The notes under the pieces were generated by a model that was not told the DNA's origin, did not search any database, and saw only the letters and a program-made list of their open reading frames with translations. A stretch of 64,000 bases of DNA from Tipula vernalis (taxonomy: Eukaryota; Arthropoda; Insecta; Diptera; Tipulidae): positions 61,182,789 through 61,246,788 of the forward strand of contig OY282558.1 in assembly GCA_958295665.1 (NCBI GenBank), read 5' to 3'. The translations under genes and the position numbers were made by a program. Each line of letters opens with the position of its first letter. The first letter of the stretch is position 1. Positions 1 to 64,000 of the stretch are shown one piece after another.

Positions 1-720
1 GTAGGAAATAGCTTGTAAACCATTTTATATAGTTTGTGGTGAGTTTGTATGACACAAACCAAAAAAATATTAATCCATTGTTTTGTTGTTGTTTGGTAAA
101 TAAAACAAAATTCTTTGAAATTGTACAAGTGACTCTTATCGATGTGGTTTGGATGGACGGTTATCGATTTTTAAATGAAATGAGAGTGTGGAATTAATTT
201 TCATTAGAAATTGGGTGTAGTAGGTGTGCTGTACAATAATTGTCTGACTAACACTTTTTGGATGTACATATTTTGATTGTGACAAAATTGAAACTAGGAT
301 CGAAATACTGAACTGTACTTGACATATTCATAAGAAACTCACGGGTCAAACCAACAGGTTAAGGCGATGAACGGTGCTAAGAAGCTGTCTTTTTCTAATG
401 TTTTTATGAGATTTGTCTATAAAATAAAGTTCAAACTTACGAATTTTTTAAAATTTTGAAAATTTTAAGCTTTTGAAACAAAATTATAAACAATTTATTT
501 ATTCAGAATTTTTGACGTAAGAAAACTTTGGAAATATTAAAATTTGAAACTTTTAAACTACTACTACACTATTTTTAAAAAAACACCAATTTTGAAACTC
601 GCTCATCAATTTTTTACTCAAAATATAAATTTGTATTATAAATCATTTCAATTTTTTTAATTTTTAATATTTCAAAATTTTTATAAAATTGTAAATCAAA
701 TTTTAAATCAAAAGGTCCAA
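1..720. other. AT-rich DNA, no gene seen
   Basis: I see no coding potential, RNA gene or clear repeat here. The sequence is AT-rich with many short A and T runs and AAATTTT words typical of fly intergenic DNA. Confidence 0.6.
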
Positions 721-960
721 AACCACTTTTCTCGACGTTTTCTAACCTTCTGAGTCGGAAAAAACGACAAAAAAAAAAAATGTTCGTCCGTCTGTCTGGA
801 TGTCTGTACCCATCATATCTCGAGAACAGCTTGTCCGATTTGGATTTTTTTTCGCCAATCTGTTATTATGGTCAAGGTGGAGAATTTTAACGCATTTGGA
901 ATCTTTACGTCAAGAGAGTGAGGTACCTGCCATAATAATTGACCCAAAATCATCAGGTTT
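721..960 (+). repeat. Dispersed repeat, copy 1 (second copy near 60330)
   Basis: This stretch matches, with much divergence, the stretch at about 60330-60500. Both carry in the same order a CCAAAAC..TTTTCTCGAC segment, an A-rich segment, a CGTC..CTG segment, and a GGTCAAGG(T/C)GG segment. Both are followed by a GTTGAGTT minisatellite block. The open frame at 800-1030 is most likely chance. The family is not recognised. Confidence 0.55.
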
Positions 961-1190
961 TATAAATATTTACCAATTTTTTATGTATGTTGGTTTGAAT
1001 GTTGAGTTGGATACTGAATTTTGGGTTTAATTGAATGTCAATTTGTGGGTTGAGATGCAGTTGAGTTAGTGAGATATAATGAGCAGTTGACCAGTTTTTT
1101 ATAAATGTTTGTGGTTAAGTTAAGTTGGATTCCATTTGCGGGTTGAATTGAGGCTGATTTGGAATTGAGTTTGGGTTGGATTAGGGATAT
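960..1190 (+). repeat. Degenerate GTTGAGTT minisatellite, block 1
   Basis: Imperfect repeats of words such as GTTGAGTTGG, GGGTTGAGTTG and GTTTGGGTTGGA run through this interval. The same repeat recurs at 3575-3990, 6852-7500, 9560-9790 (opposite orientation) and 60555-60935. Confidence 0.65.
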
Positions 1191-1217
1191 GAACGCTATT
1201 TAAACAAAGCCACACTC

Positions 1218-1545
1218 CATGTGGATGGTAATGGTAATGGTAATGGTCATGGTAATGGTCATGGTAATGGTCATGGTAATGGTAACGGTAAAGCTAATGG
1301 TAATTGTATAATGATATAATGGTATAGTAGCATAATAGTATAATGGTATAAGTATAATGGTATAATGATACAATGGTATAATTGTAATGGTATAATGGTA
1401 ATGGTAATGGTAAAATGGAAAAATTGTAATAATATAATGGTAATCATATAATGGTACTGGTATAATAATAATGGTGTAATGGTATAATGGCGTAGTGGTA
1501 TAATACTGTAATGGTTTAATGGTGTAATGTTATAGGTGGTTATGA
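1218..1545 (+). repeat. ATGGTA / ATAATGGT microsatellite
   Basis: Runs of GGTAATGGTAATGGT and GGTCATGGTAATGG grade into ATAATGGTATAATGGT units. A related tract lies on the other side of the USP8 pseudogene (3318-3570), so the pseudogene sits inside an expanded microsatellite. Confidence 0.85.
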
Positions 1546-3221
1546 AGAATTTCTTACTCGATTTCTAAAACACACGTCGAATTCAAACGTTAAATCGCCG
1601 CCTAGAATTTGTCCACCTTAAGAAGAAGAAAACGAGTATCCTTCGATTAATGATATAGTAATGAAAGAAGAAACGTTTAATTTACAAGTAAAAAATGTTT
1701 CAGTCCCAGATTGTGAAGCAAATCCCGAAATTATGAAGAAAGTTATTATGAAACAAACAAAATATATAGAGAAGAAGCGGCAAGTTATAGAAGTGGCAAT
1801 AAAATAGGCGCTAATCGAGCAAGAATTTGCTCAAGATGAACAGATCAAGGAAGAGATTATTGAAAATGTGACAAAATTAGAATATGAGGTTATGCAGGTA
1901 GAGAATGCGGAACACGATATTGCAAACGAGAGCATAAATTTAAGAGAGAAAATTAACGAAGAGCAAACAAATATTACAGAAGCTGTATCAAACGAAAAAA
2001 TTAAACAAATTGAGGAAAAGGAACGCGAAGCACAAAATTTAAATGAAATGAATGAAAAGTTGGCACAAGAAAAGCGATTGTCGGAAAAACGTGAGATAAC
2101 ACCAGTTAAACCATCGGCAATAGATCCATCGCCGGCCACGATGCCCTCTGATGACCAAAAAGAATTGCAGCCAGTTTTTGCCACAGCGTAATGTAGTTCT
2201 TGATCGAGGTTTAACCGGACTAAAAAAATTTGGGCAATTCTTTTTACATGAACACCATTATGCAATGTATCAGCAATACAAACTCTTTAACCATTTGCTT
2301 CCTAGACAAAATGTACAGGAAATACATGGAAAAGTGCACTTCACCAGAAAATTTAATTACGGAGCATGTGGCAAATTTGGTACGCAATCTGTGGAGTGGA
2401 GAATATGCAAAGATCTCTCCGACGATAACTTTGGAAACGGTTTTAAAAATTTATACTAATTTTGTACCAAAGCCGGGCTGAGGACGCCCATGAATTGCTA
2501 CTTTTGTTAATAAATTCTATGCATAATGCTTTAAAAGGAATGGCACAACAGCCCTCGTCCCCTAAAGGCACTTCACCGGAAAAGGCTTGGATGAATTTCA
2601 TATTAGGGAACGAAAGCATAGTAGCGAATTTGTTTTTTAGCCTAACGAAGAATACTATAAAATGTAAGGCGTGTAGTTATGAGAATCGGAAGTACGAGGA
2701 ATTTAGTGATATAAGCTTGGAGCTACTACGCGGGAAGATTAATCAGCGTTATACACTTACCGATTGTCTTAGTCTTCATTTTAATGGTGAACTACTTAAC
2801 GACTGGAGATGCTCTCTTTGTGGCCAAATGAAAGGTGCTGTTAAAAAATTAGATATTGTACGACTACCGTCTGTTTTAATCGTGCATTTGAAGCGTTTCC
2901 AAGCAACTTTTGAAGGAGGACATCAGAAAGTAGAAAATTTCATTGATTTTCCGTTATATAGCACCCAGCGAAGTACATAATATCCAACACAATCATACAC
3001 TCAATGGTGAATATAAATTGTACGCCATCGCAAACCATTTCGGGACAATAACAAGAGGTCACTTTACGGCATCATGTTGTTATAATACTATTCTTAAAAG
3101 GTGGTATCATTTTAATGATCACCTTGTGACTTTGGCGAAAAAAACTGAATTGGTATCAAGTGCGGCTTATGTTCTATTTTATACAAAATTACCCGATACG
3201 GAACCACCACCCAACCTATAG
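1540..3221 (+). pseudogene. USP8: Intronless pseudogene of ubiquitin carboxyl-terminal hydrolase 8 (USP8/UBPY)
   Basis: USP8 removes ubiquitin from endosomal cargo. Fragments read in family order: a GGYEEF segment like the end of the USP8 rhodanese domain, a charged coiled-coil-like linker (about 1661-2190), GLTGLK, the Cys-box region with YMN and QCISNT (2230-2290), AEDAHELLLLL (the QQDSQELL box, about 2480), two zinc-type pairs CKAC and CSLC, a VHLKRF motif, and the His-box GHFTA followed by SSAAYVLFYTKL near the C-terminus (about 3060-3190). The gene is broken. In-frame stops occur at 1619-1621 and 1805-1807. Frameshifts lie near 2165-2190, at the A7 run 2222-2228, near 2460-2480 and near 2965. 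The catalytic cysteine codon is TTT (Phe) at 2242-2244. The MIT domain is absent. An AATAAA followed by an A-run (3305-3315) and the lack of introns suggest a retrocopy. Family assignment is confident; the retrocopy origin is inferred. Confidence 0.82.
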
Positions 3222-3317
3222 AGATGATGAATGATAATTTGTTATAAAGATTAGGGAATATCTATATTTAATATGAATAAGCTTTGAGCTTTCAAATTTA
3301 TATAAATAAAAAAAATT

Positions 3318-3570
3318 TATGTATAATGGTAATGCTATAACGATATAATGTTAATGGTATAATGGTAATGGTATAATGGTAATTGTGTAATATTATAATG
3401 GTATATTGGTTCGATAGTTCGGCGGTATAGTGGCATGATGGTATGATAAAATGATGGATTGTTGGAATGATGGAATGGTTGAATAATGGTATGATGGAAT
3501 AATGGTATGATGAAATGATGGAATGATGGTATAGCGGAATGATGGTATAGTGGAATGATGCTATAGTGTA
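3318..3570 (+). repeat. ATGGTAT / GATGGAAT microsatellite
   Basis: Units of ATAATGGTAATGGT pass into GATGGAATGATGGTAT units. It is the counterpart of the tract at 1218-1545 on the far side of the USP8 pseudogene. Confidence 0.8.
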
Positions 3571-3574
3571 TGGG

Positions 3575-3990
3575 ACGTTGAGTTTGGGGTTAAGTTGATG
3601 TTGAGTTGGTGGTCGGTTAGACGTTCAGTTAGGATTGAGTTGAGTTCACAGACGTAAGCTGTTTTTAGATCGTGTTAGTTAACAAATTGAGTTTGTGGTT
3701 CAGTTGAGTTTTGAATTTGGACTTGAATCGCGATTGAGTTCTGATTTACGAGGGTCCAGGTCCAGTTACGGATTTATTTTGAAAGAGTTACGAGTTTTGT
3801 TGGAAACTAGAATATTGAGCTTTATTTGGGGGTTGAATTGAGATTTGAGTCTTAAGCCAGCGGTTAACTTGTTCTGAGTTGTGCTCATGTACGTATTTAA
3901 TTTTTCGGACCGTGTTAAATTGAGGATTGACTTGGGCATTAAGTTAATGGTTGCGTTAAGGGTTAAGTTGTCGAGTAAAGTGTTGAGTTG
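3575..3990 (+). repeat. Degenerate GTTGAGTT minisatellite, block 2 (left of LINE insertion)
   Basis: Many imperfect copies of GTTGAGTTG, GGGTTAAGTTG and GATTGAGTT are visible. The block stops at 3990, where a LINE is inserted, and resumes at 6852. The two parts were one block of about 1.1 kb before the insertion. Confidence 0.75.
3977..3990 (+). repeat. Target-site duplication, left copy
   Basis: The word AAAGTGTTGAGTTG lies just before the LINE and again at 6849-6862 at the end of its poly-A tail. The leading three A's are ambiguous with the tail, so 11 bases (GTGTTGAGTTG) are firm. The sequence lies in a minisatellite, so some chance of coincidence remains. Confidence 0.7.
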
Positions 3991-6449
3991 TGGCGCGTAA
4001 CGTTGTGGTTAATCGCAAAGTTCCATGGTGGAACGAACAGCTGGCTAAACTTCGTAAGAAGGTTAGGAAATTATTTAATAGGGCAAAGCATTCCAATGAG
4101 TGGAATGAATATAGGCAAGCCCTAACCAGTTACAACACAGAACTAAGGCGTTCCAAACGCCTCACGTGGAGGAAAAACTGTGGAAATATCGAGGATATAC
4201 CTACAGCTGCTCGACTCCATAAAGTTCTAGCTAAAGATCAGTCCAACGGGATTGGGCTTCTTCTGAAATCCGATGGTAGTTATACATCAGGTCGCAAAGA
4301 GTCGCTCGAAACCCTGCTTCAAGTGCACTTTCCGGGCTGCACTGTTTGCGACACAAATACAATCACTAACTCCATATCTGGTACACACATGGGTGTAAAT
4401 ATGGGTTGGGTTAATAGTTTATCCGGTAAGCTTTTTACTCCGGATAAAGTCAAATGGGCCATTAACTCTTTTCAGCCTTTCAAGGCTCCAGGAGGGGATG
4501 GAATCTTCCCAGCCCTCCTTCAAAGGGGCCTGGACTTGATTACCCCTGCTCTGGTGGCCTTGTTTAGAACTAGCTTCAATTGGGGTCACATACCACAGGC
4601 TTGGAGTCAAGTAAACGTGGTTTTTATCCCAAAGCCTGGCAATCGGCCATGTGAACTTCCTAAGTCCTTTCGACCTATCAGTCTTACATCGTTTATTCTT
4701 AAAACCATGGAACGACTTATAGATCTTCATATCAGAGACTGGTTAACTGCAACCAGACCTCTAAATCCAAATCAATTCGCCTATAGGAAAGGCAAATCCA
4801 CAGAGGGTGCGCTGCATCTACTTGTCACCAAGATTGAAGCAGCCTATCGCTCGAAAGAAATTGCTCTGTGTGCATTTCTGGATATTGAGGGAGCTTTTGA
4901 CAATACTGGATACGACTCAATTGCTAGGGCAATCAAGCGTAGAGGTATTGACGATCCGACTAACCACTGGATTAGTTCCATGTTGGTTAGTAGGAAGATT
5001 ACATCTAAATTAGGTAATGAGTCAGTCACGATTACGGCAGCAAGAGGGTGTCCGCAGGGCGGTGTCCTGTCCCCTTTGCTGTGGTCACTCGTGATCGACG
5101 AGTTGCTTGATAATTTACATCTACTTGGGTACGATGCCATTGGTTATGCGGACGATTTGGTTATCATAGTCTCTGGAGGGCATGAACGTACGATGTCCGC
5201 CAGCATGCAACAGGCTTTGCTTGTTATTTCGAATTGGTGCACTGGGGAGGGCCTTTCGATTAACCCTAGCAAAACAGTCCTGGTGCCCTTCACCAAAAGA
5301 CGTAATTTGAACCTTGGTTCAATTAGTCTTAATAATATAAATATCGGATACTCCAATGAAGTCAAATATCTGGGTGTTGTCCTAGATAAGAAACTAACTT
5401 GGAACTCTCATATTACTTCAACTACCGAACGCGCGGCCAGGGCCATGTGGGCCTGCCGGCGTATGTTCGGCAGGACCTGGGGCCTGAACTCAAAAATGAT
5501 TTACTGGATGTACATCATGATAGTGAGGCCAATTGTAACATATGGGGCAATAGTTTGGTGGCCTAAGGTACAGCAAAAAGTTATTATGAACAAGCTGACC
5601 TCATTACAGAGACTAGCATGTCTCGGAATTACAGGTGCTATGCGCACCTGCCCTACGGCGGCAATGGAAGCTCTCATCGGGCTCACTCCACTTCATATCC
5701 ACGTCAAAAAATCAGCTGCTACCTGTGCAGCTAGATTGAAGCTCGTGAATCAATACAGTCATGATGACCATATGGGTCACCTGGACATTTTGAATGAACT
5801 TCCAGACCTGAATATGTTCTTTAGTGTCCCGGACGTTATGCCGAAAGAACTCTGCTTTGGCAGGAATTTCGTGGTAACAATCCCCGATAGAACAGACTGG
5901 GATACTGGGTTACCGCAGATGGAACCTAACAGCCTAGTCTGGTACACTGATGGATCAAAAATGGATAGTGGAGTCGGCATTGGTGTCTTTGGACCCAATC
6001 ACAAAATATCGAAATCACTGGGTACTTACCCCAGTGTTTTTCTAGCCGAAATTCACGCCATTGAAATCTGCGCCTCTATTATTATGACCAAAGGTCTTAA
6101 AGGCGCATCCATCCACATTTTGTCTGACAGCCAAGCAGCACTGAAAGCATTGGCTTCTAACTGCTTGGTTTCCAAGTCGGTTCAAAGTTGTTATAAACTG
6201 CTACAATCTCTCTCTTGTCAAAACAAAGTAAGGTTGTGGTGGGTGCCTGGTCACATGGGCATCACTGGAAATGAGATAGCCGACGAACTTGCACGGGCAG
6301 GCTCGTCGACTACACTCATTGGCCCTGAGCCTTTTTGTGGTATCCCGTGGGCTTCTGCAACCTACACAATCAGTAAATGGGAAAAAATACAGTGCTTGAC
6401 TTATTGGAACTGTATTCCCGGCCAAATCTTTGATCAGCCAAATCTTTGA
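3991..6449 (+). CDS. LINE ORF2 fragment: reverse transcriptase and RNase H (5' truncated)
   Basis: An open frame of about 819 codons encodes the reverse transcriptase and RNase H of a LINE, which copy element RNA into DNA at the chromosomal target. Residue numbers count from codon 3990-3992. PWWNEQL (about residue 14) is the usual linker after the endonuclease. RT motifs include VVFIPKPG, FRPISLTSF, FLDIEGAFDN with catalytic Asp at about 298, GCPQGGVLSPLLW, and YADD with Asp 388-389. RNase H follows: WYTDGSK (Asp 654), AEIHAIEI (Glu 687), SDSQAAL (Asp 713), GHMG (His 755) and NEIADELA (Asp 765), so all catalytic residues are present. The first codon is GTG inside the target duplication, so this is not a true start. 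The frame ends at a TGA at 6447-6449 just after a 16-bp duplication, so the protein lacks its normal C-terminus. Confidence 0.88.
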
Positions 6450-6452
6450 TCA
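6421..6452 (+). repeat. 16-bp perfect tandem duplication at the LINE frame break
   Basis: GCCAAATCTTTGATCA occurs twice in direct succession (6421-6436, 6437-6452). Because 16 is not a multiple of three it disrupts ORF2. Removing one copy does not by itself join the upstream and downstream frames, so at least one more small indel must be present. Confidence 0.92.
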
Positions 6453-6763
6453 GACCATTTCACCACAAAAATTTGGCGATCAATTTCAGCAAAGGAAATA
6501 TTAGGAAACTTGTGAGTTTTCTCTCAGGTCACTGTAACCTGAGATATCATTTGAACAAAATGAACCTGTCCACAGAGACGGAGTGCCGACTCTGTTTGGA
6601 AGAGACAGAAACCGCAGAACACATACTATGTGAGTGTGTTGCTCTGTGCACACGGAGGTGGATTCATTTTGAAGAGAGGTATCTGACCCCGGAGAAATGT
6701 AAATTGGCCTCTATAAACAGCATTCTCGCCTTTATTAGAGAGGTGGAGAAGCTCCTGGAGTAA
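6434..6763 (+). pseudogene. C-terminal part of LINE 1 ORF2 (frameshifted)
   Basis: This frame continues ORF2 after the break. It contains SGHCNLRYHL, equivalent to the TGHC-x-L-x-x-HL segment that follows RNase H in RNase H-bearing LINEs. A zinc-knuckle-like CRLC-x10-HILCEC segment follows. The stop is at 6761-6763, about 60 bases before the poly-A tail. It is not translated in frame with the upstream part as the sequence stands. Confidence 0.8.
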
Positions 6764-6851
6764 CAGTACCCAACAGCACAAAAGATCTTTTAGGTCGTAG
6801 TGCTAGCCGCTTTTGGGCAGGGACGAAAAAAAAAAAAAAAAAAAAAAAAAA

Positions 6852-7500
6852 GTGTTGAGTTGGGGTGGAGCGATGGGCTGAAGTTGGAAATTTATTTGGG
6901 GATTGAGTCAGGAGTTGGGTTGAAGATTAGATTGTTGAGATCATGTCCTCATCTAGTTTACAAATCGCGTTGATTTAGGGTTTGAGATGAACATTGAGTT
7001 AGGGTTAAGTTGAGCATTAAATTGGAGTTGAGTTGAACGGTTGGGCTGAGTAAGGGTCGAGTTAGGGTTGAATAGGGTTTGAGTTGAAGTTGAGTTGGAT
7101 TTGAGTGGGTGGTTCCGTTTTAGTGTTTAATGGTTGGTTAGATTGAATTCATTTTAGTTGAGTTCATACACAATCTGGTATCGAGTTGATTTTCGGATTG
7201 AGTTGGCCGGTTCGTGTGGAGTTGAATGGAGGTTTGATATTTGGTTCGAGCTAAGTTCAGTTGAAATTGAGTTAAGGTTTAGTTAGCTTACGTTCGGGTT
7301 AAGTAAGAGGTTCGATAATAGTAGAAGAGGTAAGAGTTGAATTGAAAGTCGATTTGAGGTTGATTTGAGGGTTGGGTTGGCGGTTAATTTGATGATTGCG
7401 TTTAGGATTGAGTTGGGGGTTGCTATACATTTAGAGGGAGGTTGAGTTGAGGATCGAGTTAAGAGTTTCAGTGAGGGATTGATTTGGGAGTTGAGTTAAT
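6852..7500 (+). repeat. Degenerate GTTGAGTT minisatellite, block 2 (right part)
   Basis: The first 11 bases are the right copy of the LINE target duplication. After that, imperfect units such as GGGTTGAGTTGA, GATTGAGTTGG and GTTGAGTTAAG continue for about 650 bases. Confidence 0.78.
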
Positions 7501-7661
7501 TTTCTGGACCGAAGTTTTGATCACCTCATGAGGTTTCAGCCCTTTATATTTCTATAACTGAATTTTTGTTTTTTGTATCAGAAATTAGCCAACTTTAGAA
7601 ATATTTTGGGAAATGTAATGGAACTTTAAAAAATTCTGTTTTTCATTAGTACAAATGTAAA

Positions 7662-8109
7662 ATGGTCAAAACTTTTGATCAACAATCATCATTTTGGTGC
7701 GACTCGATGCTGTCCGAATATTTTTTTTCAGTTGAAAATCATGATTTTTATATGAAAGAATTAATACGGTCAAGTTGTACTCAAGATACGCAAAGGCAAA
7801 AAAAGTTCCTGTTTATGATGGAATATGGGGCTAAAGCCGATTTAATAGGAGAAACCAAATTTGTGAGGGATTTTACTTATGTGCTACAAGGAACCATTTA
7901 CAACTTGGTACTGGGATTTTATTCAACGTCATGAAAATTTTAGTTTAAGTACACTCAAGGAAGCATTAAAAAAACGATTCGAAGATCGAAGGTCGGATTT
8001 GGATGTGCCTAGACTGCCTGATAAGTGCAAACAAAAACCAGGAGAAAAATTTCTAAATTTTTGCCAGGAAATGATATTAAATTCAGAGATTGCAATATGC
8101 GGGGGCTGA
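7662..8109 (+). pseudogene. Gypsy-type Gag fragment
   Basis: Two overlapping frames (7662-7934 and 7879-8109) join to a Gag-like region with WYWDFIQRH, a short helix-rich stretch, LKEALKKRFE, DVPRLPDKC and KPGEKFLNFCQEM. This pattern of spaced W, F and a Q/E-x-F-x-x-F end is typical of the retrotransposon Gag capsid region. A frameshift lies near 7880-7930. Confidence 0.65.
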
Positions 8110-8399
8110 CAGTTGAGATGCATTGATAAGACAATGTGTGGCATTTGAAGATGTCTGGCATCGGACGGCCCTATTAGTAGAGCTGCTAAGTCAGTAATGC
8201 AGATTCGTACATGAAATCGGAAATAATGAATGTAGCTCAATTCAGAAATGTGGCTTACCGATTGCGGATACGAGCACTCAATCGCCAAATAGCTATATAA
8301 GGAAGATCTTGCTGCTCCACAATTAGACCAAAGACCCCCTCGATTCCTAAAACAAACTACTGGCTGATTCAGCCCAGGAAAAATAATTAAGTATATTGT

Positions 8400-8515
8400 T
8401 GGAATGCCCAGAAAAAATAAGGAAGTATATTGTTGGAACTGCGATAGACGTGATCGCACATTTTATTACGGATGTGGTGCGCATACCATATCCACATTGA
8501 AAAAGTGTAAGTTAA
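8400..8515 (+). pseudogene. Gag zinc-knuckle remnant
   Basis: One frame reads VYCWNCDRRDRTFYYGCGAH, close to the paired CxxC zinc knuckles at the end of gypsy Gag proteins. The first knuckle has lost its His and the spacer to the second CGCG-like motif is collapsed. Position after Gag and before RT supports the call. Confidence 0.5.
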
Positions 8516-8899
8516 TCCGGGAAACTAGCAAGGGGCGGGAGTGTGAGGAATCTCAATATTTCTAATTCAATATTGGAAAATTGTAGTGACAGGTAGGGAA
8601 AGGTTCCGAATAATATTTGGATTATCTTGAAACAATTTTTTTAATTTTTACTCCTCGGGCTACCGGAAATAAAGTTACCATTTTAGAATACATTAAGGTG
8701 CAAATTTTATTCGCTGGTAAAACGTCTAATATAATTTTGGGTCTAGAACTTTATTGAGGTCAATATGTTGTTTCTCAAATAACAACAATTTAGTTGTAAC
8801 TCAAGTGGTCAACTCGAAATAAGGGTTAGGTAAAACTGATTGAGTAAGACTAGTTTAGTAAAACACTTTATAGATGTTGACTCTGCAAAACCAATAAAA

Positions 8900-9530
8900 C
8901 AGAGACATTAGTCGGTGTCACCGGCAGTACAAGCCGATATTTACAGCGAAATTGATAGGATGTTGTAGTCCTTAGGAGTCATAGAGGAGGCAGGTCTTAC
9001 GGCAAGATAAGACTGTGTCTGGATGCAAGAAGGGTGAACGAGGTGACAGTGAAGGTCTTATCCTTTATCCATCATTGATGGTTTGCTGGGTCGGCTTAAC
9101 AAAACCAGATATGTTTCAAGTATAGATTTAAAAGACGCCTTCTGGTAAATACCATTAGATAAACGGTCGAGAGATAAGGCCGCCTTTGCCGTCCCTGGAA
9201 GACCGTTGTACCAGTTCACAAAGTCATGACGCTTAATGCATTGAGTGGTCCCCCACGAACTACATGCTCAAATCTTCGTTTACCTGGACGATCTGCTGAT
9301 AACAAGTGAATCTTTCGAGGAGCACATTGAACTCTTGCATAAAGTAACTAACCTGCTTAAACGTGAAATTTTATCAATTGGGCAAAGTAAATTTATTCTT
9401 AAAAAAATCAAATATCTAGGAAACATAGTAGGTGATGGTAACTTGAAGGTAATGAATGACCCTGATAAAGTGCCTGCCCTAGCAAATTATCCAGAATCGA
9501 AAAGCGTTCAGCATATATGCAGGGTATAGG
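8900..9530 (+). pseudogene. Gypsy-type reverse transcriptase fragment
   Basis: Broken frames give SSIDLKDAFW (the first catalytic Asp region, about 9120), a PLYQFTK segment, VPHELHAQIFVYLDDLL with the YLDD box (about 9280), then FEEHIELLHKV, KSKFILKKIKYLG-like text and a GDGNLK...KVPALANYPE tail. This is the order in Ty3/gypsy RT. The fingers-to-palm part is shortened between about 9220 and 9245. Only 9245-9529 remains open. Confidence 0.75.
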
Positions 9531-9544
9531 TCTGCCCCACGATT

Positions 9545-9800
9545 TCATCTAAAGTTAACTAATTGAATACCTGTATCCCTTATACAACCCCAACTCAATC
9601 TCCAATTCAACCCCCAACACAACTATCAACTCAATCACTCATTCAACTTCAACTCAACCCTTACTCAAACCAAATTTGATCCCCAACTCAACTTTCAACC
9701 CAATGCTAAACTCAATTCAATTCAACTTGACCTTTAACTGAACCCTAACTCAATCGCTAAATTCACTTAATCTAACTTCCAACTCAAATCTCAATTAGGC
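9545..9800 (-). repeat. Degenerate GTTGAGTT minisatellite, block 3 (inverted)
   Basis: The plus strand reads AACTCAACCC, CCCAACTCAA and AATTCAACCC words, the reverse complement of the GTTGAGTT unit seen in the other blocks. It abuts the end of the decayed gypsy element. Confidence 0.7.
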
Positions 9801-11029
9801 TGAAACAATCCCAACCAAATGAAAAACCTCTACTTTGGTTTTCGGTTTTTTGCCACCAAAATAATACACACTAAAAATACCTTGATCGGTAAAAAACTGA
9901 AATTGATTAGCGAAAAGAAGCGCTTTAAAATTATTTAACTTTGTTAAAAAACAATTTAGTGTGTCAAATTGCTATACACACAGAAACTGAAATTTCTAGT
10001 ATTAAAAATACCTTTGCGAGCGCAATATAATTTATAAAATGAGGTAACGCTTTTTTTTTGCTTCTTTTAATTACCTGTTAATTAAGCGGTAGAATGTAAC
10101 GACCGTCGCGAAATCTTGTTATTGCAAAGTTTTCTTTCTCAGTTTATTGCCGCACATCGGTCATTATCAAATGTTACAATTGTGATTTTACGTGGGTTTA
10201 GTAAATAAATATTTTTGGGAATTATGTATATGGTACCAATGTGGTGGCGTTTTAGTCTATCAAAATCATATTTTGTATCTCGTCTTTTACTCGATAGTGC
10301 ATTTGTGTTTTGTGTGTTACCCTTGAAAATCAGAGCAAGGATGAAACCAAACAACAATTACTGTAACTGTTATAGATCTAGTTCTTGCACAAAATCTGCA
10401 AGTCTCAACTCTCATTTTACGACCAAAATCGATGCTTGGTTACCATTCTCCTAATGTCTTGTCTCTTGAAACTTGTTTTTTTATTGTACATAATTGGCTT
10501 TCTAAAACAACGAACATAATAATGCCAGCAGAATTAAAAGCAATAGCATCGGCCAAAAATAATATCTGTTCCTTCCATAATAAAGCACAAAGACCTAACG
10601 ACACTCCGATATTCGAGAATCTTTGTCTGAACCCTCAGAAGTTCGGTTGTTTTGTGTTAGCATTAAGCATTTTGGCTAGATTTAATTTTTTTATTTTTTA
10701 TTTTATTTGATGTTTTGGTAAATAGGTCCGAATTTACGCTTCAATTTTAAAAGTTTATTTGATTTGTGTTGTTTAGTTGAATTAGAATTGTGAGTATGAT
10801 TACAATTTATAGTCTTACTCAGGAAAAGTTGGAATGAAGGTATCTTGCCCTTCTCAAATTCTACTGAATTTCAAATTAACGATCATGGCCAACGTAGTAT
10901 ACCGCATTATTTTATTTAATACGTAGGTGAAACGAACTTAGAGAGGAAGACGATTGTTTTATTTGAAATAAATTCACTCAAATTGTTCGTAAATTTCACA
11001 GAATCTAGCGACGTTGATTGGTGCAAAAC
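9800..11029. other. AT-rich DNA, no gene recognised
   Basis: Short open frames at 10139-10710 on both strands have no recognisable motif and overlap each other. I see no splice or repeat structure. Confidence 0.45.
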
Positions 11030-11385
11030 AACACAAAGAAAAAAGGTCATGTGAAGGCCAAAAAAATATTCTATGTTCTAGATTTTTTTCTCTTTTTATA
11101 TGATCAATTTTGACCTCCAAAGGTCACCAGAAGGTCAAAAACTGCTTATTTTGTGAAAATCATTCAAATAAATGGTAGTTTGCGCAGCATTTTTTAAATG
11201 AAACTGTAAACTTAGAAGGGAGAATCCATTTTCCGGTTCCATTTGATCTTTGACCTTCACATGACGGACATTACATTTTGCGCTTTTCTATTTCCGGAGT
11301 CAAAAATAAGGGTTCCTATTTAAAACATTGACTTGACCTATAAATGACCTTGATCTTATACCACAAGGTCAAGGTCATTAATCGA
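11030..11385. repeat. AAGGTCA-rich dispersed repeat, copy 1
   Basis: At least eight AGGTCA or TGACCT words occur in about 350 bases, including a CAAGGTCAAGGTCA pair near 11365-11380 and TGACCTCC..AAGGTCACC near 11110. Similar sequence recurs at 16560-16610, 48955-49700 and 53060-53105. AGGTCA is the half-site of nuclear receptors and TCAAGGTCA the extended monomer site of FTZ-F1/ERR-type receptors; binding here is not shown. Confidence 0.6.
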
Positions 11386-11484
11386 TATCCCTTCATTGAA
11401 CCATACCGTATATGCGTACTCGTATTTGCTCATGATATACGCGCGATTTTTTTAGCCTAACCGAAGCAGACGATCATGATAAAA

Positions 11485-11590
11485 TACGGGATTTTGAAAT
11501 ACGTGATTTTAGGACCCGGGATTTTGGAATACGGGTTTTTGAAATATAGGATTTTGAAATACGAATTTCTGGAATAATACATTTTGAAAA
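11485..11590 (+). repeat. Degenerate short tandem repeat (GGGATTTTGAAATAC)
   Basis: Six or so imperfect units of 14-17 bases are seen, for example GGGATTTTGAAATACG, GGGATTTTGGAATACG and AGGATTTTGAAATACG. Confidence 0.75.
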
Positions 11591-11985
11591 GAGATTTATT
11601 TTTTTTCCCAAACCTAAAATAATCTTAGAATTTAAAAAAATCTTGAATTACCTGTAAATTTTATAATATTCAGACAATGCTCTACGCCATTAAAATTTTC
11701 AATAAACTGTAACAGTGGCGAATAATCTTCGATAATTTCAAAAATGATCTGGAAAATGTCAAATATAATCTGATGTGTGTTCACAACAACGAAAATCTCG
11801 TAATATCATAAAAAGGAACGTAACTCTAAAATAATGATCTGGCATCCAAGTAATTCAAAGCTCTGCAAATCAACGACGCCGAGTGAATCTCGAAAATCTG
11901 TGAAGGTCTAAAGCTTCAAGTAATCTAGAATAATTACAAATTTTAAGGAAACAACTTTATATTTAATAGACATAGCTTAAGAGAG

Positions 11986-12163
11986 ACCAGGGGTGAGATG
12001 TTGTAACCATCACGTTTTTCGCTTCGATGCATTTTCGATAGAATAACTGTACTGCTTTGTTAAGAATATAAAATTTTAAAACAATTTAGTTCTAAAATAC
12101 CGTTATTCTATCGAAAATGCATCGAAGCGAAAAACGTGATGGTTACAACATCTCACCCCTGGT
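11986..12163. repeat. Perfect 62-bp inverted repeat with 54-base spacer
   Basis: The arms 11986-12047 and 12102-12163 are exact reverse complements over 62 bases, starting ACCAGGGGTGAGATG and ending TAGAATAAC on the left arm. The first bases outside each arm do not pair. The spacer is AT-rich. No direct duplication of flanking bases is evident. It may be a short terminal-inverted-repeat element, a foldback, or a hairpin-RNA source. Perfect arms in otherwise decayed DNA imply recent origin or gene conversion. Confidence 0.9.
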
Positions 12164-12383
12164 TTTTTGCTTACGTCATTTTCTCAAAGTTCATTTAAAA
12201 TATTTTCTCTTTATTTTAGAGCTCAAACACCACACGCCGAACACATTTCGATCAGTTATCTGCTCATCACGAGTACTGCCATCTATCTTTTCCATGATGG
12301 TTAGGTTAGAGTGGCTGCCAAAACGCACACTTAGACCGATGACGGTCCGTTGTGATACCAAGGGATCCTACTCCCCTTACACC

Positions 12384-13976
12384 TTACACCATATCTCGCA
12401 CATTACAGTTCTCGAAATTCATAAGGCCGTCCAAACCATACTTGCCCAGTTGTTTATGCCTCCTGTAAGCTAGTGCCGGGCATGAGCAGAGGAAGTGGCT
12501 CAGAGTCTCTTCCTCCTCCTCATCCATACAGCTTCTACAGAAGTCATTTGCTATTGACCCAAGCCTCCTTGCGTGCTCCCCAATGAGGCAGTGTCCTGTG
12601 AGCAGACTTGCCGCGCTACATAACATGTTAGTCCACCTCTTCTGTGCCGAGGCAATCGCCTCATTTCTAAGCGCCCTATACAACGCTGCTAAGGGCCGCC
12701 CCAAATTTGCCCTTTCCAGTTTCAATTGGACAGTTGTACCTTGCCTTGCCAGTTCGTCCGCCCTGCAGTTACCCTGTACGTCCGAGTGACCGGGGACCCA
12801 GACTATCTGGATATTAAAATGCTCACTCATCTCGTTAAGAGATGAGCGGTACTTCAATACCACCACGGACGTCAGAGAAACTGATTCCAGCGACTTGATT
12901 GCTGCCTGACTGTCCACATATATTGTTATATCCCTTGTGGGTAAGACATTATGCTTTAACCAAGCCAGCGCTGCCTCAATCGCTACCACCTCCGCCTGGT
13001 ACACATTGCAGTGATCAGGAAGACGAACGGATATATTCACATTTAATTTGTCACAATAGACTCCTGCTCCGACTTTGCCGTCTAGCTTGGAGCCGTCAAT
13101 GTAGAATTGTATACTTCCAGTTTCTGTTATTCACCTGTTCCCCCAGGATTCCCTTGAGGGGAGAAGAGTCCGGAAACCTTTTTCAAAGCATACAATCGGT
13201 ATCGTGTAGTCACTATTCTTAACATCTTCCATTAGCGACCTGCCAATCGTCGAGTGGCTCGTCTGAAGACATTTCCACTCTAACACGGCAGAGAGTTGCG
13301 CAGCCGTAATTGCCGCTCTCTGCTTACCAAAGATGTCGACAGGAAGAAGGTAGAACATAGCCTCCAGAGCACGTGTAGGGGTTATCCTCAGTGCCCCGCT
13401 TATAAGCAAGCAGGCCGTTCTCTGTACCTTCTCTATCTTATTCTTATAAGTTTTCTTGTTTAGTGCTGGCCACCACACACTCACCCCGTATATCAGAATC
13501 GGTCTGACTACAGCGGTGACGAGCCAGTGTACCAGCTCTGGTTTCAGACCCCAGCCCCGACCGACGGCGTTTCTACATGAGTACAGAGCCATGGTGGACT
13601 TCTTTACTCTCCCTAAAATATTGGGCATCCAATTTAGCTTACTGTCCAAGATTATGCCCAGAAATCTTGCTTTATCAATAAAGGCCAGTGCCGTGCCATT
13701 TAAGGTAGGAGGGGCGACTACCGGAATTTTATATTTCTTGGTGAAGAGTACCAGCTCTGTTTTGGATGGATTTATACCCAGCCCACATTTGCTGGTCCAC
13801 TTTGTAATGATTACGAGCGCGCGTTGCATGATTTCCTTAATCGTGCCTAGGTACTTCCCCGAGATCGCGCTTGCTACGTCATCTGCATACGCTATCACCC
13901 CTATCCTTCCCTCTCCAGTTCCAAAAGTAATCCATTGATAACTATGTTCCAGAGAAGAGGTAATAGGACACCACAT
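12384..13976 (-). pseudogene. LINE 2 ORF2, RT C-terminal part, RNase H and zinc finger
   Basis: Two frames in the same phase (13976-13131 and 13130-12384) are separated only by a TGA at 13131-13133. The upstream part holds the YADD box (about 13889-13878), FTKKYK, a RFLGIILDSKLNW segment and the VWWPAL thumb region. The downstream part is RNase H: YIDGSKLDGKVGAGVY, YQAEVVAIEAAL, YVDSQAAIKSL, WVPGHSDVQGN and ADELARQG, all catalytic positions kept. TGHCLIGEHA and CRSC-x9-HFLCSCPAL, a zinc-finger-like end, close the protein. Confidence 0.85.
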
Positions 13977-14851
13977 TGCGGAGTTCCTCTAACTACTCGC
14001 CTCCTAATGGTGGATTCCCCCATATCCGCGTTAATAATCCTGTATTCTAGCATCTGATTTATCAACCTCCCTAAGGGGTAGTCCACATCTAAGAAAGACA
14101 GTCCTTCTCGAATTGCCTCCGTCCTGACATTGTTAAAGGCGCCCTCTATATCGAGGAAGGCTACCATAAAGTACTCTGTCGAGTGGATTGATTTGTCAAT
14201 TGTTCGCACCAGGGAATGCAGAGCCGTGTCCACAGATCTCCCTTTCCAGTACGCATGCTGCGAAGTCGCCCAATTACTGGGTTTTATTTTTGCACGTATG
14301 TACACGTGGATTAGTCTTTCCAATGTTTTCAACAGATAGGATGATAGAGTTATAGGTCTTAGGTCCTTTGGGTAGATCTGTGAATTCTTCCCCGTTTTCG
14401 GGATGAAAATCACCCTAACCTCCGTCCATTTCCTAGGAATATAATTCAGTTTTAGACACCCCCTGAAGATCACCTCCAGCCATGGAAGAATAATCCACGA
14501 GTGTTTTTGCAATTCCGCTGGGATGATACCGTTCGGGCCTGCCGATTTATAGGATTTAAGGCCGGTTAGTGCCCATAGGATCCGGTTTTTGCACACGATT
14601 TCCTCCGGGCACCCCGACGATAATTCTTCCCTATTCCTACCAAGCTCCGTCGACACACCCACACTACCTGGGAAATGGGTATCCAACAGAAGCGCCACTG
14701 ATTCCTCACTAGACGTTGTCCACAGCCCATCTGGTTTAATTAAGTAACTAGGGCTCGTTGGACTCTTAGATAAGATTTTCCTGAGGCGCGAAGTCTCCGA
14801 AACACCTTCCATTTTATCACAGAATAGTCTCCAAAACCTCCTCCGCGCCAT
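13901..14851 (-). pseudogene. LINE 2 ORF2, RT N-terminal part
   Basis: The frame contains THFPGS, KSAGPNGIIPAELQ, RVIFIPKTGK, LRPITLSSYLLKTLERL, FLDIEGAFNN and RGTPQCGVLLPLLW. The last motif is normally PQGGVLSPLLW, so a Gly-to-Cys and a Ser-to-Leu change are seen in a conserved RT box. The frame shifts near 13920 before the YADD box, so RT is split. Confidence 0.85.
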
Positions 14852-14912
14852 CCTTATTTCCTTTTTATACTTTTTAAGGTGCTCCTAATAGGAGTCCCAG
14901 TCCTGGGCTTCC

Positions 14913-15603
14913 CTATAGCCCTTTGCTACATCCTGAACGAAGGATTCCCAACTCCCTGGACCACCATACCGGTTTCTGCTTCCCTTTAGGTATTCTCTTG
15001 GGGCATGCAGTGTCCAAGGACAAGTTGCAGGCGCTTTTGATTTCTCCCACCAGGAAATCCAACTTCTTCTCTGTGGCTGGGGGCTTCGGAGCATCGATCG
15101 GTAAGAGTCCTACTAACACTTCCCCGTATTTGTTCCAGTTAGTCCTTCTAGGATTGAGAAGGAGTGTTCCTTCGCCACCCTCCATTCTTTGACCATATGT
15201 GTAATGGAGTCTGATGCAAAGGTAACATCCAGTACGTCCTGCCTGTTACTAATAATAAAAAAAGGCTCTTGCCCCAGATTACACACTGCAAGGTTAGTAC
15301 CCAATAAGTAATCAAATAAGTATTCACGCCTATCATTGATGTTGGTGCTACTCCAGATTGTATGATGCGCATTTGCGTGACAACCTAGTACTACTCCGAT
15401 CTTTCCCCTTCCGCTTCGAGTATCAGTTCCCCAAGGTTATCCGGCGGAACCTCCTTCTCTCGGTCCATATAGGCTGAAACCAGCCATAGTAAGCAGCCTC
15501 CCGTCTCCAGGCTGACTGCCATTACGTCTCCACTACTATATTGTGGAAGAAGAAAAATACTCAAGTTATTTTCCATGATAGATACTGATAAAGTTAGGCG
15601 CAA
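14913..15603 (-). pseudogene. LINE 2 AP-like endonuclease and linker fragments
   Basis: Four overlapping frames (15603-15391, 15372-15148, 15304-15113, 15185-14913) give the end of an apurinic-type endonuclease. They include LETGGCLLWLVSAYM, a region that reads HANAHHTIW-like in one frame, and a DVLDVTFASDSI segment equivalent to the SDH-preceding TLDLT box. The linker PVWWSRELGILR joins it to RT. The N-terminal half of the endonuclease is missing. Frameshifts every 100-200 bases show strong decay. Confidence 0.7.
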
Positions 15604-15859
15604 GCAGAAAGTCGATTACACAGATTGTGCTATCCCAGGCGAAATTAAAAAAATCTGGTCGTTGTCAGTCGATAGTGTTTAGAGAAAAATTACCAGCATT
15701 GAAAACTTTTGCCAATAGCCTTACGTGGCAAACTTTATCGAAGAAAATTGTGAAAAATCCACGGAATACAAAAAATATTTAAAATTGGAATAAAATCAGG
15801 CTCTAGATAGAGTGTGCTGGAAAGAAACACAGTTCTACTTTCGTGTTTGAAACCTGAGA

Positions 15860-16310
15860 AATCTTTTTTTTCCAGAGATATCAAACATAACACTCTAGAG
15901 GCTGGTTTTATACAAAGCTTCTAATAATTTTTGGCAAGTCGAATTTTCTTAGATTTTCCATCTAAAATTTGATCTGAATTTTGTTCCAGCGGTAGCTATT
16001 GACAAATCACACCACTGCATGCAATCTATTTTCACGCCGGACGAAATTCGAATTTTCCCGGTTTCCCACTTGAAAATTGATTTGATAGCTATTGACAAAT
16101 TGCATCAATGCAATCCATCTTCAGATGTAACAATTTAGAGGCAGATTTAAGTCAAAGTTTTTGGAAAGCGATAGCTGTTTACAAATCACATCAATGCAAT
16201 TGTTTTCAAGTCATAACACTCTAGATTTGTGAGAATTTTAAAAATTTTAGAATCCCGTATGGATTTCCACAAAGTGGAACGAGGTTTCTTCCAAGTATGA
16301 CTATTGACAA
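15860..16310 (+). repeat. Degenerate ~100-120-bp tandem repeat
   Basis: The phrase (G/T)(A/G)TAGCTATTGACAAAT followed by CA(T/C)CA(A/C)TGCA recurs near 15993, 16087 and 16168. The phrase CATAACACTCTAGA appears near 15887 and 16217, and GAGGC(A/T)G..TT near 15899 and 16138. At least three diverged units are present. Confidence 0.65.
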
Positions 16311-16559
16311 AAGCCTGCGTTGCTATTCGTGCATCGTTAAATATTATCGGCTGAAAACTTTATTTTCGGCTGGGATAACAATCTGCATTATCGACTTTTC
16401 ACTTTCGTTTAACTTTAACAAATAGGCTTGCATCACATGAAGTGAAATTTTTCGGCTTCTTATGGGATCGTAAAAAAAAGTGTCTGCCTTTAAAAACATC
16501 TAAATTTACGAAATATTTACTGGTTGAACTAGTTATTTGGGTTCGAGGAGAAACCCTCA

Positions 16560-16610
16560 TTAAATTATTTTTGATGACCTTGAAATTATATATCAAGGTC
16601 AAGTTAATTT
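16560..16610. repeat. TGACCTTGA / TCAAGGTCA palindrome, copy 2
   Basis: TGATGACCTTGAAATTATAT is followed by ATCAAGGTCAAGTTAATTTT. The two TCAAGGTCA sites are in inverted orientation about 9 bases apart. A nearly identical arrangement is at 53060-53105. Confidence 0.7.
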
Positions 16611-17039
16611 TTTTTTTATTAAAACCTATATTTTTTTGAACAGTTCTTATTTTACGTAAAATCTTATCGCCCCTTACTTTTTTATGCAGGTTTCTATGAG
16701 AAAAAGTTGAATTTGGTAGACCAACTCAAGATCATCCAAAATAATTTCGTTAAGTTTACCCTGAAACTCAAACAACTTTCTAAGTGAAACATTTTTTTAG
16801 TTTTGAATAGGCCAACTGTATATCCAGCAATATTATGAATATGACACATTTCATTAAATTCCGCACTATTATCCACTCCAGAATCTCGAGACACACAATT
16901 AAATCATACAAACACAAAAGCACACAGACACCCCAAAGAATCCGGTTTTTATTAAATAAATTTGTGTTGCAAATATCCCATAAAAAAGGGGATATTTTCG
17001 TAACGTTGCACATCGAATAAAACATCCTGGATTTAGTTT

Positions 17040-17084
17040 AGGGGCAGAGAGCTGAGGAGGAAAATTTTCAACATGCAGACAAAA

Positions 17085-17126
<42 letters not shown>

Positions 17127-19110
17127 TCAAATTTCCAGACACAAAACAGAAAGATGCAAATATAATCGCACACAAAACAAAACAAAAAGGGTTGAAAAAT
17201 ATAATTCAATGTTGTCTGTAATTTAGGTACCCAACAAAAAATGGGTGGGATTGGTGTCTGTCTGTATGTATTTTGTGTATTATAATACCTTCACGAATTT
17301 TGATTGTGATGCTAATTTGGTTGTTATTTTGGTTGGTTAGTTTTGATATTAAAAAATTTCAGCTGAATCTCAGATGATTCACGCAGTTTTTGTACAATTT
17401 GTGTACACATATTGCGACCAAAATTCAAACAACAAAAACACCGAAAACGATTGCAAAAAGTCACCAAAGAATTAGTGAGTCAATAAATCATTCCTAAAAT
17501 TACTGTCATTCTGTCTCCTTGTAAATAATTTTTTTTGTATTTTTGTGTGTGTGTGTGTGCGTGTCCCATCTCTCTTAATGCCAAACTTGAGACAAAATAA
17601 ATATTTTCGTTGTAATTTTCACATCGCGTTTTGTGTCTCGCGTTATTTAATTGAAATGAGTTTGCGAGAACACAAGAATTAAAATAAAGACGACGGCGGC
17701 GACTTTTAAGAAGAAGACACGAATTATGTATTGTGTACTATGAACAAAACAGACGATGAAATTCCATTCATTTCGACAGTCGACAATAAAAATGTGTAAC
17801 AAAACAAAAAAATTCAAGGAGATCATCTTAAAATACATTTCAAGTTTAATGTCCGTTTTACAAAATTTTATTTATTATGTCTGCGATATTAACTGAGTAT
17901 CGTATCAAATTTTCCTTATCGTCACATTGACTCATAATTTACAATAATATTTTGTGACTAGTCATACGACAGTCTGGAAATTATTGATAATTTAAATGAC
18001 GTAAATCATTCAAAAGAAATTTATGGAACAAACAATAACATCTTCAGAGAATTTCATTCATAAATAAATCCCGAAATATACACGCACACATAACGATAAC
18101 AACAACAACAACGCAAAAATTGTGGTTGGTGTGGTGAAGTGACTACAATGTCAAGTCTAGCAAAAAAAAAAAAAACTCGGTTTCATATTTATAAAGAATT
18201 GTGTGTGACACTATATCGAGACAATAAAGCTAATTAGGTAAATATGAAATCAATAAAAGTGTTCACGTTTATATGGCGCCAATTATAACGGTATGAGTAA
18301 TGAAGTTTTCTAAAAAAAGTGGAAAAATTCTTGGAAATTATTTTTATGGGGCTGTCGCATAACAATTGTAATTGATTTTTTAACATACTATTCAATTCTA
18401 AGATCAAATGGAACACACATTAATCGACATACACACATTGTATACATACATTAAATGAGATGATAATAGAGTCGACAATTTTTATTGGGAAAATCATATT
18501 TTAGCAAACCAAAAAAAAAAACAAAAAAACAAAATCTATACACATATATGGGAAAAGGTCAAGTCAGTTCATATTCAGGGCGTCGCCCTCAGGGCCATGA
18601 GAATCGATCAATAATATTGTCTCGACGCTTACAAATACGTTCGCAAAATATACGTTTTTCATGTAGAAAAATCTCTTCATCCAAAAAAAAAAAAGAAAAT
18701 TTTTTTTTTTTTTTTCAAACAGCAGCAAAAAATAAAAAAAGCCTGAAACACAAAATAGTATGTGTATGTTTCATTTTTCTTCCGCCGCCGTTGTTCCCCT
18801 ACGTGTGTATGTGTGCCTATACAAAAGTGTTTTCCTTTTTAACCAATTTTTCACATGAAAAACCAAGACAACAAAATTCAACCTGCTGCAAAATGAAAAA
18901 TCGGATTTCATTTTGTGCTGTTCCCATCTCATCATGATGACATAGTGTGAGAGTAGAACTATGTGTACGGTGTGTGTGTGTGTGTATGTGTGTGTGTGTG
19001 GTACATAGAGATAGATATGCAGAGAATTGAAGAAAATTTTATGTTGTGTGATTTTTCATATCGGAAAATTTTTTTTGCAGCCTCTCATTGTAATTGTGTG
19101 GAAAATTTAA

Positions 19111-19142
<32 letters not shown>

Positions 19143-19754
19143 TACAAATGAGTTTATAATTTTTTTGTTTGTTTGTTTATCTTGTATGTGCATTAATTTA
19201 TTTCGTTGGTGATGGAAAATTTTTCTGATTACAATTTTCATTTTTGGGAAAATTTTATTAATTTTCCTCCTATAACAGCTCTTTGGTCTTTGTTTTTGTT
19301 AAGATTATTGCACTCATGCTTGTGTGTGCGGTTTTTCTTTTTTATTTTTAAATTTTGATTTATTTCTGATTGTTTTGGAAAATTCATCATCGAGAGATCA
19401 TAGACGAAAAGTGTGTGTGCCTGTGTGAATGGATGCGTCTATGTTAGTATAGTGTGTATATACAGGTGGAAAAGCAGATAGAATAATTTTACAATTTTGT
19501 TGTTGTTGCATTACTGTGTGTACGTACATGTATTGTTTTATATATGCTGCGAAAATTATTTACAAAGTGTTTTTGAACTTTAGAAAAAAAAAAATGAAAA
19601 TTAGGATGATGACACACCTGTAGGAGTGAATTATATTAATAATAATAATAGACGTAGTGTTATGTAAAATCGGATTTGGTTGGCTTTGATCAAGTGTGTC
19701 AGAAAAATTTAAGTATTCGTATTATAGGTTAAATTTTATTTCCATCACTAAAAT
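17040..19754. other. AT-rich non-coding DNA with simple repeats
   Basis: No gene is recognised. The stretch holds a run of 35 T's (17087-17121), GT tracts (about 17545-17560 and 18971-19001), a CA tract (19119-19142) and several A runs. Texture is like a long fly intron or intergenic DNA. Open frames at 18485-18937 consist of such tracts and are not credible genes. Confidence 0.55.
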
Positions 19755-19982
19755 TGGCTTTGCTCGTAACAAGAGTATTCGCTTTGATTTGACTTGATTT
19801 TGACTTTGGCTTTGTTTTCGACTTTTTCGTCTTTAATTCGACTTGGCTTCGAGTTTTGATTTTGATTTTATCTGTACTACTTCTGTCTTTGGTTGTGACT
19901 TTTTCAATTTGGCTTTACATATTCGGCTTTGTTCTACTTTGAAATCGATTTTGAATTTGGGCTGACCACGATTTTGACTTGG

Positions 19983-20172
<190 letters not shown>

Positions 20173-21110
20173 GTGGCCTTAGACAAGACTTGATTTTGAA
20201 ATTGACTTTGGTCAATCAATTTTGTTTTGACTACATGACTCTTACTTTGATTTCGTCTTTAATTCGACTTAATTTCGACTTTGATTTCTCCTTTAATTCG
20301 ACTTTTTTATTCGACTTTGACTTTGAATTTTGACTTGAATTTTATCAGCACTTCTCTCATTGGTTTTGGCTTTTTCTAATTTAACTTCACATATTCGACT
20401 TTGTTTTTAATTCAACTTAGATTTGGCTTCGACTTTGAAATCTATTTTGACTTTGTCTAACCACCATTTTGACTTGGTCTCCGACATTACTCTCACTTTG
20501 ATTTCGTCTTTAATTCGACTTGACTTGAATTTATCTTCGAGTTTGACTTCGATTTTTGACTTGGATTGTATCTGGACTTCTCTCATTGGTTTTGGCTTTT
20601 TATAATTTGGCTTCACATATTCGACTTTGTTTTAAATTCGAATTTGATTTGACTTCGAATTTGAAATTGATTTTGACTTTGGCTGACCACGACTTTGACT
20701 TTGTCCCTCTCTCTCCTTACCTAAGACAGGGCTTGATTTCGAAATTGACTTTGTTCAATCAATTATTGATTTCGTCTTTAATTCGACTTGACTTTGCTTT
20801 TTTCTTCGACTTTTACTTTGTATTTTGACTTGGATTTTATCGGCTTTGACTTCGATTTTGATTTGGTCTTTACTTCGACTTGACTTCAATTTATCTATTT
20901 ATATTGAGTTTTGACTTGGATTGTATCTGCATTTCTCTGTTTGGTTTTGACTTTGATTTCATCTTTAATTGGAGTTGACTTCAATTTATCTTCGACTTTG
21001 ACTTCGAGTTTTGACTTGGATTGAATTTGCACTTCTCTGTTTGGTTTTGGCTTTTTGACGTCGATTTTAAAATCGATTTTGACTTTGACTGACCACGACT
21101 TTGACTTTGC

Positions 21111-21111
<1 letters not shown>

Positions 21112-21156
<45 letters not shown>
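21112..21156 (+). repeat. (CT)n tract, about 45 bp
   Basis: Pure CT dinucleotide run sitting just before the CTTAGACAAG phrase at 21162, as the longer tract does before 20178. Confidence 0.95.
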
Positions 21157-21159
<3 letters not shown>

Positions 21160-24100
21160 ATCTTAGACAAGGCTTGATGTCGAAATTGACTTTGTTCGTT
21201 TTGACAACATAACTTCGCTTTTTTCTTTTACTTTGACTTAATGTTTTGACTTGGATTTTATCGGCTTTGACTTCGATTATTTAACTTTACGATCGAAATG
21301 TTGGCTTTTTCGACTTTGGCTTTGACTTCGACTTTGATTTCGTGTTTAACTTGACTTCAATTTATCTTCGACTTTGACTACGATTTTTGACTTGGATTGA
21401 TTGTACCTGTACTTCTCTCATTGGTTTTGGTTTTTTTCTAATTTAGCTTCACATATTCGACTTTGTTTTTAATTCAACTTTGATTTGACTTCGACTTTAA
21501 AATCGATTTTGGCTAAGGCAGACCACGATTTTGACTTGATCTTCGGCATGACTCTAACTTTGATTTCGTCTTTAATTCGAATTTCGCTTTTTTCTTCGAC
21601 TTTGACTTTGTATTTTTAACTTTGCCGACTTCGACTTTGCCTTCTATTTAGACCTTGAATTCGAAGTCAAAATTAAAATTAAACAACTTTAACCTTGACT
21701 TGGCTTTGTCTGAACTTTTGACTTCGAATTTGACTAAGGGATCGTAATGATTCGGAATTTGATAAATATTTTATTTCGAATTTGAAATTAACTTCGGCTT
21801 CGAGTGTAATTTTGATTTGATTTAACTGTAATTTTGATATTACCATCGAATTTGAGTTCGGAATTGACTTAATTTTGGATTTAACTAAGACACCTTCCAA
21901 GTCTTTCAATTGAACTATGTGGTACTTTAGCTTAATTGATTGTTTCCATTGCTTCTAGAATGTTAGTATGCTGCAAATTGTAAATCACTTTGAGTTTTGA
22001 ATGGGATTTTACATTGGCTTCACATATTCGACTTTGTTTTCAATTCGATTTTGACTTTAACTGCCACGACCTTGACTTGGTCTCTCGCTCCCTCTTTCTT
22101 GGCCTTAGACAAGACTTGATTTCGAAATTGACATTGATTTTGACTTTTGCTTTGGATTTAACTTAACTTATGCCTTCAATTTTTTTTTTGACTTGGTTTT
22201 TGACATCGAGATCAACAAGACTCTTACTATGATTTCGTCTTTAATTCGACTTGATTTCGTTTTATTCTTCGACTTCGACTTTGATTTCGTCTATAATACG
22301 ACTTGACATCAATTTATCTTCGACGTTGACTTCAAATTTTGACTTGGATTGTATCTGCACTTCTCTCTTTAGTTTTGGCTTTTTTCTTTGACCACGACTT
22401 TTACTTGGTCTTCGAAATGACTCTCACTTTGATTTCGCCTTTGATTAGACTTGACTTTGCTTTTTACTTCGGCTTTGACTTTGTATTTTGACTTGGATTT
22501 TATCGGTTTTGACTTCAATAATTTAGCTTTAGGATCGAAATGTTGGCTTTGTCGACTTTGACTTTGATTTCGTCTTTAATTCGACTTGACTTCAATGTAT
22601 CTTCGAATTTGACTTTGAGTTTTGACTTGGATTGTATCTGCATTTCTCTGTTTGGTTTTAGCTTTTTCTAATTTGGCTTCACATATTCGGCTTTGTTTTT
22701 GAAATCGATTTTGACTTTGACTGCCATGACCTTGACTTGGTCTCTCCCTCTCTCTTTCTTGGTCTTAGACAAGACTTGATTTCGAAATTGACTTTGATTT
22801 TTACTTTGACTTTGGATTTAACTTAAATTATGCCTTCAATTTTGTTTTGTCTTAGTTTTTGACATCGAGATCATCATGACTCTTACTATGATTTAGTCTT
22901 TAATTCTACTTGATTTAGTTTTTTTCTTCGACTTTGACTTTGTATTTTGGCTTGAATCTTGTTGGCTTTGACATTGATGATTTAACTTTACGATCGAAAT
23001 GTTAGTGTTTTCAATTTTGCTTCGACTTTCATTTAGACCTTGAATTTGAAGTCGAAATTAAAGTTGAACAACCCTTACCACAATTTGGCTTTGTCTGAAC
23101 TTTTGATTTCGGATTTTACGTTGTCTTCTACTTTGAGTTCGGATTCAACTCAATTTTGAGTTTAGCTAAGACACCTTCCAGGTCTTTCAATTAAACTAAG
23201 ATTATAGAATTTTTATTCGTTTTGACATCAATTTTAATTTCGCAGTTGACTTGAATCTATCTGTATCTTTTCTTTTAATTTCGATTTCGGCTTTGAATTC
23301 GGATTGCATTTTATCTTCATTTCTGCTTTTGACTTCATCTTTAATGCAGGTTTCCCCTTTAATTTCGACTGGCCCTCTAAATTTATGAATTGTCATATAA
23401 ATTTGCTCCAGAAATTTAATCGACTTTAAATTGGAAATAAGGCCACAGTTGCGAATTTAGCCAGAATGACTTGGATAAATCATAAAATTAATGGAAATTA
23501 CATCAGAATTTTCTGACGCAAAAAAAAAAAATTAAATTAACATTTTTTGACCAAGTTTCCGAAGACGTTCTTTGGGAAATAAGGGAAACGGAAATGAAGG
23601 GAAATGAAGCCTTTAATACAACAAAAATTATTTTGGCTTTTTTTCCTTTTTGTGACGATGGTAAAAAATCCAAGTATTATTTCTGGCTTTTCCAAAAACG
23701 TAAAAGTTCAATTTCCAGCACTTTTTCCTAGGTATTTCTGCTACTTTGACTTGAGTTCATTACAGCGCTTTCAAGGCTTCGTTCGAACTTCGATTTCTTG
23801 CTTTTTATAGACTTTGGATTTGACTTCTCCTTTAACTTCGATTTTGCTTTATATTTGTCTTTAATTTGGATTTGAATTTGAGTCTGAGTTCGCTTTACAC
23901 TTTGAGTTATTTTACACTTATCTGCTGTCTCCTTTTCTTTTTATTTCAAATTGGTCTTCATTTTTAATTTTAATATTGTCTTTGATTTGACTTCACATTT
24001 TTCTTTGAGTTGTTTTAACTTCAAGATCAAGTTCTTGACTTCGACTTTAATTTTAATTTATCTTAAACATTGATTTTGGCGATAATTTCGTTTGCGGCTT

Positions 24101-27100
24101 CCAGTTTAATTTTGAGTTCGGCTTCGAATTACATTTTGTCTATGACTTTTTCTCGGCTTTGACTTTGGAATTATCTTCGATTTGCCTTTGAATTGATTTC
24201 CAACTTGTCTTCGCTTTGTCTTCGATTTTGATTTAGATTTTCCTTCGGCTTTGTCTTGTGCACGAATTAGATTTTGTTTTTCAGGTTTGCTGCTTTCAAT
24301 TTCGCTTTTCGTTTCATTATTTGGATTGGAACTTCGAAAATTGGCTTCGTCTTTGAGTATAATGTTAACTTCGGATTTGATTTCAAATCCAACTTTGAAA
24401 CCGATTTTGTTTTCGTTTTTGATTTTAATTAGCCTTCAACATTGATTTTGTCGATGATTTCGATTGCGGCTTCTACTTTGATTTTACTTTCTCATCGATT
24501 TTGAACTCAACTTTACTTTGGCTTTGTCTTCGACTGTTAATCCGTCTTTGATATCGACGTCTCTTGTAATTTTATTTTGACTTTGAGTTTGACTGTGTGT
24601 CGATTTTGCCTTCATGTCGACTTTGAGATTTATGTTAACCAATTTCTCATTCTACTTTGACTTTACTTCGACCTTGACATAGTCTTTGACTTTAATGGTA
24701 TTTTGGATTGTGATTTGGCTTTGGATTCCATTTTATCTTCGATTTCTTTTCAACTTTGCTTCAGTTTTGTCTTCTACTTTGCCTAGTTTTGATTTTATAT
24801 TCGACTTTGATTTAACTTCGAGTTTAAATCGATTCTATCATGTGCTCTAACTTTAATTTGAATTCGTTTTCAACTTGAACATTTAAGTTTTGCTTGATTT
24901 AACTTCAACTTTGAACCCATTTTCATTTTGACTTTAATTTTGATTTGTTGTCAACATTGGTTTTTTCGATGATTTCGATTCGTTTACTTTGGTTTTAAGT
25001 TCGGCTTCAAATTACGTTTTGTCTCTGATTTTGTTTTCGGCTTTGATTTTGAAACTACCTTCGATTTGTCTTTTACTTTGATTTCAAGCTTGTCTTCGCT
25101 TTATCTTCGGTTTTGAATGCGATTTTGTTTCGGCTTTGTCTTCGAATTTAAATCCGCCTTTGGCAAAAGACAATATTTCTTTTGGCGGCTTTACTTTTTA
25201 TTTTGAGTTCGGCTTTGACTTTGATTTCAACTTGGATTTTGGTTCTTCGCTTTCTATTTCGATTTTGACTTTTATCTTCAACTTGATTTCGACCTTAAAA
25301 TGAATCCTCCCTATTAATTTGCCTTCAATTGTTGTTTCTACTTTGTTTTTGGGTTCGACTTCAAATAACATTTTGTCTTTTGATTTTGCTTTGTCGTCGA
25401 TTTTAAGCTCGACTTTACTTCGACTTTGAATGCGTCTTTGATATCGACTTGATTTATAATTTTAACTTGGCTTTGTGTTTGAATGTTGGTCGATTTCGCT
25501 TTCATGTCGACTTTGAGATTTATGTTGACATCGACTTTAACTTCACAGTCGACTTCGACCTTGAAATCGATTTTGAATCGACTTTGACTTTAATAATATT
25601 TTAGATTATGATTTGGCTTCCAATTCCATTTTTTGTGTTCGGCTTTGTCTTCTACTTTGATTTAGCCTGACTTTATATTAGACTTTGATATAATGCCAAC
25701 TTTGATTTTTAGTTTCTAGTTTGACTTAATTCGAGTTTCAATGGATTTTAACATGGACTATAACATTAATTTGAATTCGTCAATGTTTTCGATTGCGACT
25801 TCAACTTGAATTATTTTGCACATCTGAAGTTCCCTTTTCTTTTGATTCAAAATTTGTCTTCGTGACCTCGATTCGTCTTGACTTTAAAACAATTTTCGAT
25901 TTGTCTTTGACTTTGATTTCGAGCTTGTCTTCGCTTTATATTCGATTTTGATCGCGATTTTATTTCGGCTTTGTCTTCGATTTTGAATTCGTCTTCGGTA
26001 ACGATGTGACTTGTAATTTGACTTTGATTTAGATTCATTTTTTAGTGCGCGTTTATATTTGACAATACTTCTTTCTGCGGCTTTGCTTTTTATTTTGACT
26101 TTAAATTTGAGTTTGACTTCAACTTGACTTCGACCTTAAAATGTATTTTGTATCCTATTTGACTTTATCATGTTTTGGATTGCAACTTTGAAAATTCGCT
26201 TCGTCTTTGAATTTAATGTTGGCTTCGAATTTGATTTGAATTAACTTTGACTTTGAAACAAATTCAACATTGATTGATTTTTCAACATTGATTTTATTGA
26301 CGTTTTCAATTACTGTTTCTACTTTGGTTTTCAGTTAATCTCATCTTGCACAATCGGCTATGAATGAGCTGTATCTCGAAGTAGTTCACTTCGAGGTTAT
26401 CTTTGATTTTGACTTCGCTTTGTCTACGATTTTGAACTCGACTTTGTTGCGGCTTTCTTTCAACTTGGAAACCGCCTTTAAAATCGATGTGACTTTGACT
26501 TTGATTTGGGTTAATTGTTGATTCCGAGTTCGCATTTGTCATTGAATTGGCAAAATTTAACTTCGGCTTTGATTTTGACTTTGAATTCGATTTTGTCTCA
26601 GAGTTTTACTTTGTTTCGATTTCGTTTTTTAGTTCATGTCGACTTAGAGTTTAATGTTGACTTCGACTTTTCACGTTCGGCTTTGATTTTTAAATTCGAC
26701 TTTGGCTCCGAATTCATCTTCGCTTACTTATATTTGAGCTTTAAATTAGACTTGGCTTTGGCTTCGAATTTGATTTTGTCGGTATCGAGTTTAAGGTTGG
26801 CTTCGACTGTGATTTTAAATCCGAGTTTGACTTGACCTCGACTTTAAACCGATTTTGATATTGGCTCTAACCTTAAGTTAAATTCAACCTTGTCTTTGAG
26901 ACAGTTTTCATTTGCAACTTCGACTTTGACTTTGACTTCGGTTTTGAATTCCATTTTTCCTTTTTTATGGTTTTCGAATTTGATTCGGATTTGTTTTCCA
27001 CTTTGTCTTCGATTGCGAAATCGACTTTATTTCATTTTTGATTTGGTCTTAGGCTTTGACTGAAACTTTTACTTTATTTTTGACTTCTATCTGTGTTCTA

Positions 27101-27555
27101 ATCTACCTGTACCTTGGCCTAATGTTTTGACTTCATATTTTACCCTAGGCTTAGACTTGGCTTTTATTTTATTTTAATTTTACCTCGAACTCTGTGACTT
27201 TGACGGTTATTCCGATTACGACTTTGACTTTGGTTTTTCTAATCGTTAACCTTCACGATTTCGATTTTTTTGTTCCATTTGACCACACCTTTGAATTCAT
27301 CTTTTTCTTAAATTTGGTTTCGAATTGTATAAGATGTGACTTTGATTTTTTATTCGGTTTGATGTCACTTTTGTCTTCGCCGTGTATTTGGTTTCGTCTT
27401 CGATCTCGCCTTAGGCCAAACATTTTCGTTATTTGAAACTTTGCTTCTGATTCTTAGTTTTTTAATTCGACTAAGAATTTGGCTTTGATTTCCACTTAGC
27501 CTTCGTATATCTTTTCAATTTGTCTTTGACTTGTCTTGACTTCGGCTTTAACTTG

Positions 27556-29392
27556 ACTTCTTTTTTTATATTTAAAAATGGCGCTTAGCATAAACTATTG
27601 CAGTAATTACACAGCACTAATGAAAATGAAGATTTGGGAAGCAGTAAGATTTGGTGGAGGAGGTAAAGAACCATTAATCCAGTAAAAAATTTCTCATTTT
27701 ATGCCAACGTTTTCCTTGCGATAAGAACCTGTTTCAGCATACGTATGTACAATATTTTCATTTGGATTATTACTCAACAGTGTTACAACGTATGTATGTA
27801 TATGTTGGGTGTGCGCTTACAATTTTCATGGGAAATTTATTTGTTTGTTTTATAATTAGAATATGGAAAATCCAATGCGTAGGAGTACGCCTACGAAATG
27901 ACAACAACACACACAAAATATTTATTACCGGCAGGCTAATTTATTATTTGTCATCAACAACAGAAGACGAGTTATTTTGCGTTTCAACCGAATTATGAAT
28001 TACGTTTTACTGTCAAATGATTAACAAATAGTGCGAGAATACCAATGACTCGTCGCGGCTGTTGTAAAAATTCCATTACATGTGTGCTATATACATATAT
28101 GTATGTACATACACACGCAGTAATTTGTAACATGAAAATCTATTGCGCGTCATTCAAAATAATTTTCTTTGACGACGACACCACGTCCAATTTTCTTGTC
28201 TCTTGCGCGTTATTTCTACAAATCCACCCTCAACAAAAATTTTCATTTTGGTTTTTGTATCGATTTTTTGCGCGGTATACATGAAAATCATTCTCCTTCA
28301 AATCAATATACACACTCACACATACATATATAGAAAAGCCAGACAACATTTTTTTTTTTTTATTCTACAAAATTAATCAGCTGATTTTTGTTATTGTTGT
28401 TGTTAGCAGAATGGAATATTTACGCAATAGAAAACAGCCAGTAAGTAAAGGACGAACATGTCATGTTTTGTGTACATATGTACACATATGTATGTATGTA
28501 GAAAAGAAAATTGGGCGAGGTAATGGGATATATATACACAATCAAGAAGAAGGCTAATAAACGGGTTTTGGAAAATCAATAAATAGAACAATGATTCCTG
28601 TTAGTTCATTCACATTTTTGGTTGAGAGAGAGTTTAGATTTTTCACCCCATTTTGAAGTTTTTTTTTTTTTTGTGATTTTCAATTGTAAATTTTCTTTTT
28701 TGCTTAAAAGTAGAAATTATCATTTGTTTTTTATTTTTTTTGGCTAGACAAGAATTTTCTTCACTTTTTTCGTTTTTTTGGTTTGGTTTGGTTTGGTTTG
28801 GATAAAATGAAAAAAGAATTAATAAAAATGGCCAGGTGGTATGTAGAATAGTTTTATCTGTGTGGTGAACTTAGACTGGAGATTTTTCTTACTACTCTCC
28901 GTGTGCATTATGTTCAATTTTAATAGATTAGAGTTCAATGGAGAAGTTGAGTCGTGTGTACGGTTTTGGTTGGTTCAAAGGTGAATAATCAGTTAGGTTT
29001 GTGACACATTCTTTTGGGTGAAATGTGAACTGCGTGCACAAATGGTTCAGTTCATTTTGTAGTTAAGTATATAAATTAAGTTTCTTAATTACAAAATAGT
29101 GTCAAATTTGGCTTAACTTTGGACATTTAAATTGAAAGATATTTTTTGAAGCTTTGATTCTTTTCATTTTTCAATGCTACTCCGCATGTGCAATAAACTA
29201 TTGGGATATAAGTCTTTGATTGTCGCTCGATTCACTTTGCGGTTCCAATAATCATGTTTATTATTGAACCATTGGTCAATAGCTCAAAAATTAAAGGGAA
29301 GGTTTTTAAAGCTTTATGTGTGTATCTTATTTCGAATTGTTTATATAACCCAAATTTAACGAAAGATCGAAGACCACTTTGCTGTATGACCC
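27556..29392. other. AT-rich non-coding DNA
   Basis: No gene is recognised. TATGTATGTACATAC-type words, T runs and four GGTTT units (28779-28800) are present. Short open frames lack motifs. Confidence 0.5.
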
Positions 29393-29459
29393 CTGAGCCC
29401 ATGATGCATATGAGCACATATGCATATGAGCCCATGATGCATATGAGCCCATGATGCAT
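29393..29459 (+). repeat. 17-bp tandem repeat, four copies
   Basis: Units close to ATGAGCCCATGATGCAT follow head to tail at 29393, 29410 (16 bp, variant), 29426 and 29443. They lie just upstream of LINE A and could belong to its 5' UTR or flank it. Confidence 0.85.
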
Positions 29460-29635
29460 ATTTTGTGATAACATATTGTTTTAATTTTAAAAAATTTGTT
29501 ATTTTGTTTTTAATTAAATTTACTATTTTTCTAATAACTGTGAAACGGCATAAATTATAAAATTTATCAATAATCTGTGATACATAAATACATAACTGTG
29601 CTTTTATTAATTGATATTTTTTGATTTTAATAATA

Positions 29636-30659
29636 ATGTCTGTGTGCTGTGAATGTAGTGCCAAAGTGTCTGAAAACTTTTTTATTTGTGCTGGTGAATG
29701 TAATAAACTTATTCATTTTGGATGTGCTGGGATTAAAAAACCTGTATTTGATGCCATTTAGATAATTCCTAATTTTTCATGGCGATGTAGTGTATGTATT
29801 GATGTTTACAAAATTCTCAAGGAAACGAATGATCATATGAGTAATTCTATCGATTCTATATCAGCGTCCTTGTCATTGCTAAATAAAACATCAGCCGCTA
29901 TTAATATTAACGTGGAAAGTTTGTTAAAACCAACACCATCTCAACAGTCGTCGTCTGTAAAATTACAAAAAAAACAACAAAACAAACTGATATGGAATTT
30001 GCCACACCAATACTTACAAGATCTAAGAGAAATGAGAATAATAACATGATAACGGCTTCAACTGCTAAATCGTTAGACAATAATATGGACTCGCCTAATA
30101 AAATTTTTATTGGTAGTGGTGATAAAAGTAATGATAATGGTGGTACCGTAACTCCAGTTCAGACTGAACTGGATACGAATTTATTATCGACGATGATGAC
30201 TAATGATGGTTGTCTGACCCTATCTAGTAACACAACGAGTTCTCAACATGAACGGGTAATTTCATCTAAACATTCGACAATTCCGAAACAGCGGCAAATT
30301 ATAATCGGCACCGGCGGGACTTGATTTCATCACTCCAAGTGGTTGCACCTCGGAAAACCATTTTTGTGTCCAGACTCTATAAAGACGTTTCTGAACTGGA
30401 AGTTTTATCCTATCTAAAAGACAAGTTTGGTGTTGTGGATGTTAGTTGCAAACGCATATTATCACGTCGAATCAATGAAGAAGACCGTAATTTTTCTTCG
30501 TTTCGGATAAATGTTCCGGTATCTAACGTGGATAGCTTGCTTCAACCTAGCTCATGGCCATCAGGTTCACTGATAAAGGAATTTGTGATTTATAAGAGGA
30601 AACAAAATAAGAACAATAATTTTTTTCCTTTACTTCAACGACCTCCATGCAGTCAATAA
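29636..30659 (+). pseudogene. LINE A ORF1: PHD-finger and RRM-like protein
   Basis: From an ATG at 29636 the frame reads a PHD-type zinc finger: CCEC, CAGEC, HFGC and, near the end, WRCSVC. A low-complexity Ser/Asn/Thr linker follows, then an RNA-binding fold segment TIFVSRLYKDVSELEVLSYL with SSFRINVP and a WPSGSLIKEF end. ORF1 proteins of this type bind element RNA. An in-frame TAG interrupts the PHD finger at 29759-29761. Frameshifts lie near 29990 and 30315. The stop at 30657-30659 overlaps the ATG of ORF2 at 30647. Confidence 0.78.
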
Positions 30660-32357
30660 CAGATCCCAGCCAAAAATCGAATTGCATACTCTATAAATTA
30701 TTTTATCGCAATGTTGGGGGAATGTCATCGAAGTCTATGGAATTCCGCAATTTATTTTATTCGATGCATTTCCAATTATATGCTATTGTGGAAACTGGAT
30801 TTCATTGTGGAATTTACAACGCTGAATTCTTTCCAAATGATTTTGTTGTTTTTAGATGTGACAGATCACCTTTGAATAGCTCGAAACAAACGAGAGGTGG
30901 TGTCCTCTTGGCTGTTCATTCATCATATTTATTTAAATCACATAGATTGTATAAGTGAAATAGTTAATATGTCTCATTGTAATGATACTATAGTAGTGTT
31001 GGGCGATTTTAATTTAACCAATATTAATTGGTCGGTTGATTCCGAATCATTAGATATATTACCTTCTAATGTTCTGTCTATCAATGACTCGGCGGTAATA
31101 GACGCATTATTTAGTTTTAATCTTAAACAAATTAATTTATATTCTACTGATAATAATTCGTTTCTAGATTTAATTTTTGTTAATAATACGGAATATTTGT
31201 CAGTTTACGAATCTTTGACATCTTTTAAGAACAATGATAAAGATCATAATTCTGTCGAAATTGAATTTCATGTTGATAACGTTAATGCTAAATGTCGTGA
31301 ATTTTCTGTGGATGATTCGTTCTATGATTTTAAAGCATGCGATTCCCACGGTATGTCTGAGTTTCTCCGATGCATATGCTGGAATGAGTTATTTCTTAAC
31401 AATGATATTGATGTAAATGTAAAAAGTTTTAATGATTTGCTGTTTCTAGCCTTTGACCGTTTCGTACCTTTGAAAAGGAAACGTAACTACAGTTACCCTC
31501 CATGGTTTGATTCGGATTTGATTAATCTGCGTAACCGTAAGAATAAAGCCTTTTACAGACTTCGAACCAATGATTGTGACTCTAACAAATCTATTTTTGT
31601 CAATCTTCGGGATCAATTTAAATCCGAATTTCATACTAAATATCTACAATACAAAAAAACGATCGAAGCTAATATCAAACAAAACCCCAAATCATTTTGG
31701 AAGTTTGTTAATGATAAGCGCAAAACAACGGGCTTTCCATCGATTATGAATTATGATGGAGTTCAGCTCTGCACTGTATCAGAAATATGTACAGGTTTTG
31801 CAAGTTTCTTTCAATCGGTTTATAAAGATAATAGTAGGCTTATTGTTGATGACCCTATTGTCAGTAATTGTCAATTTAATATTCCTTATTTATCTATAAC
31901 TGAAGATGATATATGTAATTCCCTTTTGGATTTTAATGATGGATGTGGGCCTGACGGTAATCCCTCGTCAATACTTAAATGTTTTGCATCATATATTGCA
32001 ACTCCGTTATGTTTTATTTTTAACCAATCGTTAGTTAACGGCTATTTTCCAACCGCTTGGAAAGTGTCACATATTGTTCCAATTTACAAAAAGGGGGACC
32101 GCTCTGATGTATCCAATTATCGTGGAATCTCAATTCTTTCATCGATCCCAAAACTTTTCGAGTTAATTGTGACAAAACATCTGTCATTTCATACAAAAGA
32201 AATTATCTCGTCAGCACGGTTTCACCAGTGGAAAATCTACGACTACCAATCTTTTATAATTTACTAAATTCGCCATTGAATCACTTGAGTCACAAGCTGC
32301 CCAGGTTGATGCGATTTACTTTGATTTTGCTAAAGCCTTTGATTCAATTGACCATAC
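30647..32357 (+). pseudogene. LINE A ORF2, endonuclease and N-terminal RT
   Basis: The start at 30647 overlaps the end of ORF1 by 13 bases. NVGGMSSK, IVETGFHCGIY and RGGVLLAV are the first endonuclease motifs. A deletion near 30945-30965 removes the middle of the domain and shifts frame. VVLGDFNL, FLDLIFVNN and DHNSVEI then give the rest. A long open part (to 32267) runs through YPPWFDSDL, NPKSFWKFVNDK, DGCGPDGNPSS and HIVPIYKKGDRSDVSNYRGI, which are RT fingers. A frameshift near 32210 and a TAA at 32257-32259 follow, then YFDFAKAFDSIDHT, whose last codon is cut by the LTR. Confidence 0.85.
32353..32357 (+). repeat. 5-bp target duplication CATAC, left
   Basis: CATAC precedes the LTR here and follows it at 33141-33145. 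The next base on each side differs, so the duplication is exactly five. Confidence 0.88.
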
Positions 32358-33140
32358 TGTTTGATAGCGACCGAAAATCAGGAAGAAAAATGAAAAGAAT
32401 ATTTTCTTCAACATACAACGATTTATTATATGTACATAATTTTGTTACGCTACACTATTTAATACACATAATAAATATAATTCACAATTCACTGGTTTGA
32501 TACAGTACGACTGCAAAGGAAAGAAAATTCACAACATTCCAAAGGTTCGCGCAATACGAAGCGAACCTGTAATTCACTTTGTATGTAATTATAACCTGAA
32601 ATAAAAACAAAATTTGATTAACATTTAATGTACATAAATTAATACGTAAATAATACTTATCTGTTATTTAAAAGATGTAACCCATTTAGAACTATCGTAA
32701 ACTGAAAGATAAATGTAAATTTAGTTTATTTAATATTAATTATAACCAATTTTAGGTAAGAATTTATGTAAATATTTACCTTAGCCGTGTTGACAATTTG
32801 TGTTTTGACATATTGTTCAAATAATTAAAACAAAATAGTACTAGATCCGCTGTACTAAAAATGTAACTCAATTTGTAGACGTAAAAGAAACAAAAAAAAA
32901 CAATTGTAAGGAATGCTCGACGGAAGAAAATAAAATGTGTGTTGGACAAAACGAACACGAACACTGCAAGTCGAGATTTCCTATGTGCAACACGTCAAGC
33001 ACAATTAACCGCATTGTAATAAAAAATAATAAAATTAAAAATAAAATCAAATAAAAATTTATACAGTCCACTTCATTACTTTTATTTAAAAAGGAAAGGT
33101 TTGTTCATCTTTTTGTAAGGCGGTGATTGTGTGCGGCACA
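32358..33140. mobile_element. Solo LTR (783 bp)
   Basis: The insertion starts TGTTTGATAG and ends GCGGCACA, with the TGT...ACA ends usual for LTRs, and is flanked by the 5-bp duplication CATAC. It holds no long frame. Removing it with one CATAC restores the LINE A reading frame through IDHTIIIKK. Five-base duplications occur in Ty1/copia, BEL/Pao and some Ty3/gypsy elements, so the superfamily is open. Orientation is not decided. Recombination between two LTRs of a full element would leave this structure. Confidence 0.85.
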
Positions 33141-33816
33141 CATACAATCATTATAAAAAAGCTCTCAGAAATTGGTGTCGCCCCTAATTTTTTAAAATGG
33201 ATTGGTTCTTATCTGGTGGGAAGAAGACAATTTGTTTTATTGAATCAAATCAAATCGGATTATATTTATTGCCATTCTGGGGTTCCGCAGGGATCACATT
33301 TGGGCCCAATCATTTTTCTTTTATTTGTGAATGACATTCCGAATATTTTCAAATTTTGTAACTGCTTATTGTTTGCAGACGATTTGAAGGTTTTTAAATA
33401 TATTCAATCTTTAAATGACGCAAGTATTTCAATCAGAAATTAATTCATTATCTCGTTGGTGCTCTACGAATAAATTGTTGATCAATATTAATAAATGCAA
33501 CATCATGTCGTTCTATAGAACATCCAATCCGATTGTTTTCAATTATTAGTTGGAGGGTAATGAACTTTGTAGAGTAACTTCGATTGTTGACTTAGGTGTA
33601 GTCTTTGATCAAAAATTAACTTTTGCTTTACATCTAGACAAAATAATATTAAAAGCCAATTCTATGTTGGGTTTTATTTTTAGAATGACAAAAGAATTTG
33701 TTGATATTTTTTCATGTGTTAGTTTATATACTTCTCTAGTTAGAACTCACCTGGAATATGCGGCGGTTGTTTGGTATCCTCACCATGAAGTACAGATTAA
33801 AAGATTGGAATCAATT
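33141..33816 (+). pseudogene. LINE A ORF2, central RT part
   Basis: Starting in the second CATAC copy, the frame continues without loss from the piece before the LTR: TIIIKKLSEIGVAPNFLKW. Then come SGVPQGSHLGPIIFLLFVND and FADDLKVFKY, the RT catalytic box. A frameshift lies near 33430 and a TAG near 33547. The thumb part LVRTHLEYAAVVWYP and IKRLESI end at the insertion point of LINE B. Confidence 0.87.
33809..33816 (+). repeat. 8-bp target duplication AATCAATT, left
   Basis: The same eight bases are found at 45751-45758 at the other end of LINE B. The preceding bases differ (G and C). Confidence 0.85.
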
Positions 33817-33934
33817 TTTATTTATTTATTTATTTATTTATCAACAACATGGAATAAAGCATATAGCTTTTCTATTCCAACTATTATCTAGTTACATATA
33901 AACTTATGAAATATAACATATAAACAAACACTAA

Positions 33935-36609
33935 TTAGAAATTATTTTTAATAAAATCAAAAACCAAAGATTTAAATTTTGATAAAGGTCTTGCACTTCT
34001 AATCTCAACCGGAACCCTATTCCAATTTGTAAAAGTTGTAAACAAGGGTGAGTTATTGTAGACATTGGATCGGTTGGCTGGCAGAATTATGCTGCCATTG
34101 CGAATAGATCCAATTTTTATTTTATTGTATAAGTACAAAGGAACCCGATTATTAATAATTTTATATAGTAGTAGCATCGCTCTATAATAAAAGAACTGAA
34201 TCATTGTGCAGCCGAGCAATTCCTTAAACATTGCAGAAATATGATCATATTTCCTTAATCCGTTGACATACCTCACAATATTATTCAGAGTAACTTGTAG
34301 AATATTGCAAGAAATCGAGTCACAACTTAAATACAGGAATTCACAATATAATACATGGGGTATTACTAATGATTTCGAAAGCAAAACCCGAATATTTTTG
34401 GGACATATGTGTTTATGAAGCTTCAGTCCATATAAAATAGAATTAATTTTATTACAAACATTAATGACTTGAGAATCCCAGGTAAATCTACTGTTAATAC
34501 AGATTCCAAGGTTATTTACATGATTTAGAAATGGAATTTTTATATTATTAATAAAGATATCAGGAATAATTGAGAAATTATTCCTAGAAATGAAAATTGC
34601 CTGTGTTTTTGCGATGTTCAATGAGATTCCATTCGATTTTGACCATACCAATATATTAGATAGATCTAGGTTAACATTATTGAAAATTTCCAGAATATTA
34701 TCACTAGTACCACCAAGATATAATTGACAATCATCAGCATACATGTGATATTTGGAATATTTTATTGCAAGCGGCAGATCGTCTATGAACAGGGAAAATA
34801 ACGTTGGGCCAAGAATGGTTCCTTGAAATACACCTGTCGGTATTCGTTCAGAACCCGATTCTTTACCATTTATGACTACTTTTTGATATCTTTCGGATAA
34901 ATAGCTGTGCAAAAGCTTAAGGGATGTTTTATCAAAGTTAAAGAAAAGCAACAGCTTTTGTAATAACAGTATGTGATTTAGAGAGTCAAATGCTTTAGAG
35001 AAATCCAATAGTATTAACACGATAAACGAGTTTTTTTTGTCAAGATGGTGTGCAAGATCATCAACAACATGAATAGAGTGGTGCTAGTACTGTGATTATT
35101 ACGAAATCCAGATTGAAATTGGTTTAAATAATTATGCCTTACTAAATGCTGGCTGATCTGATCCCGGAGTATAATCTCGAAAACTTTAGATAAAATCGAT
35201 ACCAGACTAATCGGTCTAAGGTTATCCAAGGAGTCGTTATTCTTTTTTTTCATTATGGGAATCACAATGTTTGTTTTCCAGATATCTGGAAATATAGACT
35301 GCATGATACAAATATTAATAAGGTAGGTCAATTGCGATACAATATGCGGTAAAATAGCCTTTAAGAATTTCAGATTAATTTTATCATGACCAGGCGAGTT
35401 AGATTTTATCTGATAAACAGCTTTGACAACGTCGATTTCACCGACACTACTAAAAGAGAAATACATTTGCTCAAAAGTGTTTGTAATGTCAAAGTTAGGT
35501 AGTGGAAGAGTGACAGACGCAGACTGTCCACCACAAAAATAACGGTTGATGACTGAGGGATCCATATCAGTTAAAATATCAGACTTACTTTTCCCCAATC
35601 CAACTCTGTGGATGTTATTCCAGATTCGTTTCATAGCTAGTTTACAGTTACCAAAGAAGTAACTCTGTTTAGAACTTCTTATCAAGCTGGTTACTCTGTT
35701 GCGTTCAATGCGATATAACTCCAGGTACTTTAAGTTGGATGATCTTTTATATTTAGCAAACGCTCGGTCCCTCACTGACATACTTGTAGTGATACGGTTA
35801 TTTAGCCACGGAGCCACAGATTCGTTATCTACTATTTGCTTAATAGGAACACAATTATTATGGATGTCATACAGGCAGTCATAAAATGATTAGAATAAAG
35901 AGTTGACGTTATAAGTCGAATGCATAAAGCTCCAATTAAAATTCGAAAAATAATTCATGATCAACTCTGTGTACAATTGGTTATAGTCGTAGATATGTTT
36001 GTATTCAATTTTCACACGGTTTAATTTAACTTTATACGAAATGACGAGTAAGTCATGGTCAGATATATCTGGAAGATTATATTGACTAGACCTTACAACC
36101 CTAAAGTAATCCGACTCAGATACAATAAATTGATCAAGCCCAGCTCCACCACGGGTTGGTGAAAATGGAACCGAAATTAAGTGGTTAACTTTTAAAAGAT
36201 CGTGAAATTTGTGCGAGTTAGCGAGCATATTAATATTCATATCCTAGCCTATAATGAAATGACTATAGTTTGAAACATGTGAGGAGAGGATTTCCTGGAA
36301 ATTATCTAAATCGGCTTGCACTGGTTTTTTAGGTATGTAACAGACAACAATCAAAACAGTAATTGAAGGAAGTATTAGTTCAGCCATCAGAACTTCAATA
36401 ATACCATAAGTAGAAGAATGAACGAGCTTAACCTTAAACCATTTCTTATAGTAGAGACAAACGCCTCCGCCAATTTTATGCGTTCTGTCATATCTCAAGA
36501 TGTTATAACCGTTCAGCGCAACAGATTCATTATTAATTCTATTAGTGAGCCAAGTTTCTGCAACACAAAATATGTCAAGATTTTGTTTACTGATAAATAT
36601 TCTTAATTG
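33935..36609 (-). pseudogene. LINE B ORF2: endonuclease and RT (main part)
   Basis: Read downward from 36609 the frame continues QLRIFISKQNLDIF, CVAETWLTN and KIGGGVCLYYKKW (endonuclease), with the SDHDLLVISY box near 36050. A TAG at 36244-36246 and a TAA near 35890 are in-frame nonsense codons. APWLNNRI starts the linker. RT follows: NSPGHDKINLKFLKA, WKTNIVIPIMKKK, NLRPISLVSILSKVFE. A frameshift near 35080 precedes LLDFSKAFDSLNH. GVFQGTILGP (normally GVPQG) and HMYADDCQLYLGG hold the catalytic box. The thumb and C-terminal RVPVEIRSA..SKFKSLVFDFIKNNF are complete to the stop at 33935. Confidence 0.88.
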
Positions 36610-36618
36610 GTCGATATG
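36610..36618 (+). repeat. 9-bp target duplication GTCGATATG, left
   Basis: The nine bases lie immediately outside the foldback here and again at 44383-44391. Neighbouring bases on both sides differ. They encode the HID codons of LINE B ORF2 on the minus strand. Confidence 0.92.
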
Positions 36619-36868
36619 ATACTATTAAAGTTAGCCGAAAGTTTTCAGCCGAAAGATATAAAATGTCGGTAATGCAGATAGTGTCTTGGCTATATCAGCC
36701 GAAAGTTACCAGCCGACATATTTCAGCCGAAACATATTTTAAATAAAATGAAAAAATAACAAAACAACCGAGAAACTGGTATTTTCATGAAGTGAATTTA
36801 CGGCTGAAAAAGGCTTATTTTGGTTTGTCGCTGTTTACCATAGGAATTATACTTAAAATTTCATCAGA
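36619..36868 (+). repeat. Left terminal inverted repeat of the foldback
   Basis: From TTAAAGTTAGCCGAAAG (36625) to about 36868 the sequence matches the reverse complement of 44131-44376 with only two differences noticed (one A-run length, one T/C). The outer six bases (ATACTA) do not match the other end (ACCTTG). The word AGCCGA(A/C)A is repeated five times (about 36632, 36648, 36702, 36716, 36729) plus one inverted TTTACGGCTGAAA (about 36801), a pattern expected of transposase-binding subterminal repeats. Confidence 0.9.
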
Positions 36869-38312
36869 AAAGCTAAATATAAAATTAAAAAATTTGTATA
36901 AATTCAACCTTTAAAGTGTCATGTCTAGAAAGTATTTCAATTAATGTGCCTACCCAACAATTATCCCTTGAAAAATTATTAGGGCAAGTTTCATGTGGGG
37001 AGCTCGGGAAAATTGGTTTGAATGAAAAGCCCATGTAAAATTAAAAAATTGTATAAATTGAACCTTTAAAGTGTCATGTCTGGAAAGTATTTCAATTAAT
37101 GTGCCTACCCAGCAGTTATTCCTAGGAAAATTATCAGGGCAAGTTTCATGTGGGGAGCTCGGGAAAATTGGTTTGAATTAAAAGCCCATGTAAAATTAAA
37201 AAAATTGTATAAATTGAACCTTTAAAGTGTCATGTCTGGAAAGTATTTCAATTAATATGCCTACCCAGCAGTTATTCCTAGGAAAATTATCAGGACAAGT
37301 TTCATGTGGGGAGCTCAGGAAAATTGGTTTGAATGAAAAGCCCATGTAAAATTAAAAAAATTGTATAAATTGAACCTTTAAAGTGTCATGTCTGGAAAGT
37401 ATTTCAATTATTGTGCCTACCCAACAGTTATTCCTAGAAAAATTATCAGGGCAACTTTCATGTGGGGAGCTCGGGAAAATTGGTTTGAATGAAAAGCCCA
37501 TGTAAAATTAAAAAAATTGTATAAATTGAACCTTTAAAGTGTCATGTCTGGAAAGTATTTCAATTAATGTGCCTACCCAGCAGTTATTCCAAGGAAAATT
37601 ATCAGGACAAGTTTCATGTGGGGAGCTCGGGAAAATTGGTTTGAATTAAAAGCCCATGTAAAATTAAAAAAATTGTATAAATTGAACCTTTAAAGTGTCA
37701 TGTCTGGAAAGTATTTCAATTAATGTGCCTTCCCAGCAGTTATTCCTAGGAAAATTATTAGAACAAGTTTCATGTGGGGAGCTCGGGAAAATGGGTTTGA
37801 ATGAAAAGCCCATGTAAAATTAAAAAAATTGTATAAATTGAACCTTTAAAGTGTCATGTCTGGAAAGTATTTCAATTAATGTGCCTACCCAACAGTTATT
37901 ACAAAAAAAATTATCAGGACAAGTTTCATGTGGGGAGCTCGGGAAAATGGGTTTGAATTAAAAGCCCATATAAAATTAAAAAAATTGTATAAATTGAACC
38001 TTTCAAGTGTCATGTCGGAAAGTATTTCAATTAATGTGCCTACCCAGCAGTTATTCCTAGGAAAATTATCAGGACAAGTTTCATGTGGGGAGCTCGGGAA
38101 AATGGGTTTGAATGAAAAGCCCATGTAAAATTAAAAATATTGTATAAATTGAACCTTTAAAGTGTCATGTCTGGAAAGTATTTCAATTAATGTGCCTACC
38201 CAGCAGTTATTCCTAGAAAAATTATAAGGGCAAGTTTCATATGGGGAGCTCGGGAAAATTCGAATTAATTAAAAGCCCATATAAAATTAAAAAAATTGTA
38301 TAAATTGGACAT
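36869..38312 (+). repeat. Left foldback array: about nine 156-bp units
   Basis: The AAAGCCCAT anchor recurs at 37025, 37181, 37337, 37493 and onward every 156 bases to about 38273. Each unit contains TTTAAAGTGTCATGTCTGG, CAATTAATGTGCCTACCCA and TTTCATGTGGGGAGCTCGGG in this order. The first unit (36869) is the most divergent (AAAGCTAAATATA) and joins the terminal repeat. Confidence 0.95.
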
Positions 38313-41300
38313 AACACTTTAAAGGTTCAATTTATACAATTTTTTTAATTTTATATGGGCTTTTCATTCAAACCAATTTTCCCGAGCTCCCCACATGAAA
38401 CTTGCCCTGATAATTTTCCTAGGAATAACTGCTGGGTAGGCACATAAATTGAAATACTTTCCAGACATGACACTTTATAGGTTCAATTTATACAATTTTT
38501 TTAATTTTACATGGGCTTTTCATTCAAACCAATTTTCCCAAGCTCCCCACATGAAACTTGCCCTGATAATTTTCCTAGAAATAACTGTTGAGTAGGCATA
38601 TTAATTGAAATACTTTTCAGACATGACACTTGAAAGGTTCAATTTATACAATTTTTTTAATTTTATATGGGCTTTTATTTCAAACAAATTTTCCCGAGCT
38701 CCCCACATGAAACTTGTCCTGATAATTTTCCTAGAAATAACTGTTGAGTAGGCATATTAATTGAAATAATTTCCAGACATGACACTTTAAAGGTTTAATT
38801 TATACAATTTTTTTAATTTTACATGGGCTTTTCATTCAAACCAATTTCCCGAGCTCCCCACATGAAACTTGCCCTGATAATTTTCCTAGGAATAACTGCT
38901 GGGTAGGCACATTAATTGAAATACTTTCCAGACATGACACTTTAAAGGTTCAATTTATACAATTTTTTTAATTTTATATGGCCTTTTAATTCAAACAAAT
39001 TTTCCCGAGCTCCCCACATGAAACTTGCCCTGATAATTTTCCTAGGAATAACTGCTGGGTAGGCATATTAATTGAAATACTTTCCAGACATGACACTTGA
39101 AAGGTTCAATTTATACAATTTTTTTAATTTTATATGGGCTTTTAATTCAAACAAATTTTCCCGAGCTCCCCACATGAAACTTGCCCTGATAATTTTCCTA
39201 GGAATAACTGCTGGGTAGGCACATTAATTGAAATACTTTCCAGACATGACACTTTAAAGGTTCAATTTATACAATTTTTTTAATTTTATATGGGCTTTTA
39301 ATTCAAACAAATTTTCCCGAGCTCCCCACATGAAACTTGTCCTGATAATTTTCCTAGAAATAACTGTTGAGTAGGCATATTAATTGAAATACTTTCCAGA
39401 CATGACACTTTATAGGTTCAATTTATACAATTTTTTAATTTTACATGGGCTTTTCATTCAAACCAATTTCCCGAGCTCCCCACATGAAACTTGTCCTGAT
39501 AATTTTCCTAGAAATAACTGTTGGGTAGGCACATTAATTGAAATACTTTCCAGACATGACACTTGAAAGGTTCAATTTATACAATTTTTTTAATTTTATA
39601 TGGGCTTTTAATTCAAACAAATTTTCCCGAGCTCCCCACATGAAACTTGTCCTGATAATTTTCCTAGAAATAACTGTTGAGTAGGCATATTAATTGAAAT
39701 AATTTCCAGACATGACACTTTAAAGGTTCAATTTATACAATTTTTTTAATTTTACATGGGCTTTTCATTCAAACCAATTTCCCGAGCTCCCCACATGAAA
39801 CTTGCCCTGATAATTTTCCTAGGAATAACTGCTGGGTAGGCACATTAATTGAAATACTTTCCAGACATGACACTTTAAAGGTTCAATTTATACAATTTTT
39901 TTAATTTTACATGGGCTTTTCATTCAAACCAATTTTCCCGACCTCCCCACATGAAACTTGCCCTGATAATTTTCCTAGGAACAACTGCTGGGTAGGCACA
40001 TTAATTGAAATACTTTCCAGACATGACACTTTAAAGGTTCAATTTATACAATTTTTTTAATTTTATATGGGCTTTTAATTCAAACAAATTTTCCCGAGCT
40101 CCCCACATGAAACTTGTCCTAATAATTTTCCTAGAAATAACTGTTGAGTAGGCATATTAATTGAAATACTTTCCAGACATGACACTTGAAAGGTTCAATT
40201 TATACAATTTTTTTAATTTTATATGGGCTTTTAATTCAAACAAATTTTCCCGAGCTCCCCACATGAAACTTGTCCTGATAATTTTCCTAGAAATAACTGT
40301 TGAGTAGGCATATTAATTGAAATAATTTCAAGACATGACACTTTAAAGGTTCAATTTATACAATTTTTTTAATTTTACATGGGCTTTTCATTCAAACCAA
40401 TTTGCCGAGCTCCCCACATGAAACTTGTCCTGATAATTTTCCTAGAAATAACTGTTGGGTAGGCACATTAATTGAAATACTTTCCAGACATGACACTTGA
40501 AAGGTTCAATTTATACAATTTTTTTAATTTTATATGGGCTTTTAATTCAAACAAATTTTCCCGAGCTCCCCACATGAAACTTGTCCTGATAATTTTCCTA
40601 GAAATAACTGTTGAGTAGGCATATTAATTGAAATAATTTCCAGACATGACACTTTAAAGGTTCAATTTATACAATTTTTTTAATTTTACATGGGCTTTTC
40701 ATTCAAACCAATTTCCCGAGCTCCCCACATGAAACTTGCCCTGATAATTTTCTTAGGAATAACTGCTGGGTAGGCACATTAATTGAAATACTTTCCAGAC
40801 ATGAGACTTTAAAGGTTCAATTTATACAATTTTTTTAATTTTACATGGGCTTTTCATTCAAACCAATTTTCCCGACCTCCCCACATGAAACTTGCCCTGA
40901 TAATTTTCCTAGAAATAACTGTTGAGTAGGCATATTAATTGAAATAATTTCCAGACATGACACTTTAAAGGTTCAATTTATACAATATTTTTAATTTTTC
41001 ATGGGCTTTTCATTCAAACCCATTTTCCCGAGCTCCCCACATGAAACTTGCCCTGATAATTTTCCTAGGAATAACTGTTGGGTAGGCACATTAATTGAAA
41101 TACTTTCCAGACATGACACTTTAAAGGTTCAATTTATACAATTTTTTTAATTTTACATGGGCTTTTCATTCAAACCCATTTTCCCGAGCTCCCCACATGA
41201 AACTTGTTCTGATAATTTTCCTAGGAATAACTGCTGGGAAGGCACATTAATTGAAATACTTTCCAGACATGACACTTTAAAGGTTCAATTTATACAATTT

Positions 41301-44130
41301 TTTTAATTTTATATGGGCTTTTAATTCAAACAAATTTTCCCGAGCTCCCCACATGAAACTTGTCCTGGTAATTTTCCTAGAAATAACTGTTGAGTAGGCA
41401 TATTAATTGAAATACTTTCCAGACATGACACTTTAAAGGTTCAATTTATACAATATTTTTAATTTTACATGGGCTTTTCATTCAAACCCATTTTCCCGAC
41501 CTCCCCACATGAAACTTGTCCTGATAATTTTCCTAGGAATAACTGCTGGGAAGGCACATTAATTGAAATACTTTCCAGACATGACACTTGAAAGGTTCAA
41601 TTTATACAATTTTTTTAATTTTATATGAGCTTTTAATTCAAACAAATTTTCCCGAGCTCCCCACATGAAACTTGTTCTGATAATTTTCCTAGGAATAACT
41701 GCTGGGAAGGCATATTAATTGAAATACTTTCCAGACATGACACTTTAAAGGTTCAATTTATACAATTTTTTTAATTTTACATGGGTCTTTTCATTCAAAC
41801 CAATTTTCCCGAGCTCCCCACATGAAACTTGTCCTGATAATTTTCCTAGAAATAACTGTTGGGTAGGCACATTAATTGAAATACTTTCCAGACATGACAC
41901 TTGAAAGGTTCAATTTATACAATTTTTTTAATTTTACATGGGCTTTTCATTCAAACCAATTTTCTCGAGCTCCCCACATGAAACTTGCCCTGATAATTTT
42001 CCTAGAAATAACTGCTGGGTAGGCACATTAATTGAAATACTTTCCAGACATGACACTTTAAAGGTTCAATTTATACAATTTTTTTAATTTTACATGGGCT
42101 TTTCATTCAAACCAATTTTCCCGAGCTCCCCACATGAAACTTGCCCTGATAATTTTCCTAGGAATAACTGCTAGGTAGGCACATTAATTGAAATACTTTC
42201 CAGACATGACACTTTAAAGGTTCAATTTATACAATTTTTTTAATTTTACATGGGCTTTTCATTCAAACCAATTTTCCTGAGCTCCCCACATGAAGCTTGT
42301 CCTGATAATTTTCCTAGGAATAACTGCTGGGTAGGCACATTAATGGAAATACTTTCCAGACATGACACTTTAAAGGTTCAATTTATACATTTTTTTTAAT
42401 TTTACATGGGCTTTTAATTCAAACCCATTTTCCCGAGCTCCCCACATGAAACTTGTCCTATTAATTTTTCTTGTAATAACTGTTGGGTAGGCACATTAAT
42501 TAAAATACTTTCCAGACATGACACTTTAAAGGTTCAATTTATACAATTTTTTTAATTTTACATGGGCTTTTCATTCAAACCCATTTTCCCGAGCTCCCCA
42601 CATGAAACTTGTTCTGATAATTTTCCTAGTAATAACTGCTGGGAAGGCACATTAACTGAAATACTTTCCAGACATGACACTTTAAAGGTTCAATTTATAC
42701 AATTTTTTTAATTTTCATGGGCTTTTAATTCAAACCCATTTTCCCGAGCTCCCCACATGAAACTTGTCCTGATAATTTTTCTAGGAATAACTGTTGCGTA
42801 GGCACATTAATTGAAATACTTTCAAGACATGACACTTTAAAGGTTCAATTTATAAAATTTTTTAAATTTTTTATTGGCTTTTCATTCAAAGGAATTTTCC
42901 CGGGCTCCCCACATGAAACTTGTCCTGATAATTTTCCTAGGAATAACTGCTGGGTAGGCACATTAATTGAAATACTTTCCAGACATGACACTTTAAAGGT
43001 TCAATTTATACAATTTTTTTAATTTTATATGGGCTTTTAATTCAAACGAATTTTCCCGAGCTCCCCACATGAAACTTGCTCTGATAATTTTTCAAGGGAT
43101 AATTGTTGATAAGACACACTAATTGAAATACTTTCCAAACATGACACTTTAAAGGTTGAATTTATACAATTTTTTTAATTTTTTATGGGGTTTTCGTTCA
43201 AAGGAATTTTCCCGGGCTCCCCACATAAAACTTGCCCTGATAATTTTTAGAGGAATAACTGTTGGGTAGGCACATTAATTGAAATACTTTCCAGACATGA
43301 CACTTTAAAGGTTCAATTTATACAATTTTTTTAATTTTACATGGGCTTTTCATTCAACCGCATTTTCTCGAGCTCCCCACATGAAACTTGCCCTGATAAT
43401 TTTCCTAGCAATAACTGTTGGGTAGGCATATTAATTGAAATACTTTCCAGACATGACACTTTAAAGGTTCAATTTATACAGTTTTTTTAATTTTACATGG
43501 GCTTTTCGTTCAAACCAATTTTCTTGAGCTCCCCACATGAAACTTGCCCTGATAATTTTTTTAGGAATAACTGTTAGGTAGGCATATTAATTGAAATACT
43601 TTCCAGACATGACACTTTAAAGGTTCAATTTATACAATTTTTTTAATTTTATATGGGCTTTTAATTCAAACCAATTTTCCCGAGCTCCCCACATGAAACT
43701 TGCCCTGATAATTTTCCTAGGAATAACTTTTGGGTAGGCATATTAATTGAAATACTTTCGAGACATGACACTTTAAAGGTTCAATTTATACAATTTTTTT
43801 AATTTCATATGGGCTTTTAATTCAAACGAATTTTCCCGAGCTCCCCACATGAAACTTGTCCTGATAATTTTTCTAGGAATAACTGTTGGGTAGGCACATT
43901 AATTGAAATATTTTCCAGACATGACACTTTTAAAGGTTGAATTTATACAAATTTTTTAATTTTATATGGGCTTTTCATTCAAACCAATTTTCCCGGGCTC
44001 CCCACATGAAACTTGCCCTGATAATTTTTCTAGGAATAATTGTTGGGTAGGCACATTAATTGAAATACTTTCCAGACATGACACTTTAAAGGTTGAATTT
44101 ATACAAATTTTTTAATTTTATATTTAGCTT
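38313..44130 (-). repeat. Right foldback array: about 37 units of 156 bp, inverted
   Basis: The same unit is present in reverse complement; the ATGGGCTTTT anchor recurs every 156 bases from 38355 to about 44122. Variant units recur: the shortened CAATTTCCCGAG form at 39464 and 39775 reappears at 40398 and 40709, exactly 934 bases (six units) later, so a six-unit block has been duplicated. Units toward the outer end (42800-44100) are more divergent, for example at 42880, 43090 and 43190. Confidence 0.95.
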
Positions 44131-44382
44131 TTCTGATGAAATTTTAAGTATAATTCCTATGGTAAACAGCGACAAACCAAAATGAGCCTTTTTTCAGCCG
44201 TAAATTCACTTCATGAAAATACCAGTTTCTCGGTTGTTTTGTTATTTTTTCATTTTATTTAAAATATGTTTCGGCTGAAATATGTCGGCTGGTAACTTTC
44301 GGCTGATATAGCCAAGACACTATCTGCATTACCGACATTTTATATCTTTCGGCTGAAAACTTTCGGCTAACTTTAACAAGGT
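44131..44382 (-). repeat. Right terminal inverted repeat of the foldback
   Basis: Reverse complement of the left terminal repeat, ending CTTTCGGCTAACTTTAA at 44376 followed by six unmatched bases. The inverted words TTCGGCTG and TCGGCTGG mirror the AGCCGAAA words of the left end. Confidence 0.9.
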
Positions 44383-44391
44383 GTCGATATG
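44383..44391 (+). repeat. 9-bp target duplication GTCGATATG, right
   Basis: Second copy of the nine bases at 36610-36618. Confidence 0.92.
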
Positions 44392-44556
44392 GCAGAACAA
44401 ACTGCGAGCATTGATGAATCCAAAGTCTACACATGTAGCGTTAGTAACATTACCAAGCTTAGATGACCGGTTTGGTATTGATGACGAGTTCAGATTGAGA
44501 ATAGAATCCGCAAATGACCTAAAATATAAAAACAGATTTAAAAGCAATTCAAACAA
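44392..44556 (-). pseudogene. LINE B ORF2, N-terminal end
   Basis: From an ATG at 44556 the frame reads through a Ser/Asn-rich leader to FINARSLFCH, the NARSL-type start of the endonuclease domain. It is cut by the foldback and continues at 36609. The space to the ORF1 stop (44642) is about 85 bases. Confidence 0.82.
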
Positions 44557-44641
44557 ATTAAAAAATTTAACATATAGAACATAACTAATACTACAGTTGC
44601 CCGGAAAATTGGTGAAATTATGAATATTGCTGTTAAGCTTA

Positions 44642-45385
44642 TTATGCTGGCAATGTTGCGGTGTCGGGAAATCTCCGTGAGCGTCGAAAGTTGATAAATG
44701 GTTTTACAGCGCATTCCAAAGGCCAAATACTTCCATCATAGGCCTTCTCGAAAACTGCGGAATCCAAACCAACTTTGAATGAAATGAAATTCAGCAAACT
44801 TCTATCAGCCGATTTAGAGACCAACTCGTGACACTCAATTTCCGCCACTGGAACTTGCAGTTTGTTATGGAGGTGTTTTTTAATGTCGTCGCAGGTAGTC
44901 GATGGTTTAAAATTTGAGGCATGTAGAAACTTTTTGGGTTTTACTATCTCTAGCTGAGTATTCGTATTATCGGTGCCAGAAATGACTATTTGTTGTTTTT
45001 TAGAATTGTCAGTCGAATTGACGCTTAGTGCCGCTGTATTCGTAGTATTAGGACTTGCAACCAGGTTACTTATAGCTTGGAAATTGGCGAATAAATTATT
45101 CAACAAGCTGCTGACCTCATTCAACTGGGCCATCAACGTTTGGATCAGATGTTGATGATTGCTGTGGTTACTTAAGCAGTCAGCACAAACAAATTGAATG
45201 TTTACATTGTTATTGCACAGTTTTGCATTGGCGTTTGATAACGAAGAGCAACCAAAATGGAACATTTTCTCGCACCCACCAAAGCATTTTAGTACGTTGT
45301 TATCAGTGAACGCAACTTCACATTTATTGCATTTGTTTTTATTCATGTTGCAATTGACAAACTCAAACAACAGCACCAAAAACAA
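44642..45385 (-). CDS. LINE B ORF1: PHD-finger RNA-binding protein
   Basis: An intact frame of 247 codons encodes a LINE ORF1 protein, expected to bind element RNA. A PHD-like zinc finger spans about residues 19-70: CNKCEVAF, CFGGCEKMFHFGC and FVCADC. A predicted coiled region with LIQTLMAQLNEVSSLLNNLF follows, then a Ser/Thr/Asn linker and an RRM-like part with PKKFLHASNFKPSTTCDDI, SFKVGLDSAVFEKAYDGSIW and RRSRRFP near the end. The first ATG gives a hydrophobic leader; the ATG at 45346 (MNKNKCNKC) may be the true start. The frame has no stop or shift, unlike ORF2 of the same copy. Confidence 0.8.
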   Translation of the reverse strand: MFLVLLFEFVNCNMNKNKCNKCEVAFTDNNVLKCFGGCEKMFHFGCSSLSNANAKLCNNNVNIQFVCADCLSNHSNHQHLIQTLMAQLNEVSSLLNNLFANFQAISNLVASPNTTNTAALSVNSTDNSKKQQIVISGTDNTNTQLEIVKPKKFLHASNFKPSTTCDDIKKHLHNKLQVPVAEIECHELVSKSADRSLLNFISFKVGLDSAVFEKAYDGSIWPLECAVKPFINFRRSRRFPDTATLPA

Positions 45386-45750
45386 AAAATAAAAAGTACG
45401 TCACGTGTACAGTTCGATGTATATGGTACGAGTTCACTAAATACAGTTGTAAATAGAATGAGTTATTGTTGATAAAATGTATCTTCACAATGATAAAATG
45501 CCGTTTCACAGAACAGAAAATCACTTTAAAATGTTTTATTACATAAATTTTTAGATATATTGCACTATTTGATAACCAGACTGAATGTAAGGATATAAAA
45601 CTAGTTACCACTCACAAAACTAATCCTTTGATCAATACCGAAATTAATATAATATTTGTTTTTGTTATTTTTAAATAATCAAAATACTTTGAGCACAGAA
45701 AAAATTTTACGTCCGCACACAATGAATGCACAATAATTTTTTTTCAAATC
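45386..45750 (-). other. LINE B 5' untranslated region
   Basis: AT-rich sequence between the target duplication at 45751 and the ORF1 start. No coding motif is seen. Any internal promoter would lie here. Confidence 0.6.
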
Positions 45751-45758
45751 AATCAATT
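45751..45758 (+). repeat. 8-bp target duplication AATCAATT, right
   Basis: Second copy of 33809-33816; it forms part of the LINE A reading frame. Confidence 0.85.
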
Positions 45759-46166
45759 CAGAAACGTTTTACCATTTACATTTATAGAAAGCTTGGTTAT
45801 CTTTCAGATCGTAATCAGCCTATGTGGCAGCAAGTGCGTAATCTTCCAGGGTATGAAAATCGGTGTCAAAGCCTTCGAATTGATACTTTAGCGAAGCGTC
45901 GAAAAATTGCGTCAGCAATGTTTGTCGGGGATTCTTTGAACGGTCGTATAAGATGCCCTAATCTTATTTCTGCCTGGAACATTTATGTGCCGGGTAGAAG
46001 TTTGCGGCAAAGGGAATTTCTATTTATCGAATTTCATAGAACTAATTATGGCTATAACGAACCGACGGCCTCTATGGCCAGAATTTTCAATGATTATTAT
46101 CATTTGTTTCATTTTGAAAAATCGAGAAAATGCTTTCGGTACGAAATTCGTAGTTGCAACTTTTGA
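45751..46166 (+). pseudogene. LINE A ORF2, C-terminal part
   Basis: This resumes the ORF2 frame exactly where it was broken at 33816: ESIQKRFT spans the two ends when LINE B and one AATCAATT are removed. LPGYENRCQSLRIDTLAKRR, KIASAMFVGDSLNGRI, HRTNYGYNEPTA and ARIFNDYYHLFHF are the usual C-terminal text of CR1-group ORF2. The frame is open to the stop at 46164-46166. Confidence 0.88.
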
Positions 46167-46296
46167 TTTTATAATATTTTTGACATATATTCCGTATTGT
46201 ACAAATTTTAATTATTATAATATACTATGTAGTTACTATTCATTAAGTTGTTTTTTTAAACTGTAGAATAGATTTTTGTAAATAAATAAATAAATA

Positions 46297-47315
46297 AGTA
46301 CATTACAGACAGCATACTCTCGATTCTAAAAACTTTCAAGATAATCCGAATTAGTGTTTAGAACATTTTCGTACATATCATTCAAAGCAAGTCTCGAATG
46401 CTAAAAATGTCATCCAAACATACATCCATACTACCGATAAACAGCTGGCCAAAAATAAATAAAAATAGTAAAAAAAATATTCTGGTGGATTTAGGATTAT
46501 TAGCGACGCTAAGTAACGTAATTTATTAAATTTTTATGTATCCGACTGTACTCTTCTTGTTTTAATACAGTAATTTACCGTAAGAAATTGTTAAACAAGC
46601 AATAAAAATCTGTTTTGTTGAGTTGATTGGATTTTGGTTTGTTTGACAAATTAGTCGTAAATGAAACAATAAATTGAAATTTTCAATTTTATCAGTTTTC
46701 TTTAATCGAGGAGCTTAATGAACAATATAATTTTTGTAATTTTAAGCCTGAGTTATTGTACTATACGTGAATAAAGTGATTTGTGTATTTTGATGTTATT
46801 TGTGTATAACGGAGTGGATTATTGGAACAGATTAAACAGAGTGACATAAATAAAAATAAAAAAATGACCAATATTTTCTCAGATTCAATGAATTTATTAG
46901 TGAAAATAAAAGGTAATTAATTCGTTATTTAATAATATTGTTGAGGGCAAAATATAGATTGCTTCATTTTGCCAAAGTGGTTCTAAATCTCTCGTAATTT
47001 ATTTTTATTTTTTTTGTGCGTGATCCGTGGACGCTTTTTATGGTTGTAGGCGATTAGTGACTATTTTCATTAATTTTAATTTTGTTCTGACGAATGCTAC
47101 AATAATTGAGCCACAGCGCAAAATTTGTAGTGAATTTAGCCGCCAGTAAAATAGGTGGTATAAAATCTGCAAAAACTACTTTTCGACTGTGTTCGTCAAT
47201 TGGATTTTAGAACATCGAAATGTGAGAATTTGCCTTATAAAAAAGTGTTGTATTGAACAGAAGTGAAATTAATAAATTGACGAATAAATTTAGTTGAAAG
47301 TTACAATTAGCTAAT
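46297..47315. other. AT-rich DNA, no gene seen
   Basis: No open frame with recognisable motifs and no clear repeat. It begins just after the AAAT tail of LINE A. Confidence 0.5.
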
Positions 47316-47480
47316 TGTTTTTGGAGCTTGAACTCCCAGCAGTATTTTTTGTGTTTCATCGCTATTAGTCTTTTGGGTGAAATTTAGCAATTGGAGCTTG
47401 AGCTGTTAGTTAACCTTTTTTTGTGTCAACTACGCTATTCACCGTTGTTGGTTGAATTCTAACGAATTGAGCTTGAGGTA
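47316..47480 (+). repeat. ~75-bp degenerate tandem repeat
   Basis: TTGGAGCTTGA(A/G)CT, TTTTTTGTGT and CGCTATT(A/C) recur in this order near 47317 and 47392, with a third partial unit (TTGAGCTTGAGGT) near 47466. Confidence 0.65.
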
Positions 47481-47489
47481 TCGCTTGAT

Positions 47490-47787
47490 CATCTATCTCA
47501 TACTGAACTAACACAGTTATATACTTAACAAAGTTTAACAAAATTACAAATCCTCCGATTGGTAAAACCCTCTTCTGGATAATGTGGCTCATATTTAGAC
47601 TTACATGACTTATTTAGCCAAAACCTTGCCCAAATCTCTGGTGAGCTGGTTAATGGGCCATTGACAAGATTCCAAATCCTCCGTTTCGAAAAAACTTGTT
47701 CTGGATACTGTGCCTTATACCTCGGCTTGTATTACCTATATAGCCGAATATTATACAAATCTCTGGGAGTGCTTGTTAATTGACCAT
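47490..47787 (+). repeat. ~124-bp tandem repeat, about 2.5 copies
   Basis: A(T/A)TCCAAATCCTCCGTTTCG recurs near 47667 and 47791, and in altered form near 47541. TTCTGGATA(A/C)TGTG, TATTTAGCC/TATATAGCC and CAAATCTCTGG follow in the same order in successive units. Confidence 0.75.
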
Positions 47788-48273
47788 CAAGATTCCAAAT
47801 CCTCCGTTTCGAAAAAACTTGTCGAATGACTCTGTTTGTTAACTTTAGGTATGTTTATATATGTATCGCAGCCACAGAAATCTATGCCTGCTGCTGCGAA
47901 CGGAAAAGGTGGTTCCACTCTATCTAGGGGGTAGTGAACCCATTATTCGTTGAGTCATCCTAGGTTGTTATTTTAAACATATAATGCACCGTCGAAATAC
48001 CTGCTTTGCAACATCTTTATCACTAATGATCAAGATTCCAAATCCTCCGTTTCGAAAAAACTTGTCGAATGACTCTGTTTGTTAACTTTAGGTATGTTTA
48101 TATATGTATCGCAGCCACAGAAATCTATGCCTGCTGCTGCGAACGGAAAAGGTGGTTCCACTCTATCTAGGGGGTAGTGAACCCATTATTCGTTGAGTCA
48201 TCCTAGGTTGTTATTTTAAACATATAATGCACCGTCGAAATACCTGCTTTGCAACATCTTTATCACTAATGAT
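47788..48273 (+). repeat. Perfect 243-bp tandem duplication
   Basis: Bases 47788-48030 and 48031-48273 appear identical on reading, from CAAGATTCCAAATCC to TCACTAATGAT. Copy 1 begins inside the last unit of the 124-bp repeat. It is either a recent duplication or an assembly duplication. Confidence 0.93.
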
Positions 48274-48279
48274 CCAATA

Positions 48280-48950
48280 ATTTTGACAGACCAGGTGTGC
48301 ACTCTTTAAAGATTCGATGGAGTCACATTTATGTAAATTCGACGATTCAAAAACACAAATAATTAAATACACAATAAATCAGATACATGTTTATTTTGTG
48401 GACTGTATTAACTTTATTTTTAAATGTATATTTATTTTTAGTTTAAATCAAAGTTCTCAAGCAAAAATCAAAATGAATTGTTCATCCTCATCAGAATAAT
48501 TTTTATTGTATCCAATTAAAGAGATTTACTAATGTTCTAATTCTGATTTCTAAAAGGCGGGATCCCTTTGCTCAGTAAACTATGGAGCAAGGCTCACATG
48601 ACTATGACAAACCAATAAAAGCAAAACTCGCATTATTAGCCTTGGAAAACTGTGATATTGAAACTATGTACATATGTAGGTACAATAAACCCATTCAAAA
48701 TACAAAAAATTTCCCCAAAAACAAAACTGGAGCTCTCTACTCTACTTTAGATCGTCATTAGCCCGATAAATTCAAAGCATACAATTATCTAATTATATAT
48801 CGAATTCTTATCGAGTAATCGGTGAAACATGATTTGTCCTTTAGCCCCCTTTTCTGGAACGGAGATGCTGTCCTCGAGGGAAGAGAAAATTTCCAAAGCC
48901 TACCAAAAAAAACTTGAATCTTGAAAAAATTGTCAAGGCCAATTGGGCCA
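48280..48950. other. AT-rich DNA, no gene seen
   Basis: Open frames here (for example 48317-48499) have no motifs. Nothing else is supported. Confidence 0.45.
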
Positions 48951-48954
48951 TTTT

Positions 48955-49700
48955 TCTGTACCAATGACCTTGACCGTCGGATCAATTTTTAAGGTCATTT
49001 GAAGGTCAGGTTCATTTTAAAAAAAATGTAAACCCCTATTTTTGACACCGGGTTCAAAAAGAGCAGCAAAATTTATTTTTGAAATAATATGCCAAAGTTT
49101 GTTATTGTGACCTTGAGAAGGTCAAATCAAGGTTAAATGTTTAAAAGGACTTAGAACCTGTTGATTCGAATTTGAGGACTACTTGGGCATAATAAACGTT
49201 TGAAGTATATTTAACAGTAGGTAAAATGCAAACGTGTCAATGACCTTGACTTTAAGGTCAATTTTCAAGGTCATTTGAAAGTGAAGGTGATTTTTTGAAC
49301 GGAAAGCCCTATTTTGACATGGGATTTGAGAAGAGCGGAAATTTCACGTTAGAAATAATATTACGAAGTGGGATATTATTGCGACCTTGAGAAGGTCAAA
49401 TCAAGGTTAAATGTTTAAAAATCACTCAGATGCTGTTAATTTAGTTTTATGCGCTTTTAATGCATGATAGGTGTTTCGAATAGTAGAGCAGGTGTTACAA
49501 ATTCTAAGACGTTTTCCTTAATTTTAGCATTACCAGGACGTTGATTATCGGGAGTCTTCTTGCCTTTCACTTGTGCTCAGAAAACCCCTAAAATTCGAAT
49601 CAACACGTTCTGAGTGCTTCTTAAAAAATTAACTTTAATTTGACCTTCTGAAGGTCACAATAACAAACTTTAAAATATCATTTCGAACGTAAAATTTGCC
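48955..49700. repeat. AAGGTCA-rich repeat: two tandem units and one inverted unit
   Basis: ATGACCTTGAC, TTAAGGTCA and CAAGGTCATTTGAA, and the CCTTGAGAAGGTCAAATCAA segment, recur about 275 bases apart (49111 and 49385), marking two diverged direct units. A third unit at about 49595-49740 is inverted (TTGACCTTCTGAAGGTCACA, then TGGTGTCAAAAATAG). More than a dozen AGGTCA half-sites lie in 750 bases. Confidence 0.75.
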
Positions 49701-49744
49701 GTTCTCTTTGAGTGTGGTGTCAAAAATAGCTGGCGTATTTTTGG

Positions 49745-50095
49745 ACATATTTGGATGTGTCGATCAAAATGGATCACCGTGTAGAGATCATAAGTGACTG
49801 TTCCATCACCCAATCATAACACGAATAAACTTTTTTTCGGTCTAGTTTTGTAATATAGAGAGATGATAATTGCAGTTACCTTCATGTACTTAACTTACAT
49901 TGCATTGTAGGCCTCATGTTTTATATTATTGCCCTGATTGATTGATTTGTATGTACGACCTAACCATCCTAAACCCACAGTGCCTAACCAAGTAATCTCA
50001 TATTAGACGGCCGGGTCCCATCTGTTATGTCCATTTATCAGAATAATGAACACGACAAGCAAATTAGCAAATTATTGCGAACGATTAATTGTTTT
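49745..50095. other. No feature recognised
   Basis: AT-rich sequence between the AAGGTCA repeat and a decayed gypsy RT. I see no gene. Confidence 0.4.
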
Positions 50096-50660
50096 GAATT
50101 TTCAAAACATTTTTAACTAGATGGACAGCCATTCGAATTTTACATCCTTTTTCAATAAGTAAATCACGCTATTCTATAGATAAGTTAGTAATAAATTTTA
50201 TAGACTTAAGAATGGAAGTGTTCACTATAGCTGTAACTTTTTCGTGGTTTGGACTAATTCCTTGCTCTGAAATTATGTGTCATTGACTCATAGATAACTA
50301 ACTTTTTGCTCTAATAATTTTGATTTCTCTAAATTTATTCTAACTTTGGATTCGTTCAAACGACTTACGACAAATAGAAAGACAAATTAATTATTAAGAC
50401 CTGATAAAATTTGATCCATAATTTACTGGAAGATATTTGGAACAGTTTTGAGACCAAAAGTTAAACGAGTATAAAGGAACATCGGTTTATTGTTAGTAAT
50501 TTGCGAGAAGATTTTGACACGATAAGTTATTTGTAGGTCTAAAACTTGGAAGCTTTTCCTTGGAATTGGATAATGCTAAGACTTTAAGAACTTATTAATG
50601 ATCACTTTAAAATTTTTGAAGTTTCACTACCACAATTATTGGGATTACCCATACTAACAC
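50096..50660 (-). pseudogene. Gypsy-type reverse transcriptase relic
   Basis: On the minus strand the broken frame reads LDLQITYRVKI, KPMFLYTRLTFGLKTVPNIFQ-like text (the YTRLPFGL...P..FQ box), IMDQIL, then INLEKSKLLEQKVSYL, SKELVQTTKKLQL-like and FEWLSI. The order matches Ty3/gypsy RT through the connection region. The YLDD box and many residues are lost to stops and deletions. It is older than the other elements in the window. Confidence 0.6.
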
Positions 50661-50759
50661 GTTAACAGGTTCAATAACGTTCTTTTTTCAATAACCTTTC
50701 TAGGTCTTTTTAGACTTCTACTCTAATCTTAAATGGTATAAAAAGTTATACTCGAACAT

Positions 50760-51010
50760 CATCGATCTACGAATGTTCATCGCAAATCGAAGCTGGATTT
50801 TCCGCCCACTCCATCCCGAAATGCTTCTTAGAAGCTGGTTGACGTCTGCCAACTTCTCTTTTTTCATCGACACTCTTGGCTGAATTTGATTTGTTCAACT
50901 TAGAACTGTGATGCGAATTTAAACTTGGACTTCTGTTCCTATTGTTTGACTGACCTTGACTTCTAGACTGACTTCTATTTCGTTGTCGGTTTATTGATTG
51001 GCTAGCTTTT
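50760..51010 (-). pseudogene. Possible Gag-like or linker relic
   Basis: The minus strand gives an Asn/Ser/Arg-rich stretch (SINRQRNRSQSRSQGQ, then SAKSVDEKREVGRRQPAS and HFGMEWAENP). It lies just upstream of the RT relic and could be its Gag end or protease linker. No diagnostic motif is seen. Confidence 0.3.
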
Positions 51011-51059
51011 CATCTGTTCTACTCAATAATTCTTGTTGTTGTTGAAATTCGACACTTTT

Positions 51060-52450
51060 GGTTTCACTTCCACTTAAGTAAATGAGGCATAATCCAATTC
51101 ACCTTGTGTCAATTCCAATTGTCGTGGGTTTTCCATTGATGTTCACAACAAAGAATTTGCGTAGCGAAATTCGCGGGTCACTGAGTGTGGTCCAGAATAT
51201 GGTGTACGCAAAGGACTTTTAACTTTGTCAAGACGAACGAATACGTGTTAGCGATTTTCCAGTTTTTTGGGGATGTACAAATCCTGCTGGGTCCGATATC
51301 GTTTGTTCATAGGAACTAAGGCTCTCATTGTTGTACGAAGCTTCTCTACAAAATCCTGAGCATGGGTTCGAATTTTTCGAACCGGGAACCTTGATGTTTT
51401 GACCAAACTCGAGCTGTGCGTACAGTTGAGGTCTTCTTTGAATGAGGTTCGAATACCTAATAAAATTATTGGAAAGCCAGAACTCCAATGGGAATTCCAT
51501 CGAGCTGTTAAAGCGACTTTTAGTTCTTTGTGAAACCGTTCTACAAGACCATTCACTTTCGTATTATAAGTTGTTGTCGTAATGCAATGTAAACTTGGCT
51601 AAGAGCTTTTTGAGCTTCATGAATATTGTTGATTCAAATTGTGTTAAGACGGACACAAAATCTACAAGTATATCTAAATATGTCATTTCGCGGATTGGGT
51701 AAGCTTCTGGCCAAAGAGTAAATCGGTCGACCGTCGTTTGAATGTAGTGATATCAATTCGGTTGGGGCAGTGGACCAAATTGGTTCATGTGAATGTTTTT
51801 TAAACCTGTCGCTTAGTAGCTCGAATTTATCAAGTTCTGATTTTGTGTGCGGTGAATTTTGCACTTTTGGCCAGAAGTATTTCGGGGGAATTAATTTACG
51901 CGTGGCACGAATCCCGGGATTGCAGTTTTACTTTTGATTTCGGATTCCGAACTGCTGTTGCTGTTGAAGTAATTCATTCGTGTCGAAGATAAGCAGTCGC
52001 TTACCACATTTTGTTTACCTTTTTTCTGGTGAATTCCGGCCGTGAATTGCGCAATATAACCGAGATGGTCTAATTTTGACGCAATTGCTAGTGTAACAGG
52101 TTTGTGATCAGTAAAAGTTGAGAAACGAATTGGTTTTGATTGCTAGGTATTTAGCAAGAAGTTCTCTATCGAATGTAGAGTATATTATTTCTTGAGAGAG
52201 CTTCTTTGAAAAGAACGCTAGTGTTTCCAAACATACATGGTTGCGTTATTATAAGGCAACTCCAACGGCTAAGCTGGCTAAGATGTATAGTGATGTTGAA
52301 CTCAGTGTCGTTCAACGGATGTGCGAAAAGAGTGCCAGTGGCAAGAGAACGGCTGACCTCGTTGAAAGATGCTATGCATTCTTTTGACCCACTGCTTTCT
52401 TCCGCGTCGCTACAGATCCGATCGATGTCAATGTTTTTTCGCATGTGGTG
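51060..52450 (-). mobile_element. Decayed gypsy-type element: RNase H and integrase
   Basis: On the minus strand, 52444-52160 reads FNEVSRSLATGTLFAHPL, a LIITQPxMFGN segment and FKEALSRNNILYIR, the region at the RT-RNase H border. At 51864-51634 follow SELDKFELLSDRFK and the HIHMNLIGPLP / VDRFTLWPEAYPI text of the integrase core (split over frames). At 51556-51228, NGLVERFHKELK, FPIILLGIRTSFKEDL and the DFVEKLRTTMRALVP tail complete it. Since this sits upstream of the RT relic at 50660 on the same strand, two separate copies are implied. Frameshifts are frequent. Confidence 0.72.
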
Positions 52451-52900
52451 ATTTTAATCCAACAGGTTTATTCTTGAAGAGGGAAAATTTAACTTCGACA
52501 CTCAATCACAACGCATGCTGAGATTTAAAATTAAATTTCATTATCTCCGCTAACTTTTCCTGTTTGTTGTCGGCGAAAGTCGGCCAGGTTGGCGAAATTC
52601 AGCCAACTTTTCTGTCGCCGGTCGAACATTACCCACACTAATGTATGATACGAAAGAAGCATCACAAAACCTAGAAACATGATAAAATGGTTTTTTCAGT
52701 CGGCTGTGTGGTTATGTCGGCCATTTGTCTTACCGGCGAAATGGTTGTGGTGCTTTCATGACATGATGTGGTCATGTCGTGGAATAGTTGTTGGCGATGT
52801 GGGCTGATACATGTGCAACCATCTGTCTTGTCGGCGATGTGGTTGTTGGCAACTTGCAACATACCGATCGTCGTGAAACTAGCACTACCAAAAAAATAAT
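52451..52900. repeat. Possible LTR or repeat remnant with GTCGGC words
   Basis: CGGCGA(A/T)(A/G)TGG, ATGTCGGC and CATCTGTCTTGTCGGCG-like phrases recur, for example near 52700-52740 and 52800-52850, giving a locally GC-richer segment. It borders the RNase H relic. An LTR is possible but I cannot place its ends. Confidence 0.35.
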
Positions 52901-53059
52901 AAAATCCTGGGCTGGAATAACTTCACATGCCTAAATATTTCACATCACTGTGCATTGCATATACAGGATGGGGAACCAGCTAAGGTGTCCGATCTAAATA
53001 TCCCGAAAATTATAGCTTGCGGAAGAAAAGGCGAAAATGTAATTAAATAATTTTTGATG

Positions 53060-53105
53060 ACCTTGAAATGACATATCAAGGTCAAGTTCATTTTTTGGAT
53101 ACAAA
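53060..53105. repeat. TGACCTTGA / TCAAGGTCA palindrome, copy 3
   Basis: TGATGACCTTGAAATGACAT and ATCAAGGTCAAGTTCATTTT match the copy at 16560-16610 closely, including the following text. Confidence 0.72.
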
Positions 53106-55055
53106 GCTATATATTTTTAACGGAATATTATTTTATGCAAGAAAAGCAAACCACTTTTGTTTTTTTACGAGGCCGATACTTCACAAGGTAATTTTGTTGG
53201 AGAAAAATCAAGCTGAAATTTTTCAGGCAAAATAGATTAGTTACCTTTACCCCCAAAACCAAACAACACCAATGAAGCACCAACCCAAGTCACATGTACA
53301 CGCCTTGTCTTTGTAACCAGGAAGATAGAATAGAAAGCACTACGATAAAAAAATCGTGTCTTAATCCATTAATTTATACAAAGCAATAAGGACATGACAT
53401 TGACACGCGAAATTATTGTGAATTTTGATAGATTTATTTAAGACAATGTCTAGACATAATATAGCAATCAATTCGTATATAATCTGCTATTGAAAAACTC
53501 AATATAACTGGAAATATAAAAAACGACGAAACAGCCTAATTTGTATTATGGGGTGTATTAAATATACAAAGTCTATTGTCTCAAACCAAATACTGCCACC
53601 CACATCTTGAACTTTCTTCTAAATATACATACTATTATATATATATATATATATAATACTAAGTAGTAAGAGAGTCAATGTCTTGGAAAAGAAAATGATA
53701 TCATCACTCTGTTTGAAATTTTTCCCAAATTTCCTCACACCTTTGGCAACAATTTTCCGAACCAAATTTTTTTTTTTTTTTACTTTAGTTCATATTTCCA
53801 TTTGTATTGATGATTCGCCACATGCTCCTTAAGCGCGCACACAAAAATTATCTAGTTTTAAGGGAGAGGAATCAACGATTTAAAACGCTGGGGAGCAAGG
53901 AACGAAAAGAAAATGGAAAAAGTTGAATCAACTTGAATTTTTTTTTTTTGGTTCGTTCGTTTGCTACAAAAAATTTTTAAGATGAATGTAGCGCTATTTA
54001 CAGCAATTTAGAGAATTCTAAATATAAGATGGTGTCATTAGACGAATAGAAAAATGGTGATTTTCGGAGTTATACACACACACACAATCGAGAACAAAAC
54101 GGATAATGAACTTTTATACATCTGAAGTAGGTTGAGAGAACAATGGCTCGGGGTATAGGTTACATAAAATTAAAAAAAAAAAACTGGATATAATTTAACC
54201 GCAATTTTTGACAATCCCGAGGGGAAAAGCTTACGAATACATAACAAAAAAAAAAAAAAAGGATTACGATGCAATGAACCCGAATCATATTTAAACAGCC
54301 AAACACAACACAAACAAATATAATGCAGCGATAAATTATTTGGTTTTGTATTAGTTTCGTGTCTTGAAAAATCGCAAAAGTTGATTCAACTTGTGTAAAA
54401 TACACACACACACACACATACGACGAAGAATTTCTCTTAAACCGAGAAAACAGCGCACAAGATGATGGAAAAATAAGAAAAAAGGTAAAATGTCAATACA
54501 CGAAATGGTAATGAACTTAGAATCTTTTTTTTATGTATTTACGTATATATTTATATATATATGGTGCATAAATATATTAGAATGAGATATACGGCGAGAT
54601 TGACTTCAAAAATTGCTAATTTCATTACCAACGTTTAACCTTCGGGGTCAAAATTCACTTGTACAATTTTTTTGCATTTTGCCCTGCCACAATAGCGCGC
54701 ATATAGCTTATATACAACAAAATGAGTATAATCGCATTAAGTCGATTGGATGGTAATAAATCATGTTGGATGCCTTATGGCAACTCAATGTATGTAAATG
54801 TTTAAAATACAAAAAATGTGCACAATTTAAGTGTTATGTGTTCGAGATAGGTTGGGTTGGGTTTTATGAGCGAGAATGTTATTTATATAAATTAGCTTGG
54901 ATTATTTAGTCATTAAATCGCTGGATATACGGTTATATAAATGAAATGTTTAGCTTAGAGGTTAAAGTTGGTTGATTAGTTTAATTTGATATATCGAACA
55001 AACGGACTTTTTTATATATAGCAAATGTATGATGTTGAATAATATTTGCAAGTAC
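53106..55055. other. AT-rich non-coding DNA
   Basis: No gene is recognised. An AT dinucleotide run lies at about 53636-53656, A/T homopolymers are frequent, and CA runs occur near 54074 and 54402. Confidence 0.5.
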
Positions 55056-55059
55056 CGTC

Positions 55060-55495
55060 ATCTTGGTTCAGACTTGTGTGTCGGCTTCCCAGGAAGAAGC
55101 TAGGAGGGCAGCGAACTATAGATGGTCCAATGGTACCTCGTGTGTTATAACTAGGCAGATTTGGCCATGACTGGCCAGCGACGCCGTATTAGTATGGTCG
55201 TGGGGTTATTACAGGACACTGTCTAGAGGCTGCAAAGATTTAGAGGAGAAAGAAACTGTACTCCATCTACTCTGCACTTGTCCCCGTCTAGCGTTAAGCA
55301 GATTGACATTTTTAGGAGCTCCTCTCCTCAGTCAGACGAGCTTCTAAACGTCCAACAGTTGTACTCAACACTTCGTTGTAAGCTTTGGATGGTTCAGTGA
55401 GTAGAGCCGAGAAAAATTATATGTGGTATGGCTACGGACCATTTTTGTGTCCATACCGGTCCCTTAGGACATCCATCCTAACCTAACCTAACCTA
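55060..55495 (+). mobile_element. 3' end fragment of an RNase H-type LINE
   Basis: One frame gives the C-terminal ORF2 segment: ITRQIWP, a short gap, CKDLEEKETVLHLLCTCPRL, equivalent to the zinc-finger segment EEEET-LSHFLCSCPAL of LINE 2, and a short end. The 3' UTR holds GGTATGGCTACGGACCATTT and the copy finishes with CCTAACCTAACCTAACC near 55478-55494. It is a short, 5'-truncated copy with stops. R1/LOA-like, by similarity to LINE 2. Confidence 0.75.
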
Positions 55496-55496
55496 A

Positions 55497-55930
55497 TGCA
55501 TTATTCACTCAGTATTCTCCCATTATTCACTCTTTTTTCATTGTTTCATTATTAATAATAATTATTCACGCGTTATCAGCGAATGATAGTTTTTTACTCA
55601 TTACGCACCAATTATACATATTAATAGTAGTTTCTCATTATTCACTGATTATACCCTCATTTATCTCTCAATATTCATTACGAAAAAAAAGTGAATTCAT
55701 CAGTAAATAATGACTGAATAATTAGTAATAAGTGATTAATGAGAGGATAATGTCTGAATAAGGAGTGAATAATTAGTTCACTTAACTTTCATTATCATCA
55801 GTGAATATAGAGTGAATAACGAGTGAATAATGTGTAAATTATTTTTGAAGGCAATGTCGAGTGAAGCATCAGTGAATAATTAGTAAATAATGAATGAATA
55901 TTGACTGAATAATCTTTGAACCTTCTTTCT
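55497..55930. repeat. GAATAATGAGT minisatellite in two opposed blocks
   Basis: From 55497 to about 55670 the plus strand reads ATTATTCACTC-type words. From about 55690 to 55930 it reads the complement, GTGAATAATGAGTGAATAAT. The two blocks are opposed and can pair. The first follows directly after the LINE tail. Confidence 0.75.
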
Positions 55931-55934
55931 TCTC

Positions 55935-56945
55935 ATTTTTACTCATTATTTACTCTGCCTTAGCTTTCCTTCGTTAAAATAACCCAAATCTTATGTACAT
56001 TCAGGATTATGTTCGTGACACAGTTTAAGCTCACCCCGTTCAACCCAGTAATCATTATTCAATATTTCATTGGATCGTACGCTTTTCTTGATCATTATTT
56101 GCACCTATCTGAAAGTTTTTTTGCAACTCGCTAATATTGAATTTTTTAGCGATATCTTGGTTAATCAGTAAGAATTGTGATTCACTTGTGTGAATATCTT
56201 TTGTTGGACTCTATAATTTCACACTTCTCGTATTTATTTTCCTAGTAGCTTCGCGCGCTTTCCCCCTATGCATTACAGACGGTTCTTGATTTTTCAAACA
56301 ACCAATGTAACAACCGCAAGACCATATCCTAGCTCAGCGACCATATCATGCACAAAAGGCGAGAAGCGAGTGTATGTCTCTTTAGTGTTAGTACACTGAA
56401 TTAATTTGAACACGGAGCATTAGAACTAATTTTTTTATTAATGAAATGTTATTCCTGTAATTACATACTAAACGTATTTTAAATTGTTTGAAAGAATCGA
56501 GTTACTCGTTGAAGAATTTTTGACTTTCCAGACTTCTGGTGATTTTGCATACTGGAAGGAAGATAAATTGGACTGCCTGACCACCTTCCAGCAGTGTTGG
56601 AGGATGCAAGAAGATATTGCAAGTAACTCTCAACAATTAGTAGTCCTGTCTTGGTTAAAAACCGAAGGATTATTCATTTAATTATTGGCATAGCAATTTA
56701 TCTGCCTAAGTTGTTTTTCCCTTTCGACTCTCAAAAAAATGTCTTTGATTAAAAATACTTTTTATTTTGCTCACAATTGAACTGGATTTGAGACTGCGCA
56801 TATATGGAGCAGAATTTAAAAACAAAAGCATTAAGCCTTTGTTGCCAATAGTACCCTTAAATTTTAGTACAGGACGGTTTTTCAGGGTGAAGTTTAAGTA
56901 TGATGTATGTATGTAGCATTCTACATGAGAGTGAATTTAGCTTAT
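55935..56945. other. No gene recognised
   Basis: An open frame at 56484-56681 (65 codons) has no recognised motif. It might be the start of the BEL relic downstream but this cannot be shown. Confidence 0.35.
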
Positions 56946-56949
56946 GTAA

Positions 56950-57960
56950 ATGAAAGTCCAACGCGCAAGAATTCCCGATGCCTCCTCTCAACTGGAAGTG
57001 TAAAACGTTACAAAATTGATCAAAGGGGATACAACGATTAAAATTCTAGGAATTATTTGGAATGCAGTGAAATTTTTTATCGAATTTCTAGCCTACGATA
57101 ACACAGATATTTTTGCATGGACTGCCTCCACGATCGTATTTCATTGACCGTCAGATGTTCCACAAAAATGTCCAATTTTTTCTTCCCGCTTACGTATTGT
57201 CTGGAGAAGTCAACCCCCAAGCGTTATCAACACTAGACGTCTGGTGGCCGGGGCCAACATGGTTAAGCGAACCTAAATGCTAGTGGCCAAAATTGTTTTG
57301 CTTTGAAAGAATTAATAATTATCGGCAAACAGAGATTATTTTCCGCGAAACATCCTATCATACTACCCAAAAACCATTGAGCTTGAGAGCTAATAGCACA
57401 TGCGATATTCACGCCAAGCACCTGCAGGCACGAAATTATCTGACATTAAGCATTGTACGAAACCGATATTGAATTATAGGAGCAATGTACTTCATCAAAA
57501 GATTTATCAAAAAATGTGAGTTTTCAAAAGCAAACAGAAGATGGCCGATCTGCCGGCAGTTCAATGCAAAGTCGAGCATTTTTACGAACAGGCCTAGATT
57601 ATGCTGAACCATTTAGTCTAGAAACCGAGACATATTTGGCAGCACTAACCCGCTTTATCACATGTCGTGGAAGCCCGAAGCACATACAGTGCGCGACAAC
57701 GTGTCTAACTTCATTGAATACAATCGAGAACTGAAACAACTAAAACAAGAGATGACAAATATCAGTCAAGTAATCCTCTAACATCTGAATTTTTTTTACA
57801 GTTTTTTTTTTTTTCATTTTAATTCACGCTCCACATTTTGGCGGATAGAATCACTGCTAAACTCAAGACCCCTGTATAGCATCAACGACAATGTTACCGA
57901 TTTACAAGTCTAGACCATATACGAGTCAATGGGTTCTTGGAAAAATCACAGCACTTCATC
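56950..57960 (+). mobile_element. Decayed BEL/Pao-type LTR retrotransposon (pol fragments)
   Basis: Broken frames run in the order of a BEL/Pao polyprotein. IKILGIIWN is like the KVLGLxW box after RT, FAWT-STIVxH is the RNase H region, SGEVNPQALSTLDVWWPGP is like the ADxxSRG..LWWxGP box, and LRTGLDYAEPF is the integrase start. ALTRFITCRGSPKHI and NRELKQLKQEM lie in the integrase core. SLLNSRPLYSINDNVTDL is the post-core segment. The core is internally deleted between about 57610 and 57640. No LTR is recognised. Confidence 0.72.
57516..57734 (+). pseudogene. BEL/Pao integrase core remnant
   Basis: The open frame reads FLRTGLDYAEPF, then jumps to YLAALTRFITCRGSPKHIQC; in intact BEL integrases some 30-40 residues separate these. 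Downstream, in another frame, NRELKQLKQEMTNISQ continues the domain. Catalytic Asp and Glu positions are not all kept. Confidence 0.68.
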
Positions 57961-58009
57961 CCTGTTACCGTCTTACATAATACTTAAAAAGAATCACGTC
58001 CATTTTCGA

Positions 58010-58405
58010 AATTTTTGGTGCTGATCTCAGAGATGTCACCGTAAAATGGCACACAGTACCCAACTTCTTAATCCTTATGCAATCTGAAAATCAAGTTTCA
58101 TTAAGAAATCACGGGGCTTAAGATTGAAAACTACCCACAACGTGAATATTTAATGAAACATGTACTTACAAACTAGGTCAATGGCATGTGGTATCCGACT
58201 TCTTAACTCGTATGCAATTAAAAACATGGGCCGCATTATGAACTTCAATGTCTCTCGATCGCCCCAAAATATTTCGGAATTGGCTGTTTTACATTGTAAG
58301 TATTATGTAAGATGTTGTGCTTAATCGGGTTTTAAATTGTCGTTGCATTAAGAAGTCGGGTATCGTACGCCATTTCAGGAGGACATATCTGAGATCGGTG
58401 CAAAA
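58010..58405. repeat. Diverged ~70-bp inverted repeat with an internal third copy
   Basis: GATCTCAGAGATGTC..ATGGCACACAGTACCCAACTTCTTAAT (about 58022-58072) pairs with the reverse complement of 58345-58398 (ATTAAGAAGTCGGGTATCGT..GACATATCTGAGATC). A third, direct copy of the ATGGC..TTCTTAA part is at about 58180-58210. A MITE-like element is possible; no target duplication was found. Confidence 0.6.
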
Positions 58406-58429
58406 TATTTTGAAATTGAAATTTCACCG

Positions 58430-60320
58430 CTTAGTTTATTCACTATAAATGTTTATTGTGTTCAAAGGAATTATCAATAAATATTTAGTTTATTATGATA
58501 CCGTTTGGTCTTAAGAGCTGTAAATATTTTTTCTGGATGGACTGAAAATTTCCTTAAATTTTAGCCGAGACACACCTGCATTTTGAAAAAAAGCCTCTTT
58601 GGCATGGACATTTAGTGCTAACTCCTCAGTTGGCCATATTCAAGCACTATCTGAAGGAACATTTTATAATCCAATTTTCAACGCTCAAAATTTAGGACTT
58701 ACAACAATAACACCAGGAAAAATGTTGTCACTGACGTTTTGCGAACTTGAAACAATTAACAACATGGTTTTTAAAGATTGTTATTAAAAGTTGGTCAGTG
58801 GGTTTGCTTTGAGGCACCAGAATGTCGCAATAAAACCACGAGCGGAAAAATTCCAAATTTTAATTAATTTACATTGGTTCTTTCTGCGCAATGGTCACAA
58901 GAAATTACGTAGCTTCCTTCCTTTTGCTTTCATACTATACTTAGTTAGCAAAAATCGAATGGGGTTTTTTTTTAATGGGGCTCACTATTTTGTAATTTTT
59001 GGGGATTTTTATTTTCGGGGAATATGATGTTATCCCGAAAAACAGCAAATTAAATGAAAATAAATATTTATCATTATTGGCGTGTGATACTCGTCTAACC
59101 GGTGAAGTTCTCACACGATGATTTATTATGGCACCTCGGGTGCTTCACATGTCATGATTCATAAGTATTTTAGTTAATATCGATGTGGTGGAACCAGCAC
59201 GAGTGACGCTTTGCGATCAGATCACTACTGAAGAAATGGTTTTCTTCACCAAAATTTTGAACTGGCCGATTGCCGAGTGAAGCTCAGCTGAGAGAATTTT
59301 GTTGTGATGTATAAAAAATTTGTTATAATGGTAAACCTCTCAGCAATCTCATTTCTTTTTCTTCCTATAACCTTCCACCTCTTTTTCTCTTCATCTCCAG
59401 GATAAGATACAATATACCAAATAGTAGCCTCAGTACTTATGACAACTTTTACCATAGAGTCGCTGAGCGTGCGCGATAGGCAGATTCTGATGAACATCAA
59501 GAAATGTGAGAAAGTTTTAATTGTGTAGCTCTCGTGTTAACATTTTCAAAAACTGAATCGGCGAATTGAAAAGAGATTTTATGAAAGAGATGAAATGAGA
59601 GATTTTATTTTCCACCAGCAAGTTTGACCATCCTCAATTTGAGAACAAAAATTTGTACGACTAGAACTGTATGAACCTCATTAATCTTCCGACGTAAAGA
59701 CAAAATTATAAACAAACACTTTCCAAAATTCTATGTTGGACAAACCAATAGGACATTTCCTGAAGAGATTCAAAAAGCGTATGCAATCAGTTGATCAATC
59801 GGTAGAGGAAACAAACTAAACCATATTGATTTGTTTGGCCTACAGATTACTCACTTTAGCTGTCAAATGTTGTTGTTTTTGTTGCGAAAAATGTCTATTG
59901 GCGCTTTAAAATTCGTATCCCAACGCCTAGTTTCTGCGGTAGTCGTCTAAATATTTTTTGTTTTATTTACATTTATTTCCGAAAGGTTGGAACGAATAAC
60001 ACCAAAAAAATAATACAATTAATTCAGTTTGAATGTGACTTTATGGTGACGGTCTCAACCCACTCACAGTAGAAGGTGAGTTAATTTCAAAATCTTTTAG
60101 CTTACTTAACTAAAATAATTGTGTGGGAAACTTTATCCATTGCTTTACTGAAATCAGACAAATTCACATCCACGCCAATTTGTCCATGACTATTTAAAAA
60201 GAGTAACCTTTTCATAGATCAGAACTAAGAATAATTCGGACGAGAATTATTTTTGAAAAAGAACTGTAAAAGTGGGCAGACTGCAATTAACCTGGGTCCG
60301 CAAGGATCAAAGTTATTGAA
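58430..60320. other. AT-rich DNA, no gene recognised
   Basis: Short frames at 58599-59027 and 59246-59500 carry no recognised motif. No clear repeat is seen. Confidence 0.4.
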
Positions 60321-60329
60321 ATCCTGCCA

Positions 60330-60500
60330 ATAATGACCAAAACGAATTTTCTCGACATTTCCAAGGCCCCTGAGTAAAAAAAAGCAGAAACAGACGTCCC
60401 TCTGCTGTAGTTAAGATTTATTGTTCACCGATTCATTTCTATGGTCAAGGCGGGGAATCGAAGCTGTACATCCAGAGGAATTGATCCTAAACTACTTGGT
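60330..60500 (+). repeat. Dispersed repeat, copy 2 (see 721-960)
   Basis: GACCAAAACGAATTTTCTCG, CCCTGAGTAAAAAAAA, CGTCCCTCTG and TCTATGGTCAAGGCGGGGAA follow in the same order as in the copy at 721-960. Confidence 0.55.
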
Positions 60501-60554
60501 TGTTAAGACATGGTATTACCATGTGGCTTTCGATCCACACTGAGCAATTTTTTA

Positions 60555-60935
60555 CCTATCAGTGGTTCGGCGATTGAGTTGAGGATTTAATTGAATTAGA
60601 GTAGGGTATTGAATTATGCGTTTGGTTGGGTATTTATTTCGAAGTTGAATCGAGGGTTGGGTTGAAGATTAGAGTAAGTTGAGTGCTTGTAAGTATGCAG
60701 TTTTCGAACCTTGTTTATTTAGGGGTTGAGTTGAGTATATTGTTTGGGGTTGAGTTGAAGGGTGAGGTTGAGTTGAAAGTGGCATTAGGAGTTGAATAGG
60801 AGTTGCGTTGAAAATGAATTGGGGTTGAATTGGTGATTGAGATGAGGGTTGAGTTGGGGATGAATAAGTGATTAAGGGGTTCAGTTAAGGATAGATTCGG
60901 TAGTTGTGTTGGAGGTTAGATTGAGTTGACTTAAG
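60555..60935 (+). repeat. Degenerate GTTGAGTT minisatellite, block 4
   Basis: Units such as GGGTTGAGTTGA, GATTGAGTTGAGG and GGGGTTGAATTGG are frequent. As at the left end of the window, the block lies downstream of the dispersed repeat. Confidence 0.75.
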
Positions 60936-60939
60936 ATGA

Positions 60940-62420
60940 ATTCACGTATGAAACACTAATAGTTCGCACAGGTGCGAAACCGGATCAGATTGTTTCTTAG
61001 GATTTGAAAAATATCAAATCACATAAAGCCGTTACATATAATCATTTAGAAGCTCACTACAGAAATTGAAAATGTCAGAGAAACAGGAGCGGACACATAT
61101 ATTGTAAAAGTTAAAAAAAAATTCGAAAAAGAGACAAACGTTTTTTAATAAGTGCCGAACATCCAAAACGCAATATATCATCGACCGACCGAGGATAGCT
61201 GGAATATTTGAAAATAATTCGGAGAATCCCCTCAGATTTCCCCTATAACTTTGAAAATCACGCGGAGCCTCCTTGAAAAATGGAGAAAGGCGGGAGATTG
61301 GAATTGGAAATATTGAAATTAGCGACAAAAAAAGGAGCGAGATCAAAACAGACCTAATTGAATAAGTGGCAACTATGGCATGTCATCGTGGAGCTGGCAA
61401 AATTGTGATTGGATGGATTATTGACTAAGAAGTAACCACTTATTCCGATAGCTGCAGTACCACCAGAGTCCACAATTTTGGTTTAGATGAGAAACTGACT
61501 CCTGAATTTGTAGAAGTTATACCAACTAAATAATATTTAAGAAAATAGCTTGTGAATGTTCAAATCTCCGCTCTATACGCTGGGCACAGCCAAATTAGCC
61601 GATTTACGCTATACCATAAATTGCTGCTTTGCCAGAATTAGCAGTCACAGGGCTGCGGAAAACATTGGAAAATGTAAAAATTTTTAAAATTTGCCAAATT
61701 CGATTTCGATCTAGTTCTGACTACGGATGAGTGAGCCGGTTCATTATCGTTGTGAGAGAGTTCCTTTTTCTTCGGGAAATGTCACTTTTTCTTCAGTTAT
61801 CGATCGTACTCCCCAGTGATGGTCCTCCGTTCACAAATAGTCAACGTATTTAATGCTTTGCGAATTTCAAAAAAAGGAAGTCCTGACCTTAACGGCCGAC
61901 GGTACCATCTTCACCTTCTTTGGTGCACTTTACCAGTCACGTTGAAAGTATCTAAATTTATAAAACAAATTAAATAGATTTAGGATTTAATTTTTTTTTG
62001 TTTCAATTAAAGGCGATTTAATTTCGACAGCAATTGTAGGCCAGAAAGAATTTTAACATTTTTTTGTTTCACTCTTTGGTGTCGTAGGCAGATGTCACTA
62101 AAAAGTTCTGAGTCTCTCCTCGAAAGAAGTTAGCTAATCCCAGGAATATTTTCATTAGTCACAATAAGAGTCTTTAAGGCTTTTCTTCTAATCCCAAGTT
62201 ATATTTTCACACAAAATCGACCAATTTTTAAAGTTAAACATTTTTTATAAAAAGTTATAGGTTCCAAGAAGTTTAACATTCAAAAATTCACCAAAACTCC
62301 AAAATTCAAAATTTCTATAAATTAATACTTTGTAATTTTCTATATTCCATAACCTTACGAAAACCGTTGAGAAACTAGAAATCGGTTAAGTAATTCCGAA
62401 AATATTAAAAACGTGAAAGA
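60940..62420. other. No gene recognised
   Basis: AT-rich sequence with short motif-less frames (for example 61032-61346 on the minus strand). Nothing further is supported. Confidence 0.4.
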
Positions 62421-62424
62421 CAAA

Positions 62425-62490
62425 TCTCTCTAGTTTTCGCTTGAGTTACGCTCGTTTGAGAGAGCGTAACTCAAGCGAGAACTAGAGAGA
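62425..62490. repeat. 29-bp inverted repeat (hairpin)
   Basis: Arms 62425-62453 and 62462-62490 pair with a single mismatch (T/C) around an 8-base loop. The arm contains CGCTTGAGTTACGCTC. The flanks are A/T-rich. Confidence 0.85.
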
Positions 62491-62699
62491 AAAGAAAATT
62501 TGTTCTATAATTTTTTTTTTTTAGCGAAAACCGTGAAATACGATTAAATTTTGTAAAATTTTAGCTGATAGGTTAATCAGTCCAAAGTATGCGAACTCTG
62601 GATACCAGGCACCCTCCAGTTTTATTTAGACTTCCTGTAGTAAAGCTGGGTGACCTATTGGCGATTTGCAATTCCCAGCAACTCGTAAGAGTAAAATCA

Positions 62700-62820
62700 A
62701 ACTGAAGGGGCGGGGGGGGGCAAGGGTAAGAATATACGGAAGTGGGATAGCCCTCTCGAAGTCCTTGGATTCCAATGCTATCGTCTTTCTAGCGGAACTA
62801 CATGCTGTAGTAAACATCTA
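62700..62820 (+). pseudogene. Possible RNase H fragment of a LINE
   Basis: One frame reads GIALSKSLDSNAIVFLAELH followed by AVVNI, like the segment from the first strand to the AE(L/I)HA helix of LINE RNase H (LINE 1 has VFLAEIHAIEI). A G-run (about 62701-62716) precedes it. It is too short for a firm call. Confidence 0.4.
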
Positions 62821-62959
62821 GGAGGGAGAGCAATAAGCCCAGATAGTATGTATGACGTACCGGCTGGCAGGATTATCAAGTTCATTAAGAACGGATAATT
62901 AAGCAGGGTCCAGCGCAATAGACCTTTTAAATCGCAGTGCGAGGTGGCTTATCGCCCAC

Positions 62960-63470
62960 ATGGCCCTTCAATAATAAAAATAATCTATAAACAAGTGCAT
63001 TAAGTATACGCGGGGCAAGAACATTGTATTTATTATATATACTACTGGAAACAAATTTTTCCCGCATATAGTTTTCTATTTAAAGCGTGTACAGTTGGAG
63101 AGGGACGGATATATGGGGAAATAGATAGTTGGTCTTTCTTTCAATCGTGAGAACATGAACAAACCAGTTAGGTTTTATGATTTCTACAAGGTGGACGTGC
63201 TTGTACAAGATATTTGGGTTAGTTTTGTGTAAGTACTAGAACTATCCAACATATAAGTGCTATTTTCCCCATTTTGTTGTGTTATTTTGTTCTTTTTAAA
63301 GGAGGGGCTATATTTGTTAATGCGAAGCGAATTCGAGTATGTGGGATTCATGTTCAAGAATTCTGTTTTTCTGTTAAGTTGCTCATTTTTAATTCGGGCT
63401 TATATTGTTTAATCTGGCTAAGTTTACAATCACAAATCTGTAGAAAAGAGACATTATCTCCAACATCAAA
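62960..63470. other. No gene recognised
   Basis: The frame at 63274-63525 has no motif. The stretch is AT-rich. Confidence 0.35.
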
Positions 63471-63472
63471 TC

Positions 63473-63716
63473 TGTGGTTTTTTGAGAAACTAGTTAACTG
63501 CATTTTTGTCGATTTTGAGTTATGAATGAAAAGAACTAGACAATCGACTAAAGTTTCAAAAATAAATTTCAGTTTTCCAATGTTTCTCTCCATTTATCCG
63601 GAAAATCCTAATAAAAATGAGTAATTACTACTAAAACCTACTGCGAGTTTTTTTTTCAAATGCGTTTTCTGAAAAATTTACTTTTTACAATTAACTAGTT
63701 TCTCAAAAAAACCACA
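63473..63716. repeat. 28-bp inverted repeat, arms ~190 bases apart
   Basis: TGTGGTTTTTTGAGAAACTA plus GTTAACTG at 63473-63500 pairs with 63688-63716 with one mismatch and one extra base. The right arm joins a tandem repeat that continues to the window end. Confidence 0.75.
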
Positions 63717-64000
63717 GAAATGTCCGATCCCTTGGGTCGGTCATATAATTAATGAACAATGTTTACCTCAACTTTGTTCAACAAAAACCAAAAGACCCAA
63801 ACTCTTATGATTTTTCCCCGATGTTTGTAGAATCTACTTGATGGAGAAATTATCAGACTGCCGGTCCCAGGAGATGGCCGTATAAATAAAAACCAATTTT
63901 GCATCAAATTTTGTTCAAAGCTCAATAAAAATCAAAAGTCTTAAAAGCAAATGAATTTTCACGAATGTCTATAGTATGCATTTGATGTAGAAATAAGGAA
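63717..64000 (+). repeat. ~138-bp diverged tandem repeat running off the window
   Basis: TCCGATCCCTTGGGTCGGTC (63723) and CCGGTCCCAGGAGATGGCCG (about 63861) start two units that continue with ATAA..AA(C/A)CAATGTTT/CAATTTT, TTTGTTCAA(C/A), AAAAATCAAAAG-like text, and (T/G)GATG(G/T)AGAAAT at the end of each. About two units are visible. Confidence 0.6.

What the first reader, a model, noticed from the sequence alone, without database searches (positions are those of the whole stretch)
36619..44382. A 7.76-kb foldback transposon built from 156-bp satellite-like repeats
Near-identical ~240-bp terminal inverted repeats enclose only one 156-bp unit, arrayed in opposite directions. It is flanked by a 9-bp direct duplication. 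It therefore appears to have moved, or grown in place after moving, as a transposon whose body is a satellite. FB elements and Tetris of Drosophila are known parallels; whether this is a known family cannot be judged without a search.
Basis: partly seen in the sequence, partly recalled or inferred. Interest (0 to 1): 0.92.

Follow-up and report, generated by a model that had tools for sequence, protein, structure and literature searches.

The report
Satellite-armed foldback of Rehavkus-type transposon
A piece of DNA made almost entirely of about 46 copies of one 156-letter repeat is a genuine jumping gene that landed inside another jumping gene, and the same genome holds related full-length copies that carry a likely transposase gene between the same repeats.

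Summary
Window 36619-44382 is a 7,764-bp foldback element: imperfect TIRs, 9.2 and 37.3 copies of a 156-bp unit in opposite directions, no middle, an exact 9-bp target duplication. It interrupts a non-LTR retrotransposon; removing it leaves an open frame. It belongs to a large family: a 31-bp end has 311 exact places in its 1.27-Gb genome, the reversed control none. Of 30 end pairs read, 21 have exact 9-bp and 3 exact 8-bp duplications; all 30 carry the same two different 6-bp ends. Lengths run from 0.5 to 21.6 kb. One 20.4-kb copy holds an open 1,157-codon frame between its arms; three such copies exist, each flanked by opposed arrays. A second subfamily (gene 62% identical, its own diverged unit) has the same anatomy. 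Published features of Rehavkus, relatives of Mutator elements, fit best, including a beetle member with a 164-bp satellite in its inverted termini; Repbase/Dfam could not be searched. Array length probably changes mostly in place; this is not proven.

The parts
36610..36618 (+). left copy of the 9-bp target site duplication GTCGATATG
36619..36624 (+). left-type terminal 6 bp, ATACTA (not mirrored at the other end)
   Evidence: the same two end types in all 30 end pairs
36625..36875 (+). left terminal inverted repeat, with a repeated AGCCGA motif
   Evidence: one search counts AGCCGA five times and CAGCCGAAA three times in 36619-36923
36876..38307 (+). left arm: 9.2 copies of the 156-bp unit
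38298..38340 (.). arm-to-arm junction at 38307/38308, no middle domain; the same kind of junction occurs in three other insertions (L017, L011, L1516)
38308..44120 (-). right arm: 37.3 copies of the 156-bp unit; its inner part (units R21-R36) has a 6-unit (about 936 bp) period, a region chosen after inspection
44121..44376 (-). right terminal inverted repeat
44377..44382 (-). right-type terminal 6 bp, ACCTTG read inward
44383..44391 (+). right copy of the 9-bp target site duplication
33935..45400 (-). non-LTR retrotransposon (endonuclease and reverse transcriptase) that the element interrupts in its endonuclease region; broken elsewhere by in-frame stops and a frameshift
15582..16424 (.). worn copy of the second subfamily: two terminal arms alike, three unit remnants on the minus strand, a weak one in the left arm; no target duplication recognisable by eye

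Best explanation
The feature is a non-autonomous copy of a cut-and-paste DNA transposon family of Rehavkus type (relatives of Mutator-like elements). Shown: the copies read have two imperfect inverted termini with different outermost 6 bp, arms of 156-bp units behind them pointing at each other, and mostly a target duplication of 9 (rarely 8) bp. Full-length copies carry between the arms an open frame of 1,157 codons, related to two database proteins with Ulp1-like (C48) and PHD-like regions and sharing conserved acidic residues with them; the window copy has lost all of it. Inferred: that protein, made by other copies, binds the termini (and perhaps the units), cuts out and inserts array-only copies such as this one, here into a dead non-LTR retrotransposon. 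Inferred from unit comparison: the copy arrived as a foldback core with an inherited arm-to-arm junction and some units, and its arms then lengthened and shortened mostly in place by unequal exchange and segmental duplication, with occasional exchange between arms that flips the core.
For: Ends, duplication and arrays. Empty site: insert plus one duplication is 7,773 bp, a multiple of 3, and the flanks join into an open frame of 228 codons. Family: 157 forward and 154 reverse exact places of a 31-bp end, 0 of the reversed pattern. 30 end pairs: 21 exact 9-bp, 3 exact 8-bp, 2 with 8/9, 1 with 7/9, 3 without at their own ends (two of these, L015a and L1516, share TTAAAATTG at their outer sides). 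Array body of the longest copy, 21.6 kb: 5 of 5 samples are units. Coding copy: C1 211.21 Mb, 20,393 bp, exact duplication GGTATCACG, opposed arrays on both sides of the gene. Three open 1,157-codon copies, 99-100% alike, each with opposed unit arrays. Homologues P0121 and P0122: C48 E 1.7e-10 and 4.5e-14, PHD 2e-5 and 0.0021; P0122 to MULE PF10551 E 0.0013. Published Rehavkus features. Second subfamily with the same anatomy and 9-bp duplication CGTATGTGA. Shared junction types in 9 of 14 middle-less copies. Nearest unit in the same copy for 80-95% of units in L018, L019, L024, L025, L1516.
Against: The 1,157-codon protein itself has no Pfam match to MULE or C48; its best matches are Sec7-like_HDS (E 0.0057, below cut-off) and PHD (E 0.14), and solved structures give nothing of use. 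P0122's MULE match is below Pfam's cut-off. No Rehavkus sequence could be compared. Growth in place is not proven: the nearest unit lies in the same copy for only 42% of units in the window copy, 23% in L013 (24 units), 18% in L011, 31% in L017, 49% in L020, 57% in L012 (all above the share expected by number). The 6-unit period holds only in the region chosen after inspection (0 of 2,000; whole arm 146 of 2,000; 180 of 300). Units next to a shared junction are mostly no more alike than other units, so descent of junctions rests on their exact positions. Joining the flanks did not raise the Pfam endonuclease score (26.7 against 27.2 bits).
Confidence: 0.8

Rival explanations
1. The same transposon family, but arrays are carried whole from site to site and little grows in place (a variant of the best explanation, so the odds overlap).
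For: Units of different copies share variants; L011 and the 13-kb copy L1516 share four-unit stretches 98.4% alike; the L010-L018 pair shows lowered divergence next to the shared junction; copies with exact duplications reach 21.6 kb.
Against: No multi-unit run between different copies beat shuffled unit order: the best 15 pairs were tested, each with at least 8 of 100 shuffles as good. L018 has nearly the same arm sizes as the window copy (9.2 and 38.3 units) but differs at 481 of 7,761 aligned bases, as unrelated units do. Only about 20 of several hundred copies were read inside, so a parent copy may have been missed.
Confidence: 0.2
2. A FLYWCH/Phantom-type Mutator foldback (like Tm1 or Muta1), not Rehavkus.
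For: 8-10 bp duplications, composite termini with tandem repeats, and different short motifs outside the inverted repeat are described for Tm1; Muta1 is called a type 2 foldback.
Against: No FLYWCH or SWIM-finger match in the protein or its two homologues, whereas the homologues have PHD and C48 matches (P0122 has a weak match, E 0.017, to the RNase H-like part of ZSWIM proteins); unit size and a satellite in inverted termini match Rehavkus-1_TC.
Confidence: 0.12
3. An assembly artefact: two unrelated satellite arrays joined head to head.
For: Long arrays are prone to misassembly; raw reads were not available.
Against: Exact 9-bp duplications in 21 of 30 pairs, an open frame across the empty site, the same junctions at different sites.
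Confidence: 0.03

Closest known systems
Rehavkus-1_TC of Tribolium castaneum (Repbase; described in PMC10218199, passages seen)
   Same: DNA transposon with a satellite unit of similar length (164 bp, TCsat23) in its inverted termini
   Different: arrays there are mostly 5 and 8 units and no longer than nine in that assembly; here one arm holds about 80 units (L1516) and the longest copy about 135 by its length. Sequences could not be compared.
Rehavkus group as a whole (PMC6446971, passages seen)
   Same: 9-bp duplication, TIR 26-400 bp, one ORF, PHD finger, minisatellite, arthropod hosts
   Different: the minisatellite is described before the 3' TIR; here arrays lie behind both ends. A C48 region is not mentioned in the passages seen.
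Tetris of Drosophila virilis (PMC4079207: abstract, Results part 1 and Discussion part 1 seen)
   Same: foldback with a variable array of one unit (about 220 bp) in its TIRs, 8-10 bp duplications, arrays expanding within the element to satellite size (up to 66 units)
   Different: only three complete copies were found, with a middle domain, and no coding partner; the authors suggest that larger arrays may have disrupted transposition. Here large arrays lie inside copies with both ends and exact duplications, and coding copies exist.
Tm1 of Meloidogyne (PMC3169594: passages and Discussion part 1 seen)
   Same: 9-bp duplications and two different short end motifs outside the inverted repeat
   Different: 13-15 bp repeats; FLYWCH/MULE transposase

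Membership tests
Rehavkus | 9-bp target site duplication | tested here: met
   21 of 30 end pairs exact 9 bp, 3 exact 8 bp; second subfamily 9 of 9, read from the output
Rehavkus | TIR of 26-400 bp | tested here: met
   about 250 bp before the first unit
Rehavkus | one ORF with MULE-related DDE transposase | tested here: inconclusive
   one open frame of 1,157 codons; no MULE match itself; homologue P0122 PF10551 E 0.0013, below cut-off; D449, D528, C574-x2-H577 and E756 invariant in three proteins (reading them as catalytic is recalled knowledge)
Rehavkus | PHD finger in the transposase protein | tested here: inconclusive
   E 0.14 in the protein itself, 2e-5 in P0121, 0.0021 in P0122
Rehavkus | minisatellite near the 3' TIR | tested here: met
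   156-bp unit arrays on both sides of the gene in three open copies
Rehavkus | sequence similarity to a described Rehavkus element | not testable with these tools
   Repbase and Dfam are not held
Foldback elements (structural class; FB, Tetris) | long inverted arms made of tandem units, variable length | tested here: met
Foldback elements (structural class; FB, Tetris) | sequence kinship with FB or Tetris | not testable with these tools
   their sequences are not held
Phantom/Tm1-type MULE | FLYWCH or SWIM zinc finger | tested here: not met
   no such match in the protein (E up to 1) or in P0121 and P0122 (E up to 10; only the RNase H-like part of ZSWIM1-3 in P0122, E 0.017). The table says Phantom can also lack a finger, so this weighs little.
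Free satellite DNA | long arrays outside transposon ends | tested here: inconclusive
   96 of the 100 listed exact unit places lie in or beside copies with exact ends; 1,856 places in all, only 100 listed

The most novel reading that the evidence does not exclude
The roughly 155-bp unit is a working, co-inherited part of the transposon rather than a passenger satellite: two transposase subfamilies (62% identical) each keep their own version of the unit in the arms (75% identical over 231 bases), the subfamily-2 unit carries the CAGCCGAAA motif of the termini (the 156-bp unit does not), and arm length is a dial (more binding sites) that unequal exchange turns up to satellite scale, with arms exchanging and flipping the core. 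Such elements would be self-mobile satellite nurseries.
Probability: 0.3. Interest if true: 0.75.

Novelty: new member of a known kind. Interest (0 to 1): 0.55.

Why it matters
Foldback elements with satellite arms have been proposed as a source of satellite DNAs, but for Tetris no coding partner was found. Here one genome holds array-only copies, deletion derivatives, open coding copies and a second subfamily, so one can ask directly how arms grow, whether the unit is needed for movement, and when arrays escape to become free satellites.

Tried and rejected
Moved-whole test by the look-alike copy L018: the arrays are not alike in order. Collinear runs between copies: none beyond shuffled order among the best 15 pairs. 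Arm-to-arm collinearity inside the window copy: not significant (134 of 2,000 same order, 722 of 2,000 opposite). Origin of the unit from the outer TIR: weak (24 of 500 shuffles as good). Position-specific kinship of outer units between copies: no clear pattern. Exact unit pattern in viral and prokaryote collections: 0 places each. Rfam at gathering scores: 0 matches. Six short sequence words in the paper library: 7 papers, unrelated by title. Tc1-like reading of a 401-bp piece in L021, L028 and L026: no Pfam match for five peptide pieces at E up to 1. Structure prediction of P0122 with P0121: mean pLDDT 30.3, useless, not searched.
Full report
Observation. The element at 36619-44382 is present as described. 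GTCGATATG flanks it on both sides; the TIRs from 36625 inward differ by 1 of 249 aligned bases plus one indel, while the outermost 6 bp differ between the ends (ATACTA and ACCTTG). The body is 9.2 units one way and 37.3 the other, 44 complete units of 154-157 bp, meeting at 38307/38308 without any other sequence. Mean difference between units is 5.2% within the left arm, 6.4% within the right and 6.0% between arms. The two TIRs of the window copy are unusually alike: over 23 copies the mean difference is 3.1% within a copy and 3.4% between copies, so TIR identity does not date the insertion.

Insertion site. The flanks read as one minus-strand non-LTR retrotransposon. Taking out the element and one duplication leaves one open frame of 228 codons through the site; the Pfam endonuclease score is not raised by the joining (26.7 against 27.2 bits), though the match starts 5 profile positions earlier. 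The retrotransposon is broken elsewhere by stops and a frameshift (my reading).

Family in the genome. The window lies in a 1.27-Gb genome of 340 contigs, host not named. Of the 120 listed relatives of another retrotransposon in the window, the five that bear an organism name are from insects. A 261-bp terminal query had 1,747 candidates, 40 scored, 41 matches. The 31-bp end occurs 157 times forward and 154 times in reverse, control 0. I read 20 regions chosen from the matches, and both ends of ten more pairs on C1; the first 100 places hold 19 facing pairs within 22 kb by my count, 5 of them already in hand, and of the other 14 I read ten. In 30 end pairs, window copy included, one end is ATACTA and the other ACCTTG each time, and 21 have exact 9-bp, 3 exact 8-bp (L023, L026, L031/032), 2 one-mismatch (L014, L027) and 1 two-mismatch (L022) duplications; 3 have none at their own ends (L015a, L020, L1516). 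L015a and L1516 share TTAAAATTG on their outer sides, as if two copies and the 710 bp between them had moved together. L021 was left out because no right end was found. Shuffled pairings gave a mean of 0.79 and at most 5 of 30 with 8 or more bases alike. Lengths run from 507 to 21,638 bp; in the longest, 5 of 5 samples are units; in four others (15 samples) 12 are fully units, one partly, and two are the middle of the coding copy.

Coding copies. The 20,393-bp copy at C1 211.21 Mb has opposed unit arrays on the two sides of a 4.8-kb middle with one open frame of 1,157 codons, first Met at codon 18. Its right arm beyond L069 was seen only in three 500-bp samples, all units. The genome has three such open copies, 99-100% alike, and many broken ones (60 matches; 40 of 1,612 candidates scored); all three have opposed 156-bp arrays on both sides within the loci returned. 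The target duplication was read for the C1 copy only. L026, L015a and L025 keep 0.5-0.7 kb of that middle at 86-94% identity, as deletion derivatives would. Two database proteins are related (26 and 24% identity; a profile search found the same two), with C48 and PHD matches and a sub-threshold MULE match in one. The protein itself has no C48 or MULE match; its best Pfam match is Sec7-like_HDS, E 0.0057, below cut-off, then PHD, E 0.14; five sub-threshold matches to solved structures are of no use.

Second subfamily. A gene 62% identical at C2:274.32 Mb, with three stops, lies between arrays of a diverged unit (174 of 231 aligned bases identical to the 156-bp unit), with ends ATACTG and ACCCTG and the duplication CGTATGTGA, read from the output. 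The worn copy at 15582-16424 in the window fits this unit (score 129.5) much better than the 156-bp unit (53; highest shuffled score 47.5 and 46.5). Its right end (0 of 500 shuffles) and left end (5 of 500) resemble the element's TIR, and its two arms resemble each other (0 of 500); the unit trace in its left arm is weak (19 of 500). So unit and gene diverged together in the two subfamilies seen.

How the arms change. Of 15 candidate junctions looked at, L025 was dropped because its arms do not meet. Among the other 14, 9 fall into three junction types shared by different insertion sites: window, L017, L011 and L1516; L010, L018 and L013; L009 and L012; five are single (L019, L020, L022, L024, L027). 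In L011, L1516 and L013 the junction is turned round relative to the ends. That is expected if foldback cores are inherited through transposition and arms sometimes exchange. Arm lengths differ widely within a type, and unit order is not shared beyond shuffled order in the 15 best pairs. The nearest unit lies in the same copy for 0.80-0.95 of units in L018, L019, L024, L025 and L1516, but only 0.42 in the window copy, 0.23 in L013, 0.18 in L011, 0.31 in L017, 0.49 in L020 and 0.57 in L012. Of ten arms tested for a period, L025 (14 units; 1 of 300 shuffles as good) stands out; L011, L012, L013, L020, L024 and L1516 are weaker (19-29 of 300), L018 (59), L017 (126) and the window right arm (180) are not significant; only the inner part of the window arm, chosen after inspection, has a clear 6-unit period (0 of 2,000). 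Growth in place is therefore the better but not a proven reading.

Filing. Published Rehavkus elements have 9-bp duplications, 26-400 bp TIRs, one ORF, a PHD finger and a minisatellite (PMC6446971, passages); Rehavkus-1_TC has a 164-bp satellite in its inverted termini, mostly 5 and 8 units, none longer than nine in that assembly (PMC10218199, passages). In the passages seen, a 2026 survey of arthropod MULEs uses Rehavkus as an outgroup (PMC13359780). Two features are inconclusive here (MULE domain, PHD in the protein itself) and direct sequence comparison was impossible, so I file it as Rehavkus-type, a new member of a known kind, notable for arrays about an order of magnitude longer than reported for the beetle element. 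That I found no description of this family rests on the searches in an open-licence library only; Repbase and Dfam may hold it.

Noticed in passing
window 15582-16424: worn, 843-bp copy of the second subfamily, with no recognisable target duplication
   Followed up: yes
window 47786-48274: 243-bp sequence repeated twice in tandem at 100% matches
   Followed up: no
L015 and L016 (C2:272841258-272856967): two copies of the family with 710 bp between them share TTAAAATTG at their outer flanks, like a composite that moved as one
   Followed up: partly
L021 932-1333, L028 8294-8695, within L026 1343-2467: shared 401-bp piece between the arms; one reading resembles a Tc1-type transposase by eye (recalled motif), without Pfam support
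   Followed up: partly
L020 9376-9901: a copy whose outer flank is itself an array of units, as if inserted in another copy's array
   Followed up: no
window 19800-23100: long stretch of degenerate CTTTGATTTCG-like tandem repeats and CT runs
   Followed up: no
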